Shown here one piece after another: positions 1 through 64,000 of a DNA stretch of 64,000 nt (position 1 is its first letter; each line of letters opens with the position of its first letter). A program made the translations under genes and the position numbers. Under the pieces are notes generated by a model. That model did not search any database and was not told the DNA's origin. It was given only the letters and a program-made list of their open reading frames with translations. The DNA comes from Actinomycetota bacterium (GTDB lineage Bacteria > Actinomycetota > Rubrobacteria > Rubrobacterales > Rubrobacteraceae): the NCBI GenBank assembly GCA_004563715.1, contig SIRX01000030.1, positions 1 through 64,000 on the forward strand, given 5' to 3'.

Positions 1-381
1 TAGTTGGCGTGGCCGGCGCCACCACCGCCGCCGTGCGGACGGGAAAACCGCTTTAACCAGCGACTTGAAGTGCGTAACGATCTCGCTTGGGGCAAGGCCC
101 ACCCCAAGCGCGAGCGCAACGATGCCGCCGGCCGACGTGCCTGCGATAAGATCAAATGAATCGCTAATGCTCACGCCGAGATCATCTTCTAGACGCTCAA
201 GTATGTGAGCGGTGAAAAGTGCCTTTGCGCCCCCTCCATCGAGAGCCAATATCTGGAAGCGATCGGGGATCGATCCTGCCGCCGCGCCCGTGGGTTCCGC
301 GTGGTTCCGCAAGGTGACCTCGTCGGAGCTTTGCGCCGGCACTCGTCCGTTAGATACTCGGTGAGGGTTCAGGCATAACAT
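1..381 (-). CDS. Patatin-like phospholipase, CapV-like N-terminal part (truncated by window edge)
   Basis: Reverse-strand translation from ATG at 381: MLCLNPHRVSNGRVPAQSSDEVTLRNHAEPTGAAAGSIPDRFQILALDGGGAKALFTAHILERLEDDLGVSISDSFDLIAGTSAGGIVALALGLGLAPSEIVTHFKSLVKAVFPS. It has the DGGGxK oxyanion motif and the GTSAGG nucleophile elbow. Not in the ORF track because it runs off the edge. Confidence 0.8.
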   Translation of the reverse strand, partial: MLCLNPHRVSNGRVPAQSSDEVTLRNHAEPTGAAAGSIPDRFQILALDGGGAKALFTAHILERLEDDLGVSISDSFDLIAGTSAGGIVALALGVGLAPSEIVTHFKSLVKAVFPSARRRWWRRPRQL

Positions 382-847
382 TCATGAGCATATTGTACTG
401 CGTTACACCACGACTCAACAGGCTGCTCTGGAGGAGGTCGGTTACTGTGCCTCCGGCAAGACCTTGACTTCGGGCCGCCGAGTCAAGGTATCCAAACTCA
501 GCCACAAATAGCGCCCCGCATGGCTACAGCCGGGCGTGGCAGAGAAGGAATCGACGAATTCTAGACCCGCCGGGCAGATCTCGATAACCGCGCAACGCCG
601 GCTCTGGGCGAAGCACGGCAGAAGCGAGAAACATCGCCGCGATTCCCGCGCCCCGAAGCGAAAGACGGATCGATGGTGGGAGCGGGGTTCGTCGCCCGTA
701 CAATCCTTCCGGCAGGCAACCGAAACAGGGAGGAGCGGTCATGCATGAAGAGGCGATCCCCATACTCGGGGTCGGCGATGCCGTCTCATCGGAGAGCGCG
801 CCGACGATCAGCCAGTCGCCCGCGCGCTGTCCCGTTGCCGTGAAGCC

Positions 848-1408
848 ATGCTGATCTACTCGATGGGCGTCTCGGTGGACGGCTTCATCGCCGACCGCGA
901 GGGCGCGTTCGGATGGGGGGTCCCTAGCGACGAGCTGTTCCGCTTCCACCTCGCACGGGTACGCGGGCTCGGCGCGTACCTGCTCGGCCGCCGGCTCTAC
1001 GAGACGATGCTGGTGTGGGAGACGGACCCGCCCCCGCGCGACGACGAGCTCGGGGCCGCTTTCGCCGACGTCTGGCGCGAGATCCCGAAGGTCGTCTTCA
1101 GCCGCACGCTCGACGGCGTCCAGGGCAACGCCCGGCTCGCCGAGGCGTCGGTGGCCGAGGAGGTCGCCGCGGCGCTCGACGCAACCGACAAGGATGTCGA
1201 GATCAGCGGCGCCGGCCTGGCCGCGCAGGCGTTCGAGCTCGGTCTTGTCGACGAGTTGCGCGTGTTCCGCTACCCGGTCGTCGTCGGGGGCGGCACGCCG
1301 TTCCTGCCGCCGGTCACCGAGGACGTTCGACTAGACCTGATCGAGACCAGGACGTTCGACTCGCGCGTGATCTACGAGCGCTACCGGCGGGTCGGAGGAG
1401 TTGTCTGA
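848..1408 (+). CDS. Dihydrofolate reductase family protein (RibD C-terminal-like)
   Basis: ORF translation MLIYSMGVSVDGFIADREGAFGWG...LLGRRLYETM...VVVGGGTPF typical of the family. Confidence 0.85.
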   Translation: MLIYSMGVSVDGFIADREGAFGWGVPSDELFRFHLARVRGLGAYLLGRRLYETMLVWETDPPPRDDELGAAFADVWREIPKVVFSRTLDGVQGNARLAEASVAEEVAAALDATDKDVEISGAGLAAQAFELGLVDELRVFRYPVVVGGGTPFLPPVTEDVRLDLIETRTFDSRVIYERYRRVGGVV

Positions 1409-1850
1409 GCAGTTCCCCGAACGCCGGCGCGATCCTGGACTCGTGGTGTGCTGGCGTGGTCGTGAGTCGGGGTGCCTTGGGCGTCGTAGTCGCGAGCCGT
1501 TCGTGGGAGGATAAGGATGCCACGTCCGGGACTTTCCGGCCAGTTGAGACGATGCGAAATGTCTTCGGCTTACTGCCACGCGAGGCTGTAGCCATGCAGG
1601 ACGCTATTTGTGGCCTAGTCTGAGGTATCTATCGGAGACCTTCATGATGGCGGTACGAACCGGGATTCCGCCATCAGATGTGATCGCTACTTGCACTTGG
1701 TACCCAGCATGGGACAACACGCCGCCGACAGCATGGACGAGCTCCAGGATAGAGTCTACTGCTGACGCACTGCTGACAAAAGGCCCCAGCCATACGCCGG
1801 GACTGATTTATCCAATTGCGATTTACCTGCAAATCGAAGAAAAAGGAGAG

Positions 1851-1923
1851 AGCCGACGAGCGGACTCGAACCGCTGACCTGCTCATTACGAGTGAGCTGC
1901 TCTACCTGCTGAGCTACGTCGGC
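1851..1923 (-). tRNA. tRNA-Thr (anticodon CGT)
   Basis: Reverse strand GCCGACGTAGCTCAGCAGGTAGAGCAGCTCACTCGTAATGAGCAGGTCAGCGGTTCGAGTCCGCTCGTCGGCT folds as a cloverleaf; anticodon loop CTCGTAA. Confidence 0.93.
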
Positions 1924-1946
1924 TTGTTTCGGGCGCTGAGTATACC

Positions 1947-1982
1947 GCAGGGCCGGGGAGCTTTCATGGTTCCCGGCCCTGC
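1947..1982 (-). terminator. Stem-loop terminator downstream of the VOC gene
   Basis: GCAGGGCCGGG ... CCCGGCCCTGC, 11-bp perfect arms just after the stop at 1993 (minus strand); no long T-tract. Confidence 0.6.
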
Positions 1983-1992
1983 ATGGTATCTG

Positions 1993-2412
1993 TTACTGGA
2001 TCAGGTCCCCCACCTTCATCGTGCCGCGCTCGACGAGCTCTACCCGGTAGCCGTCCGGGTCTACGACGAAGGCTATGTGGTAGTCGTGGCCCTCGACCGT
2101 CATCGTCTTCGGGGCGAGCGCCACCTCCACGCCCTGCTCTTCGAGCTTCGCGACCGTTTCTTCGAGGTCGTCCACCGTGAAGGCTACGTGGGAATAACCG
2201 TTGCCCGTGTCGTACGGCTCGGTCTGGTCGTGGTTGTGGGTGAGCTCCAGCATGGGCTCCTCGGCGCTTTCCTCCATCGCGAAGAAGTAGTTGGTGGCCG
2301 TGTCGAAGTGCATCTCTCCGACCAGCTTCATGCCCAACTTGTCTACGTAGAAGTCGATGCTCTTCTCCGGATCCAGTATCCGGTAGCAGGTGTGGATGTA
2401 TTTCGCGGCCAT
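1993..2412 (-). CDS. VOC family protein, lactoylglutathione lyase-like
   Basis: MAAKYIHTCYRILDPEKSIDFYVDKLGMKLVG...TEPYDTGNGYSHVAFTVDDLE...VVDPDGYRVELVER. Confidence 0.88.
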   Translation of the reverse strand: MAAKYIHTCYRILDPEKSIDFYVDKLGMKLVGEMHFDTATNYFFAMEESAEEPMLELTHNHDQTEPYDTGNGYSHVAFTVDDLEETVAKLEEQGVEVALAPKTMTVEGHDYHIAFVVDPDGYRVELVERGTMKVGDLIQ

Positions 2413-2467
2413 CTTCAGGCTCCTTTCGAATCGTTGCGGGTTGTGTCCAGGTCTTTCTCCAGAGCCG

Positions 2468-2499
2468 GACCCCTGGCAGGCGGTACCCGCCAGGGGGTC
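2468..2499 (-). terminator. Stem-loop downstream of the GldA-like gene
   Basis: GACCCCTGGC...GCCAGGGGGTC inverted repeat 3' of the stop at 2516 (minus strand). Confidence 0.45.
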
Positions 2500-2515
2500 G
2501 GGCCAAAAGCTAGGA

Positions 2516-3661
2516 TTAGTGGGCTACGGGCGGCAGGCTCGCCTCTCCCTCGACCGCGGCGCGGCGCTGGCGGCCGGCGGCGTCGGCGGCGAGCATCGCG
2601 TCCACGACCATCGGCGGGTAGACGTCGAAGGGCATGTTGTGGATAGTCTCGCCTTCGGCGCAGGCTCCTTCAGCCACCTTCTCCAGGTCTTCGCGGGTAG
2701 CGTCGCCTACCCCGATATCCTCTAGCGTTACGGGCAGGCCGACCTCCAGGCAGAAGTCGATCACCTCTTCGACGACGGCCGTCGGGCGGTCCTCCAGCAT
2801 GAGCATGGCGATGGTCCCGAAGGCGACCTTCTCGCCGTGCCAGTAGTGGTGCGTGCCCTCCAAGGCCGTGAGGCCGTTGTGGATCGAGTGCGCCGCCGCC
2901 AGGCCGCCGGACTCGAAGCCGAGCCCCGAGAGCAGCGTGTTGGCCTCCACGATCTTCTCCACGGCCGGGGTCACCGCGCCCTGCTCGGCCGCGAGCCGCG
3001 CGGCGAGGCCGTGCTCCAGGAGGGTGTCGTAGCAGAGCCGCGCCAGGGTGAGGGCAGCCCCCGTCGGCGCGCCGCCAGACATGGCCGGCTTCCGGGTCCG
3101 GGAGGAGGCGTCGGCCTCGAAGTACGTCGCCAGGCCGTCCCCCATGCCGGCCACCAGAAACCTTACCGGCGCCCCGACTATGACGGCCGTGTCCACCAGG
3201 ACCGCGTCGGGGTTGCGATCGTAGAAGCGGTACTCCAGAAAGGACCCCTCGTCGTCGTACACCACCGCGAGCGCGCTCGTCGGCGCGTCTGTGGAGGCGA
3301 TGGTCGGCACCACGACCAGCGATATCCCGGCGGGCAGCGCCACGGCCTTAGCCGTGTCCAGGGTCTTACCGCCGCCGATACCCACCACAGCGTCGGCGCC
3401 GCGCGACGAGGCGGCCTCCGAGACCCGGTCTATCTCGGCCGGGGAACACTCGCCGCCGAACTCCATTTGCTCGGCGCCCGAGATACCCTCCAGGGTGTCG
3501 CCCAGGATCTCCTGGACGATCGGGTCGCCCAGGATCAGGGGCCGCTCCGAGCCGAGCTGCTCCAGCACCTCGCCCAGCCGGGCTATAGCGCCCCGGCCCT
3601 GGATGTACCGTCCGGGGGCGGCGAAGACCGCCGCCTGTGGCCCTCCACCGTTGTCGTGCAT
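2516..3661 (-). CDS. Iron-containing alcohol dehydrogenase, glycerol dehydrogenase (GldA)-like
   Basis: MHDNGGGPQAAVFAAPGRYIQGRGAIARLGEVLEQLG...GIGGGKTLDTAKAVA...PTIASTDAPTSAL...HSIHNGLTALEGTHHYWHGEKVAFG; ATG at 3661 preceded by a GAGGAG RBS. Confidence 0.87.
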   Translation of the reverse strand: MHDNGGGPQAAVFAAPGRYIQGRGAIARLGEVLEQLGSERPLILGDPIVQEILGDTLEGISGAEQMEFGGECSPAEIDRVSEAASSRGADAVVGIGGGKTLDTAKAVALPAGISLVVVPTIASTDAPTSALAVVYDDEGSFLEYRFYDRNPDAVLVDTAVIVGAPVRFLVAGMGDGLATYFEADASSRTRKPAMSGGAPTGAALTLARLCYDTLLEHGLAARLAAEQGAVTPAVEKIVEANTLLSGLGFESGGLAAAHSIHNGLTALEGTHHYWHGEKVAFGTIAMLMLEDRPTAVVEEVIDFCLEVGLPVTLEDIGVGDATREDLEKVAEGACAEGETIHNMPFDVYPPMVVDAMLAADAAGRQRRAAVEGEASLPPVAH

Positions 3662-3734
3662 CTTCTGCTCACTCCTCGTGTTCTCGTCACGGTTTACAGA
3701 CGCCAAACCCTCCGTACCCGATACAGCTTTTCCG

Positions 3735-4547
3735 CTAACCCTCCTCGCGTAGTAACTTCGACGCCTCGCCCGCCGCCCACCGGACGAGGCCCACCAGAGA
3801 ATCAGCCTCGTCCCCGAAACGCTGGCCTGAGGTAGAGACACCCACCGCGCCCTCGACCGCCCCGCCCTTGCCCGTTATGGGGGCGGCCACGCAGCACAGG
3901 TTCTCCTCGAACTCCTCCACGTCGGTGGCGACGCCCTGAACCCGAACCCGGTCCAGGTGTACCTCGAACAGCTCCGGCCGGACTATGGTGCGCGGCGTGA
4001 AAGGCTCCAGCCCGTAACCTTCCAGGTAGTTCCTCAGACCCTCTGCCCCGGCCCCGGCTATGAGGACCTTGCCAAGCGCCAGCGCGTGCGAGGCCCCGTG
4101 AAACCCCTGTACGATGCCGACCGGCGGGCTCTTGAACGGAGACTTTATCCGGGAGACCGTCACGGCGCCGTCCTGCATAACCCCCAGGTAGGCGTGCCTG
4201 CCGGACCGTCGTACCAGCTCCTCCAACACGGGTTCCACCATCGAGCTAAAGCGCTCCCCGCAGGACCGCTCGTGTAAGGCCGCGACGGCGGCCCCGACCC
4301 TGTATCCCCGCCGCGCGGGGTTCTTCTCCAGGTAACCCTCCTCGATGAGGATGTTGAGCAAGTAGTAGCAGGTGGAGAGGCTTACACCGAGCTCCCGCGC
4401 CAGCAACTTCGCCGTCAACCCTTCGTGCCGGCTCACGAGGTCCAGGACCCTGAAGGCCCGCCGGACGCTCTGGAACTTCGCCCCATCGGCGAAACGAGGG
4501 CCCCGGCCCGAGACCGGCAGCGGCCGCCCGTTGGCTTCGCTTAACAT
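3735..4547 (-). CDS. IclR family transcriptional regulator
   Basis: N-terminal wHTH (SVRRAFRVLDLVSRHEGLTAKLLARELGVSLSTCYYLLNILIEEGYLEK) followed by an IclR effector-domain pattern. Confidence 0.88.
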   Translation of the reverse strand: MLSEANGRPLPVSGRGPRFADGAKFQSVRRAFRVLDLVSRHEGLTAKLLARELGVSLSTCYYLLNILIEEGYLEKNPARRGYRVGAAVAALHERSCGERFSSMVEPVLEELVRRSGRHAYLGVMQDGAVTVSRIKSPFKSPPVGIVQGFHGASHALALGKVLIAGAGAEGLRNYLEGYGLEPFTPRTIVRPELFEVHLDRVRVQGVATDVEEFEENLCCVAAPITGKGGAVEGAVGVSTSGQRFGDEADSLVGLVRWAAGEASKLLREEG

Positions 4548-4645
4548 CCGTGAACCCTTTCTGGCGGACGCCCCCACGATACCGCCACTCCTCGACGAAC
4601 CACAACTTACCATGTGGCGATAGAGTCTACAAACAACCCGGAAAT

Positions 4646-4692
4646 ATTTTCGCACATTGTTGGAACGAACCCGTTCGGCGGTTGCCCGAAGA
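4646..4692 (+). promoter_or_regulatory. Candidate regulatory element, copy 1 (ATTTTCGCACATTGTTGGAA-N16-TTGCCCGAAGA)
   Basis: Found again with a 17-nt spacer at 7718-7765; lies in the iclR/VOC divergent region; contains the palindrome CGAACccGTTCG at 4666-4677. Confidence 0.5.
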
Positions 4693-4766
4693 TCTGGGGA
4701 TAAGCAATATTCGGTTCAGAAAAGGCTTACCCGGGCAAGGAAAAGCTCGGCAGACAAGGAGGTTGC

Positions 4767-5162
4767 ATGGCCAAAGCCATACACACGATGATCCGGGTTC
4801 TAGACCTGGACCGCTCCATCTCGTTCTACGATCAGGCTTTCGGGCTGCAAGAGGTAGACCGGTTCGATTTCGACGACTTTACGCTCGTCTACCTGCGCAA
4901 CGATGAGAGCGGGTTCGAGGTGGAGCTGACGCTCAACAAGGGTGAGACAGAACCTTACGATCTCGGAAACGGCTACGGCCACCTGGCCGTCTCCGTAGAC
5001 GACGTGGAGGCTGAGCACCAGCGTTTCGAGGAGTCGGGCCTCGGGCCGCGGCGGCTGGTGGAGCTGGAGAAAGACGGCCAGGTTCTGGGCAAGTTCTTCT
5101 TTGTAGCCGACCCGGACGGTTACCAGATCGAAGTTCTCCAACGTGGAGGCCGCTACCGCTAG
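4767..5162 (+). CDS. VOC family protein, glyoxalase I-like
   Basis: MAKAIHTMIRVLDLDRSISFYDQAFGLQEVDRF...EPYDLGNGYGHLAVSVDDVE...FFVADPDGYQIEVL; strong AGGAGG RBS. Confidence 0.88.
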   Translation: MAKAIHTMIRVLDLDRSISFYDQAFGLQEVDRFDFDDFTLVYLRNDESGFEVELTLNKGETEPYDLGNGYGHLAVSVDDVEAEHQRFEESGLGPRRLVELEKDGQVLGKFFFVADPDGYQIEVLQRGGRYR

Positions 5163-5244
5163 GGCGCGAACGCGCTTACAACGCGTCACAGAGGCACCAT
5201 TCAAACTTCCGCTTGACCTATTGGGAAAGGAGAGGCGTAGCGCG

Positions 5245-5886
5245 ATGACCGAAGATACAGGAGCCAGCAAGGGCCCGAGCCTCGAAGGGCAGACCTCGGG
5301 CGAGGGCCGGATGCGGACGGCCGATGCCGCCGTCTCGGCCGAGGACCTGGGCACTAGCCCCGCGGCAGACGGCCTTGGGGAGCTGAAGGCCCTCGACCGG
5401 GAAACGGCCGAGGTGCTCGTCGCCGTGACGCGGGCCATGTACCCGCACGACCGCGTCCCCAACGTACACTACGAGCGCGTGGTAGCGAGCCTGGACGGCA
5501 AGGCCGCCGCCGACGAGGGCACCGGGCGCCTGCTCACCGAAGGCGTCGCCTCGCTCGCGACGTTCACCGGACGCTGGCCCCGCGAGTTCGGAGAGCTACC
5601 AGAGGAGGAGCAGGTCAGGGCCTTAAAGAGGCTCGAAAAGGGCGCCTTCTTCAAGGCGGTGGCATCCGAGGTCGTGGTCAACCTCTACAGCCAGCACGAC
5701 ATCTGGCCGTACTTCGGCTACGAGGGACCCTCCAACGACAAGGGCGGCTACGTAAACCGCGGCTTCGACGACATAGACTGGCTCGACGACGCGCCGGATT
5801 ACCGGGACGTGCCCGTAGAGAAGACCTTTGTGGACCCCGTAGAGCAGGTCTCCACCGAAGAACGTCTCAGCAAGGAGGGACAGTAG
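5245..5886 (+). CDS. Gluconate 2-dehydrogenase subunit 3-like protein
   Basis: ETAEVLVAVTRAMYPHDRVPNVHYERVVASLDGKA...FFKAVASEVVVNLYSQHDIWPYFGYEGPSNDKGGYVNRGFDDIDW; directly upstream of a GMC oxidoreductase. Confidence 0.75.
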   Translation: MTEDTGASKGPSLEGQTSGEGRMRTADAAVSAEDLGTSPAADGLGELKALDRETAEVLVAVTRAMYPHDRVPNVHYERVVASLDGKAAADEGTGRLLTEGVASLATFTGRWPREFGELPEEEQVRALKRLEKGAFFKAVASEVVVNLYSQHDIWPYFGYEGPSNDKGGYVNRGFDDIDWLDDAPDYRDVPVEKTFVDPVEQVSTEERLSKEGQ

Positions 5887-7461
5887 ATGCCCGCACCGTT
5901 CGACCGCAACGACGACTCGGTCGTCGTGATCGTCGGCTCCGGGGCCGGCGGAGGAACCCTGGCGAACCAGCTCGCCCAGAAGGGGATAGACGTCGTGTGC
6001 CTGGAGGCCGGCAAGCGCCACGAGCCCGAGACCCACATAGACGACGAGTGGCCCGCCTTCAACATGCTCGCCTGGCTGGACAACCGCACCACCAGCGGCA
6101 CCTGGCGCGTCGCCCAGGACTTCCCAAACCTCCCCGCCTGGCACAGCAAGTGCGTCGGCGGCTCGCCCGTCCACTGGGCCGGCTGCTGCCCGCGCTTCAA
6201 GGACTGGGAGTTCAAGATAAAGACCACCTACGGCGACATCCCCGGCGCCAACATGCTCGACTGGCCCCTTACTCTCGAAGAGCTAGAACCCTACTACGAC
6301 AAGGCCGACACGAACGTCGGCGTCGCCGGCACCAACGGCCTGCCACTGCACCAGCCGGACAACAACGCCAAGGTCCTGCTCGAGGGCGCCCGGCGGATGG
6401 GCTACAAGAACTACTCCACCGGCCGCTACGGGCACAACTCCGCCCCCTACGACGGCCGGCCGGCCACGATCCAGGACGGCTTCTGCTTCGAGGGGAACCG
6501 CTCGAAGGCAAAGTGGTCGCCGCTGGTCTCGGACCTCCCCAAAGGTGAGAAGACCGGCCACCTGGAGGTCCGTCCCGAGTCGATGGCGCTCCAGATAGAG
6601 CACAACGGGTCCGGCAAGGTGACCGGCGTGCTCTACGCGGACGCCGACGGGAACCACCACGTCCAGAAGGCGCGCGTCGTGTGTGTGGCGGGCAACTCCA
6701 TCGAGTCGCCCCGGCTCCTGCTCAACTCCGCCTCTTCGCACCACCCCGACGGGCTCGCCAACTCCAGCGGCGAGGTCGGCAAGAATTACATGCGTCACGT
6801 GTCCGATACCTGCTGGGGCATTTTCGAGAAGCCGGTGAACTTCTACCGGGGCAACACGATGGCCGGCATTATCGAGGACGAGTCGCACAACGACCCCGAG
6901 GGCCGCGGCTTCGTCGGCGGCTTCTACATGGAGACCATCCACCTCGGCCCGGCGTTCATGGCGTCGTTCATGAACCCGCAGCAGTGGGGCCGGGACTTCA
7001 CCGAACTGATGGACGCCTACGAGAACTTCGCCGGGATGTGGCTCGTTGGCGAAGACATACCGGCAACCACGAACTGCGTGACGCTCAACCACGACGTAAA
7101 GGACCAGCACGGCCTGCCGGTGCCGAACGTTCACTACGACGACCATAAAAACGACGCGGAAATGCGCGACTATGCCGCCGCCAAAGCGCGGGAGCTGTAC
7201 CAGTCGGTCGGCGCGATCAAGACGGTCCGGACGCCGCCGTTTCCGGCCTCGCACAACATGGGCACCTGCCGCATGAGCGAGAGGCCCGAGGACGGCGTGG
7301 TGAACAAGTGGGGCCAGGCCCACGAGGTGGACAACCTGTTCGTCTCCGACGGCAGCCAGTTCACCACCGGCGCCGCGGCGAACCCGACGATCACCATCGT
7401 CGCCCTCGCCATCCGGCAGGCCGACTACATCGCCGAGCAGATGTCGCACAACGGTATCTAA
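5887..7461 (+). CDS. GMC family oxidoreductase
   Basis: VVVIVGSGAGGGTLANQLAQKGIDVVCLEAGK ... HNMGTCRMSERPEDGVVNKWGQAHEVDNLFVSDGSQFTTGAAANPTITIVALAIR. Confidence 0.9.
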   Translation: MPAPFDRNDDSVVVIVGSGAGGGTLANQLAQKGIDVVCLEAGKRHEPETHIDDEWPAFNMLAWLDNRTTSGTWRVAQDFPNLPAWHSKCVGGSPVHWAGCCPRFKDWEFKIKTTYGDIPGANMLDWPLTLEELEPYYDKADTNVGVAGTNGLPLHQPDNNAKVLLEGARRMGYKNYSTGRYGHNSAPYDGRPATIQDGFCFEGNRSKAKWSPLVSDLPKGEKTGHLEVRPESMALQIEHNGSGKVTGVLYADADGNHHVQKARVVCVAGNSIESPRLLLNSASSHHPDGLANSSGEVGKNYMRHVSDTCWGIFEKPVNFYRGNTMAGIIEDESHNDPEGRGFVGGFYMETIHLGPAFMASFMNPQQWGRDFTELMDAYENFAGMWLVGEDIPATTNCVTLNHDVKDQHGLPVPNVHYDDHKNDAEMRDYAAAKARELYQSVGAIKTVRTPPFPASHNMGTCRMSERPEDGVVNKWGQAHEVDNLFVSDGSQFTTGAAANPTITIVALAIRQADYIAEQMSHNGI

Positions 7462-7469
7462 AAGGCCCG

Positions 7470-7498
7470 GGGCAAGAGGGCCAGCGGCCCTCTTGCCC
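7470..7498 (+). terminator. Strong stem-loop terminator after the GMC oxidoreductase
   Basis: GGGCAAGAGGGCC AGC GGCCCTCTTGCCC, 13-bp perfect stem with 3-nt loop, 8 nt after the stop. Confidence 0.8.
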
Positions 7499-7520
7499 TT
7501 ATAAAAAGAAAGTAAAGAAA

Positions 7521-7700
7521 GATAGAGGACCCGCTGGGCGTCATCGTCCGCATCGGCGCCGCTGGCCTGTGCCGCACGGACATCCACGTCATCGAGGGCC
7601 AGTGGGCCCCCATACAGGATGCCGACGGCAACCTGCTGCCCTACGTGCTGGGCCACGAGAACGCCGGATGGATCGAGGAGGTCGGCCCGGCGGTCATCAA
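7521..7700 (+). pseudogene. Internal fragment of the zinc alcohol dehydrogenase gene (duplicate of 9779-9958)
   Basis: 180-bp direct repeat with 3 mismatches by eye against the intact ADH gene; no start codon of its own; encodes IEDPLGVIVRIGAAGLCRTDIHVIEGQWAPIQDADGNLLPYVLGHENAGWIEEVGPAVI. Confidence 0.95.
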
Positions 7701-7717
7701 CCGCAACCGGACGGCGA

Positions 7718-7765
7718 ATTTTCCCACATGGTTGGAAAACACGGCGTTGGCGCCTTGCCCGAAGA
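7718..7765 (+). promoter_or_regulatory. Candidate regulatory element, copy 2 (ATTTTCCCACATGGTTGGAA-N17-TTGCCCGAAGA)
   Basis: Same bipartite sequence as 4646-4692, upstream of the amidohydrolase gene. Confidence 0.5.
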
Positions 7766-7797
7766 CGTAACAGGGATTACCCTCTACGTACAAATCA

Positions 7798-7823
7798 CGA
7801 ACGGGACAAGGGGTGTCCGTTCG
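7798..7823. promoter_or_regulatory. Candidate operator palindrome CGAACGGGACA-AGGGG-TGTCCGTTCG
   Basis: Inverted repeat with one bulged base, between regulatory copy 2 and the amidohydrolase start; shares the CGAAC/GTTCG half-sites with 4666-4677. Confidence 0.45.
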
Positions 7824-7908
7824 AAATTCTTTCAAACGGTTATAGCAGGAGGAGGTGGCCTGACAGGGCAGGTTCGGGCGAGTTAGAGGGTACCCGGCAC
7901 GTTTCCGC

Positions 7909-8970
7909 GTGTCTTTTCAGGGAAAGGGCAACATCGTGTACGAGAAAGACGGTGAGAAGTACTTCGTGGTGGACGAACACATCCACTACTGGGACGCGAG
8001 CCCGGAGAACACCACCAACAAGTACGGCGAAGGCTTTATCAGCTGCTTCTACGACTACCACAAGAACCTGAGCCCGGAGGAGTACGTCTGGCCCTACGAG
8101 AAGTACCGCAAGTACTCCGAAGAGGACATGATGCACGACCTCTTCGAGATCGGGTACGTGGACGTTGCGATCTTCCAGTCCACCTACCTCACGGACTTCT
8201 ACGACAACGGCTTCAACACCACCGCGCGCAACGCCACCCTGCGCGACAAGTACCCGGACAAGTTCATCCTGAACGGCTCCTTCGAACCGCGGCGGGGCGA
8301 AGTCGGCCTGGAGGAGTTCGAGCGGAAGTACGAGAAGTACAACTTCACCGGCGTCAAGCTCTACACCGCCGAGTGGCACGAGGACTCCAAGGGCTGGAAG
8401 CTCGACGACTACTGGTCCCTGAGGCACCTGGAGAAGTGCATGGAGCTCGGGATCAAGAACGTCCACGTCCACAAGGGGCCGACGATCTGGCCGCTCAACC
8501 GCGACGCCTTCGACGTGGCCGATGTGGACCGCACGGCCAGCATGTTCCCGGAGCTCAACTTCATCGTCGAGCACGTGGGGCTACCGCGGCTGGAGGACTT
8601 CTGCTGGATCGGCACCCAGGAGCCCAACGTCTACGGCGGGCTCGCGGTAGCGATGCCGTTCATCCACGCCAAGCCCCGATACTTCGCCCAGATTCTCGGG
8701 GAGCTCCTGTACTGGCTCGGGGAGGACCGGATCCTCTTCGCCAGCGACTACGCGCTCTGGCAGCCGAAATGGCTGGTCGAGATGTTCGTGGACTTCGAGT
8801 ACCCCGGCGACGCGGAGTTCGACGACTACGACGAGGTCACGCCGGACATCAAGCGCAAGATCCTCGGTCTGAACGCCGCGAGGCTCTACGACATCGAGGT
8901 CCCCGAAGAGCTACAGCTCGTAACCGCCGATCAGGGCACGGGGCCGGTGGCCTCCCCCGAGAACCCGTAG
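7909..8970 (+). CDS. Amidohydrolase family (TIM-barrel metal-dependent hydrolase)
   Basis: YFVVDEHIHYWDASPENTTNKYGEGFISCFYDYHKNLSPEEYVWPYEKYRKYSEEDMMHDL... with terminal ILFASDYALWQPKW. From memory it resembles the amidohydrolase next to mimABCD/prmABCD monooxygenase genes. Confidence 0.85.
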   Translation: MSFQGKGNIVYEKDGEKYFVVDEHIHYWDASPENTTNKYGEGFISCFYDYHKNLSPEEYVWPYEKYRKYSEEDMMHDLFEIGYVDVAIFQSTYLTDFYDNGFNTTARNATLRDKYPDKFILNGSFEPRRGEVGLEEFERKYEKYNFTGVKLYTAEWHEDSKGWKLDDYWSLRHLEKCMELGIKNVHVHKGPTIWPLNRDAFDVADVDRTASMFPELNFIVEHVGLPRLEDFCWIGTQEPNVYGGLAVAMPFIHAKPRYFAQILGELLYWLGEDRILFASDYALWQPKWLVEMFVDFEYPGDAEFDDYDEVTPDIKRKILGLNAARLYDIEVPEELQLVTADQGTGPVASPENP

Positions 8971-8979
8971 GTCCCGGGC

Positions 8980-9702
8980 ATGACGGTACGCGAAGCGGTC
9001 CTGGACGCCCTCTCCAGCGTCCGGGACCCCGAACTCGACGAGCCCGTTACGGACCTCGGTTTTGTCTCGAACCTCGAGGTCGAGAGCGGGCTCGTCAGTG
9101 TCCGGCTGAGGCTACCCACGTACTTCTGCGCCCCGAATTTCGCTTACATGATGGTGGCGGACGCGAGGGAAGCCCTGCTCTCGGTCCCGGGGGTCCGGGA
9201 GGCGCGGGTCGTCCTCGACGACCATTACGCTTCAGCGGAGATCAACGGCGGCGTAAACGGGGAAAAGGGTTTTGACGGCGCTTTCGAGGGCGAGGCCGAG
9301 GGGCCGGACCTCGAAGAGCTTCGCCGGGTCTTCCACCGCAAGTCGTTCGTCGCCCGGCAGGAGAAGCTCTGCCGGGAGTTGCTGGCCCAGGGCTACACCC
9401 CCGCAGAGCTGGCGGACCTGTGTCTCGGCGGGCTCCCGGGCCCACGCTCGACAGCGGCGCGACAGTACCTGGAGCGGAGGTCGGACCTCGGCCTCGACGT
9501 CTCCGGAACGGCCCCGCTCATCGTGGACCCCGACGGCAACCGGGTACCCGAAGCGGCAGTCGTCCGCCACCTGCGCTTCGCCCGCACGGTCCGGGTGAGC
9601 ATCGAAGGGAACGCCACCCACTGCCGGGGGCTGCTCGCCACCCGTTACGGGTCGAGCCGGGTAGTAGGAGAAAAACCAGATAGAGAGGAGACTGCTGTAT
9701 GA
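8980..9702 (+). CDS. MIP18/DUF59 metal-sulfur cluster assembly-like domain with C-terminal extension
   Basis: MTVREAVLDALSSVRDPELDEPVTDLGFVSNLEVESGLVSVRLRLPTYFCAPNFAYMMVADAREALLSVPGV: DUF59-type N-terminus; overlaps the ADH start by 4 nt. Confidence 0.75.
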   Translation: MTVREAVLDALSSVRDPELDEPVTDLGFVSNLEVESGLVSVRLRLPTYFCAPNFAYMMVADAREALLSVPGVREARVVLDDHYASAEINGGVNGEKGFDGAFEGEAEGPDLEELRRVFHRKSFVARQEKLCRELLAQGYTPAELADLCLGGLPGPRSTAARQYLERRSDLGLDVSGTAPLIVDPDGNRVPEAAVVRHLRFARTVRVSIEGNATHCRGLLATRYGSSRVVGEKPDREETAV

Positions 9703-10760
9703 AAGCCGCACGCCTGCACCGCTACGACGAGAGCATCCCGGCCGACAGCCTGAAAGTGGAGGAGATCGAGGAGCCCAGGATAGAGGGCCCGCTGGACGTC
9801 ATCGTCCGCATCGGCGCCGCTGGCCTGTGCCGCACGGACATCCACGTCATCGAGGGCCAGTGGGCCCCCATACAGGATGCCGACGGCAACCTGCTGCCCT
9901 ACGTGCTGGGCCACGAGAACGCCGGATGGATCGAGGAGGTCGGCCCGGCGGTCACCAACGTCGAGGTCGGGGACACCGTGATCCTGCACCCCCTCATAAC
10001 CTGCGGCCTCTGCCGCTACTGCCGCGCCGGACGCGACATGCAGTGCGAGAACGGCGCGTTCCCCGGCATAAGCCAGGACGGGGGCTTTGCCCAGCTCCTG
10101 AAGACCAGCGCCCGCGCCTGCGTGAAGCTGGACCCGATCCTGGAACCGAAGGATATCGCGGCGCTCGCCGACGCGGGCCTGACCGCCCACCACGCCGTCC
10201 GCAAGTCCGTCCCGGAGCTCTACGCGGGCACGAACGCCGTCGTCATCGGCGCGGGGGGCCTCGGTCACATCGGCATCCAGTGCCTCAAGGCGATGACGCC
10301 CACGAACGTTATCGTGGTAGACCCGAACGAGGAGGCTCTCGCGCTCGCTAGAGAGTGGGGCGCGGACGAGACCGTGAAGGTCGAGGACGGCTACGTGGAC
10401 ACCGTGGTCGAGATGACGAACGGCGGCGCGGAGGTGGTCTTCGACTACGTCGGCGAGCGCGGCGCCCAGGACGACGCCTGGAACCTGACCCGGCCCGCCG
10501 GCTCACACTACGTTATCGGCTACGGCGGAAAGGTCGAGGTGCCGACGATAGACATCATCTCGACCGAGCGCAACATAATCGGGAACCTGGTCGGCACCTA
10601 CAACGACCTGGCCGAGCTGATGGACCTGACGGCCCGGGGCCTGGTGACGCTGCACACCTCGACCTACCCGCTGGACGCCGTCAACGACGCCATCCAGGAC
10701 CTCAACTCCGGCAACCTGCGGGGCCGGGGCATACTGGTGCCGGAGGGTGCCGCCGCGTAG
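9699..10760 (+). CDS. NAD(P)-dependent zinc alcohol dehydrogenase
   Basis: LCRTDIHVIEGQW...LGHENAGWIEEVG...CGLCRYCRAGRDMQCE...VIGAGGLGHIGIQCLKAM. Confidence 0.92.
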   Translation: MKAARLHRYDESIPADSLKVEEIEEPRIEGPLDVIVRIGAAGLCRTDIHVIEGQWAPIQDADGNLLPYVLGHENAGWIEEVGPAVTNVEVGDTVILHPLITCGLCRYCRAGRDMQCENGAFPGISQDGGFAQLLKTSARACVKLDPILEPKDIAALADAGLTAHHAVRKSVPELYAGTNAVVIGAGGLGHIGIQCLKAMTPTNVIVVDPNEEALALAREWGADETVKVEDGYVDTVVEMTNGGAEVVFDYVGERGAQDDAWNLTRPAGSHYVIGYGGKVEVPTIDIISTERNIIGNLVGTYNDLAELMDLTARGLVTLHTSTYPLDAVNDAIQDLNSGNLRGRGILVPEGAAA

Positions 10761-10768
10761 AGGGCCGC

Positions 10769-11443
10769 TCAGAGCGGCAGGAGGTCCAGGAAGTAGCGCC
10801 CGTCCCGGAGCACGACTTCCCCGGCCTCGAAACGTAGAGCTTCCTCGAAGCCCGGTCCGCCGTAGACGAAGGTGTGGAACTCTCCGTTCTCGCCGCCGGG
10901 GTCCACGCCGGATGGCAGGTCGGCGAGGAAGCTCTCGTCGATCCGCCGCCCGACCCAGGAGGCGTCGAGGACCGCCGCGTCCGCGCAGACGACGACCGCC
11001 TCGAAGCCCCGCCCGATGAGGTCCAGGATCAGGGCCCGGGTGTCGCGCCCCCAGAGCGGGAACAGGCCGCGCATCCCGAGCCCGGCCAGCAGCCGCTCGC
11101 GGTACTCCCGGATATCCTGGAGAAAGAGGTCTCCGAAGACCACCGGGCGCACACCCCGCTCCGCGTAGCCCGAGAGGGCCTCGCCCAGCCGCGACTCGTA
11201 CTCGGCGTTGGTGGCGCTCTCCGGGAGAGAGACCTCGTGCAGCGGCAGCCCCAGGGCCCCGGCCTGCCGCCGGAGGAGCTCGCGCCGGACGCCGTGGATG
11301 CTCACCCGGTCAAAGCCCTCCGTTACCGTCGTGATCAGGGCCTCCACCCGGTAGCCCCGGGCCTGGACCTCGCGCAGCGCCAGGCAGGCGTCCTTGCCGC
11401 CGCTCCACGAGACCACGACCCGCCGGTCACCCCGGTCACCCAT
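10769..11443 (-). CDS. Dph6-related ATP pyrophosphatase (diphthine-ammonia ligase-like)
   Basis: VVVSWSGGKDACLALREVQARGYRVEALITTVT...SIHGVRRELLRRQAGALGLPLHEV...GENGEFHTFVYGGPGF. Confidence 0.85.
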   Translation of the reverse strand: MGDRGDRRVVVSWSGGKDACLALREVQARGYRVEALITTVTEGFDRVSIHGVRRELLRRQAGALGLPLHEVSLPESATNAEYESRLGEALSGYAERGVRPVVFGDLFLQDIREYRERLLAGLGMRGLFPLWGRDTRALILDLIGRGFEAVVVCADAAVLDASWVGRRIDESFLADLPSGVDPGGENGEFHTFVYGGPGFEEALRFEAGEVVLRDGRYFLDLLPL

Positions 11444-12386
11444 CGTCGGCGAGACCCGGCACGCCGGGAACCCCTTTTGCGCGCCGCACCGCGCGCAGGA
11501 TAGCCTCGCGGGTAACGTCCGCGCCCCAGGCCCCGACCACGTCGGGCGAGGCCTCCACCGCGCCAGCCGAGGCTGCAAAGACCACGTCCCCGTCCACGCT
11601 GGTGTGGACCGGGTAGACGGCGCGGGCCATGCCATCGTGGGCCATCTGGGCCACCTTGTTTGCCTGGGGCTTGTCGAGCCGGGCGTTGGTGGCCACGACG
11701 ACCAGGGTAGTGCTCTCGCCCCACCGCATGCGGGCGTCGGCCCCCATCAAGAGCTCCACGCTGTCGCCCGGCGTGCCGTCGTCCTGTCGGGGTCCGGCCA
11801 GGATGCGACCGTCGTGATCCCGGACGTCGCCGAAGGCGTTGACGACGGCCAGCGCCCCCACTACCAGCCCGCCGTCGAGCGCAACGGAGGCAGAGCCGAG
11901 CCCGCCCTTCATCGCCCGGTCGAGGCCCGAGACCTTACCCACGGTGGCGCCGGTCCCCGCGCCGACGCTACCCTGGGCGAAGTCTCCGTCCGAGGCGGCC
12001 GAGGCCGCCTCGTAGCCCATTGCGGCGTCGGGACGCACCCCCGGAGAGCCGGCCATCAGGTCGAAGATCACGGCCGCCGACACCAGCGGTATCCTCGCCA
12101 CCCCCACGTCGAGGCCGACGCCCCGCTCCTCCAGAAAACGGACCACGCCGTCGGCGGCGGCGAGCCCGAAGGCGCTGCCCCCGGTGAGCAGCACGGCGTG
12201 CGTCTCGCGCACCCGGCCTATGGGCCCGAGCCGGTCGGTCTCCCGCGTTCCGGGTGAGGAGCCACGCACGTCCACGCCGACGATGGCAGGACGCGCGAAG
12301 ATCACCGCCGTGCACCCGGTCTGGCCTTCGGGGTCGGAGGCGTGGCCCACGAGCACGCCGGGCACGGCGCAGAGGTTATCCGGCAC
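11436..12386 (-). CDS. P1 family peptidase (DmpA / S58-like)
   Basis: VPGVLVGHASDPEGQTGCTAVIF...LLTGGSAFGLAAADGVVRFLEERG...GTGATVGKVSG...GSASVAL; overlaps the previous gene start by 8 nt. Confidence 0.85.
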   Translation of the reverse strand: MPDNLCAVPGVLVGHASDPEGQTGCTAVIFARPAIVGVDVRGSSPGTRETDRLGPIGRVRETHAVLLTGGSAFGLAAADGVVRFLEERGVGLDVGVARIPLVSAAVIFDLMAGSPGVRPDAAMGYEAASAASDGDFAQGSVGAGTGATVGKVSGLDRAMKGGLGSASVALDGGLVVGALAVVNAFGDVRDHDGRILAGPRQDDGTPGDSVELLMGADARMRWGESTTLVVVATNARLDKPQANKVAQMAHDGMARAVYPVHTSVDGDVVFAASAGAVEASPDVVGAWGADVTREAILRAVRRAKGVPGVPGLADDG

Positions 12387-12398
12387 GGCGGGCCAGCT

Positions 12399-13259
12399 CT
12401 ACTCCCCAGTCTCTTCCGGCCCGGAGTCCCCGGACCCGGGGGCATCGGTTCCGGGGGCTCCGGGTCCGGCATCGGGGCCGTCCTCTGCGAGGCGGCTGAT
12501 CGGGACGAGCTCCTGGTCGCTGCGCTTCGGGCCGAACTGGACGAGCACGGACTCCCGGACCATCGAGTAGTCTACCACCCGGCCCTCCCGGCCTTCGAGG
12601 TTGACGGCCGTGTTCTTGAACGGCGCCCGCTGCTTGAACTCCTTGTAGGTCTCGTGCTCGTAGCGCATGCAGCACTTCACCTCGCCGCAGCAGCCGATGA
12701 TCTTCTCGTTCGGGGTTACGCCCTGTTGCTTGGCGAGCCGGACGTTGACCGGCCCCATGCTCCGCGCGCCGCTCCACACGGCGCAGCACAGGGGCAGCCC
12801 GCAAGTGTCGCACCCGCCGGCGTCTCCCGACCGCTCGATAAACGTAAAGCGCACCAGCTCCACCCGGGCGTCGTACCGGGCCTCCAGCTTCTCCCGCACG
12901 ACGCCCAGGTTCACCTCCCGGTCCGCCTGGTACTTGACCTCCAGGTACTCCCCGTTCAGCGAGACGTCGCACCCGATAAACTGCACCCCGCCGATCCGGT
13001 AGTCCCGGGCCAGCTTCTGGGCCTCGTTGCGCACCTCACGGCCCAGTTCCCGGTTCGCGCTCTCCCGGCGCTCGTCGTCCTCCGTGAGGACGCGGGAGAT
13101 CTCGTACGGCTCGGCGTAGGGTTCGCGGCGGCGGGGCGTGAGCGCGACGCGCCCGACGACGTCCCCCACCTCGGTCTCGACGACGACCCGGTAGCCCACG
13201 CGGAGGTCGAGGTCCCGAGCGTGGCAGAGCCTCGGCACCCGCCAGCCGGAAACGCGCAC
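12399..13259 (-). CDS. ricT: PSP1 C-terminal domain protein, RicT/YaaT-like
   Basis: DCEP-like Cys-rich PSP1 region: EVKYQADREVNLGVVREKLEARYDARVELVRFTFIERSGDAGGCDTCGLPLCCAVWSGARSMGPVNVRLAKQQGVTPNEKIIGCCGEVKCCMRYEHETYKEFK. Confidence 0.85.
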   Translation of the reverse strand: MRVSGWRVPRLCHARDLDLRVGYRVVVETEVGDVVGRVALTPRRREPYAEPYEISRVLTEDDERRESANRELGREVRNEAQKLARDYRIGGVQFIGCDVSLNGEYLEVKYQADREVNLGVVREKLEARYDARVELVRFTFIERSGDAGGCDTCGLPLCCAVWSGARSMGPVNVRLAKQQGVTPNEKIIGCCGEVKCCMRYEHETYKEFKQRAPFKNTAVNLEGREGRVVDYSMVRESVLVQFGPKRSDQELVPISRLAEDGPDAGPGAPGTDAPGSGDSGPEETGE

Positions 13260-13261
13260 GT

Positions 13262-14350
13262 CTACGAGCCGGGGGAATACTCGGGTATCTTCTGCCGTAT
13301 CCGCGATAGCGCGACCTCCAGGATAGCCTCCGCGGAGACATTATACGTGAGGCCCGCCCGGGCTTCCCCGACCCCGAGCGCCATCCCGGCCCAGTCCGCC
13401 CCCGGATGCCGATCTACCAGGCCCCGGACCTCCTCTACCCGGTCCGCGTTGGCCGCCAGCTCCGGGACACCGGCCTCCACGGCCGCCGCGTCCCGGTACA
13501 CGAGCACCAGCAACTCCAGCGCCTCCCGCACCGCCGCGTCCCGCCCGGCCCGTCCGGCCCGCTTTGCGGCGTCTTTCGCCCGGCGGGTCCCGGGCTCCTC
13601 GAAGAGTCCCAGGACCTCCGCCTCCCGCGCCGCGCCGACCGCCTCGGCCCGGGCCACGATGGCGGCGGCCGCGCGGCGGCGGTCCTCGTAGTCTCCCTCG
13701 AAAGCGAACGCCGCCTCGAAGACCGCCGCGCGCAGCCCCGTAAGCTCGGGTTCCTCCGTGTACCGCAGGGAGAGGCCCACGCTCCCCCGGCCCAACGCCG
13801 CGGCCAGCGCCGGGTCGAGCGTAAATCCTTCCGCCCCCCGCTCTTTCAGAAACCGCTCCACCTCCGGGACCGGCACCGGGTCGAAGCGGACCGCCCGCGC
13901 CCGCGAGGCGATGGTCGGCAGCACCCCCTCCCGCGAGGCCGCCAGCAACAGGAACACCGCCATCCCCTCCGGCTCTTCCAGCGTCTTTAGCAGGGCGTTC
14001 GCCGCCTGGACGTTGAGCGTGTCGGCCTCCAGTACGAACACCCGGCAAACGCCCTCGAAGGGCCGGCTCGCCGCGAGGCGAACCACCTCGCGTACCTGCC
14101 CGATCGTTGTAAACACGCCTTCCGGCTCTACCTCTACCAGATCGGGATGCAGGCCACGGCGGGCCCGGCCTTCGGCCGGAGCGTTGTCGGCGGTCACCAG
14201 CGCCGCCCCGAACCGGAGCGCCACCGTCCGCTTGCCGACACCGGGGGGACCGTGGAACAGGTAGGCGTGCGGCGCGCGGTCGCCCTCCAGGTCCTTTTGC
14301 AGGCGGCGCAGGGAGGCCGCGTTGCCGACTATGCCCTCGAAAACCTCCAG
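13262..14350 (-). CDS. holB: DNA polymerase III delta-prime subunit (probable non-canonical CTG start)
   Basis: Continuous frame upstream of the track ORF reads LEVFEGIVGNAASLRRLQKDLEGDRAPHAYLFHGPPGVGKRTVALRFG...; Walker A is upstream of the first ATG/GTG/TTG (14224); CTG at 14350 is preceded by GGAGG with 9-nt spacing. Confidence 0.75.
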   Translation of the reverse strand: MEVFEGIVGNAASLRRLQKDLEGDRAPHAYLFHGPPGVGKRTVALRFGAALVTADNAPAEGRARRGLHPDLVEVEPEGVFTTIGQVREVVRLAASRPFEGVCRVFVLEADTLNVQAANALLKTLEEPEGMAVFLLLAASREGVLPTIASRARAVRFDPVPVPEVERFLKERGAEGFTLDPALAAALGRGSVGLSLRYTEEPELTGLRAAVFEAAFAFEGDYEDRRRAAAAIVARAEAVGAAREAEVLGLFEEPGTRRAKDAAKRAGRAGRDAAVREALELLVLVYRDAAAVEAGVPELAANADRVEEVRGLVDRHPGADWAGMALGVGEARAGLTYNVSAEAILEVALSRIRQKIPEYSPGS

Positions 14351-14351
14351 G

Positions 14352-14558
14352 CTACTCGTCCTCCGACCCGCCCCGGCGGCCGAGCGCGGAGCTCACGCCG
14401 GCCCCGATCGCCACGCCGATGCCGGCGCCGATGCCGATTCCCAGGGCGACGTTGTCCAACAGAAGGCCCATCGCCACGCCTACCGCGATCCCGAGGGCCA
14501 CGCCGCTGCCAACGCCTATTGTCCTGCGCTGGCCTGGATCCTCTGGTCCTCTGCTCAA
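14352..14558 (-). CDS. Small glycine-zipper hydrophobic protein (68 aa)
   Basis: MSRGPEDPGQRRTIGVGSGVALGIAVGVAMGLLLDNVALGIGIGAGIGVAIGAGVSSALGRRGGSEDE; stop codon abuts the holB start. Confidence 0.6.
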   Translation of the reverse strand: MSRGPEDPGQRRTIGVGSGVALGIAVGVAMGLLLDNVALGIGIGAGIGVAIGAGVSSALGRRGGSEDE

Positions 14559-14610
14559 GTTATCCTCTCCCCCCTCTGTAACCCCGTGCTGTCCGGTCTC
14601 TGCCGAAAGT

Positions 14611-15360
14611 TTAGCAGCGTCCGGCGAAAGCCCGCAGCACGGCCTCCGCCAGCTCCTCCGGGGGCCGCGCGGCGTCGAGCGCCTCTATCCTCCCGGGCTC
14701 CCGCCGCGCCAGCTCCTCGAAGCCCTTCTCCACCCGTCCCGCAAACCCGCCGCCGACCTTCTCTATCCGGTCCAGCGGCGCCCCGGAGTCGCGGGCGCGC
14801 CGGGCGCGCTCCGCCGCCTCCAGCCGCAGGTAAAAAGTCCTGTCGGGCATCGCGGCGCCCACGGCCCGGGCGTTCAGCTCGCGCACGGCCTCCGCGCCCA
14901 GCCCCCGGCCAAACCCCTGGTAGGCGATGCTGGAATCCAGGTAGCGCTCGCAGAAAACGTTCTCTCCCTTCTCCAGGCGCGGCAGGATAGCCCGGCGCGT
15001 GTGGTCCGCCCGCGCCGCCGCGTACAGGTAGGCCTCCGTCCAGGGGTCCATGTCCAGGGCCGGGTCGAGCAGCACCTCCCGGACGCGCTCGGCGGCGGGC
15101 GTGCCGCCCGGCTCGCGGGTAAAGTGGGTCGGCACGCCGAGGTCCGCCAGAAGAGGCTTGAGGTGCCGCACCAGGGTGGACTTGCCCGAGAAATCCAGCC
15201 CCTCGACCGTTACGAAGACACCCCTCGGAGGCGAAACGTCCGTCTTTCCGGGTTCTAGGCCGCGGCCCGGCCCAGAGCGTGCCGCTCGGCGGCGTCCACG
15301 TGCGCCTCGAAAAAGCGCCGGTGCTCGACACCGGCGCCGCGCATCGCCTCGGCGTGCCAC
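14611..15360 (-). CDS. tmk: Thymidylate kinase (start codon uncertain)
   Basis: GVFVTVEGLDFSGKSTLVRHLKPLLADLGVPTHFTREPGGTPAAERVREVLLDP...AYQGFGRGL; the only canonical in-frame start (GTG 15360) lies inside the PuuD-like gene. Confidence 0.85.
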   Translation of the reverse strand: MARRGDARRRCRAPALFRGARGRRRAARSGPGRGLEPGKTDVSPPRGVFVTVEGLDFSGKSTLVRHLKPLLADLGVPTHFTREPGGTPAAERVREVLLDPALDMDPWTEAYLYAAARADHTRRAILPRLEKGENVFCERYLDSSIAYQGFGRGLGAEAVRELNARAVGAAMPDRTFYLRLEAAERARRARDSGAPLDRIEKVGGGFAGRVEKGFEELARREPGRIEALDAARPPEELAEAVLRAFAGRC

Positions 15361-16019
15361 TGCACCGCCACGATCCAGCGCGACGAGAGGTCCCGCGACT
15401 CGACCGCCTCCACGATGCCGTCGGCGGCGTACGCGGAGACCACCAGGTCTTCCGCCAGGTCTTTTATGGCCTGGTGGTGGTACGAGTTGACCTTTACGGT
15501 GTCACCGCCGGTTATCCCGGCGGCCGCGGAGCCTCCGCGCACCTCGACCTCGTGCGTCGCCTGCCACTTGGGGGTCTCCTGGCAGTGCCTGAGCCCTTCC
15601 GGCCCGAGCTGGGAGGGTATGTCCTGGTAGAGCGTCCCGCCCAGCGCCGCGTTCAACACCTGCATCCCGCGGCAGATGCCGAAGATCGGGATGCCGCGCC
15701 GCAGGGCCGCCTTCAGGAGCGCCACCTCGAACTCGTCCCGCTCCGGGATGACGATGTCCAGCTCCGGGAGCGGCTCCTCCCCGTAGTAGCTGGGGTGCAG
15801 GTCGCTCCCGCCGCTCAACAGCAGCCCGTCCAGGCTGCCCACGATGTCTCCCGCGTCGCGATGCCCCACCACCGGCGGCAACACCACCGGCACGCCGCCG
15901 GCCTGGGCCACGCCCTCTACATAATCGAAGTCCGTCCTTATGAACTTGCCCAGCGGCCGAGTCGCCGTGGTCTCCAGGTCTTCTTTCAACGTCGCCGTTA
16001 CGCCGATTACCGGGGCCAA
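15255..16019 (-). CDS. Gamma-glutamyl-gamma-aminobutyrate hydrolase family (class I GATase, PuuD-like)
   Basis: PVIGVTATLKEDLET...DGLLLSGGSDLHPSYYGEEP...PIFGICRGMQVLNAALGGTLYQDIPSQ...VNSYHHQAIKDLA...VQWHAEAM. Confidence 0.9.
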   Translation of the reverse strand: MAPVIGVTATLKEDLETTATRPLGKFIRTDFDYVEGVAQAGGVPVVLPPVVGHRDAGDIVGSLDGLLLSGGSDLHPSYYGEEPLPELDIVIPERDEFEVALLKAALRRGIPIFGICRGMQVLNAALGGTLYQDIPSQLGPEGLRHCQETPKWQATHEVEVRGGSAAAGITGGDTVKVNSYHHQAIKDLAEDLVVSAYAADGIVEAVESRDLSSRWIVAVQWHAEAMRGAGVEHRRFFEAHVDAAERHALGRAAA

Positions 16020-16188
16020 ACTACCTCACCAATCAAAAACTTCATCTACTTTAACAAATCTTATAGTGCGGCAGAATAGCAGATAACCGCGGCCAACGTC
16101 CACAAAATAGCGTAGCCGGACAGCCGGGTGTAAATCGAGGTCCGTTTTGCGGGGGGCTTCTCGGGGAGGTCAAGGTCCAGCCGGCTCT

Positions 16189-18294
16189 CTATGTGGTGGA
16201 CTTCTCCAGCTCCTGTTCGCTCTTCTCGGATGGCCGTCCACCTCCCTCTGCGTTCTCCGCGGCGGCCTTCTCTTTGGCCGCCTCCTGCTTTTTCGGGCAG
16301 TCCATGTTGATGCACGTGATCCAGGGCCGCCGCTTGCCGAGGACTTTTATCTCCGGAGCGCCGCAGGCGTCGCAGGTCGTGCCGAGCGGGATTATATCCC
16401 CCCGCTGGGGCAGCGGATAGGTCACCCGGCACTCCGGGTAGCCCTCACACCCGACAAAGCGCTTGCGGCTTTTCCTGTTGCGGCGGATGATGAGGTTGTT
16501 GCCGCACTCCGGGCACGAGCCGAGCGTCTCATCCACCTTGATGCCGCTGCGGACGATGTCGGCGAACTGCTCCTCGCTGCTCTCCAGATGCTGGTAGACC
16601 CGGCGCAGGATGTCGCGCGAGGTATCCACCACGTTCTCCTTGCTGGTCTTGCCCTCGGAGATGGCGTCCATGCTCTTCTCCAGCTCGGCGGTCATCTCGT
16701 GGGAGGCGATCTCGGAGGCGAAGTCCTTGAGCGCCTGGGCCACGGCGATGCCGGTCTCGGTCGGGATGAGCGGGTCGCCGTGGACGTACCCCCGGTCGTA
16801 GAGGTTCTGGATAATGCCGGGGCGCGTGGCCTTGGTACCGAGCCCCAGGTCCTCCATGACCTTGATGAGCCGCCCCTGGCCGTACCGGCCCGGCGGCTGG
16901 GTCTCTTTGGCGAGGATCTCCGCCCCCAGGAGCGCGACCTCCTGGCCCTCTTCCAGAGCGGGAAGCTCCTCGTCCGAGCGGCGGCTGTAGGGGTAGACGC
17001 CGAGCCAGCCCTCCTCGGTGACGACCGTCCCGTTGGTAACCAGCGGCTCGCCGCCGGAGTCGAAGCGCAGCGTGGTGCGCAGCGTCTTCGCCGGGCCGGA
17101 GAGGGTGGCCAGAAAGCGCCGGACGACGAGCTGGTAGACCTTCCACTGGTCGTCGCGCAGGGCGCCCTTCGAGGCGCGGGCCGTCGGGTAGATCGGGGGG
17201 TGGTCCGTGGTCTCTTTCTTGCCCCGCGTCGGCGAGAGCTTGCCGCCCTGTAGCAGCTTCTCGGCGTAGGGTCCGGCCCCCTCGACGCCCTTGAGGTACC
17301 CGAGCACCTCCCGCAGGTCCAGCGAGCGCGGGTATGCGGTGTTGTCCGTCCGGGGGTAGGAGATGTAGCCGTCGGTGTACAGGTCCTCCGCCAGACGGGA
17401 CGCCCGCGACGGGCTGATCCCGATCCCCGCCGCCGCCGTGAGGAACGCCGTGGTGTTGAACGGCGTCGGGGCCGGCCTGGAGGCCGACCGCTGCTGCACT
17501 TCCGTAACCACGGCCGGGTCCGCCAGGTTCTCGTGGGCCGTCTTCGCGGCGGCCTCCTCCTTGAAGCGCCCGCGGGCGTGGCGGACGGTGAACGGCTCGC
17601 CGTTCCGGAGGGTGGCCTCTATCTCCCAGTAGGGCTCGGGGACGAACGCCCGGCGCTCACGCTCGCGCTCGGCGATCAGGACGAGCGTGGGCGACTGCAC
17701 CCGGCCCACGGAGAGAAAGGCGTTGCCGTAGCGCTTCGTGGCCCGGGAGACCCACCGGGTCAGGGTGGCGCCCCAGATCAGGTCAATGTCCTGCCGGGCC
17801 GCGCCGGCGTCGGCCAGGTCCCGGGAGACCTCGACCAGCTCGTCAAAGGCCCGGGTGACCTCCCCCGGCGTGAGCGCCGAGAAGCGGGCCCGCTCGACGT
17901 GGTCCATCAGCTTCGGGTTGGCCTCGAAGGCGAGCGACAGGGCCTCCACCCCGATCAACTCCCCCTCCCGGTCGAAGTCCGTGGCGATGACCACCCGGTC
18001 GGCCTTTTTCGCCAGCGCCTTGACCGCGTTCGCCACGCCCTTCTCCGAGACGTTCTTGAGGATCTCGGCGTCGATCAGCTCCGAAGGCTCGACCTTCTGC
18101 CAGTTGGAGTACTCCTCGGGGTACTCCAGGTTCAGGACGTGCCCCTTGAGCCCCACCGACATCGTCTCCTCGCCCTTCCAGGTAAAGGTCTGGTGCGGCA
18201 CGCTGCGGTGCTTGCCTTCTTTCACCGGTCCCTCCGCGAGGAACTGCGAGATCTTCTTCGCCGTGTTCGCCTTTTCAGAGATTATTAGTCGCAT
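16189..18294 (-). CDS. topA: DNA topoisomerase I, archaeal-type (type IA)
   Basis: MRLIISEKANTAKKISQFLAEG...SVGLKGHVLNLEYPEEYSNWQKVEPSELIDAEI...ATDFDREGELIGVEAL...SVGRVQSPTL...DGYISYPRTDNTAYP; C-terminal CPECG/CDACG zinc motifs. Confidence 0.88.
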   Translation of the reverse strand: MRLIISEKANTAKKISQFLAEGPVKEGKHRSVPHQTFTWKGEETMSVGLKGHVLNLEYPEEYSNWQKVEPSELIDAEILKNVSEKGVANAVKALAKKADRVVIATDFDREGELIGVEALSLAFEANPKLMDHVERARFSALTPGEVTRAFDELVEVSRDLADAGAARQDIDLIWGATLTRWVSRATKRYGNAFLSVGRVQSPTLVLIAERERERRAFVPEPYWEIEATLRNGEPFTVRHARGRFKEEAAAKTAHENLADPAVVTEVQQRSASRPAPTPFNTTAFLTAAAGIGISPSRASRLAEDLYTDGYISYPRTDNTAYPRSLDLREVLGYLKGVEGAGPYAEKLLQGGKLSPTRGKKETTDHPPIYPTARASKGALRDDQWKVYQLVVRRFLATLSGPAKTLRTTLRFDSGGEPLVTNGTVVTEEGWLGVYPYSRRSDEELPALEEGQEVALLGAEILAKETQPPGRYGQGRLIKVMEDLGLGTKATRPGIIQNLYDRGYVHGDPLIPTETGIAVAQALKDFASEIASHEMTAELEKSMDAISEGKTSKENVVDTSRDILRRVYQHLESSEEQFADIVRSGIKVDETLGSCPECGNNLIIRRNRKSRKRFVGCEGYPECRVTYPLPQRGDIIPLGTTCDACGAPEIKVLGKRRPWITCINMDCPKKQEAAKEKAAAENAEGGGRPSEKSEQELEKSTT

Positions 18295-18932
18295 GTTCTT
18301 ACGATTCTATACCGACAAAATACATTTTGTTAGTCAATAGTAGCCGCTTGTACCTTGAATCGTCCTCATTTTTGCGGGATCGCAATTGGTTTCTCGTGCA
18401 AGCTGGCATTGATCTCCATCCTACGGTCTCCCCGTAATGCTCGGGAGGTTAGTTGCCCTAAGGTCTAGTACGTGTGATCTATAAACTACCATCGCCTCTT
18501 TTTCAACGTAACAGTGCTGTCCCAAAGAGCCAACCGCAATTGGTAGAAGGCCAGGGCGCATCATGCCATAACCAGCGCGCCACCTCTCGGAGCTTGCCAG
18601 GAACCCGCAAGCCGTCCGCCAGATAGTCCCCGAGCCCGTCGGCGAGCTAGAAGAAACCTGCGGCAAGCTTTGGACCATGCTCGACGAGCGTTACATGCTC
18701 GCTGCTGACGTCTATCTCGCGGGACCAGAGCCAGCAGCGAGGTCTGGGCACAGTGCAGGTTCATCGACGCGCCCGTCCAGCATCCGCCGACTCATCTTGG
18801 ACTTCAAGGCCGGATGCCCACCATTCAACCTCAACGAGATAGCCAATACAGTAGGTGCCTGCTTCTTTCAAAAGCCCAACGCGCCCGCAAGGCTCGCGAG
18901 GTCTTTCAACGAACTGCCAGGGAACTGTACGG

Positions 18933-19562
18933 CTATTCGCCGTTCGTCCGGATGCCCGGCCCGCCGGCGGGAACCCGGAGCCCGGCCATGACGTGGTCCG
19001 TTAGCCGGTCTATGAAGTCGTCGGTCAGCGGGGCGTAGCCCGTGAGCATGCGCCAGTAAATGGGACCGAAGAGCGCGTCGATGGCAACCTCGAGGTCGAG
19101 GTCGCCGCGCAGTTCTCCGCGCTCCATGCCGCGGCGCAACAGCGGCCGGGTCTCCGCGCGGCGCGCGGCGATCCAGTGCTCACGAAGCGCCTCGGCGACC
19201 TCGGGGTCAGTCTGGCTCTCAGCGATGAGGGCCGCGATAAAGCGTCCACTCCGGCCACCTAGCACGTGTGCCAGCCCCCGCATCTGCGCCGTGAGATCCC
19301 GCACGGCGCAGCCCGTGTCCACAAACCCGATCTCGGGCGAGGTCAACTCCAGAAAGCTGTCCGTGACGACCGCCGCCTTGTTGGGCCACCAACGATAGAT
19401 CGTCGCCTTGCTCACGCCGGCCCGGGCCGCTATCTCCTCGACCGTCACCGCAGCGAACCCCACGCTCTCCAACAACTCCCCCGCCGCCCGGAGGATCGCC
19501 CGCCGCGCCTTCTCGCTGCGGGGCCGTCCCCGGGGCACGCCCGTCTCTAGAGATTTACTCAT
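18933..19562 (-). CDS. TetR family transcriptional regulator
   Basis: GRPRSEKARRAILRAAGELLESVGFAAVTVEEIAARAGVSKATIYRWWPNKAAVV. Confidence 0.92.
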   Translation of the reverse strand: MSKSLETGVPRGRPRSEKARRAILRAAGELLESVGFAAVTVEEIAARAGVSKATIYRWWPNKAAVVTDSFLELTSPEIGFVDTGCAVRDLTAQMRGLAHVLGGRSGRFIAALIAESQTDPEVAEALREHWIAARRAETRPLLRRGMERGELRGDLDLEVAIDALFGPIYWRMLTGYAPLTDDFIDRLTDHVMAGLRVPAGGPGIRTNGE

Positions 19563-19753
19563 CGAAAAATCTTACCAGAATCATTGGACAAAACGTTACA
19601 TTTCCGCTAAAGTGTAAATAGTAAACGGCGCGTATCGTTTATCTGGGATAGGGGCATGAGGTCATCACCGGGAATATCTGGCTGGGCGCGGTTCCGGGTT
19701 CCGGCGACCCCGGCGGGTCCACCGGTGGAGACCGTAAGGAAAGGACGGAGCTA

Positions 19754-20446
19754 GTGGCGAGGCTGATCGACCTCTCGCAGGAGATCTACCAGGGCATGTA
19801 CGTCTACCCGGGGCATCTCAAAACGGTTATCTGGGAGACTGACGCGCACGAGGAGACGAAGGGCAAGTTCGAGGGTGGGTTCTCCTACACCTCCCGCGGT
19901 CTCCTGATGAGCGACCACGGCCCCACCCACGTGGACGCGCTCAACCATCTGGACCCGAGCCCGGATGCGCCCTCCATAGACGAACTGGACCTGGGCCTCT
20001 TCTATGGAGAGGCTACGTGCATCGACGTGTCGGGCCACGAGCCGCGGACGTACATCTCAGATACAGACCTCGACGCGGCGACCGAGAGTTCCGGGGGTTC
20101 GGTGAGGGAGGGGGACATACTGCTCTTCTACACGGGGACCTACGATCGCCACCACGGGTCCCGGGAGTACCTGAGCCAGTACCCGGGGGTAGACGAATCG
20201 GGGAGCGCGTGGATCGCTGACAGGGGGGTCAAGAGCTTCGGCGTCGACGCCCCGAGCCTCGACAACCCCGCGAGCTGTACCTACCCGCTGCACATGATGT
20301 GCCGGGCCCGGGGCATGACCCATTACGAGAACCTGGCGAACCTCGGCCAGCTCGTGGGAGCGCGGTTCACTTTCGTCGGTTTTCCCCTGCGCATTCGGGA
20401 CGGCACCGGTTCCCCGGTGCGGGCCGTCGCCGTACTCGACGGGTAG
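19754..20446 (+). CDS. Cyclase family protein (kynurenine formamidase-like)
   Basis: ARLIDLSQEIYQGMYVYPGHLKT...SYTSRGLLMSDHGPTHVDALNHLDPSP; HxGTHxDxP-like motif variant. Confidence 0.87.
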   Translation: MARLIDLSQEIYQGMYVYPGHLKTVIWETDAHEETKGKFEGGFSYTSRGLLMSDHGPTHVDALNHLDPSPDAPSIDELDLGLFYGEATCIDVSGHEPRTYISDTDLDAATESSGGSVREGDILLFYTGTYDRHHGSREYLSQYPGVDESGSAWIADRGVKSFGVDAPSLDNPASCTYPLHMMCRARGMTHYENLANLGQLVGARFTFVGFPLRIRDGTGSPVRAVAVLDG

Positions 20447-20508
20447 GGACCGGCCGGTGCGCAAGAGTTGGGTATGGGCGGAAAGCCAGAGATCGGAGCG
20501 GTAGAGCT

Positions 20509-21447
20509 ATGAGCGGAGAGCCGGTAGTCATCACCTGCGCCTTGACCGGGGGCATCCACGGCAAGGAGGCAAACCCCAACCTTCCCGAGCAGCCCGATGA
20601 GATCGTCGAGCAGGGTGTGGCCGCCTGGCGTGCTGGAGCCTCCATCCTCCACGTGCACGCCCGCAAACCCGACGGCTCCAACACGATGGACCCGGAAATA
20701 TACGCCGGGCTTCACGGGCGCTTGTGCGCCGAGACCGACGCGGTCGTCCAGCTCACCACCGGCGGCAGCCCCCGGCTCTCCGTAGAGGAGCGGCTCAACA
20801 CCGTGCTCCTCGCCCCGGAGATGTGCTCCCTCAACATGGGCTTGCTCAACTTCTTTATCCGGGGGGAGCAAGTCTTCTTCGCCAACCACCGTTCGGACAT
20901 CGAGCGCTTCGCCCGCGAGATAGTCCGGCGCGACGTCCGGCCCGAGCTCGAGGTTTACAACAGCGCCATGCTGGAGGAGGTCGCGCACCTGCTGTCGCTC
21001 GGTGTTCTAGAGCCACCCTACGTTATCAACTTTGTGCTGCACACCCCCACCCAGGGTGGCCAGCGCGGCACGCCGAAGAACCTGCTCGACCTGGTCGGGC
21101 GCCTGCGCGACCTGCCCGTCCCCGGCGAGGACCTCCGCGTCAACGTCTCCTCCATGGGTCCCTCCCAGCTCCCCATAACCACTATTGGCCTCGCTATGGG
21201 CCTCAACGTCCGGGTGGGCATGGAGGACAACGTCCTCTACCGGCGCGGGGAGCCGCTGGAGAACAACGCCCAGCTCGTGGAGCGGACCGTCCGCCTCGCG
21301 CGAGAACTGGACCGGAGGCCGGCCACACCCGGCGAGACCCGAGAGCTGCTGGGGCTCAGGGGCCGGGAGCCAGGCCGTCTGCCGCCCGGCGCGGAGGAGG
21401 CGGCCGCGGAGCTCGGCCTGATAGCCGCCCGGACACGGAAAGGATAG
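20509..21447 (+). CDS. 3-keto-5-aminohexanoate cleavage enzyme family (BKACE)
   Basis: EPVVITCALTGGIHGKEANPNLPEQPDEIVEQGVAAWRAGASILHVHARKPDG...VGMEDNVLYRRGEPLENNAQLVERTVRLARELDR. Confidence 0.92.
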   Translation: MSGEPVVITCALTGGIHGKEANPNLPEQPDEIVEQGVAAWRAGASILHVHARKPDGSNTMDPEIYAGLHGRLCAETDAVVQLTTGGSPRLSVEERLNTVLLAPEMCSLNMGLLNFFIRGEQVFFANHRSDIERFAREIVRRDVRPELEVYNSAMLEEVAHLLSLGVLEPPYVINFVLHTPTQGGQRGTPKNLLDLVGRLRDLPVPGEDLRVNVSSMGPSQLPITTIGLAMGLNVRVGMEDNVLYRRGEPLENNAQLVERTVRLARELDRRPATPGETRELLGLRGREPGRLPPGAEEAAAELGLIAARTRKG

Positions 21448-21451
21448 GCAA

Positions 21452-21919
21452 ATGGCGATCAAGGGCCTGAACCACGTCGCGCTCCTCGTGAGCGACGTCG
21501 AGGCCTCGCGCCGCTTCTACGGTGAGGCGCTCGGCATGGAGGAGGTTCCGCGCCCGGCCAACTTCCGGTTTCCGGGCGCCTGGTTCCGCGGGGGACGAGC
21601 GGAGCTACACCTGATCGGCGAGGCCGAAGAAGGTCGCGTCCGCAAGGTGCAACCAGGCTACCGGGCCGACGAACTCGCCGAAGGCTACTGCTCCCACTTC
21701 GCCCTGGAGGTCGAGGACCTTGAGGAGTTCCGGCGCCGGGCCGAGGCTGCGGGCGCCAGGGTCGTCGGCGGGCCGCGCCGGCGCGGGGGCGGCGTGGTCC
21801 AGATGTACCTCGCTGACCCGGACGGCTACGTGGTGGAGTTGATGGCCGAGGACCATTCCGGGTCGCAGGAAGAGGCGCCGATCAGGACGGGGGTGGGTAG
21901 CGGACGTTCGAGAGACTAG
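21452..21919 (+). CDS. VOC family protein
   Basis: IKGLNHVALLVSDVEASRRFYGEALGMEEVPRP...YLADPDGYVVELM. Confidence 0.87.
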   Translation: MAIKGLNHVALLVSDVEASRRFYGEALGMEEVPRPANFRFPGAWFRGGRAELHLIGEAEEGRVRKVQPGYRADELAEGYCSHFALEVEDLEEFRRRAEAAGARVVGGPRRRGGGVVQMYLADPDGYVVELMAEDHSGSQEEAPIRTGVGSGRSRD

Positions 21920-21955
21920 CACTTACCGCCCGGAAAGAGATGAGGAGGTAGAACG

Positions 21956-22834
21956 ATGAAACCGCCAAGCTTCCGCTACTTCGCGGCCCGCAGCGCCGAC
22001 GAGGCGGTGGGCCTGCTCGCCGAGCACGGCGCCGGAGCCCGGGTACTCGCCGGGGGCCAAAGCCTCGTGCAGGAGATGAACGCCCGGCGCGTGGCGCCGG
22101 AGGTTCTGGTAGACGTCAACCCCGCGGCCGAACTCGCCTTCGTACGCCAGGAGAACGGGACGCTCTCCATCGGAGCGCTGACGAGAACGTCCCAGGTAGA
22201 AAGCGACGCGACCCTTGACGGGAGCCTGACCGGACTCCGGGAGGCCGCCGCCCGGGTCGGGCACGTCGCGGTGCGCAACCGGGGCACGGTCGGCGGCAAC
22301 CTCGCGCACGCGGACCCGGCCGCCAACCTGCCGCCCGTGATGCTGGCGCTCGACGCAGAGGTGGTGGCGCGCGGGTCCGGCGGGGACCGCTCTATCAGCG
22401 CGGCGAATTTCTTTCTCGGACCGCACCGGACCGCGCTGGCGCCGGCGGAGCTTCTGACCGAAGTCCGCCTGCCCCTGCCCCCCGAGGGGGCCGGCAGCGC
22501 GTTTATCGAGGTCTCCCGGCGCGACCGGGGCTGGGGGATCGCCGGGGCCGCGGCCGTTGTTGCCCTAGACCGTGAGGGCGGGATCTCCGACGCCCGGATC
22601 GGGCTCTCGGGCGTGGGCCCGACGGCCGTTCGCGCCCGCCCCGCCGAGGAGGTCGTGATCGGGGAACGCCCCTCGGCGGAACTCTGGAAGGCTGCAGCCG
22701 GGGCCGCCGCCGCGGCGCTCGACGCGCCTCCCTCGGACGTACACGCCTCCGGACGTTATCGCCGTCACCTGGCGGGGGTGCTCGTCGCCCGGGCCCTTGC
22801 CGCCGCCGCCGATCGGGCGGAGAGGAGAAACTGA
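21956..22834 (+). CDS. Molybdenum hydroxylase FAD-binding subunit (CoxM/XdhB-like)
   Basis: FRYFAARSADEAVGLLAEHGAGARVLAGGQSLVQEMNARRVAPEVLVDVN...VAVRNRGTVGGNLAHADPAANLPPVMLALDAEVV. Confidence 0.92.
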   Translation: MKPPSFRYFAARSADEAVGLLAEHGAGARVLAGGQSLVQEMNARRVAPEVLVDVNPAAELAFVRQENGTLSIGALTRTSQVESDATLDGSLTGLREAAARVGHVAVRNRGTVGGNLAHADPAANLPPVMLALDAEVVARGSGGDRSISAANFFLGPHRTALAPAELLTEVRLPLPPEGAGSAFIEVSRRDRGWGIAGAAAVVALDREGGISDARIGLSGVGPTAVRARPAEEVVIGERPSAELWKAAAGAAAAALDAPPSDVHASGRYRRHLAGVLVARALAAAADRAERRN

Positions 22835-23382
22835 TGCACCAGGAAGACATCGTCATCGTTACGCTGAAGGTAAACGGGGTGGAGCGGCCGCTCGCGGTCG
22901 AGCCGCGCCGGCTGCTCTGCGACGCGCTGCGGGAGGACCTCGGCCTGACCGGCACCAATCTCGGCTGCGAGCAGGGCGTCTGCGGGTCGTGCACCGTGCT
23001 CGTCGACGGCGAGAGCGTCCGCTCATGCCTCATGTTCGCCGTTCAGGCCGGCGGGTGCGAGATCACCACCGTCGAGGGTCTCGCCTCGGGCGAAACCCTG
23101 CACCCGCTGCAAGCCGCCTTCTGGGAGAAACAGGCCCTCCAGTGCGGCTTCTGCACACCCGGCTTCCTGATGGCTGGCGTCGAGCTACTCCGGCGCAACC
23201 CGGAGCCGGACGAGGCGGGGGTCCGGGCGGCCCTCGCCGGCAACACCTGCCGTTGCACCGGCTACGAGCACATCGTGGACGCCGTGCTGGCCGCTGCAGA
23301 CGGGGCAGCCAGAGAGCGCACTTTCGCAGAGGAGCCGGAGGTAGATGTCGCAGCCGAGGTCGTGGCGCGGGAAGGCAGGTAG
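22834..23382 (+). CDS. Molybdenum hydroxylase [2Fe-2S] subunit (CoxS/XdhC-type iron-sulfur subunit)
   Basis: GTNLGCEQGVCGSCTVLVDGESVRSCLMFAVQAGGCEITTVEGL...CGFCTPGFLM...NTCRCTGYEHIVDAV. Confidence 0.94.
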   Translation: MHQEDIVIVTLKVNGVERPLAVEPRRLLCDALREDLGLTGTNLGCEQGVCGSCTVLVDGESVRSCLMFAVQAGGCEITTVEGLASGETLHPLQAAFWEKQALQCGFCTPGFLMAGVELLRRNPEPDEAGVRAALAGNTCRCTGYEHIVDAVLAAADGAARERTFAEEPEVDVAAEVVAREGR

Positions 23383-23386
23383 AACG

Positions 23387-25789
23387 ATGGAGACCCAGGA
23401 ACGACGCTGGATCGGCCGGGACCTCAAGCGGCGGGAGGACCCGGCCCTCGTAACGGGCAAGGCCCGCTTCACCAACGACGTGAGCCTGCCCGGCATGCTC
23501 CACGCCGCCGTGCTCCGCTCGCCCCACGCCCACGCCCGCATCCTCTCGATCGACGCGGACGCCGCCCGCGAGCTGCCCGGCGTCCACGCGGTGCTTACCG
23601 GGCGCGACGCGCTCGAGCTCATAGATCCCGTGCCGTGCTTCGCCGCCGAGCCCGTCGAGGAGCGGGCGATCGCGGTAGAGAAAGTGCGCTACAACGGCGA
23701 GGCCGTGGTCGCGGTCGCCGCCGACTCCCGCTACGTCGCCGAGGACGCCTTGGGACGCGTGCGCGTCGAGTGGGAGACCCTGGAGCCCGTTGCGGACGCC
23801 GAAGCGGCGATGGAGCCCGGGGCGCCGCTCGTCCACGAGAACCTCGACTCGAACGTAGTCTACGACCAGACCTTTACATTCGGCGATGTGGAAGGAGACT
23901 TCGCCCGGGCCGACCGCGTGATCCGCCGGCGGCTGCGCTGGCCGCGGGCGGCCCCCGCCCCGATGGAGCCTTCGGGAGCGGTGTGCGCCTACGACTCGGC
24001 GGCCGGCCGGATGGACGTGTGGTCCAACACCAACATGCTCAACTTCGTCGCCTGGACGATAGCCGGCACGCTCAAAATGCCGCCCCACCGGGTCAATTTC
24101 CACCCCATGTACACCGGCGGCTCTTTCGGCTCCAAGCACGTCCTCGGGAAGCAAGTCGCCATCGCCGGAGCCCTCTCCAAGGCCACCGGACGGCCGGTCA
24201 AGTTTATGGAGGACCGCGCGGACAACCTGATGGCCAACGACTCCCAGGGCCCAGAGCGAGTCTACGACGCCGAATTGGCCGTAACAGACGAAGGAGACCT
24301 GCTCTCCCTGCGGCTGCACACCGTAGACGACTACGGCGCCTACTTTATGTTCGCCATCACCGGCAACACGAACATGATGGCCCAGATCTCGGGCCCATAC
24401 ACTATCAGCAGCGTGGAAACCGGCATCAAGGCGGTACTGACCAACAAGAACCAGCAGACCGTCTTCCGCGGCGCCGGCTCGGACGTGGGCAACTGGGTCC
24501 TGGAGCGCCTCGTGGACGCCGCCGCCAACGAGTTGGGCTTGGACGGTATCGAGCTGCGGCGCAAGAACTTTATCCAGCCCGACCAGTTCCCGTACAAGAT
24601 CCCCACCGGCAACGTCTACGACTCCGGGAACTACCCGGCGGTCCTGGAGCTGGCGCTCGGGCACGCCGACCTCGACCACTGGCGCGCGGAGCAGGAGCGG
24701 GCCCGGGCCGAGGGCCGCTACATCGGCATCGGGATCGCCACCGCCCAGCAGCGCAGCACCTACTTCTCGACCGAGTTCTGGTTCCATAATCCGGCCCCCG
24801 CCACCGGCCTCACCACGAGCCCGGAGAGCGTCCGCATCGGCATTGGGCCTACCGGCGGCCTGACCGTGACCATGTTCTCCCCCTTCTGGGGCAACTCCCC
24901 GGAGACGGTGGTCTCGCAGGTTGTGGCCGAGGAGTTCGGCGTGGATCCCGAAGAGGTCGCTGTAGACTACGACTCGACCATGCACGGCCTGCCAAGCGCC
25001 GGCCCCGGCGGCAGCCGCATGACCGTGATGCTCTCCGGAGCGGTGCGCGGGGCGGCGGCCAAGGTCAAGAAGAAGATGTTCGACATCGCCGCCCACCTCC
25101 TGGAGGCGAGCCCCGACGACCTGGAACTGGCTGACGGGCGCGTCTGGGTCAAGGGGTTCCCCGTCGAAGAGCGGTCGCTGAGCATCGCGGACATCGGCAT
25201 GAAGGCCTACTGGCACAAGCTGGAGCTGCCGGAAGGCATGGAGGGAGGCCTGGAAGGCAGCTATACCTACGACCACCCCTACGCCAGCATGCCCTCCGAC
25301 GACCGCACGGACCTCGGGGCCTTCTACCCCATCATGGGCCACGCGTGCCACGTAGCCGTCGTCGAGGTGGACGCCGAGACCGGCCGGGTGGAGTTCCTCA
25401 AGTACCTGGCGGCCCACGACGTCGGCACGGTCGTCAACCCGCGGTCGCTGCAGGGCCAGATCCGGGGGGGCATAGCCCAGGGGATCGGCATCGCGCTCTA
25501 CGAGGAGGTTCGCTACGGGCCCGAAGGCGAGAACCTCAGCGCTTCGCTGGACGAGTACCTTCTTCCGGGCGCGCCCGACGTACCCCGCGTCGAGGTCCTT
25601 CACCACGAGACCCCCTCGCCTTTTACCGAGTACGGGGTAAAAGGCGGCGGCGAGGGTGGCCGGATGGTTGCGCCGCCCGCCGTGACGCGGGCCGTCGAGG
25701 ACGCCCTCTCACCTCTGGGAGTCAAGATAGGCGCTCTGCCCATTACGCCGGAGAAGATCTTGACCCTGACGCAAGGAAGGGAAGCGTAA
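23387..25789 (+). CDS. Molybdenum hydroxylase molybdopterin-binding large subunit (CoxL/XdhA-like)
   Basis: WIGRDLKRREDPALVTGKARFTNDVSLPGMLHAAVLRSPHAHARI... FRGAGSDVGNWVLERLVD ... EYGVKGGGEGGRMVAPPAVTRAVEDAL; lacks a CODH form-I AYRCSFR motif. Confidence 0.92.
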   Translation: METQERRWIGRDLKRREDPALVTGKARFTNDVSLPGMLHAAVLRSPHAHARILSIDADAARELPGVHAVLTGRDALELIDPVPCFAAEPVEERAIAVEKVRYNGEAVVAVAADSRYVAEDALGRVRVEWETLEPVADAEAAMEPGAPLVHENLDSNVVYDQTFTFGDVEGDFARADRVIRRRLRWPRAAPAPMEPSGAVCAYDSAAGRMDVWSNTNMLNFVAWTIAGTLKMPPHRVNFHPMYTGGSFGSKHVLGKQVAIAGALSKATGRPVKFMEDRADNLMANDSQGPERVYDAELAVTDEGDLLSLRLHTVDDYGAYFMFAITGNTNMMAQISGPYTISSVETGIKAVLTNKNQQTVFRGAGSDVGNWVLERLVDAAANELGLDGIELRRKNFIQPDQFPYKIPTGNVYDSGNYPAVLELALGHADLDHWRAEQERARAEGRYIGIGIATAQQRSTYFSTEFWFHNPAPATGLTTSPESVRIGIGPTGGLTVTMFSPFWGNSPETVVSQVVAEEFGVDPEEVAVDYDSTMHGLPSAGPGGSRMTVMLSGAVRGAAAKVKKKMFDIAAHLLEASPDDLELADGRVWVKGFPVEERSLSIADIGMKAYWHKLELPEGMEGGLEGSYTYDHPYASMPSDDRTDLGAFYPIMGHACHVAVVEVDAETGRVEFLKYLAAHDVGTVVNPRSLQGQIRGGIAQGIGIALYEEVRYGPEGENLSASLDEYLLPGAPDVPRVEVLHHETPSPFTEYGVKGGGEGGRMVAPPAVTRAVEDALSPLGVKIGALPITPEKILTLTQGREA

Positions 25790-25959
25790 CGGTGCTTTGA
25801 GCCGTCTGCCGCCACGAGTGGAGTTCGAGGAGCCTACATAGAACTCACGCGAGCTTTGCTGCCGAGACCTCCCCACCGGGAGCCGCCTCGATAGTCGAGA
25901 GCCCTCCGCTTAGCAGGGTCATCCCGACGAGCGCCCCGACGAGGGCGGTCCACAGCACC

Positions 25960-26130
25960 CTGCCGCGGTGGCAGCCCCCGAAGTGGCCGGCGACTACACG
26001 TCCGTAAGATCGGACATTTGGAGAGCGCGCTCCTGGCGGTTGGATTCGCTCTCGGAGGGGAGGCCGGACCCCGGCTCGTCGCTGAACTTGGGCTCCCCAG
26101 CAGGTCCTCGACCTTTCGGAGAAGTGGTCC
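25960..26130 (+). mobile_element. Possible ISL3-like transposase remnant, frameshifted
   Basis: Two + frames combined read ...AAPEVAGDYTSVRSDI / LESALLAVGFALGGEAGPRLVAELGLPSRSSTF, reminiscent of the ISL3 transposase linker region (ALGGxAGxRL). Confidence 0.4.
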
Positions 26131-26400
26131 GGCAACTCCTTCTCGACGGCGCTCTGCGAGTGCCTCGGGAGCGTCCGGGAAAACCATCACCGTCAACGAA
26201 ATGCCGCCGACGAATATTTCACCCGTAGGCGTCGATGGAGGTCTCGGTTCCCGAGCCGGGACCGGTCAAGACAAAGTTGCCGTTCTTGTCTGGTAGCGAA
26301 GGTTTCTCTCGGGAAAAATCGCACGTTGATCCCGGTTAAAACACAATGGCGGGGCTTGTGCGCGCATTATCGGGCTGGCACTTTCTTGCAACGCATCTCA

Positions 26401-27366
26401 CTATATCTCCGCTTTCTCGGACGGGGTCTCCACCTTGCCGAGCATAAAGCGCAGCGCCAGCAGGCCCGCCATCCCGATAACCACGGCGAACCAGAGGGTG
26501 GCCAGCCGGATCACGATGGTGAGCGCCGCCGCGAGCCCGCCCGCGAGCCCGGCGATGGCTATGAACTGGCCCGCCAGCCCGGCCTCCGCCGCCCCGATGC
26601 CGCCCGGCAGCATGCTCAGGACGCCCAGGATGGAGCTCACGGCGAAGATAAAGACCACCATGAGGAACGGGACCTCCGCCCCGATCCCCACCACGCACAG
26701 GTAGACCGCCAGCACCTCCAGGCCCCACGAGAAGAAAGATATGACGGTGGCCGCGAGGATCGCCCGGGTCCCCAGAAGCTCGTTCGACGCCCCGTGAAAG
26801 GCGCCCAGGTGCGGCACGAGCCGGTCCAGCAGGGGCAGCTTCGAGAGGACCCGCTCGGCCAGCAGCGAGAGCTTTTTGGAGCGCAGGACCGCCACGCCCG
26901 CGACCGTCAGGGCCAGGAACAGGAAAAGCAGGCCCGGCCCGAAGCTAAACGCCAGCGCCCCGAGCAGGCCCCAAAGGATCATGCCCGTCCCGTCCGTGAC
27001 CCGCTCGGCCACGACCGTCGGGGCGGTGCGGGCTATGGGCGCGCCGGCCACCTGCCGGACGAAGACGCTCTTGAGCACCTCGCCCAGCTTGCCCGGCGAG
27101 ACCGTCATGGAGAGGCCCGCGGCGAAGATGGCGGTGTTCTCCTTCAGCGGCACCGAGACGTTCAGGAGCCGCAGGTAGTAGAGCCAGCGAAAAAAGCGGC
27201 CCACGTAGGAGAGGAACACTAGGCCCAGGATCACCGGTATCAGCGGCCACCGGAACCGGCCCAGGGCTTCCCTCAGGTCGTCAAAGCCGGCGAAGACGGT
27301 GAGGATCAGGTAGACGCCCACGCCCAGGAGGAGGGCGAGGACGAAGTTCCGCCCGAGCTTTCCCAT
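26401..27366 (-). CDS. Lysylphosphatidylglycerol synthase TM region / UPF0104 family membrane protein
   Basis: Multi-TM with LSYVGRFFRWLYYLRLL...AAGLSMTVSPGKLGEVLKSVFVRQVAGAPIARTAPTVVAERVTD. Confidence 0.85.
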   Translation of the reverse strand: MGKLGRNFVLALLLGVGVYLILTVFAGFDDLREALGRFRWPLIPVILGLVFLSYVGRFFRWLYYLRLLNVSVPLKENTAIFAAGLSMTVSPGKLGEVLKSVFVRQVAGAPIARTAPTVVAERVTDGTGMILWGLLGALAFSFGPGLLFLFLALTVAGVAVLRSKKLSLLAERVLSKLPLLDRLVPHLGAFHGASNELLGTRAILAATVISFFSWGLEVLAVYLCVVGIGAEVPFLMVVFIFAVSSILGVLSMLPGGIGAAEAGLAGQFIAIAGLAGGLAAALTIVIRLATLWFAVVIGMAGLLALRFMLGKVETPSEKAEI

Positions 27367-27367
27367 C

Positions 27368-28246
27368 CTAGAGGACGTAGATAACGGTCATGACCACCAC
27401 GAGCCACAGGAGCAGCGTCACCTGCAACGGCCGGTCCTGGAGCAAGAGAACGTCCGGGTTGTTGCCGCCGTCCCGGTGGACCAGCAGCATGTAGCGGAAC
27501 ACCCCGTAGATCACAAACGGGATGCTCGCCATCATGTACACGTCGTCGTAGACGGTGAAGGTGTAGATCGTGTAAGCGATGATGGTGGCCGAGACCATGA
27601 TGTTCATCATCTCGTCGAGCATGGGGACGGAGTAGTCCTGGAGGTTCTTGCGGTGCCCGGCGGCCCCCCCGCCGAGCGCGGCCAGCTCGTGGCGCCGCTT
27701 GGAGAAACCCAGAAAGAGCGTCAGGAGCCCCGTGCAGACGATCAGCCACGGCGACACGGGGCTGTCCACCGCCGCGACCCCGGCGAGCGCCCGGATCACG
27801 AACCCCCCCGAGATGCTCATGACGTCCAGGATCGCCATGTGCTTCAGGAAGGTGGTGTAGACGGCCTGCAGGACCAGGTAAGCGAGCCCCGCCAGGCCCA
27901 CCCCGACGTCCACGGCGAAGGCGAGCGCGAGACCCCCGGCGGCCAGGATCGCAGCAAGAGCTATCGCGGCCCCCGCTGAGACCTCCCCGCTGGCCACGGG
28001 CCGGAGCTTCTTGAGCGGGTGCAGGCGGTCTTCCTCCACGTCCAGCACATCGTTCGCCGCGTAGACGGAGCTGGAGAGCGCGCAGAAGGCGACGAAAGCC
28101 AGCAGCGCCGAGACCACCGAGGGCAGCAACAACGCCTCTTCGGAGAACACCACCCCGGCCAGCACGAAGCCGTTCTTCGTCCACTGTTTGGGCCGGGCGA
28201 GGTGCAGGTAAGCCCCCACCGTTCCTCTTTTGACTTTCGCCTGCAT
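27368..28246 (-). CDS. UbiA-family decaprenyl-phosphate phosphoribosyltransferase-like
   Basis: AYLHLARPKQWTKNGFVLAGVVFSEEA...VYAANDVLDVEEDRLHPLKKLRPVASGEVS...FLGFSKRRHELAAL. Confidence 0.82.
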   Translation of the reverse strand: MQAKVKRGTVGAYLHLARPKQWTKNGFVLAGVVFSEEALLLPSVVSALLAFVAFCALSSSVYAANDVLDVEEDRLHPLKKLRPVASGEVSAGAAIALAAILAAGGLALAFAVDVGVGLAGLAYLVLQAVYTTFLKHMAILDVMSISGGFVIRALAGVAAVDSPVSPWLIVCTGLLTLFLGFSKRRHELAALGGGAAGHRKNLQDYSVPMLDEMMNIMVSATIIAYTIYTFTVYDDVYMMASIPFVIYGVFRYMLLVHRDGGNNPDVLLLQDRPLQVTLLLWLVVVMTVIYVL

Positions 28247-28447
28247 ACGAGAGCGGTTTCTACCACAAAGTGGGCGCCAAGTCTGCACCGGAAACGGGAA
28301 CCTGTGAACACGCCGTTTGAAAAACGCCGCCGCCGCCTCCAGAATTGCCCCAGCGTATTCCCGGAATAAGGTGACCGTGTACACGAACCGGAAAGCAGAG
28401 AAACCAGGACCAGCCGCCAGAGCCTGCGCCGCCCCGCCGGTGAGAGC

Positions 28448-29353
28448 GTGAGCTCCGCAAGCCCCGGGAGGTCTCTCCTGGCCGAATGGTTCTCACTGGC
28501 CCGGCCTTTCACCCTGACGGCCGCCGCCATTCCGGTGCTCTTCGGGACGGCCCTGGCTTACAGGGCCGGAGCTTTCTCCGCCGGGCCCTTTCTGGCGATG
28601 CTCCTCGCGAGCCTGCTCATCCAGGCCGCGACCAACATGTTCAACGAGTTCTACGACGAGCGGCGCGGCCTGGACACCGCGAAGTCGGTCGGCATCGCCG
28701 GCTCTATAGTCGCGGGGCGGATGCGGCCGCGCGACGTCCTGCTGGGCGCGCTCTTCTGCTACACGCTGGCGCTGTTCCTGGGGCTCTACCTGGTCTACGT
28801 GGGAGGATGGCCGATACTCCTGCTCGGTTGCCTCTCGGCGCTCGGCGGCTACGTGTACTCGGCGGGGCCGCGGCCCGTAGCCTATACCCCGGCGAGCGAG
28901 GCGACGGTGTTCGTGTTTATGGGCCTGATCATCGTGGTCATAACCTACGGCGTGCAGGCGGACAGCTACCCGCTCTCCGCGCCGCTGGCGGCCGTCCCGA
29001 TCGGGGTCCTGGTCGCGGCGATACTGCTAGCCAACAACATCCGGGACCTGGAGTCCGACCGGCGGGGCGGCCGCAACACCCTGCCCGTCGCCCTGAGACG
29101 CCGGGGCGGCGTCGCCGTCTACCGGGGGATGCTCCTGGCGACGTACCTCTCCCTGCTCGCGCTCGTCGCTTTCGGCACTGTGCCCGTAGGATCTCTCCTC
29201 GTCGTGCTTAGCCTCCCCCTGGCGGTTCGGGTCTGGAGAAGGATCTCGTCGAGCACCGTGCCCGAGAGGCTGGACCCCGTGGTCAAGGGCACGGCCGGGC
29301 TGCACGCCGTCTTCGGCCTGCTCTACACCCTCGGAGTACTACTACCCTTCTGA
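28448..29353 (+). CDS. menA: UbiA-family prenyltransferase, 1,4-dihydroxy-2-naphthoate polyprenyltransferase-like
   Basis: WFSLARPFTLTAAAIPVLFGTALAY...NMFNEFYDERRGLDTAKSVG...LLANNIRDLESDRRGGRNTLPVALRRRGG. Confidence 0.8.
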   Translation: MSSASPGRSLLAEWFSLARPFTLTAAAIPVLFGTALAYRAGAFSAGPFLAMLLASLLIQAATNMFNEFYDERRGLDTAKSVGIAGSIVAGRMRPRDVLLGALFCYTLALFLGLYLVYVGGWPILLLGCLSALGGYVYSAGPRPVAYTPASEATVFVFMGLIIVVITYGVQADSYPLSAPLAAVPIGVLVAAILLANNIRDLESDRRGGRNTLPVALRRRGGVAVYRGMLLATYLSLLALVAFGTVPVGSLLVVLSLPLAVRVWRRISSSTVPERLDPVVKGTAGLHAVFGLLYTLGVLLPF

Positions 29354-29363
29354 CGGTCCCGGC

Positions 29364-29855
29364 GTGAGCGAAACGAACCATCCGGTCCGGGCCAGCTACC
29401 TCATCTCCGGCGCCGGACGGCCCGAGGTCTTCGCCGCCCTCCTGGACGTGCCGGGCTTTACGGAGTGGGGCTACGGCCTCCGCCGGGCGCGGGTCGTAAA
29501 CGAGCCCGGCGCGGAATATCCTGGCATCCGGCCGGGCACGCGCTTCGAGTTCACGCTGAGCGCCGCGGGCCTGACCCACGAGGTCGTGAGCGCGGTCACC
29601 GTGGTCGAGCCGCCCGAGCAGCTCGCGTGGCGTTACGTAGAGGGGGCCGTCGGCACGGGCGGCTGGTCTCTGGAGGAAGCCGGGACCGGTGCGGTCCGGA
29701 TGACGCTCTTCACGGACTACCAGGTCAAGCCCGGCTGGCTCAACCGGATCGCGCACCGGCCTTTCTTCCGGGGCATAGCCGAGGACCTGTTGCGGCGCTC
29801 CATGCGCCGTTTCGAACAGCATCTCCGAGAGAGCGGCGCCCGGCGGCGGGACTAG
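29364..29855 (+). CDS. SRPBCC family protein
   Basis: VRASYLISGAGRPEVFAALLDVPGFTEWGYGLRRARVV...GTRFEFTLSAAGLTHEVVSAVTVVEPPEQLAWRYVEG. Confidence 0.75.
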   Translation: MSETNHPVRASYLISGAGRPEVFAALLDVPGFTEWGYGLRRARVVNEPGAEYPGIRPGTRFEFTLSAAGLTHEVVSAVTVVEPPEQLAWRYVEGAVGTGGWSLEEAGTGAVRMTLFTDYQVKPGWLNRIAHRPFFRGIAEDLLRRSMRRFEQHLRESGARRRD

Positions 29856-30679
29856 CGCTCCCGGTCCTCGTAGCCGTTCTCGTGGTCCTCGTAGTCGTCA
29901 TCGTCGTAGTCGTCGTCATCGAGGGGCTCCAGCTCGTCCTCCTCGGAGACGGGGTTCACGTAGCGGGCGATAAGGATGCTTACCTCGTACAGGAGTACTA
30001 ACGGCAACGCCAGCAGCAACATGCTGAACACGTCCGCCGGGGTGAGTACCGCGGCCAATATGGTGTTCACCACCACGGCGTGTTTCCGGTACCTTCGCAA
30101 CATCGGCGCGGATATGAGCCCGAGCCTCGCCCCCACGAACGTCGCCGCCGGCATCTCGAAACCTATGCCGAACGCCAGCAAGAACCTAGTGGCGAACGAC
30201 AGGTAGTTGTCGGCGGTGATGATCTCCTCGAAGCGGTCGCCGCCCCAACCCAGCAGGAAGTTCGTCGCCACCGGCAGGACCAGGTAGTAGCCGAACGCGA
30301 TCCCGGCCAGAAACAGGGCGGAGGCCAGCGTGATCAGGGTGTAGGTAAAGATCCGGCCGACCTCGCCGACCGCCGGGGCCACGAAGGCCCATCCCTGGTA
30401 CAGGATGACCGGGATGGTCAGGACCATCGCGGAGTAGAGCGTGAGCTTGACGTCCGTCAGGAACGGGGCGGTAAGCGAGGTGAACTGGAGCTGCTCGAGG
30501 CCCGAGGGCTCCAGCAGCGCGTTGTAGATGCGGACGCGGAATATCCACGCCACGACGGCGGCCAGGACGAAGGCTATACCGACCTTGATGATCCTGGACC
30601 GGAACTCGTCCAGGTGCTCTATGAGGGTCATCCGAGCTTCGTCGGACGGCCGCAGGGGGCTTCTTAGCCGGCTAGCCAT
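29852..30679 (-). CDS. tatC: Twin-arginine translocase subunit TatC
   Basis: TLIEHLDEFRSRIIKVGIAFVLAAVVAW...FTSLTAPFLTDVKLTLYSAMVLTIPVILYQGWAFVAPAV...FGIGFEMPAATF. Confidence 0.93.
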   Translation of the reverse strand: MASRLRSPLRPSDEARMTLIEHLDEFRSRIIKVGIAFVLAAVVAWIFRVRIYNALLEPSGLEQLQFTSLTAPFLTDVKLTLYSAMVLTIPVILYQGWAFVAPAVGEVGRIFTYTLITLASALFLAGIAFGYYLVLPVATNFLLGWGGDRFEEIITADNYLSFATRFLLAFGIGFEMPAATFVGARLGLISAPMLRRYRKHAVVVNTILAAVLTPADVFSMLLLALPLVLLYEVSILIARYVNPVSEEDELEPLDDDDYDDDDYEDHENGYEDRER

Positions 30680-30700
30680 GAGATGTTAAGGCTGTTTCGC

Positions 30701-30961
30701 CTAGCTCTGCTTCTGCTCTTCGCGGTCGGCCTCGGCGGTGGCGTCCTTCTCCATCCGGTCCTTACCCGGTTCGCCCGCGTCGAGCTCTTCTTCCTTCTTC
30801 TTGTCTTCCTCTACCTCGTCGTAATCCCCGGAGGAACCTTTCCGGAACTCCCTCATGCCGGTCCCGAGGCCCTTGGCGAGCTCGGGTATGCGCTTCGCTC
30901 CGAACAACAACAGGATTATTACCAGGAGTATGATCAACTCTGTCGGTCCTGGTACACCCAT
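30701..30961 (-). CDS. tatA: Twin-arginine translocase TatA/TatE-type subunit
   Basis: MGVPGPTELIILLVIILLLFGAKRIPELAKGLGTGMREFRKG. Confidence 0.93.
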   Translation of the reverse strand: MGVPGPTELIILLVIILLLFGAKRIPELAKGLGTGMREFRKGSSGDYDEVEEDKKKEEELDAGEPGKDRMEKDATAEADREEQKQS

Positions 30962-31031
30962 CTACTTCCTCCTTGTGTCGTGGCCGTTACTCAGCCTTAC
31001 GCAACATTGTACTATCCTGGATCACCGCGTC

Positions 31032-31691
31032 CTACGGCTGGGCGTCCTCTCCCTCTGCTTCGCCGGTGGTCTGTCCGCCCTCCAGCAGGGCCGAGATCCG
31101 CTCTTCTACCGCTTCGGCCTGCTCGCCCTCCGGCTCCAGGTCCAGGTAAACGTTCCAGTGCTTTATGGCCTCAGAGGGCTGGCCGGCCTGCTCGTAGGCC
31201 TCTCCCGCCGCCAGGTGGGCGTCTTCGTTCTCGGGCTCTATCTCGGCCGCGGCGGCAAAGGCGTCCCCCGCCTCCGCGTACAGTTCTTCCCGGTCGTCTT
31301 CCGGCGCCGTCTGTGCCTGCCGGAAGTACACCTGCCCCAGCAGCATCGCGATGTCTTCGTTCTCGGGGGCCACCTCCCGGCCCTGGACCAGGACCTCCTC
31401 GGCCTCTTCGAGGCGGTTGTCCTGGTAGTAGAGCGCGGCGAGCGTTGTTATGGCCTCCGGGTCTTCGGGGTTCTCCTCCACCTCCTGCCGGGCGCTCTGT
31501 ATCTGCTCGTCGAGCCCCACGGTCTGGCCCGCCTGCTGCTGGTCCTGGTCACTACCGAAGACCAGCTCGAAGAGGTTGTAGCTGGCGAGGGAGCCTATCC
31601 CGAAGAACACGAACGAACCCACGAACATAACAGCGAGCCCTATGGCGATTCCCCTCGCCCAGCAGCCCAGCCTCTCGCGGTCCATCATCAA
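31032..31691 (-). CDS. TPR-repeat protein with one TM helix
   Basis: N-terminal TM (IAIGLAVMFVGSFVFFGIGSLA) followed by tetratricopeptide-like repeats. Confidence 0.8.
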   Translation of the reverse strand: MMMDRERLGCWARGIAIGLAVMFVGSFVFFGIGSLASYNLFELVFGSDQDQQQAGQTVGLDEQIQSARQEVEENPEDPEAITTLAALYYQDNRLEEAEEVLVQGREVAPENEDIAMLLGQVYFRQAQTAPEDDREELYAEAGDAFAAAAEIEPENEDAHLAAGEAYEQAGQPSEAIKHWNVYLDLEPEGEQAEAVEERISALLEGGQTTGEAEGEDAQP

Positions 31692-31712
31692 GGTACGGGT
31701 CCTTCCGACGTA

Positions 31713-32957
31713 TTACGCTTCGACCCGATTGTATATCAGGTCGCCGCCGGCGAGCGTAGCCCCCACGCCACCCCCGGCCGCAGCTTCCAGCACCGCGAGC
31801 TCCGGCTCCTCCCCCGCGGGGGCTTCCTCGACCACCGCGAGGTCCGCCCGCTTGCCGGCCTCGACGCTCCCGACCTCGCCCTCGATGCCGAGCGCCCGCG
31901 CCCCCTCCAGCGTCGCGAGCCTGAGCCCGGTGGCCCCGTCGAAGCCGTGCAGCTTTACCGCGAAGAGCGTCTCCTCGAAGAGGTTCATGCTCGGGCTGCT
32001 CCACAGCCCGTCCGTGCCCATCCCCACCCGGATGCCGCGGGCCATCATCCGCGGGACGGGCGAGACCCCGCAACCGAGGAAGTCGTTTGACCGGGGGCAG
32101 TGGGCCACGGCCGTGTCCGTGCGGGCCAGGACCTCGACGTCCTCCTCGGAGACCCCGGTCGCCAGGTGCGCCGCTATGGTCTGGGGCGCGAGCAACTCTA
32201 TATCCTGCGCGTAGCGCACCGGCGAGACCCCCACGCCGCCCCAGTCGTTGCTGCCGAAGATGTCCGCGAGCCCCCCGGTCCCCTCCCGGACGAACTCGAC
32301 CTCCTCCGGGCTCTCGGAGAGGTGGATGGCGAGCCGGCCGCCTCCCTCCCGCGTCCGGCGCGCCGCCAGCCGGGCGGACTCCGGGTCCACCGTGTACGGG
32401 GAGTGAACGCTGACCTGGGCGTCCACCCGTTCCGGCAAGCCCTCTCTCAGCCCCAAGACCTTGTTCAATATGAACTCGACGGCTTCCTCGGGGGGGCCGA
32501 TCTCGTGCGGAAAGAACTCGGCGTAGACCGTGCCGGACATACCGCTCTCGGCGAGCTGCGGCAGGCATTCGGCGTAGGGCGAGGACTCGGCCATGAACGT
32601 AGTGCCGGACTCGATGGCTTCCCGGGCCGAGTCGCGGGCGGCCTCGGCGGTCCAGGCTTCTTTCTCCGGGAGCTTCTCGATGAGCCGCGAGAGCCACCCG
32701 GAGAACGTGCCGCCCTCCGGCGCGTCTTTACGCCGAAACCCCAGGTGGGCGTGGACGTTGACGGCGCCGGGTACGATCGTACACCCGGAGAAACGCCGGA
32801 CCTCGGCCCCGGGGCTCTCCCGGCGCACGTCCTCCAGCGTCCCGACGGCGGCGATGCGGCCGTCCCGGACGAGCACCGCGCCGTCCCGGATGCCGGGCGC
32901 GGTAACGGGCAGCACGAGGTCGGCGGCGTAGACCGTCTCAGGCATCCCGGCCGACAA
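31713..32957 (-). CDS. Amidohydrolase family deaminase/chlorohydrolase-like protein
   Basis: GCTIVPGAVNVHAHLGFRR...VHSPYTVDPE...IHLSESPEEVEFV...GVGMGTDGLWSSPSMNLFEE...GVGSVEAGKRADLAV. Confidence 0.85.
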   Translation of the reverse strand: MSAGMPETVYAADLVLPVTAPGIRDGAVLVRDGRIAAVGTLEDVRRESPGAEVRRFSGCTIVPGAVNVHAHLGFRRKDAPEGGTFSGWLSRLIEKLPEKEAWTAEAARDSAREAIESGTTFMAESSPYAECLPQLAESGMSGTVYAEFFPHEIGPPEEAVEFILNKVLGLREGLPERVDAQVSVHSPYTVDPESARLAARRTREGGGRLAIHLSESPEEVEFVREGTGGLADIFGSNDWGGVGVSPVRYAQDIELLAPQTIAAHLATGVSEEDVEVLARTDTAVAHCPRSNDFLGCGVSPVPRMMARGIRVGMGTDGLWSSPSMNLFEETLFAVKLHGFDGATGLRLATLEGARALGIEGEVGSVEAGKRADLAVVEEAPAGEEPELAVLEAAAGGGVGATLAGGDLIYNRVEA

Positions 32958-33990
32958 CCTCGGTTGCGACGAACTCCAGCAGGTCGCGCTCCGGGCCGGG
33001 GGGCAGCAGGCCCAGGCCTCTGATGGCCGCGGTGACCTCGTCCCGGGCCCAGGCCTCGGTCCTGGCGACGGCGTCCGTGGCGAGCACGGCCTCTATACCG
33101 GCCTCCAGAAGCTCCGGCGCGGGGTCGGGGGTGGCGAGCACCTCCCGGATCACGGCGGCGTCCCCCTCGCGCAGGGCGAAGATGACCGGCAGCGTCACGG
33201 TTCCCTCGGCTAGGTCCGTCCCGATGCCCTTGCCCATGAGCCCCGGCTTGCCGACGAGGTCCATCACGTCGTCGGACATCTGGAACGCGATGCCGAGCGC
33301 CTGGCCGTAGCTCGCCAGGGCGTCTATCTGCCGGATCGAGAGCCCGCCCAGGCTCCCGCCCGCCACGCACGCGGCCCGGAAAAGGCCGGCCGTCTTCTTC
33401 CTTATGTGCTCCAGGTAGGCCTCGACCTCGACGTGGGCGCCGTTGGACCGGTACTGCTCCAGCTCCCCCGCCGCCAGCCCCTCGGCCGCCTCAGCGAACG
33501 CCCGGACGAGGCGCGGGTCGCCTATCGCCGCTATGTCCGCGAAGGACTCGGCGAACAGGTAGTCGCCCGTGGCGACCGCCAGCTTTCTGCCGTAGCGGGC
33601 CATCGTGGTCGGCAACCCCCGGCGCGTCTCGGCCCGGTCCACTATGTCGTCGTGGATGAGCGTCGCCGTGTGCAGCACCTCGATGGCCGTCGAAGCCTTG
33701 AGCAGGGCCTCCCGGTCCGGCTCGCCCATCCTGGCGCTCAGGATCAGGAGCAGCGGTCTCAGCCGCTTGCCGCCGGAGGTCAGCGCCTCCAGCGCCGGCT
33801 CGACCAGGGCCTCCGGGGCGCGGCGCGCGACGGCGTCGAGCAGCTCTTCGATCTCCTCGACCGTCTCGAACGCCTCGTCCGGGAGCCCGGTCCGCAGCTC
33901 AGTTGCTTCCCGACCCGGACCGCTTTCTTCCGCGGTGGAGTGTGATGACGCCGCCCGCGAGCTTCTGCCATGTAACATCTTGTAGTCCAT
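32938..33990 (-). CDS. Polyprenyl synthetase family protein
   Basis: GGKRLRPLLLILSARM...HTATLIHDDIVDRAETRRGLPT...AFQMSDDVMDLVGKPGLMGKGIGTDLAEGTVTLPVIFAL: first and second aspartate motifs. Confidence 0.93.
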   Translation of the reverse strand: MDYKMLHGRSSRAASSHSTAEESGPGREATELRTGLPDEAFETVEEIEELLDAVARRAPEALVEPALEALTSGGKRLRPLLLILSARMGEPDREALLKASTAIEVLHTATLIHDDIVDRAETRRGLPTTMARYGRKLAVATGDYLFAESFADIAAIGDPRLVRAFAEAAEGLAAGELEQYRSNGAHVEVEAYLEHIRKKTAGLFRAACVAGGSLGGLSIRQIDALASYGQALGIAFQMSDDVMDLVGKPGLMGKGIGTDLAEGTVTLPVIFALREGDAAVIREVLATPDPAPELLEAGIEAVLATDAVARTEAWARDEVTAAIRGLGLLPPGPERDLLEFVATEVVGRDA

Positions 33991-34675
33991 TAAGCCTCAT
34001 TATGTCAGCTAATTCGCCGGGCAACACGAACTCTTTCACGGATTGGGGCAGATACGAGTACGCCCAGGCGTCCCCGGAGATCCGGGCCCCGAGCCAGGGC
34101 ACGATCTTGTCGAACCAGAGCCCGTAGAAGGTGGAGGACACTCTCCCTGTGGGCCGGGATATCTCCAGGCACACGACGGTCCCACCCGGCGCGACGACCC
34201 GCGCCATCTCGGAGAAGAGCGCGTCGAGGTCGGGTATGTTGCGGGCGCCATAGGCTATGGTGGCCGTGTCGTAGCTGCCGGTGGGGATCTCTCGCAGGTC
34301 GGTGGCGTCGCCGAGGCGGTACTCGATGTTCGGCTGGGGCCGGGCTTCGGCAGCCGCGAGCATCCGGGATGAGAAGTCTATGCCGAGGACGTACCCCCCG
34401 GGGCCGACCTTTTTCGCCAGGTCCCGCGTGAGGCTGCCGGTGCCGCAGGCGAGGTCCAGCGCCCAGCCGTTGCGCTGGAGCCCCGTGGCCCGGACGACTT
34501 TTCTGTTCCAGATCCGGTGCAGCCCGGCGGTCATCAGCGTATTGAGCAGCTCGTAGCGGCCCGCGATGCGGTCGAACATCTCGCGCACGAGCCGCGCCCG
34601 CTCCTCGCCTCCGGGCAGCCGGCCGCCAGCGGGTTTTCCGTTTCGCTCCTCTGCCCGCGCGCCCGGCTGGCTCAT
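33899..34675 (-). CDS. ubiE: Demethylmenaquinone methyltransferase UbiE/MenG
   Basis: VREMFDRIAGRYELLNTLMTAGLHRIWNRKVVRATG...LDLACGTGSLTRDLAKKVGPGGYVLGIDFSSRML. Confidence 0.93.
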   Translation of the reverse strand: MSQPGARAEERNGKPAGGRLPGGEERARLVREMFDRIAGRYELLNTLMTAGLHRIWNRKVVRATGLQRNGWALDLACGTGSLTRDLAKKVGPGGYVLGIDFSSRMLAAAEARPQPNIEYRLGDATDLREIPTGSYDTATIAYGARNIPDLDALFSEMARVVAPGGTVVCLEISRPTGRVSSTFYGLWFDKIVPWLGARISGDAWAYSYLPQSVKEFVLPGELADIMRLNGLQDVTWQKLAGGVITLHRGRKRSGSGSN

Positions 34676-35103
34676 ACAGTTTCCTTTTCCAACGCTCCTG
34701 CCGCCCGGCGGATGCGCTCCCGGGACGTTTCGGCGCTCTCGCCGGAGATTATGCGCAGGAGATCCGCCAGGTGCGGGACCCAGAGCCCTATCCGGACGTT
34801 GTTTCCGGCGGAGATCTCCCCGGCCCCGTCCCGGATCATGCGGCTCGCCACCGCCACGAACTGCGGCTCGTCGAGACAGGCTATGGTCTCGACCGCCCAG
34901 GCGTAGGCGTTGTCCCCGAGCAGAACGTCGTCGTCGGTCGCCGCCGCCCCATCCCGCGCGTGGTCCGCGTAGTGGGCGTCGAAGCCCTGCTGCAAGTAAC
35001 CCAGCGCCTCGGCCACCACCGCGCTCCGCTCGTCCTCCGGCAACTCCGCCGCGGCGCGCAGAAACGTCTCTTTGAGAGAGACGGCCGGCGTGGCGCTCTC
35101 CAC
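34672..35103 (-). CDS. Hypothetical protein
   Basis: 143-aa ORF within the hem/ubiE gene run, overlapping the ubiE start by 4 nt. Confidence 0.7.
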   Translation of the reverse strand: MESATPAVSLKETFLRAAAELPEDERSAVVAEALGYLQQGFDAHYADHARDGAAATDDDVLLGDNAYAWAVETIACLDEPQFVAVASRMIRDGAGEISAGNNVRIGLWVPHLADLLRIISGESAETSRERIRRAAGALEKETV

Positions 35104-36396
35104 CTAGGCCCGTCCCTCGAACCACTCGCGCGCGGCCTCGAAGGTACGTTCCAGGTCTTCCTCCGAGTGGACCGCCGAGATGAAGCCCGCCTCGTACGGG
35201 CTCGGGGCCAGGTAGATCCCCCGGCCCAGCATGTGCCAGAAGAAGTCCGTGAACGCCTCCGCGTCCGCGCGGGCCGCCGAGGCGAAGTCCACCACCGGCC
35301 CCTCGGCGAAGAAGAGGCTCACCATCGAGCCGACCTGGTTGATGGCGACTGGCAGGCCGCCGGGGGAGGTGGCCTCGCGCATGCCCTTTCTCCAGCGCTC
35401 GCCGAGGCGCTCCAGACGCTCGTAAAAGCCCGGTTCTCCCGCGGCTCGCAGGGTGGCGAGCCCGGCGTCCATCGCCAGCGGGTTCCCAGAAAGCGTCCCG
35501 GCCTGGTAGACCGGACCAGCCGGGGCGACCTGCTCCATGATCTCCGCTCTACCGCCGAACGCCCCGACCGGGAGCCCGCCGCCGATGATCTTGCCCAGGC
35601 ACGTCATGTCCGGCACGACCCCGTACCGCTCCTGCGCCCCCCCGTACGCGAGTCGGAAGCCGGTCATTACCTCGTCGAAGATGAGCACGGTCCCGTACTC
35701 CCGCGTTACATCCCGCAGCCCTTCGAGATAACCTTCTAGTGGAGGTACACACCCCATGTTGCCGCAGACGGGCTCCGCGATGACCGCGGCGATCTCCTCG
35801 CCCCGCTCCTCGAAAAGCTCCCGCGCGGCTCCGAGGTCGTTGTACGGAAGGACGGCGGTGTCCCGGGCCGCCCCCTTCGTAACGCCGGGGCTGTCGGGCA
35901 GGCCGAGCGTGGCGACGCCGGAGCCGGCGGCGACCAGCAGGGCGTCGCCGTGGCCGTGGTAGTTGCCGTCGAACTTGAGGATCCCCTCCCGCCCCGTAAA
36001 ACCTCGGGCGACCCGGATCGCGCTCATCGTCGCCTCGGTGCCGGAGTTGGTCATCCGCACCACCTCTAGCGAAGGTACAGCTTTACAGACCAGCTCCGCC
36101 AGCTCCACCTCCAGCTTCGTCGGCGCGCCGAAGGTCGTGCCCTTCCGGGCGGTGTGACCGATGGCCGCCACGACCTCCGGGTGCGCGTGCCCGAGCACGA
36201 GCGGGCCGTAGCTCATCACGTAGTCCACGTAGCCGTTGCCGTCCACATCGAAGATGCGGGAGCCTTCGCCCCGCTCCATGAACAACGGGTCGCCGCCCAC
36301 GGCGCGGAACGCCCGCACCGGGCTGTTGACCCCGCCCGGCATGCGACGCACCGCCCGCTCCATTAACCGGGCCGAGCGGTCCGACGAGATCCTCAT
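35104..36396 (-). CDS. hemL: Glutamate-1-semialdehyde 2,1-aminomutase
   Basis: [59 protein letters not shown]...[48 protein letters not shown]. Confidence 0.97.
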
Positions 36397-36503
36397 CCTG
36401 GCCTTCGCTTCTTCTGAACTGCTTCGCAACCGCGTGCTTCCCCCTGCTAGAAAGTCTCTACCTGTAGTTTATTCGAACCGGCCGCAACCTGTAGTAACGT
36501 CGC

Positions 36504-37484
36504 TTACTCCGCGAGCCACCGGGCGGCGTCCGGCGCGTGGTAGGTGATGATGATCTCCGCCCCGGCCCGCTTTATACCGGTGAGCGCCTCCAGCACCACC
36601 GCCTTCTCGTCCAACCACCCGCTGCCGGCGGCGGCCTTGACCATCGCGTACTCCCCGCTGACGTTGTACGCCGCCAGCGGCAGGTCCGTGGTCTCTCTAA
36701 CCCTGCGGATTACGTCCAGGTACGGCAGGGCGGGCTTGACCATCACCACGTCGGCGCCCTCCTCGATGTCCAGGCCGACCTCCAGGAGGGCTTCGCGGGC
36801 GTTGGCGGGGTCCATCTGGTAGCTGCGGCGGTCGCCGAACTGCGGGGCGCTCTCGGCGGCCTCCCGGAAGGGGCCGTAGAAGGCGGAGGCGTACTTGGCG
36901 GCGTAGGCCATGATCGGGGTGTTCTCGAAGCCCTCGCGGTCGAGCTCGCTCCTTATGGCGGCCACCCGGCCGTCCATCATGTCCGAGGGGGCGACGATGT
37001 CGGCGCCGGCCTCGGCCTGGGAGGCTGCGGTGCGGGCCAGGAGCTCCAGGCTCACGTCGTTCAGGACCTCGCCGGAGTCCCGCTGTACGACGCCGCAGTG
37101 GCCGTGGCTCATGTACTCGCAGAGGCACACGTCCGTGATAACCAGCAGCTCCGGCGCGGCCTCCTTTATGGCGCGGGTGGCGAGTTGGACGATGCCCTCG
37201 GGGTCGTAGGCCCCGCTCGCGGCCTCGTCCTTCTCGTCCGGGACGCCGAAGAGCAGGACGCCCGGTATCCCGAGGCCGTGGGCCCGCCGCGCCTCGGCGA
37301 CGGCGTGGTTTATGGAGAGCTGGGAGATGCCCGGCATGGACGCGATGGGCTTCTTTACGTCCTCTCCGACGGTCACGAAGATGGGGTAGATAAAGTCCTG
37401 CGGCGAGAGCCACGTCTCGCGTACCAGGCCGCGCAGGGCCGCCGTGCGGCGCGTACGTCGGAGCCGTTGTAGGGGGAATGACAT
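36504..37484 (-). CDS. hemB: Delta-aminolevulinic acid dehydratase
   Basis: [35 protein letters not shown]...[18 protein letters not shown]...[37 protein letters not shown]. Confidence 0.97.
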
Positions 37485-37488
37485 GAGA

Positions 37489-39024
37489 TCAACCATCCTT
37501 CGTCGCCTGCCGGACGGCGAAGAGGTCCACGACCGCCTCCACCAGCCCGGGTATAGTGTACTGTTCGGCCTCCGCGTCCACCCGGATGCCGTACCGGTCG
37601 GCGGTCTGGGCCGTGATCGGCCCGATGCACGCCACCTTCACCCCCGCGAGCAGCCGCCGGGCCTCGTTCTCGCCCAGCGCCCGAACGAAGTTCTCGACCG
37701 TGGAGCTGGCGGTGAACGTTACGCAGTCCACCTCCCCGGCCTCCAGCCTCCCGACGAGCGCCTGCCGGCCCTCATTGGAGGGTACCGACTCGTAGGCTGG
37801 GGGGACCACGACCTCGGCCCCGGCCTCCCGCAGCTTCTCCGGCAAGACCTCCCGCGCCACCCGCGCCCGCGGGATGAGCACCCGCTGTCCCGCCAGCGCG
37901 GAACCCGAGACCTCCTCAAGCAGCGACTCCGCACGGTACTCGCGCGGCACCACGTCCACCCGCAGCCCGACGGCCCGGAGCTTACCGGCCGTGGCGGGCC
38001 CGATCGCGGCGATCCTGGCCTCCCGGGGCACGGCCCGCACGTCGTACCCGTGGTAAGCGAGGCGGTCCAGAAAAGCCTCTACCCCGTTGACGCTGGTAAA
38101 GACCAGCCAGTCGAAAGTGTCGAGCTTACGTATAGCTTTATCCAGCGGGCCGAAGTCCCGGGGGGGCCGTATCTCGATGGTCGGGAACTCGAAGACGTCG
38201 GCGCCGAGCGCTTCCAGTTGGCCGGAGAGCTCTCCGGCCTGGGCCCGCGCCCGGGTGACGACGACGCGCCGCCCGAAGAGCGGCCGGTCCTCGAACCAGG
38301 CGAGGCCTGACTCCCGCAGGGAGACCACATCACCGACGACGGTTATTGCCGGTGGCTTGAGATTGGCTTCGGAGACCCGGTCGGCAATGTCGCCGAGCGT
38401 GCCGGTGACGGTCCGCTGCTCGGCCACGGTGCCCCAGCGGATGCAGGCGGCGGGCGTCTCCGGGTCGCGGCCGGCGGCGGTGAGGGCGGCGGAGATTCCG
38501 GCCAGCCGCCCCACGCCCATGTAGAGCACCAGCGTGTCGGCGGCGTTCGCGAGCCGGTCCCAGTCCACATCCTGGCGGCCCTTGGTCGGATCTTCGTGGC
38601 CCGTGATAAAGGCGACGCTCGTGGAGAGGCCGCGGTGGGTCACGGGGATGCCCGCGTAGGCCGGGGCGGCCACCCCGCTGGTGACGCCGGGCACGACCTC
38701 GAACGGGAGGCCCGCCTCGATGAGCGCCAGGGCCTCCTCGCCCCCGCGCCCGAAGATGTACGGGTCGCCCCCCTTCAGGCGCACCACGGTCTTGCCGGCC
38801 CGCCCGAGCTCGACGAGGAGGCCGTTGATCTCCTCTTGCGACATCGAGGGCGCGCCGGGTTTCTTGCCGACGTAGACGCGCTCCGCCTCCGGCCTCGCGT
38901 ACCGCAGCAGGCTCTCGGGCGCGAGCCGGTCGTAGACCACCGCGTCGGCTTTCTCCAGGCACCGCGCGCCCTTGAGGGTAAAGAGACCCGGGTCCCCCGG
39001 CCCGGAGCCGACCAGGAAGATCAC
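37489..39024 (-). CDS. Uroporphyrinogen-III C-methyltransferase / uroporphyrinogen-III synthase fusion
   Basis: [34 protein letters not shown]...[18 protein letters not shown]-terminal HemD domain ([34 protein letters not shown]). Confidence 0.93.
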
Positions 39025-39944
39025 GCCCTCGCCTCCCGGACCTCGCCGAGCACCACCGCCGCACCCCGCTCCAGCAGCCACCCCGCCAGCCGCTCCCCAA
39101 CCTCCTCCGGCACCTTGCCCTCTACTTCACCTTCATACATTAGGATGCCGTCCGGCGAGGCCACCACGCCCCGCAGGCGGACGCCGTTCTCGCCGGCGAC
39201 GGCCAGGCCCCCGACGGGCACCCGGCAGCCGCCCTCCAGGGCGCGGAGCATGGCCCTCTCGGCACGGGTCGCCTTCTCCGTGGGCCCGTGGTTGAGGACC
39301 TCCCGGATACGGTCGCGCAGCGGGTGGTCCTCGCGGGCGGCGGCGGCGAGGGCCCCCTGGCCGACGGCGGGGAGCATGACCTCCGGCGGGAGGACGGTGT
39401 GCGGCGCGTCCAGGCCCAGCCGCGCAAAGCCAGCCCGGGCGAGCACCAGCGCGTCCGCCGCTCCTTCGCGCATCTTGCGGACGCGGGTGTCCACGTTGCC
39501 CCGGATATCGATTATCTGGAGGTCGGGGCGGTGGTGGAGCAGCTGGGCGCGCCGCCGGAGGCTGGAGGTGGCTACCACCGCGCCTTGTGGCAGTCCGTAC
39601 ACGCCGTGGCGCTCTTCGGAGACCAGCACGTCGGACGGGTCGTGCCGTTCGGTAACGGCGGCGATGGCGACGTCCTCCGGCGGCTCGGTGGGGACATCCT
39701 TCAGAGAGTGGACGGCCAGGTCGATCTCCCCGGCGAGCAGGGCCTCGTCGAGCTGGCGGGTGAAGACGTCGCGCTGGTCTATAACGGAGAGCGGTGTCTC
39801 CGGGTGGTGTTCGCTGGTCGTCCGGATCACGCGCAGTTCGACATCCAGGCCCGCGGCGCGCAGCTTTTCGGCGCACGTCTCGGATTGGACGAGGGCGAGC
39901 TTCGAGCCGCGCGTCCCGAGGGTCACGGGCCGCAGGGGGGTCAC
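39021..39944 (-). CDS. hemC: Hydroxymethylbilane synthase
   Basis: VTLGTRGSKLALVQSETCAEKLR...DLAVHSLKDVPTEPPEDVAIAAVTERHDPSDVL...DIRGNVDTRVRKMREGAADALVLARAGFARLG...EGGCRVPVG. Confidence 0.96.
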   Translation of the reverse strand: MTPLRPVTLGTRGSKLALVQSETCAEKLRAAGLDVELRVIRTTSEHHPETPLSVIDQRDVFTRQLDEALLAGEIDLAVHSLKDVPTEPPEDVAIAAVTERHDPSDVLVSEERHGVYGLPQGAVVATSSLRRRAQLLHHRPDLQIIDIRGNVDTRVRKMREGAADALVLARAGFARLGLDAPHTVLPPEVMLPAVGQGALAAAAREDHPLRDRIREVLNHGPTEKATRAERAMLRALEGGCRVPVGGLAVAGENGVRLRGVVASPDGILMYEGEVEGKVPEEVGERLAGWLLERGAAVVLGEVREARA

Positions 39945-41239
39945 GGCGCTTCCAGGTCTCGCGAGCGGGGAAGCTCTACCTTCATCCCCCGGATGCCGAG
40001 CAGGTGCCGGCGGACCTCCGCGCTCTCCAGCGGGGCTCCGGCCTCGGCGAGGGCCTTCAGCTCGGAGATCGGGCCGTGGAGCATCTTGTTCACGAGCGAG
40101 TGGCTCATACGCTCGACGGCGGCGGCCTCCTCCGGGGAGAGGTCCAGCCGTTTCAGGGTGCGCGAGGTCTCGTGGCGCCGTATCTCCTCGGCCCCGTCCC
40201 GCAGTTCTTGAATGAGGGGCACGACGTGGCGCGAGCTGAGCCATCCCATGTACTCGAAGACCGCCGGGCCGATCAGGGCCTCCCCCTGCCGGGCGGCCTC
40301 TTCCCGGCCCTCGGTGTTGTGGTCCACCACCGACCGGAGGTCGTCTATGTCGTAGACGTAGGCCCCGTCCAGGTTCTGCACCGCCGGGTCTACGTCCCGC
40401 GGCACGGCGATGTCCATAAAGAACAGCGGGGTCCCACGGCGGGCGAGCACCCCGGCGACCGTGTCGTGGTCCACCACCCAGTCGCCGGCCCCCGTGGAGC
40501 TGACCACCACGTCTACCTCCGCAAGCTCGGAGGCGAGCGCGTCGAAGCCCACGGCCCGGCCTCCGACCCGGTCGGCGAGCAGCCGAGCCCGCTCGGCGGT
40601 GCGGTTGGCGATGCGGACCTCCCTCACGCCCCGGCTCCGGAGGTGCTTTATGACCAGCTCGCTCATCTCCCCGGCCCCGAGCACCAGCGCCCGCCGCCCG
40701 GAGAGCGACCCGAAGACCTCCTCGGCCAGCTTCACCGCCACGTGCGGCACGGAGAGGGAGCTGTCCCCGATCCCCGTCTCCGACCGCACCAGCTTGCCGA
40801 CCCGCAGCGAGGTGTGGAAGAGCCGGTTGAGCAGCTGCCCGGTGGCTTGCTCCTCGGTCGCCACCCGGTAGGCGTCGCGGACCTGACCCAGGATCTGGCT
40901 CTCCCCCACCACCATCGAGTCCAGCGAGGAGGCCACCCGGTAGAGGTGTCCGACGGCGGCCGCGTCCGTGAACCAGTAGGTACCCTGCTCCAGAACCTCG
41001 CGGTTCACGGCGCGTTCGCCGGCGATGGCGTCGAGCAGCCGGCCCCGCGCCCCTTCGTCCTCCACGACAGCGTAGAGCTCCGTGCGGTTGCAGGTCGAGA
41101 TCAGGACCGCCTCGGCGGCCACGCCATCGTCCTTTAGCCGCCGCAGGAAGTTGCGGCCCGCGCAAGGCGCGAAGGCCACCTTCTCCCGCACCTCGACCGG
41201 CGCCGAGCGGTGGTTCATCCCGAGAGCCGCGATAAGCAC
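39941..41239 (-). CDS. hemA: Glutamyl-tRNA reductase
   Basis: GMNHRSAPVEVREKVAF...ISTCNRTELYAVV...SLDSMVVGESQILGQVRDAYRVA. Confidence 0.96.
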   Translation of the reverse strand: MLIAALGMNHRSAPVEVREKVAFAPCAGRNFLRRLKDDGVAAEAVLISTCNRTELYAVVEDEGARGRLLDAIAGERAVNREVLEQGTYWFTDAAAVGHLYRVASSLDSMVVGESQILGQVRDAYRVATEEQATGQLLNRLFHTSLRVGKLVRSETGIGDSSLSVPHVAVKLAEEVFGSLSGRRALVLGAGEMSELVIKHLRSRGVREVRIANRTAERARLLADRVGGRAVGFDALASELAEVDVVVSSTGAGDWVVDHDTVAGVLARRGTPLFFMDIAVPRDVDPAVQNLDGAYVYDIDDLRSVVDHNTEGREEAARQGEALIGPAVFEYMGWLSSRHVVPLIQELRDGAEEIRRHETSRTLKRLDLSPEEAAAVERMSHSLVNKMLHGPISELKALAEAGAPLESAEVRRHLLGIRGMKVELPRSRDLEAP

Positions 41240-41775
41240 CGGTTCACCTCCTCCTCCAGGCGCCCGTCCGGGCCGGCTCCGTCCTTTCGGCGACGGTCCA
41301 ACTCCTCGACGACCCCGGCCCACTCAGGCCCGAAGAGCTTCTCCAGCTCCCCGCGGATCGTGCGCGCCAGCGTCGGGGAGGCCCCGCCTGTCGAGACCGC
41401 CACTTGCAACTTGCCGCGCCGCAGCGTCGAGGGCAGCGCGAAGTCTCCCTCGGAGGGCTCGTCCGCAACGTTGATCGGGACGCCCCGCTCCTGCGCCTCG
41501 CGCGCCACCGCCGCGTTGACCTCCCGCGAGTCGGTCGCCGTAAACGCCAGATAAGCTCCCTCCAGGTCTCCGTTCCGGTAAGGCCTGCGCCGCACCTCGA
41601 CGGCCATGCTCGCAAGCTCCGGCAGGACCTCCGGCGAGATCACCACGACCTCTGCCCGGGCTTGCAGCAGCTTCCGGGCTTTCCGGCCGGCGACCCGGCC
41701 TCCGCCAACGACTACGCAGCGCCGTCCGGCGAGGTCCAGGAATATAGGGTAAAGAACAGCGTGCTCGCCCTCGAT
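41215..41775 (-). CDS. Precorrin-2 dehydrogenase / siroheme synthase N-terminal domain protein (probable non-canonical start)
   Basis: Frame extended upstream of the track ORF: IEGEHAVLYPIFLDLAGRRCVVVGGGRVAGRKARKLLQARAEVVVISPEVLPELAS...FTATDSREVNAAVAREAQERGVPINVADEPSEGDFALPSTLRRGKLQVAVSTGGASPTLAR; no ATG/GTG/TTG before the Rossmann motif; AGGAG upstream of ATC at 41775. Confidence 0.85.
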   Translation of the reverse strand: MEGEHAVLYPIFLDLAGRRCVVVGGGRVAGRKARKLLQARAEVVVISPEVLPELASMAVEVRRRPYRNGDLEGAYLAFTATDSREVNAAVAREAQERGVPINVADEPSEGDFALPSTLRRGKLQVAVSTGGASPTLARTIRGELEKLFGPEWAGVVEELDRRRKDGAGPDGRLEEEVNRCLSRLSG

Positions 41776-41929
41776 CTCTCTCTCCTAAAAGCTTTCCGGG
41801 CCGCCGATTAAACTACGAGTCTAGCATACCCGGCATGCCCTTATCAGCGCCTGTCAAAGTGTTACATAAGGCTTTCAAGAGGGCCGTATGAACCTTCACG
41901 ACCGGCCCCGCGACGAGGTTCCGCGAACC

Positions 41930-42379
41930 TTAGCCTTCCTTGGTCTTCTCCAGCAGCCGGGCTTCGCCTATGACCATGTTCTTGTCCACCGCCTTGCACA
42001 TGTCGTAGATCGTCAGGGCGGCGACGCTCACCGCCGTGAGCGCCTCCATCTCGACGCCGGTCCGGTCGCTGGCGCGGGCCGTGGCGGAGATCTCGACCAC
42101 GTCCTCCGTCACCTCAAACTCCACGTCAACGTGGGTGAGGTTGAGCCCGTGGCACAGCGGTATCAGCTCCGGGGTCTTTTTGGCCGCCAGCACGGCGGCG
42201 ATCCTGGCGGTGTTCAGGACGTCGCCCTTGGGGATCGCCCGCTCCCGGAGCAGCCCGACGGTCTCCGGCGACATGCGGACGCTACCGCCCGCCGTGGCGG
42301 TGCGCCGCACCACCGACTTCTCCCCCACGTCCACCATCCGGGCGGCGCCCTCCTCGTCCAGGTGCGAAAACTCCTTCAT
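41930..42379 (-). CDS. moaC: Cyclic pyranopterin monophosphate synthase
   Basis: [22 protein letters not shown]...[38 protein letters not shown]...[23 protein letters not shown]. Confidence 0.97.
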
Positions 42380-43086
42380 CGTGAGACCTCCAGCTCTACG
42401 TTCAACAGGCGGTGATCGCTCATCCCCTCTTCGACAGCATACCCCACCTCCCGCAACCGGCCCCGGTACAGGACGTAGTCCAGGCGGCGTCCGCTGTCGT
42501 GGGTGGCCTCCCCCGAGCCCGCCGCGTGGAGGCCCCCGGCGAGCATCAGGTCGCCCAGGAACAGGTCTTTCCGGTGGGTATTGAGGTCCCCGGCAAAGAG
42601 AACGTTATCGCGGCCTAGCAGGACCTCCAGCCGCGAGAAGGCGCGGTTCCGGAGCCCCCTTTCCAGGGGAAGATGGGTGTTTACCACCCGCAACTCCAGT
42701 CCCGCCCACCGCACCAGAGCAGCCTGCGCCACCCGGGGCTCGAAGCAGTCCCGCCAGCGGGGGCGGCTCGCCCGGTAGAGGGCGTAGCCCCGGCGGACCG
42801 ACCAGGCTGCGGGGATTACGCCGCGGTGTCCGTTGAGCTGTACCGTCCGGCGCGCGAAGAGGGTGGCCTCGCGGGGAAAGACGAGAGCAAGGTACTGCAA
42901 GCCGTGGCGTGCGCGGGAGACGAAGGCCCGGTCGCCGAGACGCCGGAGCAACCACCAGGCCCGGAGCGGGCTTACCTCCTGCAGGCAGAACAGGGCTCCG
43001 TTCCCGTCCGGGAGCCGGTCGAGAACGGGGTCCCGGCCGTTCTTCTCCTGGTAGGTGTTGTAGGTGATCACCTTCAGGCGCGGCAC
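42376..43086 (-). CDS. Endonuclease/exonuclease/phosphatase family protein
   Basis: [19 protein letters not shown]...[14 protein letters not shown]...[11 protein letters not shown]...[17 protein letters not shown]...[12 protein letters not shown]. Confidence 0.87.
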
Positions 43087-43116
43087 GGGGACACCGGGCC
43101 TCTCTCCGCCGGCGGG

Positions 43117-43205
43117 CGGAATGCGGGGGAATCGAACCACCACGGCCCTTTGCGGGCCGCAAACCGGTTTTGAAGACCGGCCGGGCCACCAGGCCCACGC
43201 ATTCC
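43117..43205 (-). tRNA. selC: tRNA-Sec (anticodon TCA)
   Basis: Reverse strand GGAATGCGTGGGCCTGGTGGCCCGGCCGGTCTTCAAAACCGGTTTGCGGCCCGCAAAGGGCCGTGGTGGTTCGATTCCCCCGCATTCCG: long acceptor, extended D-stem, long variable arm, CTTCAAA anticodon loop; next to selB and selA. Confidence 0.95.
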
Positions 43206-43230
43206 GGATGTTTCCATTCTAGTACACGGC

Positions 43231-45081
43231 CTAGCGGTAGCGGCGGGTGAGGACGCGGACGTCGCCCGTGCGGCTCGTAACGCCGGCGGAATCGGAATAC
43301 TCCAGCCAGGCCTGGGCGTACTTGCGGCTGGTGCCGAGCCGGTCGCGGAAGCCCCCGAGCGAGATCTCCCCTTCCGCCCGGCAGACGGTCTTTACCTCCT
43401 TCAGTACGTCCTCCGCCGCCTCGCGGGCCGCGAAGAGCTTCGGTCCCAGCCCGACGGCCGCGCCACGCTCTAGCAGGAGCCGCACCGCCGGACCCGGCTC
43501 CAGGGCCGGTGGCTCCACCCCGGCCCGGCGCAGCTCGTCCAGGAGGCTCTCCGCCTCCCGCTCCAGCTCGGGCGGAACCTCGTCGGCGCCGGGCAGGCTC
43601 ACGCCGGCTTCGGTAGCCCGGATCTCCCCCGAGCCCGCAAGCTCGCCCAGCAGGGCGTCGGCGAGCCGGTCGCCGAAACCGGTCGCCGTCCGGGCCTCGG
43701 CGATGGTCAGGCGCGGGCTCTCGGGACGTTTGGCGGCGCGCTGTTCGAGCACCGCCAGGAGCCGCTCGCGGGCCGCTGTCACCTCCGCCTCGGGCGCATA
43801 GAGCCCGCCGACCCGGACGACGCCGGCGACGCTCTCGAGCGCAGAGATCACCTCTCCGGGTTCGCCACCGACGGCCTGTGAGACCTCGCCGGCCTCCAGG
43901 CCCTCTCCGGACCTGCGGGAGAGGACCTGCGGGATCAGGTACGCCAGGTCCCCGCTCTCCAGGGCCTCCAGCCAGCGGGGATCCGGCTTCCTGCCGGCCG
44001 GGTACGGGTCCAGCACGGTGCCGCCCCCCACGGTAACCTGGGACGTCAGCGAGCGCAGGACGAAGCGGTCGCCCCGCAGCACGACCAGGGGCTCCGCGAG
44101 GATCAGGCGCCCCAGCGTGCTCTCTCCGCCGCGCAGCTCCTCGCGGTCCGGCAGCCGGACCCGGGCGTTGACGGCGCGGGTGCCGTGGTGCAGCCGCAGC
44201 CGGGCGCCGTGGCCGAGAGGCCGCGCGCCCTCCAGCAGCCGGATACGGACGTCGAGGCTCCGGGTCTCCGCGACGGGCCGGGAGAGCAACACCTCGCCTG
44301 CCTCCACCTGCGAAGCCTCCACGCCCGCGAGGTCCAGCGCCGTGCGGGCCCCCGCGCGGGCCACCTCCGCCGGACGGCCGTGGTTCTGGATGCCGCGGAC
44401 GCGCGTCCGGAGGCCCGCGGTGGTGTAGAGCGTGTCGCCGGCCCGAACCTCCCCGGACCATAGAGTGCCGGTCACGACCACCCCGATCCCTTTTAGCACG
44501 AAGGAGCGGTCCACCGGCAACCGGACCAACCCGCTACCGTCGTGGGTAGCCCCTACCGACTCTGCCAGCGCGTCCAGGGCGGCGAGCAACTCTTCGACAC
44601 CCTCGCCGGTAACGCCGCTCACCGGCAAGATAGAGGCCTCGATCCCGGCCGACCCCAGAAGCTCTGCGGCCTCCAGCTCCGCCAGCTCGACCGTCTCGGC
44701 GTCCACGGTGTCGGTCTTGGTCACAGCCACCACCCCCTGCTCCACGCCGAGCACCCGCAGCACGTCGAGGTGCTCCCGGGTCTGGGGCATCACGCCGTCG
44801 TCGGCGGCCACGACGAGCAGGAACGCGTCCACCCCGCTGGATCCGGCGACCATGTTCTTGACGAACCGCTCGTGGCCGGGCACGTCCACCAGGCTCGCCC
44901 GGCGGCCTCCCGGCAGGTTCAGTTCCGCGTAGCCCGGCACGATGGAGATGCCGCGCCGGTGCTCCTCCTCCAGCCGGTCGGTGTCCGTGCCGGTCAGGTA
45001 GCGGACGAGCGTGGTCTTGCCGTGGTCTACGTGCCCCGCCGTACCTATGGTGAGGGCGATGGGCCGCTCGTCAGGCGTCAC
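43231..45081 (-). CDS. selB: Selenocysteine-specific translation elongation factor
   Basis: [98 protein letters not shown]-terminal winged-helix region. Confidence 0.96.
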
Positions 45082-46450
45082 GCACGGCCTCCGACACGGC
45101 CCGCACGACGGCCATCTCGTCGCCGGGCAGGAGCGTCCGGGCGTCGAGCAAGAGCCCGCCGTCGGAGACGCGCCCGACCACCGGCGGGTCGGACCTCCGC
45201 AGCCCCGCCGCCAGGGCGTCGGCGTCCGGGGCCTCGACCCGTACGGCATACGAGGGGATCTCGTACGCCGGCAGCGTGCCGCCGCCGCTGCGCGCCACGG
45301 AGGAGACCACCTCGATCCGGGCCGCCGGCCAGCCCTTCTTCAACTCCTCCGCCAGCTCTGCAGCCCGGTCTCTCACCTCCTCAGGCGGCGCGTGAAGCAT
45401 TCTCAGCGTGGGCAACTCCCCGGGGGCAGCGCCTTCCTGGTAGGAGGCCAGGGTCGCTTCGAGGGCGGCGAGGCAGAGCTTGTCGGCCCGGAGGGCGCGC
45501 ACGAGCGGGTGGCGGCGCATCGCGGAGATCCAGGCCGAAGAACCCACGATTATCCCGGCCTGTGGTCCCCCGAGCAGCTTGTCGCCGGAGAAGACGGCCA
45601 GCGCGGCCCCGGCCCGGACCGCCTCCCGCACCCGCGGCTCGTTCCCCACCGCCACGAGCGCGCCGCTGCCGACGTCCGCCACCACCGGCGGCCCGAGATC
45701 AGAGAGTTCCGCGACGCCCACAGACTCGGTAAAGCCCCGGACCTCGAAGTTCGAGTGGTGGACCCACAGTATGGCTCGGGTATTCTCGTTTATCGCGGCC
45801 TCGTAGTCGGAGCGGCGGGTGCGGTTGGTGGTGCCGACCTCCCGGAGCCGCGCCCCGGAGAGCTCCAGCACCTCCGGGATGCGGAAGCCGCCCCCGATCT
45901 CGATGAGCTGGCCGCGGGAGACGATCACCTCCGGGACAGCCCCGCAACCCTCCGGCCCAGACACCACCGCCGATAGTGCCAGCAGCGTCGCCCCCGCGCA
46001 GTTGTTGACCACCAGCGCGTCCTCGGACCCCGCAAGTTGCCGCAGGAGCGGGACCGCGTGATCGTAACGCGAGCCCCGGGCCCCGGAGCCGAGGTCGTAC
46101 TCCAGGTTCGAGTAGCCCCGCGCCGCCCCCACGACGGCTTCCACGGCCCGCTCCGAGAGGACCGAGCGGCCCAGGTTGGTGTGCAGGATCACCCCGGTAG
46201 CATTCACCACGCGGCGGAGCCCCCGGTTGGAGAGCAGCGCCGCCGCCGCTGAGACTACTGACTCCTCGTCCACGGCCGGCGCGGCGCCGGCCAGCGTCTC
46301 ACGCCGCAACCGGTCCAGGGCCTCCCGAACGGCGTCGGAGAAGGCCGTCCGGCCGTAACGCCCGACGGCCTTCTCCGACGCCGGGTTCCGCAGTACGGCG
46401 TCTACCGCCGGCAGCCGTCGTAACAGATCTCTTTTCCCGGTTTCCGGCAT
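45071..46450 (-). CDS. selA: L-seryl-tRNA(Sec) selenium transferase
   Basis: RRVVNATGVILHTNLGRSVLSERAVEAVVGAARGYSNLEYDL...FSGDKLLGGPQAGIIVG. Confidence 0.96.
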   Translation of the reverse strand: MPETGKRDLLRRLPAVDAVLRNPASEKAVGRYGRTAFSDAVREALDRLRRETLAGAAPAVDEESVVSAAAALLSNRGLRRVVNATGVILHTNLGRSVLSERAVEAVVGAARGYSNLEYDLGSGARGSRYDHAVPLLRQLAGSEDALVVNNCAGATLLALSAVVSGPEGCGAVPEVIVSRGQLIEIGGGFRIPEVLELSGARLREVGTTNRTRRSDYEAAINENTRAILWVHHSNFEVRGFTESVGVAELSDLGPPVVADVGSGALVAVGNEPRVREAVRAGAALAVFSGDKLLGGPQAGIIVGSSAWISAMRRHPLVRALRADKLCLAALEATLASYQEGAAPGELPTLRMLHAPPEEVRDRAAELAEELKKGWPAARIEVVSSVARSGGGTLPAYEIPSYAVRVEAPDADALAAGLRRSDPPVVGRVSDGGLLLDARTLLPGDEMAVVRAVSEAVRDA

Positions 46451-46555
46451 CCCCGGCCAGTATACCCCCCGAACCTCGAACCTGGCCTACAACCGAGACC
46501 GCATTCGCAGAGCGCGCTGGCGAGCCACCCTGGCAAGCCGCGCGGCAGAGCCCCT

Positions 46556-46909
46556 ATGCTAAACTTGGGTGGTCGCAGCCCACAGACGCGCGGAGACGTA
46601 CGGAGGAGTTCGTTGTTAGGTGAGGGTTCGGCCAAATTTCTCATAGGCACGGTGGTCGGAGCCGTCGGCGGCTTCGCGGTAGGATCTTTTGTCGCCACGC
46701 CCACGGCCAAATCTTTCGGCAACTCGGCGCTCGGGGGCGCAGGAGCCTCGGTCCGCTTTCTGGGACGCCAGACGGTGAAAACAGCCCGCGTGCTGGGCAA
46801 CGCCCTGGAGCTCAGCTACACCCGCCTGCGGGGTCGGCAAGCCTACCTGGAGCAGGAGATCGAGGAGCTTCGGGAGCAGATCACCCGCCTGGAACAGCGG
46901 ACGGACTAA
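46556..46909 (+). CDS. YtxH-like small protein with N-terminal hydrophobic segment and C-terminal coiled coil
   Basis: SAKFLIGTVVGAVGGFAVGSFVATPTAKSFG...YLEQEIEELREQITRLEQRTD; start could be the internal TTG near 46613. Confidence 0.6.
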   Translation: MLNLGGRSPQTRGDVRRSSLLGEGSAKFLIGTVVGAVGGFAVGSFVATPTAKSFGNSALGGAGASVRFLGRQTVKTARVLGNALELSYTRLRGRQAYLEQEIEELREQITRLEQRTD

Positions 46910-46997
46910 CCAGCCTCTTCTCCAAGAACCTGTTTACTTACCGCTGGCCCGGGGTAAGCGTGCCGCCAGGGATACACAAACCGCAAGGAGGCTTGCC

Positions 46998-48053
46998 GTG
47001 AGCGATGGAAGAAGCGGAGACCCCGGCCGGGGCCCAAAGGAGTCCTACTTCGGCTACAAGGTGTACGACCAGCACTACGAAGAGGTCGGCAAGGTAGACG
47101 AGATGTTTGTGGATCAAAACGATCGTCCCACGTACCTGGGCCTCAAGATAGGGCTCCTGGGCACGAAGTACACCCTGATCCCGATGGACCTAGTCCGCGT
47201 CAACGACCGCCGGGAGCTGGTAGAGGTTGCTGATTCCAAGGGAGCCATAGAAGGCGCCCCCCAGTTCGACGACGTCGACGAGCTTACGGCAGCACAGGAG
47301 ACCGAGGTCCGCAGCTACTACGGGTTGCCGGCCCGCGGCCAGCGACCGGCGGCCGGCGAACGTCCTGCGGAGTCCGCTTTCGAAGAGCGCCCGAGGGTTG
47401 ACCTGGGGTACGGGGAGCGCCGCGGCTCCACCGGAGAATCCATCTCGGATCCCCCCGCAGAGCGCCCCGCCAGCCCCCCGGAGTACGTCGAGAGCCGGGA
47501 TTTCGCCGAGGAGCCGCGCCCGGAGCCAGCCGCCGGACGGTCTTACGAGGCTTCGGAGGCGGAACGCGCCGAAGAAGAGCGGGTAGCGGGCGAAAGCCCG
47601 GGCGCAAGCCGCGAAGACGCTCTGCGGAAAGAGGCCGCCGGGACCACCGAGAGAGAAGAAGAGTTGCGCATACAACGCGCCGAAGAAGAGCTCCGGGCCG
47701 GGACGCGCGAGCGGGAAGCCGGAGAGGTCAACGTGCGCAAGCGGGTCCGCACGGACCAGGAGCAGATAAAGGTACCCAAAAAGAGAGAAGAAGTGGTAGT
47801 CGAGCGCGTGCCGGTCGAAGGAGATGCGGAGACCGCCTCCACGGAAACCGGGGGCGGGATCTCACCGTCCGAGTCCGAAGAGGATATCCGCGTCCCCGTG
47901 GTCGAAGAGGAAGTCGTGGTCGAGAAACGGCCCGTCGTGAAAGAAGAGATCCGGCTCCGCAAGCGCGTCGTCGAGGAAGAAGCGGTCGTCGAGGAAGAGG
48001 TGCGCAAGGAAGAGGTCGAGGTAGACGAAACGGACTACCGCGACCAGCGGTAG
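46998..48053 (+). CDS. PRC-barrel + DUF2382-like stress protein
   Basis: YFGYKVYDQHYEEVGKVDEMFVDQNDRPTYLGLKIG...LIPMDLVRVNDRRELVEV; C-terminal repeated KKREEVVVERVPVEG / VEEEVVVEKRPVVKEEIRLRKRVVEE. Confidence 0.88.
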   Translation: MSDGRSGDPGRGPKESYFGYKVYDQHYEEVGKVDEMFVDQNDRPTYLGLKIGLLGTKYTLIPMDLVRVNDRRELVEVADSKGAIEGAPQFDDVDELTAAQETEVRSYYGLPARGQRPAAGERPAESAFEERPRVDLGYGERRGSTGESISDPPAERPASPPEYVESRDFAEEPRPEPAAGRSYEASEAERAEEERVAGESPGASREDALRKEAAGTTEREEELRIQRAEEELRAGTREREAGEVNVRKRVRTDQEQIKVPKKREEVVVERVPVEGDAETASTETGGGISPSESEEDIRVPVVEEEVVVEKRPVVKEEIRLRKRVVEEEAVVEEEVRKEEVEVDETDYRDQR

Positions 48054-48086
48054 TTCAGCGGTAAACACCGGCGGCCTGACACCCGT

Positions 48087-48121
48087 TTTCTTCGGCCGCT
48101 CAGTAGCGGCGGCCGAAGAAA
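48087..48121. terminator. Bidirectional terminator between convergent genes
   Basis: TTTCTTCGGCC ... GGCCGAAGAAA, 11-bp perfect arms with flanking T/A; overlaps the 3' end of the minus-strand gene at 48100. Confidence 0.7.
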
Positions 48122-48429
48122 CGTTGTAGCCAGCCGGGCAGGCCAGCCTCTCCGGCCTCCATAGCCTTTTTGTAGTCCTCCAGGTCTTCCGGGTGCACCG
48201 GCGAGCCGGCTTCGCCGAGCAGCGCCCGGGCGTCCTGCAGACGGGTCTCGGGAGTACTCTCCGAGAAAGCAGCCTCGACGAGGTAGTTACCGTTCCAGCG
48301 GATACGGAAAATCCGCAACCCCACCAGCTCCCGCTGCGTAAAACGCCGGTCGAGCTCCGCCGCGCAGCCGCGGGCATCCTGCTCGGTCACGAACTCGTAA
48401 CCTACGGAGTTGTGCCCTCTACCGGACAT
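48100..48429 (-). CDS. Hypothetical protein
   Basis: 109-aa ORF, MSGRGHNSVGYEFVTEQDARGCAAELDRRFTQRELVGLRIFRIRWNGNYLVEAAF..., immediately downstream of the DUF2342 gene. Confidence 0.65.
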   Translation of the reverse strand: MSGRGHNSVGYEFVTEQDARGCAAELDRRFTQRELVGLRIFRIRWNGNYLVEAAFSESTPETRLQDARALLGEAGSPVHPEDLEDYKKAMEAGEAGLPGWLQRFFGRRY

Positions 48430-48430
48430 C

Positions 48431-49456
48431 TCAAACGAAGTCCATCCTGTTCAGCCACAGGCCGGGGTCCCGGATCTCCGCCAGGGTGGGCAGGTTCTCC
48501 GGCCTCTCCCAGACGCGGTTCAGGCCCTCCATGCCCTGACGGCGGGCCACGGCGTCGGCGAAGCGCTCGCCGAGCCGGTACTGTTCCAGCTTCATGTCCA
48601 GGCCCGTTATGCGGAATATTGCGGTCTCCAGCGGTGGCCGGTGGGCCCGGCTCGCCGCCATACGGCGGCTCAGGTAGTCGTAGTTGGGGACCAGCTCGCT
48701 GCCGACGTGATGCATGACGTAGTCGGAGTACCCCTCGATAAGGGCCATGGTCGCCTGCATCTGGTCGAAGTTACGCCGCTGCTCGCGGTTCATCATCAGC
48801 TCCACGGAGCGCCCGCCGGTGCGCAGGTTCTCCGTAAGCCGGCGCAGGGTCTCGCGGACGCCGAGCCGGTCGGTCAGGGGCTGGAGCAGGCTCTCCAGGA
48901 GCCCGCCCAGGTGGTTCCGCAACCAGGGGTATCCCTCGAACTGGAGCGCGTGGGTCATCTCGTGGAGCACGATCCAGAGCCGCAGCCCGTCTACCGGCAC
49001 CCCGATGCGTCCCGCCGCCGAGACTATGTTGCCGTCCAGGAAAAAGACCTTGCCCGGTTCGTCCGCCCTACGGCGCGTGAGCAGCGGCCCGGTGTCGTAC
49101 TGGCCCAGCACGCGGGCGGAGAGAAAGCCCAGCAACACCCCGACCTGCGCCGTGAGCGTCACACCGCCCAGGGCCCAGGTCACGTTGCTGGCTTCGGCGG
49201 CGGCCCGCTGGAGCACGGGCTCCATGAGCGTCCCGAAACCTTCTATGTTGAAGTCGATCCACTCTTCCCGATCCGCGACCCGCAGCTGGCGTCCCGTGGG
49301 GGGTCCTTCAGGCAGCTCGATGCCCGTGAAGTCCGAAAGCGGGTCCAGCGTCCGTTCCACAGCCCCCCGGTAATCGAAGTCCCCGGCGTCCGCGCCGCCT
49401 TCCGTGCGGGCGGCGAGCGCCACGGCGATCGTGCGGGCCGCGCCCCAGGCTATCAT
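48431..49456 (-). CDS. Zinc-dependent metalloprotease, DUF2342 family
   Basis: WIVLHEMTHALQFEGYPWLRNHLGGLLESLLQ...MALIEGYSDYVMHHVG; HExxH-type motif. Confidence 0.87.
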   Translation of the reverse strand: MIAWGAARTIAVALAARTEGGADAGDFDYRGAVERTLDPLSDFTGIELPEGPPTGRQLRVADREEWIDFNIEGFGTLMEPVLQRAAAEASNVTWALGGVTLTAQVGVLLGFLSARVLGQYDTGPLLTRRRADEPGKVFFLDGNIVSAAGRIGVPVDGLRLWIVLHEMTHALQFEGYPWLRNHLGGLLESLLQPLTDRLGVRETLRRLTENLRTGGRSVELMMNREQRRNFDQMQATMALIEGYSDYVMHHVGSELVPNYDYLSRRMAASRAHRPPLETAIFRITGLDMKLEQYRLGERFADAVARRQGMEGLNRVWERPENLPTLAEIRDPGLWLNRMDFV

Positions 49457-49488
49457 GGTCGGCTCCTCGGAGATTGATTCATGGAAGT

Positions 49489-49500
49489 GAGTATATACTC
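49489..49500. promoter_or_regulatory. 12-bp perfect palindrome GAGTATATACTC in divergent promoter region
   Basis: A related copy GAGTATATTTAC occurs at 49537-49548, next to the tatA2 start. Confidence 0.4.
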
Positions 49501-49551
49501 TGGTGTAACGAAGTCATTGTAAGCCGTTTATCCAGGGAGTATATTTACCCC

Positions 49552-49848
49552 ATGTTCGGTTTCGGGCCCACGGAGATAGTGGTTATCTTCCTGCTAGTCC
49601 TGATGCTTTTCGGCCCCAGCAAGCTGCCCCAGATGGCCCGCGACTTCGGACGTTTCGTAACCGAAGCCCGGCGCGCCGTAGACGAGTTCAAGGACGAGCT
49701 CACCTCCTCCGTGGAAGAAGAGGAAGAATCCCGGCCCCGCAGCAAGAAGAAGGTCACGGCCCGGAAAAAAACGGACCGGGACCGCAGAGTTGACGACGCC
49801 GAAAAAGACGGCTTCCTCTCGAAGAAAGAGGAGGAGCACGACTTCTGA
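49552..49848 (+). CDS. Second TatA/TatB-type translocase subunit
   Basis: MFGFGPTEIVVIFLLVLMLFGPSKLPQMARDFGRFVTEARRAVDEFKDEL then a highly charged tail. Confidence 0.9.
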   Translation: MFGFGPTEIVVIFLLVLMLFGPSKLPQMARDFGRFVTEARRAVDEFKDELTSSVEEEEESRPRSKKKVTARKKTDRDRRVDDAEKDGFLSKKEEEHDF

Positions 49849-49875
49849 GGTCCAGGAAGCCTCGCCGAGGCCGGG

Positions 49876-50853
49876 CTAAGAACTCGCGGGAAGCCGCGGT
49901 TCCGGCACGGAAGGAACGTAGAGGGCGCGCCGCAGTGGGTTTTCGTGGTGGCTCCAGCCTTCCGGGCTGACGTTGCCGGTGGTCTCCAAGTACATCGCCG
50001 TCCGGGCGTCGAGGTTGTCTATGAGGTGCACCAGGAGGGCTTCAAGGGTCTTGGGCTGTTCGGGAGAACCGTACTCGATCTCCCCCTGATGCGAGAGCAG
50101 GATGTGCGAGACTTGCAGCGCCAGCTCTCTCGGAAAGTCCGGTAGCCGGGCTATGTAAGAAGCGACCAGCCGGTCTCCCAGGACCACGTGGCCCTGGAGA
50201 CGGCCCTCCGTGGTGTAATTGAACCCCCCACCCCCCCACGAAAGCTCCTCGATCTTGCCCACGTCGTGGAAGACGGCCCCGAAGAACAGGAGGTCCCGGT
50301 CCACCGGGTAGATCTCGGCCAGGTGCCGGGCGATCCGCAGGCACTGGAGCGAGTGCTCCAGCAACCCCCCGATGCGGGCGTGGTGCATGGACTTTGCCGC
50401 CGGGGCCGAGCAGAAAGCGTCCCAAAACCCCTCGTCCGAGGTCATGGAAACGAACAGTTCTCTCAGGTGCCCGTTCTCCAGTTCCTCACCCGCCAGGAGC
50501 AACTCCGCCGCCAGAGCCTGGCGGTCTTTGTCTGTGACGGGCAGGTAGTCCTCTTCCACGACCTCCTCGCGCTTCAGAAGCCGGAGGCGGTTTATCTTGA
50601 CCTGCAGCGTCCCCCGGTACTCGTGGGTGTTGCCCTCCACGTACACGTACGCGGGCTCCGAAAAGCCCTCCCGTAGCTCGGCCGGCAGGTTCCACATGCG
50701 GGCGTCGACGACGCCCGTCGAATCGACCAACTTCATCGAGAGGTAGGGAACGCCGCGGCTGTCGTTGCGGACGGCGGCCTCGGTTGCCAGGAAAGTTGAG
50801 CGCAGGCTCAAGCCTGGCTTGAGATCCCGCGCCCAAAACTCCTGTTTGTTCAG
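49876..50853 (-). CDS. 3'-5' exoribonuclease YhaM-like (OB + HD domain); start uncertain (CTG 50853 or TTG 50811)
   Basis: RDLKPGLSLRSTFLATEAAVRNDSRGVPYLSMKLVDSTGVVDARMWN...HHARIGGLLEHSLQCLRIARHLAEIYPVDRDLLFFGAVFHDVGKIEEL. Confidence 0.85.
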   Translation of the reverse strand: MNKQEFWARDLKPGLSLRSTFLATEAAVRNDSRGVPYLSMKLVDSTGVVDARMWNLPAELREGFSEPAYVYVEGNTHEYRGTLQVKINRLRLLKREEVVEEDYLPVTDKDRQALAAELLLAGEELENGHLRELFVSMTSDEGFWDAFCSAPAAKSMHHARIGGLLEHSLQCLRIARHLAEIYPVDRDLLFFGAVFHDVGKIEELSWGGGGFNYTTEGRLQGHVVLGDRLVASYIARLPDFPRELALQVSHILLSHQGEIEYGSPEQPKTLEALLVHLIDNLDARTAMYLETTGNVSPEGWSHHENPLRRALYVPSVPEPRLPASS

Positions 50854-50865
50854 GGAACTGCCCTT

Positions 50866-51717
50866 CTAGCCCTTGACGGCGCCCGCGGTAAGCCCGGAGA
50901 CGATCCGGCGCTGGAAGATCAGGACCAGTATCACCAGCGGTATCGTCACCACCACAGCGGCCGCAGCCTGGGCCCCGTAGTCTACCGTATAGATGGTCGC
51001 GAATTGCGGTATGACCACCGTTACCGGCTGGACGCTGATATCGAAGGCGAACGTGTTGGCGAAGAGGAACTCGTTCCACGCGAAGATGAACGTCAGGATC
51101 GCCGTCGTGAACACCCCCGGCGCCGATAACGGCACGATCACCTTCCAGAACGCTTGCAGGGTCGTGGCCCCGTCTACCTTGGCCGCCTCTTCCAGGTCAA
51201 ACGGCAACTCCTTGAAGAACGCCACCAGCAACCACACCGTCAGCGGCAACGCGAACACCACGTCGGGGATGATCAGGGACGCGTAGGTGTTGATGATGCC
51301 AGCCTGGCTGAACTGTACAAAGAGCGGCGCGATGATCGCGACCGGCGGGAAGAAGGCGATGGCCAGGATCAACGTCAGGAACGGGCTCTTGAAGCGGAAC
51401 CTGAGCCTGGCTATGGCGTAGGCCGCTATGGAACCCAGAAAGAGGCAGATGACCGTCGTGACCCCGGCGACTATGACGCTGTTGAGTATCGCCCGCTGGA
51501 ACCGGGCGTCGCTGAAGATCGTTTCGTAGGAGGTGCCTGTCAGGGTGTTGGGCAGGATGGTTGGCGGCGAGGCGAAGATCTCCGCCCGGGTTATGATGCT
51601 CATCTTGAACACCCACAGCAGGGGGAACAGGGCTACCAGCAAGAAAAAGGCGATAAAGGCGTAGAAGGCCACGGACCGCCACAGGTTACCGCTTCCGGAT
51701 GATGTCGCCGCTGCCAC
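50866..51717 (-). CDS. Carbohydrate ABC transporter permease (MalG/UgpE-like)
   Basis: Multi-TM with EAAKVDGATTLQAFWKVIVPLSAPGVFTTAILTFIFAWNEFLFA. Confidence 0.93.
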   Translation of the reverse strand: MAAATSSGSGNLWRSVAFYAFIAFFLLVALFPLLWVFKMSIITRAEIFASPPTILPNTLTGTSYETIFSDARFQRAILNSVIVAGVTTVICLFLGSIAAYAIARLRFRFKSPFLTLILAIAFFPPVAIIAPLFVQFSQAGIINTYASLIIPDVVFALPLTVWLLVAFFKELPFDLEEAAKVDGATTLQAFWKVIVPLSAPGVFTTAILTFIFAWNEFLFANTFAFDISVQPVTVVIPQFATIYTVDYGAQAAAAVVVTIPLVILVLIFQRRIVSGLTAGAVKG

Positions 51718-51719
51718 CG

Positions 51720-52646
51720 CTACTTACCTCCCGGTGAGGTTTGCATACCGAAGCCCTTGATGAAGATAAACGCCAGGACCAGCGCGCTCAAGAAGATGAA
51801 CACCGCCGCCGCGTTCCCTAATGGGAAGTTGAGCTGGCTTATGCGCACCGCCTTGTACACATAGGTCGAGAACGACTCCAGCTGCCGGTCGCTCATGACC
51901 CAGAACAGGTCGTAGATCCGCCAGGCGTCCAGCGTCCGGAACAGGAGCGCCACCAGGATCGAGCCCTTAAGAAGCGGCATGGTGATCTTGAAGAATTGCT
52001 GTACCCGGCTCGCGCCGTCCACCCTCGCCGCCTCGTAGACGTCGCCGGGGATGGTCTGGAGCCCGGCCAGCAGCAGGAGCGCCACGAACGGCGTCGTCTT
52101 CCACACGTCGGAGACGATCGCCCCGATCAGGAGCAGCCCCTCGTCGGTGAGGATCGGCTGGGTTATGAGCCCCAGGGTGTTCGCCACGTAGTTGATAATG
52201 CCGATCTGGTCCTGGTACATGAGCCGCCACATGAGCGCCGAGACGACCAGCGGGAAGGCCCACGGCACCAGCACCGCGGCCCGCACCATACCCCGCCCCC
52301 GGAACTGCCGGTTTATCGCCAGCGCGATCGCGAGCCCCAGTACGAACTCCAGGGCTACGCTTACCACCGTAAACACTGTAGTGTTGAAGAAGGCGTCCCG
52401 GAACGACGGATCCTGGAACATCGCGACGTAGTTCTGCAAGCCCACGAAGGTCCCGAACGTCTGCTGCGGGGTCACCTGCTGGAAGCTGAGGATCATGGAG
52501 TACATGATCGGGAAGAACGCCACGATCAGGATGACGGCCAGGGTCGGCACGGTCATGTAGTAGGCGGTACGGCTTTCGGCGGTGGTAAACTCTTCTTTTA
52601 TCTTGCCGAAAAATCCAGGCTCTTTTTTCTGCGATTGTTGGGCCAC
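51720..52646 (-). CDS. Sugar ABC transporter permease (MalF/UgpA-like)
   Basis: YEAARVDGASRVQQFFKITMPLLKGSILVALLFRTLDAWRIYDLFWVMS. Confidence 0.93.
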   Translation of the reverse strand: MAQQSQKKEPGFFGKIKEEFTTAESRTAYYMTVPTLAVILIVAFFPIMYSMILSFQQVTPQQTFGTFVGLQNYVAMFQDPSFRDAFFNTTVFTVVSVALEFVLGLAIALAINRQFRGRGMVRAAVLVPWAFPLVVSALMWRLMYQDQIGIINYVANTLGLITQPILTDEGLLLIGAIVSDVWKTTPFVALLLLAGLQTIPGDVYEAARVDGASRVQQFFKITMPLLKGSILVALLFRTLDAWRIYDLFWVMSDRQLESFSTYVYKAVRISQLNFPLGNAAAVFIFLSALVLAFIFIKGFGMQTSPGGK

Positions 52647-52702
52647 ATTGGACTCCTTCTAGGTACGGCAAGGGGGGCATATCACCCCCCTTGCGTCCGC
52701 CG

Positions 52703-54019
52703 TTAGAGGCTCTCCGCCCGATCCACGATGCTCTGCATCTCGTTGCCGGCGTCGTCCGCCGCCTGCTGCGGGGGCTTCTGTCCGCGCAGGGAGGAGTTGA
52801 ACTGCTCCTGCATTATGAGGGACATGTCCGAGTAGACCGGCGAGACCGGCCTCGGGCGCGAGCGCTCCAGGTTCTCGCGTCCGAGGGCTATCACCGGCAC
52901 GGTGTCCTGGATCTCCTGGTCGTCGTAGAGCTCCGTCCGGGTCGGCAGGAACGAGCCTTCCAGCGCCCGGAACCTCTGGATCTCTGTCGAGGTGGCGAAC
53001 TGGATGAACTCGTATGCCGCGTCCTGGACTTCCGGGTCGGAGGCGGCGTTTATGTAGAAGTTCCACCCGCCCAGGCCGCTGAAGCTTCCGCCGTCGGGAC
53101 CCGTCGGTATCGGGGCGATGCCGATCTGGTCCTGGCTCACCTCGGACTCGCCCTCGTCGCCAGCCAGGGCGTACACGTAGGGCCAGTTGCGCAGGAAGAC
53201 CGCGTCACCCCGCAAAAAGGCCTCGTGGCTTTCCTGCTCCTTGTACGAGGAGACCGCGTCCGGCGAAACACCGTCGTCGATCATGCTCCGCTGGGTCTCC
53301 AGGCCCGAGACGGCGGGGGGCTCGCTTATCGTGACCTCGCTGCCCTCCTCGGAGAGCGCGTCGCCACCGTGGGTCCAGATGTACTCCAGGCCGTTTACGA
53401 CACCACCCTCGTACTGCGCCCCCTGGAAGACGAAGCCGAACTGGGTACCGGTCGCCTCGGCCGTCTCCAGAGCCATCTCCTTCAGCTCGTCCCAGGTCTC
53501 GGGCGGCTCGGAGAAGCCGGCTTCTTCCAGCAGGTCCTGCCGGTAGTACATCATCCCCGCGTCCGTAAACCACGGAACGCCCCAGACAGAGCCGTCGTAG
53601 GTGTTCGACTCGATCGGGCCTTCCAGGAACTCCTGGCGGTCTTCCTCGGTAAAGCGGTCGGAGAGGTCGAGAATCCAGCCGTTAGCCGCGAACTGGGCCG
53701 GCCAGATCACGTCCCCGCCGATTACGTCTATGTCCCCGCCGCCGGCCTGGAACTCTGTGCGGAGCTGGTCGAAGTACTGGCCGGTGTCGGCGGGCATCTC
53801 GCGGTAGTTCACCTGGATCTCGCCCTCGTGCTCCTCGTTGAACCGGCTGACTACCTCCTGCAGGGTCCCGGAGTCGTCGGGGCCGAAAGAGAAGATGATC
53901 TCGATGGGCCCGTCGCCGTTCTGGGCCTCGCCACCGCCACCGCCGCAAGCCGCAGCCCCGAGGAGCGTCGCGCCAGCCAGGCCTGCCCCGCTCAACTTCA
54001 GGAAATCGCGCCGGTTCAT
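52703..54019 (-). CDS. ABC transporter extracellular solute-binding protein (Tat-type lipoprotein signal)
   Basis: MNRRDFLKLSGAGLAGATLLGAAACGGGGGEAQ: twin Arg plus lipobox; SBP family 1 body. Confidence 0.92.
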   Translation of the reverse strand: MNRRDFLKLSGAGLAGATLLGAAACGGGGGEAQNGDGPIEIIFSFGPDDSGTLQEVVSRFNEEHEGEIQVNYREMPADTGQYFDQLRTEFQAGGGDIDVIGGDVIWPAQFAANGWILDLSDRFTEEDRQEFLEGPIESNTYDGSVWGVPWFTDAGMMYYRQDLLEEAGFSEPPETWDELKEMALETAEATGTQFGFVFQGAQYEGGVVNGLEYIWTHGGDALSEEGSEVTISEPPAVSGLETQRSMIDDGVSPDAVSSYKEQESHEAFLRGDAVFLRNWPYVYALAGDEGESEVSQDQIGIAPIPTGPDGGSFSGLGGWNFYINAASDPEVQDAAYEFIQFATSTEIQRFRALEGSFLPTRTELYDDQEIQDTVPVIALGRENLERSRPRPVSPVYSDMSLIMQEQFNSSLRGQKPPQQAADDAGNEMQSIVDRAESL

Positions 54020-54136
54020 CGACCGTCCGGCGGACACACCTCCTGCTCTCAGTATCCTTCTCCTCACCTGTACTCCTTATCTAGGGCTTTCTTCCGAAAG
54101 CACCGCTCGTTCAGGATACCGGTCCACCTCCGTAGC

Positions 54137-54153
54137 GGCGCCGGACCGGCGCC
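54137..54153. promoter_or_regulatory. 17-bp near-perfect palindrome GGCGCCGG-A-CCGGCGCC
   Basis: 8-bp arms around one central base, between the MalK-like gene and the SBP gene; candidate operator. Confidence 0.4.
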
Positions 54154-54208
54154 CAATACACGCCCGTCTTTTCTGGCCGGCGCGTCCGTCACGCGCACGT
54201 GCCAAGGG

Positions 54209-55393
54209 TTACTGCAAGATAGCCTCCTCCGTCTCGGGATCAAACAGGTGTACCTTGCTAGAGTCGATCAGCAGCCGGACTTCCTTGCCCTCCCGGGCAA
54301 CGGTCTCCGGGGAGACCCGGGCGACCAGCAACTCTCCGGCATCGTCGTCTTCGCCCCCGACCTCGGCCTCTTCTTCCGCCAGGCTCTCCATGTGGGCTTT
54401 TTCAGCCTGCGAGAGCTCGAAGTAGACGTACTTCTCGTTGCCCATGCTCTCTATCACCTGAGGCTCCACGGTGATCGGGGTGGTCCCCTCCGGGTTCTCG
54501 ACGACCTCGGCGTCTTCTATGTTCTCCGGCCGGATGCCCACCACGACGTCGTTGTTGATGTACGGGTCCAGGTCGACGTTCTCGAGCTTCTCGCGGGAGA
54601 GCGGGACGCGGGCCTCGCCGAAAGCGGCGACAATGTTCCCATTGTCCTTCTCCAGGTGGCCCTTGACGAAGTTCATCGCCGGGCTGCCGATAAAGCCCGC
54701 CACAAACACGTTGTTGGGATACTCGTACATCTCCTGGGGCGGCGCGATCTGCTGCACGATGCCGTCCTTGAGCAGCACGATCCGGTCGGCCATCGTCATG
54801 GCCTCGGTCTGGTCGTGGGTGACGTAGATTGTCGTGACCCCGATGCGGTTGTGGAGCTTGGCTATCTCCGTGCGCATCTGGACCCGGAGCTTGGCGTCGA
54901 GGTTGGAGAGCGGCTCGTCCATGAGGAACGCCTTCGGGTCCCGGACTATCGCCCGTCCGAGGGCCACCCGCTGACGCTGGCCGCCCGAGAGGGCCACCGG
55001 CTTGCGGTTGAGGAAGTTCTCCAGGCCCAGGATTTTGGCCGCGTCGTTTACCCGCCGGTCTATCTCGTCCGAGTCCACCTTGCGCAGCTTGAGGGCGAAG
55101 GCCATGTTCTCCCGGACGTTCATGTGCGGGTAGAGGGCGTAGTTCTGGAAGACCATCGCTATGTCCCGCTCCCGGGGCGGCACGTCGTTGACCACCTCGT
55201 CCCCGATAAAGAGCTTGCCGTCCGTGATGTCCTCCAGGCCGGCCACCATGCGTAGGGCGGTGGACTTGCCGCATCCCGAAGGGCCGACAAAGACGACGAA
55301 CTCCCCGTCCGGGATGTCCAGGTTCATGTCCTGGATCGCGACCACGTCCTCGCCGTAGACTTTCTTTACGTCCTCAAACGTTATCTCCGCCAC
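54209..55393 (-). CDS. ABC transporter ATP-binding protein (MalK/UgpC-type)
   Basis: [27 protein letters not shown]...[36 protein letters not shown]...[13 protein letters not shown]. Confidence 0.95.
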
Positions 55394-55496
55394 CTCGAAG
55401 ACCTCCTTTTGTATAGACGACCGGCTATCGCGCCGACCCCTTTACTTATCTCATTTTCTAGTCCGCTCACCCCAGCAGTTTGGCGAACATTCTACC

Positions 55497-56687
55497 CTAA
55501 CGGGAATTCGCTGCATACAGCGGATAGCGGTCTTTGACCTCCCGGACCCGTCGAAATGCTTCTTCTACCCGCCCGCGCGGTATCTCCCCGGCCTCGACGG
55601 CCCCGATCACGGCCTCGTATGCTTCTACCTGGTCCTCGTACGGGCCGACGACGATGAGCAGGTCGGCCCCGGCTTTTACGGCCTCGACCGCCACCCTCCC
55701 GGGCGGCTCCTCCCCCGAAGCGCCCACCATGCCAAGGTCGTCCGTGACGACGACGCCCTCGAAGCCCAGCTCCCGCCGCAACAGGCTTACGGCGTCAGGC
55801 GAGAGGCTGGCGGGACGCTCCGGGTCTATGGCCGGGTAGAGCAGGTGCCCGACCATGACCATCGGCACGCCCGCCGCCACCGCCGCCCGGAACGGCGGCA
55901 GGTCGTAGTTCAGGACCGTCTCCCGGGCGTGCTCCACCACGGGCAGGTCCACGTGCGAGTCGGCGGCCGCAACCCCGTGGTTGGGGAAGTGCTTCGCCGC
56001 GGAGACGACCCCCGCCGACTCGAAGCCCTCCACGGCCGCCGCGCCCATCACCGCCACCAGGCCCGGATCCTCGCCGTAGGACCGGCTCCCGATGGCGGCC
56101 CCGTAGCCGGTGTCCACCACCGGGGCCAGGTCCGTGTTGACGCCCGCGCGGCGCAACTCCCGGCCGGTTTGCACGGCAATCTGGCGGGCCACAGCGGGGT
56201 CTCCGCCAGCCCCGACCTCCGCGGCGGCGGGCTGCGGCGTCACCCACGGGGCGGAGGATACCTCGCCACCCTCCTCGTCCACGGCGACGAGGAGCGGTGT
56301 GGAAGGTTCGTTGTCCAGCGCCAGCTCCTGCAGGGAGCGGACGAGCGCGGCCGTCTGCCCTTCACTCTCCATGTTGTGGCCGAGCAACAGCACGCCGCCG
56401 ATGTTCCGGTCCCGGACCAGCGCCTCGATCTGCGGGTCTGGTTGCGTGCCGGGCAACCCCACCAGGAACATCTGGCCGACCATCTCTTCCAGGCTCATAG
56501 AGCTTTCTTCCACCGTCCGCCCTCCCGGCTCGGGGGCTTGCTGTCCTCCGGCCCGCGTAACGGCGGTCGTCCCCGGGGTCTCACCTCTCTCCGGGCCGTC
56601 CGTACCGGACCCCCGAGGCTCCGTTCCGGAGCACGCGGCGAGCAGGAGTCCCGCGCAGATCAGCAGGAGGGCGGCCCGGCACATCAC
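55497..56687 (-). CDS. Glycoside hydrolase family 3 (NagZ-like) lipoprotein
   Basis: MMCRAALLLICAGLLLAACSGTEP; VGLPGTQPDPQIEALVRDRNIGGVLLLGHNMES...VAVDEEGGEVSSAPW...AKHFPNHGVAAADSHVDLPVV...FEGVVVTDDLGM. Confidence 0.9.
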   Translation of the reverse strand: MMCRAALLLICAGLLLAACSGTEPRGSGTDGPERGETPGTTAVTRAGGQQAPEPGGRTVEESSMSLEEMVGQMFLVGLPGTQPDPQIEALVRDRNIGGVLLLGHNMESEGQTAALVRSLQELALDNEPSTPLLVAVDEEGGEVSSAPWVTPQPAAAEVGAGGDPAVARQIAVQTGRELRRAGVNTDLAPVVDTGYGAAIGSRSYGEDPGLVAVMGAAAVEGFESAGVVSAAKHFPNHGVAAADSHVDLPVVEHARETVLNYDLPPFRAAVAAGVPMVMVGHLLYPAIDPERPASLSPDAVSLLRRELGFEGVVVTDDLGMVGASGEEPPGRVAVEAVKAGADLLIVVGPYEDQVEAYEAVIGAVEAGEIPRGRVEEAFRRVREVKDRYPLYAANSR

Positions 56688-56796
56688 GGCCGCGCGTCCC
56701 CGCTCCCGGCTGACTTTCCGCTTCTCAGAGGCTCCTCTCCATCAACGGTGCAGTTTACCGCTGAGACGGACCCGGGGCTCGGGTATCCTGAGGGCA

Positions 56797-58152
56797 GTGA
56801 TCGAGCTGCGCTACGATTCCGGCACCCTCATCGCCAGCGGGGAAGCCCCCCCGCCCGAGCCTTTTGTGTGGGACGGGCGCACCCGGCAGTGGCGCGCCCC
56901 GGCGAACGCCTACCGCAACACGATGCTCGGGTTGCGGGGCTCCGGGACGCCGCACGAGGACCGGGCCGCCCGCTTCGAGAAGCTCTCCCTGGAATCAAGG
57001 GTCTCCCTGGAGCCCCGGCCTTACCAGAGGGCGGCGCTCGCCGCCTGGCGCCGGAAGGACCTGCGCGGGGTGGTGGTGCTCCCGACGGGGGCGGGCAAGA
57101 CCGCTGTGGCGGTGCGGGCCGTCGAGCGGGTCGGGCGCAGCGCGCTCGTCGTGGTCCCGACGCTCGCCCTGCTCAAGCAGTGGTACTCGGTCCTCACGGA
57201 TGCCTTCGGCGGCTCGGTGGAGGTCGGCCTGCTCGGCGGCGGCTACCACGAGGTCACGCCGCTCACCGTGACCACCTACGACTCGGCCTACATCCACGCC
57301 GAGCGCTATGGCGACCGGTTCGCGCTCGCCGTCTACGACGAGGTCCACCACCTGCCCGCCGAGAAGTACGCCATGATCCCCAAGATGCTCCTCGCCCCGT
57401 ACTCGCTGGGCCTCACCGCCACCCCCGAGCGGCCCGACGGGGGCCACGCGCTGCTGCCGGAGCTGGTGGGCCGTATCTGCTACCGGCTCTCGCCCGAGGA
57501 CCTGGCCGGCACCTACCTGGCCCCCTACGAGCTGATCCGCATCCCGATAGAACTGACGGCCCACGAGCGCTACGAGTACGCCCAGGCCGACGCCATCTAC
57601 CGGGACTTCCTGCGCAAGCACAACCTCTCTATGCGATCTCCGGAGGACTGGCAGCGCTTTATTCTGGTCGCCGCCACGAGCCACTCCGGGGGCCGGGAGG
57701 CGCTGCTGGCGGCCCGGCGGCGGCGCGAGATACAGTCCGGGGCGCTGCGCAAGGGCGTGACCCTGGAGTCCCTGCTCAGACGCCACTGGAACGACCGGTG
57801 CATAGTCTTCACCAAGAGCGTCGAGGAAGTGTACGCGATCTCCGCGAGGTTCCTGATCCCCGGCATCACCTACGAGACCCCGGCGCGGGAGCGCAAGGAG
57901 ATCCTGGACCGCTTCCGGGAGGGCCGCTACCGCACGATAGTAGCCTCCGACGTGCTGAACGAGGGCGTGGACGTCCCGGACGCGAACGTGGCGATCATCC
58001 TCGCCGGCAGCGCCTCCCACCGGGAGTACGTCCAGCGCCTGGGCCGCATCCTCCGCCCGAAAGACGGCAAGCAAGCCGTCCTCTACGAGCTCGTAACCTC
58101 CCAGACGAACGAGGAGTTCGCCTCCCGGCGGCGCCGGGAGGCGGCAGTGTAG
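56797..58152 (+). CDS. XPB-like DEAD/DEAH superfamily II helicase
   Basis: LEPRPYQRAALAAWRRKDLRGVVVLPTGAGKTAVAVRAVERVGRSALVVVPTLALLKQW...VYDEVHHLPAEKY...LGLTATPERPDG...FTKSVEEVYAISARFLIPGITYETPARERKEILDRFREGRYRTIVASDVLNEGVDVPDANVAIILAGSASHREYVQRLGRILRP. Confidence 0.9.
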   Translation: MIELRYDSGTLIASGEAPPPEPFVWDGRTRQWRAPANAYRNTMLGLRGSGTPHEDRAARFEKLSLESRVSLEPRPYQRAALAAWRRKDLRGVVVLPTGAGKTAVAVRAVERVGRSALVVVPTLALLKQWYSVLTDAFGGSVEVGLLGGGYHEVTPLTVTTYDSAYIHAERYGDRFALAVYDEVHHLPAEKYAMIPKMLLAPYSLGLTATPERPDGGHALLPELVGRICYRLSPEDLAGTYLAPYELIRIPIELTAHERYEYAQADAIYRDFLRKHNLSMRSPEDWQRFILVAATSHSGGREALLAARRRREIQSGALRKGVTLESLLRRHWNDRCIVFTKSVEEVYAISARFLIPGITYETPARERKEILDRFREGRYRTIVASDVLNEGVDVPDANVAIILAGSASHREYVQRLGRILRPKDGKQAVLYELVTSQTNEEFASRRRREAAV

Positions 58153-58153
58153 G

Positions 58154-59407
58154 ATGCTCCGGGGCGAGCACGTCATGGCCCGCGTCCTCCGGGGGCGGCT
58201 GGTGCCCCATCGGCTACCCACGAGCGACCGGCGGGCCCTGGACGTCGCGGCGGAGCTGAGCGGCCTCTACGCCGCCCACCGGGACCGGCCCCGCGCGGAG
58301 CTGGAGGAGAGGCTCGCCGCCGCCGAGGAGGAGCTGGGGCCCCGGCTCGACCCCCGGCGGGGCTTCCGCATCGTGCGCGCCTTAGGCAAGCTCCTCGAAG
58401 AGCGCAGCGGGTGGGCCGCGCCCACGCCGGCGGACCCCTACACGGTCCGCACCCGCGTCTTCGAGCTGGCCGCCGCGATGCCGGAGCTGCCATCGGAAGA
58501 AGTTGGGCTCCTCGAAGCCCCAACGAGAGATGAAGTCCTCTCCCGGGTGGCGCGGGAGACCGGGCTCGAAGACCCGGCCTCCGTGATGTACGCCGACCGG
58601 CAGGGGGCGCAGTTGCTCGGCGCCTTCGAGGAGCCAGCGCCGGAGGAGCTGCTGGGGAGGTACAACGTCGCCCAGGTCCAGGGCGTGCTCTACGGCGCCC
58701 GGGAGCTTACCGTGGACCTCGGACGGGAGGCCGACGCCCGGCTGGTCTTCCACTACGTAAAGCTGATGGACCTGATCTACCGCCTGGAGACGACCGGCCG
58801 CGGCTACAGGATCCACCTCGACGGGCCGCTCTCCATCTTCGGCGGCACCCGCAAGTACGGGCTCCGGCTGGCCAAGTTCCTCCCCGGGCTGCTGCTCACC
58901 GCGCCATGGCGGCTCTCGGCGGCCGTGGAGTGGCGGGGCCGCGATACCACCCTGGAGCTGGACTCGGAGTCCTCGGACCTCGCGAGCCACTACCGGGGGC
59001 CGCGGGAGGAAGGCCGGGAGGTAAACGAAGCCTTCGTCCGGGCCTGGGAGCGGGCCCGGGACACGGGGAGCTGGGAGATGGAGCCCGGCCCCGGCGTCTT
59101 GCCCCTCCCCGAGCTGAAGACCGCCCTCGTCCCGGACTTCAGCCTCCGGCACGCCGGCACGGGCGAGGTGGCTCACCTGGAGGTGCTGGGCTTCTGGTCC
59201 GAGCGGCACCTCGTAGACCGGGTCGCGCTGCTGCGGGAGGCGCGCAGGCGCGGGCACCGGTTCCTGATCGCCGCCTCCGAGAAGCTCGGGGCCGCCCCCG
59301 AGGTCCTCGCGGAGGCGGCGGGCGGCGAGGTGGTGCCGTTCAAGAACCGCCTGGAAGTAAAGGCCGTGCTCCGGGCGCTCGGGGAGGACGCCGCTCCCGA
59401 CGTATAA
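58154..59407 (+). CDS. DUF790 family protein (Bax1-like nuclease)
   Basis: LVPHRLPTSDRRALDVAAELSGLYAAHRDRPRAELEERLAAAEEELGPRLDPRRGFRIVRALGKLLEER...YNVAQVQGVLYGARELTVDL...LPELKTALVPDFSLRH...LEVLGFWSERHLVDRVALL; 2 nt after the XPB-like gene. Confidence 0.85.
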   Translation: MLRGEHVMARVLRGRLVPHRLPTSDRRALDVAAELSGLYAAHRDRPRAELEERLAAAEEELGPRLDPRRGFRIVRALGKLLEERSGWAAPTPADPYTVRTRVFELAAAMPELPSEEVGLLEAPTRDEVLSRVARETGLEDPASVMYADRQGAQLLGAFEEPAPEELLGRYNVAQVQGVLYGARELTVDLGREADARLVFHYVKLMDLIYRLETTGRGYRIHLDGPLSIFGGTRKYGLRLAKFLPGLLLTAPWRLSAAVEWRGRDTTLELDSESSDLASHYRGPREEGREVNEAFVRAWERARDTGSWEMEPGPGVLPLPELKTALVPDFSLRHAGTGEVAHLEVLGFWSERHLVDRVALLREARRRGHRFLIAASEKLGAAPEVLAEAAGGEVVPFKNRLEVKAVLRALGEDAAPDV

Positions 59408-59414
59408 TGACGAT

Positions 59415-59873
59415 ATGAGCCAGGAGACCAAATCGCTCTTGATCCTGATCCTGGGCTGTACGGCCGCGGCCGCGCTCTTCGGCTTCGGCGCGAACGTGCT
59501 CTCTTTCCGGAGCGCCTACGAGGAGAGCGGCCGGGAGGTGCTCATCCTGCTGGCCCGCATCACCGTCTACGTGGTGCTCGCCATCATACTCGTGTTCAAG
59601 GGCGGCTGGCGGGGCCTGGCCGGCGCCCTCTTTATGGTCTCCGTGGCCACGACGGCCGAGTGGTGGCTGCTGCCGGCCGCGTACTCCTGGGCGGCGCTGA
59701 GCGACCCGTCCGGCTACCGGGAGACCCTGGGCACGGTTGCGAGGCCCCCCTACGTGATGTGGGCGCTCTTCGACGTGCTCGCGGTCGGCATCGCCGCCGC
59801 CGCGACCCAGGGGCTGAGGGTCATCCTCATGAACTTCGGGCCCGAAGCCCAGCACCACTACCGGGAGGATTGA
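59415..59873 (+). CDS. Hypothetical multi-TM membrane protein
   Basis: Four hydrophobic segments, conserved reading frame, 8 nt after the Bax1-like gene. Confidence 0.7.
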   Translation: MSQETKSLLILILGCTAAAALFGFGANVLSFRSAYEESGREVLILLARITVYVVLAIILVFKGGWRGLAGALFMVSVATTAEWWLLPAAYSWAALSDPSGYRETLGTVARPPYVMWALFDVLAVGIAAAATQGLRVILMNFGPEAQHHYRED

Positions 59874-60136
59874 TCCTCGGGCCCCACGACCTCGAAGTCC
59901 TCGTCCTCGTCGAAGTCCAGCAGGAACACCTCGCCCCGGGCGTTGAAGTCGTAGCGCGAACGCGGCAGCACGCCCTCCAGCGAGTCCTCGATCTCCACGC
60001 CGGTCACGAGCCGGCCCCGCCCCTCGCAGCGCCTGCACGGCATCGGCCGCCAGGCGGCGCCGTCGTCACCGCGACCCTCGCAGTTGGGGCACTCGCGAAA
60101 GCTCGTATAGCGGATGGCAAGGGTTCGGCGGGGCAT
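59858..60136 (-). CDS. Small DnaJ-type zinc-finger protein
   Basis: Two CxxCxGxG motifs: CPNCEGRG and CRRCEGRG. Confidence 0.65.
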   Translation of the reverse strand: MPRRTLAIRYTSFRECPNCEGRGDDGAAWRPMPCRRCEGRGRLVTGVEIEDSLEGVLPRSRYDFNARGEVFLLDFDEDEDFEVVGPEDQSSR

Positions 60137-60189
60137 CGGCGCTCGGCCGGATTGTAGCCGAACGCCGGTGCCAACGTCAGCCCCGGCTT

Positions 60190-61311
60190 TTACCCGGGGA
60201 TCGGGCCGCGCTCCTCTTTCACCGTGCCGGTGGGCTGTTCGGAGGGTCCCCCGGCCTCCTGGGTCAGCACGCCCTCGGCCTGCCCGGAGGGTTCCTCAAC
60301 CCCGAAGTTAAAGACGAGCCGGGCGTCCACCTTGCCCTCCTCGACCTCCTCGAAGGCGTCGTTCACCGCGTCGAGCTGGCGCTCCTGGTGTATCACCCGG
60401 GTCCGGCCCGCCGCGTGCAGCTCGAAGACCTCCTGGAGGTCCAGGCGGGTGCCGACGATCGAGCCGACCACGTTGATCCCGTTCAGCACCGTCTCGAAGA
60501 TGGGGAGTTGTACGTAGTTGTCTGCCGGGAGCGCCACGAAGACGATGGTGCCGCCGCGCTTGAGGGCGTTGAAGCCCTGCTCGAAGGCCCGCGGAGAGAC
60601 GGCGGTGGCGATCACCGCGTCGGCCCCGCCGAGCTTCTTGATCTCCTCGACCGGGTCCTGCTCCCGGGCGTTGACGGTGTACTCGGCCCCGAGCTGCCGG
60701 GCGAGGTCCAGCTTCTCGTCGAAGATGTCCACCGCGACCACCGCCGCGCCCGCCACCCGGGCGTACTGCATCGCCAGGTGCCCGAGCCCGCCGATGCCGA
60801 AGACGGCGACCAGGTCCGAGGGCCGGGTCCCCGACACCTTGACGGCCTTGTAGGTCGTGACGCCCGCGCAGGTCAGCGGGGCGGCCTCCAGAGGGCTCAC
60901 ACCCTCCGGCACCCGGCCGACGAACTTGGCGAAGCCCTTGGCGTACTCGGCGTAGGAGCCGTCAACGGCGTAGCCCGTGTTGAGCTGCTTCTCGCACAGC
61001 GTCTCCCAGCCCGAGGCGCAGTACTCGCAGGCCCCGCAGGCGTAGCCCAGCCAGGGGACCGCCACCCGCTCGCCCTCTTCAACCTCCGTTACCCCGGAGC
61101 CGACGCTCTCCACGATCCCCACGCCCTCGTGGCCCGGGATCAGGGGCAGCTTCGGCTTTACCGGCCAGTCGCCGTGGGCGGCGTGGATGTCCGTGTGGCA
61201 GAGCCCGGAGGCCTCGATCTTCACCACCACCTCGCCCGGTCCCGGCTCGGGCTTGGGCACGTCCTCGACGCGCAACGGCTCCGTGAAGTCGTGAACTACG
61301 GCGGCTTTCAT
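60190..61311 (-). CDS. Zinc-dependent alcohol dehydrogenase (AdhP/AdhT-like)
   Basis: GLCHTDIHAAHGDWPVKPKLPLIPGHEGVGIVESVG...CGACEYCASGWETLCEKQLNTGYAVDGSYAEYAKG. Confidence 0.93.
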   Translation of the reverse strand: MKAAVVHDFTEPLRVEDVPKPEPGPGEVVVKIEASGLCHTDIHAAHGDWPVKPKLPLIPGHEGVGIVESVGSGVTEVEEGERVAVPWLGYACGACEYCASGWETLCEKQLNTGYAVDGSYAEYAKGFAKFVGRVPEGVSPLEAAPLTCAGVTTYKAVKVSGTRPSDLVAVFGIGGLGHLAMQYARVAGAAVVAVDIFDEKLDLARQLGAEYTVNAREQDPVEEIKKLGGADAVIATAVSPRAFEQGFNALKRGGTIVFVALPADNYVQLPIFETVLNGINVVGSIVGTRLDLQEVFELHAAGRTRVIHQERQLDAVNDAFEEVEEGKVDARLVFNFGVEEPSGQAEGVLTQEAGGPSEQPTGTVKEERGPIPG

Positions 61312-61420
61312 CCGGCTCTCCTCTCGCCGACACCATTATGGAGCCGCCAATTTACATGACCGGCCGGTAGTCGGTCATGATCAAAATTGACTATTTTCGG
61401 GGCTGGTCTACCGTCCGGGC

Positions 61421-62671
61421 CTACCGCCAGCTCTGCTGGTAGGAGATCTGCTCCTCGGTCAGCTCCTCAGGCTCGACGCCCAGAGTGGCGAGCTTGGTGC
61501 GGGCGACGAGGTCGTCTATCTCCTCCGGGATGGTCTGCAATCCGGCCGGCATGCTCGCCGCGTTCCGGACGAGGTGGTGGGCGGCCAGCGCCTGGACGGC
61601 GAAGGTGAGGTCCATGATCTCCACCGGGTGGCCGTCAGCCGCCGCTATGTTCACCAGCCGCCCGCGCGCCAGCACGTGGAAACGCCGCCCGTCCTCCAGC
61701 TCGTACTCGGTGACGTTGCGCCGCGCCTCGCGCTCCGCCACGGCCATTTCCCGCAGCGCGGCGAGGTCGAACTCGTGGTCGTAGTGGCCCGCGTTCGCCA
61801 GCAAGACGCCGTCCTTCATTCTTTCGAGGTGCTCCCGGCGCAAGACGTGGATGTTGCCCGTCCCGGTGAGGAACACGTCCCCCACCCCGGCGGCGTCCAG
61901 CGAGTTCATCACCTCGTAACCTTCTGCATAAGCCTCCAGCAGCTTGACCGGGTCGGGCTCGCAGACGATCACGCGCGCCCCCATTCCGGCGGCGTACTTG
62001 GCGAGCCCGCGGCTCACCCAGCCGAAGCCCATCACCACCACGGCCTTGCCGCTGATAAACAGGTTGGTGTTGGAGAGCAGGGCCACGATCGAGGAGTGCC
62101 CCGTGCCGTAGCGGTTGTCGAAGAGGTGCTTCATCCGGGCGTCGTTGGCGGCCAGCACCGGGAACGGCAGGACCTCCTCGGCGTCCATCGCCTTGAGCTT
62201 GAGGATGCCGGTGGTCGTCTCCTCCGACGCCCCGATAACGCCGTCGAGCAGGTCCGGGCGGTGGACGATCATGCGTCCTACCAGCTCGGCCCCGTCGTCG
62301 ATGATGACCTCCGGCGCGGTCTCGATGGTCTGCATCAAATACCCTTCGAAGTCTTCGTCCGAGGGGTCGTGGGTGGCGTAGACCCGCACGCCGCGCTCGG
62401 CCAGGGCGGCGCACACGTCGTCCTGGGTGGAGAGAGGGTTGCTGCCTGAGACGGTGACGTCGGCCCCCGCCTCGGCGAGCAGGATAGCCAGGTAGGCCGT
62501 CTTGGCCTCCAGGTGGATGGTCATGGCGACCTTCCGGCCCCGCAACGAGCCGTCGGCGAGCTGGTTCCGGAATATGGTGTTCAGCACCGGCGAGTGCTGG
62601 GCCGCCCAGTCTATCTTGCGGTGCCCCTCGGGCGCGAGGGTAGGGTCCTTGACGATCGAATCTCGGGTCAC
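61421..62671 (-). CDS. ahcY: Adenosylhomocysteinase (S-adenosyl-L-homocysteine hydrolase)
   Basis: LEAKTAYLAILLAEAGADVTVSGSNPLSTQDDVCAAL...VVMGFGWVSRGLAKYAAGMGARVIVCEPDP; GTG at 62671 with an AGGAGG RBS. Confidence 0.95.
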   Translation of the reverse strand: MTRDSIVKDPTLAPEGHRKIDWAAQHSPVLNTIFRNQLADGSLRGRKVAMTIHLEAKTAYLAILLAEAGADVTVSGSNPLSTQDDVCAALAERGVRVYATHDPSDEDFEGYLMQTIETAPEVIIDDGAELVGRMIVHRPDLLDGVIGASEETTTGILKLKAMDAEEVLPFPVLAANDARMKHLFDNRYGTGHSSIVALLSNTNLFISGKAVVVMGFGWVSRGLAKYAAGMGARVIVCEPDPVKLLEAYAEGYEVMNSLDAAGVGDVFLTGTGNIHVLRREHLERMKDGVLLANAGHYDHEFDLAALREMAVAEREARRNVTEYELEDGRRFHVLARGRLVNIAAADGHPVEIMDLTFAVQALAAHHLVRNAASMPAGLQTIPEEIDDLVARTKLATLGVEPEELTEEQISYQQSWR

Positions 62672-62711
62672 TGCTCTCCGGCCTCCTATGATTGTCACTG
62701 GCACGCGTACC

Positions 62712-62765
62712 GTAGTTTACATGCGTCGGGCGCAGGCTTCCGCCGGTCAGAAGCATGTGAACTAC
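62712..62765 (-). promoter_or_regulatory. Imperfect 13-bp inverted repeat upstream of ahcY (RNA leader hairpin or operator)
   Basis: Plus strand GTAGTTTACATGC (62712-62724) ... GCATGTGAACTAC (62753-62765), one mismatch in 13. Confidence 0.6.
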
Positions 62766-62779
62766 ATGGATAGCATGTG

Positions 62780-62785
62780 TATAAT
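62780..62785 (+). promoter_or_regulatory. Candidate -10 box TATAAT of a leaderless transcript
   Basis: Perfect TATAAT, 10 nt before the GTG codon at 62795. Confidence 0.45.
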
Positions 62786-62794
62786 TCGGGCGTT

Positions 62795-63190
62795 GTGAGG
62801 ATAGGAGTCAAACACCGGGATCGCAGCGCGCTGGCGAGCTACCTGGCTATCCAGGTGGTGTGGGGATTGCTGGTCCTGTTGACGCCGGTGGCGATGAGCC
62901 TGTACCCGTCGAGGGTATGGGCGCTCCCCTTCGGCTGCGTAACGGTCGCCGGGGGGCTGCACCTGACGTACTTCCGGTACGAGTATAACGCCCTGGTCGA
63001 GCGCGTCGTGACCACGGTCCCCGCTTTCCGGCATTTCGTCCCCTCGCGGCCGAACCCGGAGCTCTACCTACCCCTGGGCGTCGCCTACACGCTCTTCGGC
63101 ATCGCTTCGGTAACCCTGGCGGTTTTCCCCACCAGCCTCCTGGACCCTGCGATCCTGGAGCCGGTAACGCTCTTGCAGCACCTGTTCTAG
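62795..63190 (+). CDS. Hypothetical membrane protein
   Basis: VRIGVKHRDRSALASYLAIQVVWGLLVLLTPVAMSLYPSRVWALPFGCVTVAGG..., several TM segments; GTG in frame with the track ORF starting at 62777. Confidence 0.6.
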   Translation: MRIGVKHRDRSALASYLAIQVVWGLLVLLTPVAMSLYPSRVWALPFGCVTVAGGLHLTYFRYEYNALVERVVTTVPAFRHFVPSRPNPELYLPLGVAYTLFGIASVTLAVFPTSLLDPAILEPVTLLQHLF

Positions 63191-64000
63191 CAGTTCCGGA
63201 CGGTTGGTCATTATGACGTCTACCCCAAGGTCCAGCAGGCGTCGCATGTCCCCGGGGTCGTCTATGGTCCAGACGTCCACCCGCACGCCCCGCTCGTGGG
63301 CCGCGGCTACGAACCGGGGCGTAACGATACGGATTCCCCGATGTGCCACCGGGACCTGCAGGGCGTCGTAGGCGGGTCTCAGCAGCCACTGCAACCGCAG
63401 CCGGCTCAGGAGGTAGAAAGCCCCGATCTCCAGCTTGGAAGCCGAGGTCGAGACGCGCCCGCCGGACAGCCGACGGAACCGGCGGATAACGCCGTGGTTC
63501 TGGGAGGCCACGAGCGAGCGCCCCTCAGCCCCACAACGCTCTATAACCCGCAGGACGGCCGCTTCGGCCCCCGACAAAGCCTCCTTTATGTCTATGTTCA
63601 CCGCGGAGTCCGGGAACCTCCGGAACACCTCATCCAGGGTTGGGACCCGGTGTTCCAGGCCCCGATAAGGGTAGCTGAGCCCCATGTCCGGCGTAAAGCG
63701 GTACCCGGCGTCGAGGGCGCGGACCTCGGCCAGGTCCATCTCCCTCACGGCGCCCGTGCCGTTGGTGGTACGATCCACGGTCTCGTCGTGCACCACGACG
63801 ACGCTGCCGTCGCGCGTCACATGAACGTCGAGCTCCAGCCCGCAGGTGCTGGAGCCCGCAGCCCGGAACGCCTCCAAGGTGTTCTCCGGCCACCGGGCCG
63901 AGGCGCCCCGGTGGGCCAGGTTCACCGGCCAGTCCTTGCTACACGCCCGTTTGTTCCCCCGGCGCACCAGGACGGCGACGAAAAGCGCCGCGACGCAGGC
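63068..64000 (-). CDS. Glycerophosphodiester phosphodiesterase family protein with N-terminal hydrophobic anchor (5' end beyond window)
   Basis: ACVAALFVAVLVRRGNKRACSKDWPVNLAHRGASARWPENTLEAFRAAGSSTCGLELDVHVTRDGSVVVVHDETVDRTTNGTGAVREMDLAEVRALDAG; frame stays open to the right window edge. Confidence 0.9.
   Translation of the reverse strand, partial: ACVAALFVAVLVRRGNKRACSKDWPVNLAHRGASARWPENTLEAFRAAGSSTCGLELDVHVTRDGSVVVVHDETVDRTTNGTGAVREMDLAEVRALDAGYRFTPDMGLSYPYRGLEHRVPTLDEVFRRFPDSAVNIDIKEALSGAEAAVLRVIERCGAEGRSLVASQNHGVIRRFRRLSGGRVSTSASKLEIGAFYLLSRLRLQWLLRPAYDALQVPVAHRGIRIVTPRFVAAAHERGVRVDVWTIDDPGDMRRLLDLGVDVIMTNRPELLEQVLQERYRLQDRRVQEAGGENRQGYRSDAEERVGDAQG

Follow-up and report, generated by a model that had tools for sequence, protein, structure and literature searches.

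The locus described here is probably a monooxygenase-less form of the mim/prm locus of the Rubrobacteraceae, acting as an IclR-controlled locus for the oxidation of C3 diols, ketols and methylglyoxal. It lies in a 64,000-nucleotide stretch of DNA (the window) from genome G000 (99% complete, 176 contigs), the sole member of its genus group in the genome set used. The core is a triad encoding an amidohydrolase-family protein (AH), a DUF59/MIP18-type protein (DUF59) and an alcohol dehydrogenase (ADH). Anatomy, the failure to find a diiron monooxygenase (MMO), synteny, conservation of a palindrome, trees and evolutionary constraint are our observations; regulation, substrates and the roles of AH and DUF59 are what we infer.

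The original prediction had described a tightly packed AH-DUF59-ADH triad with the ADH start overlapping the DUF59 gene, and this was borne out, the overlap being 4 nt (ATGA). The GMC, gluconate-dehydrogenase-subunit-3-like (Glu3), VOC, IclR and GldA-like genes that it placed upstream were likewise confirmed by family profile or sequence comparison (Table 1). The gap between GMC and AH also holds an ADH relic and a palindromic operator-like site, neither of which that prediction had noted. Regarding gene starts, the GldA-like open reading frame reaches 3841, 3661 being its presumed start; the IclR regulator more likely begins with the ATG at 4547; and Glu3 may truly begin later than 5143. AH probably starts at a GTG at 7945 rather than at 7909, because most relatives begin M/L-YEKDGE and a close relative (G014) carries an in-frame TAG just upstream of this motif. 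The hairpin 3' of GMC was not called by the terminator scan and is a possible transcription end. The genes of the flanking housekeeping block were labelled in the present analysis as S58-type peptidase, PSP1, holB, tmk, glutamine amidotransferase and topA.

Table 1. Features of the triad locus and its surroundings, in window coordinates.
Feature	Position	Strand	Evidence
VOC1, glyoxalase-I-like protein	1993..2412	-	Pfam Glyoxalase E 1.6e-21
GldA-like Fe-dependent dehydrogenase	2516..3661	-	NCBIfam glycerol dehydrogenase NF006941, above cut-off
IclR-family regulator	3735..4655	-	IclR_C E 3.8e-29; MMO-less IclR clade
Operator 1, before VOC2	4647..4667	.	Palindrome match, 2 mismatches; overlaps annotated IclR start
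VOC2, glyoxalase-I-like, C3 cassette	4767..5162	+	59-69% to Bradyrhizobium and Ponticoccus cassette VOCs
Glu3/GmcB-like small subunit	5143..5886	+	39-40% to annotated gluconate dehydrogenase subunit 3 proteins in the same position
GMC dehydrogenase large subunit, GmcA-like	5887..7461	+	GMC_oxred_C E 7.9e-26; 59-63% to MMO-associated GMCs
14-bp perfect hairpin 3' of GMC	7469..7499	+	Fold z -3.9; no T-run
ADH relic	7521..7701	+	98% identical to 9779-9959
Operator 2, before AH	7719..7739	.	Palindrome match, 1 mismatch
AH, amidohydrolase-family protein	7909..8970	+	Pfam Amidohydro_2 E 7.6e-46
DUF59/MIP18-type protein with helical C-terminal extension	8980..9702	+	FeS_assembly_P E 5.6e-19
ADH, zinc-dependent alcohol dehydrogenase	9699..10760	+	ADH_N and ADH_zinc_N
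Dph6-like ATP pyrophosphatase, flanking	10769..11635	-	Diphthami_syn_2 E 6.8e-35; adjoins ADH in G012 too
Conserved housekeeping block, synteny anchor	11436..18294	-	Beside triad in 17 relatives

The likeness of the triad to the tail of mim/prm operons, as originally proposed, is upheld by the published order: in the smegmatis and Gordonia operons the mimABCD/prmABCD genes for the propane/acetone diiron monooxygenase end in a hydrolase, a metal-sulfur protein, an ADH and a GroEL (PMC4428276). Homologues of the triad are very often found beside MMOs. AH is 54-88% identical to homologues both mim/prm-linked and MMO-less, its closest matches being from Rubrobacteraceae. On plasmids of Rhodococcus sp. 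JS3073, Bradyrhizobium, Caballeronia, Aminobacter, Paracoccus, Gemmobacter and Ponticoccus, AH homologues lie directly behind four MMO genes, sometimes with ADH between, and in R. aetherivorans BW2 an MMO alpha gene lies close upstream. AH-DUF59 pairs with no MMO within the fetched stretch were seen in Peribacillus, Thermomicrobium, two haloarchaea and Rhizobium N324, and DUF59 adjoins AH in every examined locus not cut by a contig end.

Among the window genes around the triad there is no MMO alpha or beta subunit, reductase, coupling-protein or MMO-type GroEL gene, as the original prediction had stated; the genome-wide search covered the alpha subunit. A Rubrobacteraceae MMO-alpha protein query that matched 5 of the 10 genomes searched together found nothing in G000, nor in R. 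taiwanensis (G026) or R. marinus (G039), and no second triad was found in G000 either. Searches of G000 with PF02332 and PF08882 also gave no match; the controls of both profiles were silent too, so these results were not used as proof of absence, and the PF02332 result was replaced by the protein query with its positive genomes. Of 40 Rubrobacteraceae genomes, 26 gave a match for AH and 13 for MMO alpha. Twelve genomes of at least 90% completeness (G000, G014, G020, G024, G025, G026, G034, G036, G037, G038, G039 and G046), two of them single-contig, have AH without an MMO-alpha match. None of the eight MMO-less genomes checked has the MMO-type GroEL; each of them, G000 included, gives a single GroEL match at ~78%, compared with 89-90% for the copy found at the MMO locus in G032 and in G035.

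The window locus is the positional orthologue of the Rubrobacteraceae mim locus and occupies the family's usual chromosomal site: in 17 relatives the triad locus is flanked by the same minus-strand housekeeping block, which lies beyond ADH, GroEL or Dph6, and 6 of these loci contain an MMO whereas 11 do not. The presence of MMO switches at least five times along well-supported branches of the AH and ADH trees, and at least twice in the DUF59 tree, whereas the IclR tree shows a single split between MMO-linked and MMO-less regulators. The MMO alphas of the family form one group. Because MMO changes repeatedly in the AH and ADH trees and IclR divides only once, the simplest account looks to be the gain or loss of an IclR-MMO cassette, in many cases together with GroEL, at a locus where the triad is resident. 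A scenario of repeated in-place MMO deletion was also considered and is weakened by the MMO-less IclRs not being nested among the MMO-linked ones. The discordance among AH, DUF59 and ADH identities for the same genome pairs makes recombination within the locus likely. In G019 the MMO-IclR-GroEL genes and the triad are at separate sites.

For the Rubrobacteraceae, the original idea of the triad as a portable unit taken up by a new catabolic pathway therefore has to be reversed: the triad, which keeps the chromosomal position it has in MMO-bearing relatives, forms the fixed core, and what is exchanged, judging by the trees, is the MMO together with an IclR clade of its own. The neighbouring VOC-Glu3-GMC is itself a cassette found beside MMOs elsewhere.

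Other arrangements were seen along the way. In G012 (L074) ADH stands at the same chromosomal site without AH or DUF59, beside divergent GMC-Glu3 genes. In L100, L101 and L099 (G018, G034 and G044), AH is immediately preceded by a further AH-like copy, diverged and 23-38% identical to the window AH. MMO-bearing Rubrobacteraceae loci carry a small 2Fe-2S ferredoxin gene (L086:1830-2225, L089:8439-8690), homologues of the former being seen solely in MMO-bearing loci. Phage-integrase-family genes occur a few kb from the MMO-less triads of G014 (L088:9111-9932) and G038 (L097:13233-14534), and these could be tied to cassette exchange.

The palindrome TTTTCnnACAnTGTnnGAAAA occurs twice in the window, before VOC2-Glu3-GMC and before AH-DUF59-ADH. 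It precedes AH in several MMO-less loci, and in several MMO-bearing loci it stands before MMO alpha and again before AH. When 12 whole genomes were scanned allowing up to 2 mismatches, 15 of the 16 sites fell in the triad locus, and the reversed control pattern gave 1; no site was found in G020 or G039. A third match in G000, with two mismatches, at C12:7845 (L119) beside a nucleoside-phosphorylase-like gene, is probably due to chance. From its position the palindrome is a candidate operator for IclR, and, as the same palindrome stands upstream of each unit, one IclR regulator probably switches both. The Glu3-GMC genes of G012, G019 and G020, which in the latter two lie away from the triad, have no palindrome nearby, so it appears that the window copy alone has been brought under this switch. 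This short operator-like site helps to delimit the regulon.

Between the GMC hairpin and operator 2, the 181-nt ADH relic copies ADH codons ~27-87 with sharp ends, and the sequence directly 3' of it corresponds to that between IclR and AH in G014. It looks like the scar of the rearrangement that brought VOC2-Glu3-GMC to this site. Misassembly was considered as its source and is thought unlikely, because both ends run into non-ADH sequence.

Even without an MMO, AH, DUF59 and ADH are intact and under purifying selection: between pairs of MMO-less genomes dN/dS is 0.02-0.31 for AH, 0.10-0.30 for DUF59 and 0.03-0.15 for ADH, similar to MMO-linked pairs. This constraint, in comparable MMO-less pairs, sets the triad apart from GroEL, which vanishes with the monooxygenase. 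Because the MMO-type GroEL is missing, yet the triad is intact and constrained, it is unlikely that AH and DUF59 are solely MMO maturation factors. It may be asked instead whether they are general metal-handling or maturation factors for another enzyme, such as GMC or a second oxygenase elsewhere. The fold of DUF59, whose model matches DUF59 structures, would suit such a role, as would its Cys50, kept in 27 of 27 members, and the persistence of AH and DUF59 without MMO; Cys215, in the C-terminal extension, is nearly invariant, and the extension itself gave no convincing fold match. We nonetheless consider this explanation unlikely, for AH keeps a metal-site motif and deep, enzyme-like conservation, and a GMC homologue is missing in most MMO-less relatives at a cut-off of 1e-100. 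The AH ligand set read from the motif is of mononuclear type (D22-x-H24, H186/H188, H222 and D280); 4 of 27 members have Ala at the second His of the usual HxH. Modelled at a mean pLDDT of 88, AH matches TIM-barrel amidohydrolases, namely 3irs, decarboxylases and hydratases. A PDB search with the single AH sequence returned nothing at 1e-3, and a profile gave a weak match to 3irs as its sole match. In A. chiangmaiensis the Mim amidohydrolase-like protein accounts for ~3% of the proteome, close to the levels of the MMO subunits (PMC7176365), an abundance that by analogy would be more enzyme-like than assembly-factor-like.

The replacement cassette bears on the substrates. VOC-Glu3-GMC adjoins MMO in four plasmid-borne loci (Bradyrhizobium, Ponticoccus, Azospirillum thermophilum and Methylocella tundrae), and in Sphingobium it lies beside glyoxalase II and D-lactate dehydrogenase genes, with no annotated MMO nearby. 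The GMC of Methylocella silvestris is reported to oxidise acetol to methylglyoxal, and GmcAB with glyoxalase I has been proposed to serve C3 growth in Methylacidiphilum (PMC8630023). Rhizobium N324, moreover, pairs AH-DUF59 with gloA, with no MMO. Together these contexts point, by analogy, to acetol and methylglyoxal chemistry. VOC1, which also adjoins the MMO-less triads of G026, G014 and G039, and VOC2 both score below the NCBIfam cut-offs for lactoylglutathione lyase, and ADH resembles an archaeal ADH and the secondary ADH of R. ruber. That the substrates oxidised through this locus are glycerol or sugar polyols rather than C3 ketols strikes us as distinctly improbable. The GldA-like protein does score above the glycerol dehydrogenase cut-off and the nearest solved GMC structures are fructose and glucose dehydrogenases, substrate specificity not being readable from sequence; yet the GMC and VOC have close counterparts in cassettes next to propane-type MMOs, and GldA homologues adjoin MMO in relatives too.

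It is also very improbable that the triad is a decaying, functionless leftover of a lost mim operon, as the loss of MMO with its GroEL, and the ADH fragment as a sign of rearrangement, might suggest. Its frames are intact and dN/dS is low in many MMO-less genomes, single-contig ones included, an operator is still kept before AH, and AH-DUF59 without a nearby MMO is found in haloarchaea, Peribacillus and Rhizobium too. Least credible is that AH replaces MMO as a dinuclear oxygenase of the amidohydrolase-related AibH2, PtmU3 or SfbO type, whose ligands have been described (PMC7782822, PMC10811679): AibH1H2 (8ful) is indeed among the folds matched by the AH model, but lower down, outranked by 5-carboxyvanillate decarboxylases and 3irs; AH seems to lack two of the six dinuclear-site ligands, His222 and Leu283 standing in place of AibH2 Glu265 and His340 in a motif alignment; and the window's AH unit has no Rieske-type partner gene.

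We therefore return to an IclR-controlled C3 oxidation locus. Where relatives have an IclR and monooxygenase cassette, G000 has an IclR of another clade with VOC2-Glu3-GMC. Ketones or acetol would be formed reversibly from secondary alcohols or 1,2-propanediol by ADH and GldA; acetol would be converted to methylglyoxal by GMC-Glu3, with electrons passing to respiration, and the VOC glyoxalases would channel the methylglyoxal towards lactate. AH might then be a mononuclear metalloenzyme whose substrate is a carbonyl or hydroxy compound formed along this C3 route, with DUF59 as its putative assembly partner. In the mim/prm papers cited here, AH and DUF59 stand behind the monooxygenases without an assigned function. 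As the triad is kept without the monooxygenase, their role can be tested in strains free of that confounding enzyme, and the functions proposed for the remaining genes, conjectural as they are, are open to ordinary enzyme assays. More tentatively, and with some reserve, we suggest that AH could be an uncharacterised C3 ketol/methylglyoxal metalloenzyme with a dedicated DUF59 maturase in bacteria and haloarchaea, its link to MMO reflecting membership of a pathway rather than assembly, and with the IclR-MMO cassette plugging into and out of this core in the Rubrobacteraceae.

Compared with known systems, AH shares fold and mononuclear-type ligand motif with the PF04909 amidohydrolase-family decarboxylases and hydratases, but differs in lacking a close sequence relative of known structure and in its obligate DUF59 partner; DUF59 has the fold and conserved Cys of DUF59/MIP18 Fe-S assembly proteins. 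The loci of R. taiwanensis and R. marinus share with the window the site, the triad and VOC1, with no MMO found genome-wide, and that of R. taiwanensis also GldA, IclR and the operator; neither locus, however, contains VOC2-Glu3-GMC or showed an ADH relic, and R. marinus has no neighbouring IclR match and no operator at the cut-off used. Gene order in the window cassette is that of the homologous VOC-GmcB-GmcA cassettes of Methylocella, Methylacidiphilum, Bradyrhizobium and Azospirillum (GMC 59-63% to plasmid homologues), whereas the adjacent cytochrome c gene is missing and the window copy shares its operator with AH-DUF59-ADH instead of adjoining an MMO. With the mim/prm operons the window has the homologous AH-DUF59-ADH tail in common, in the same order, and it differs from them in lacking the MMO subunits, reductase, coupling protein and MMO-type GroEL and in an IclR from a different clade than the family's MMO-adjacent regulators.
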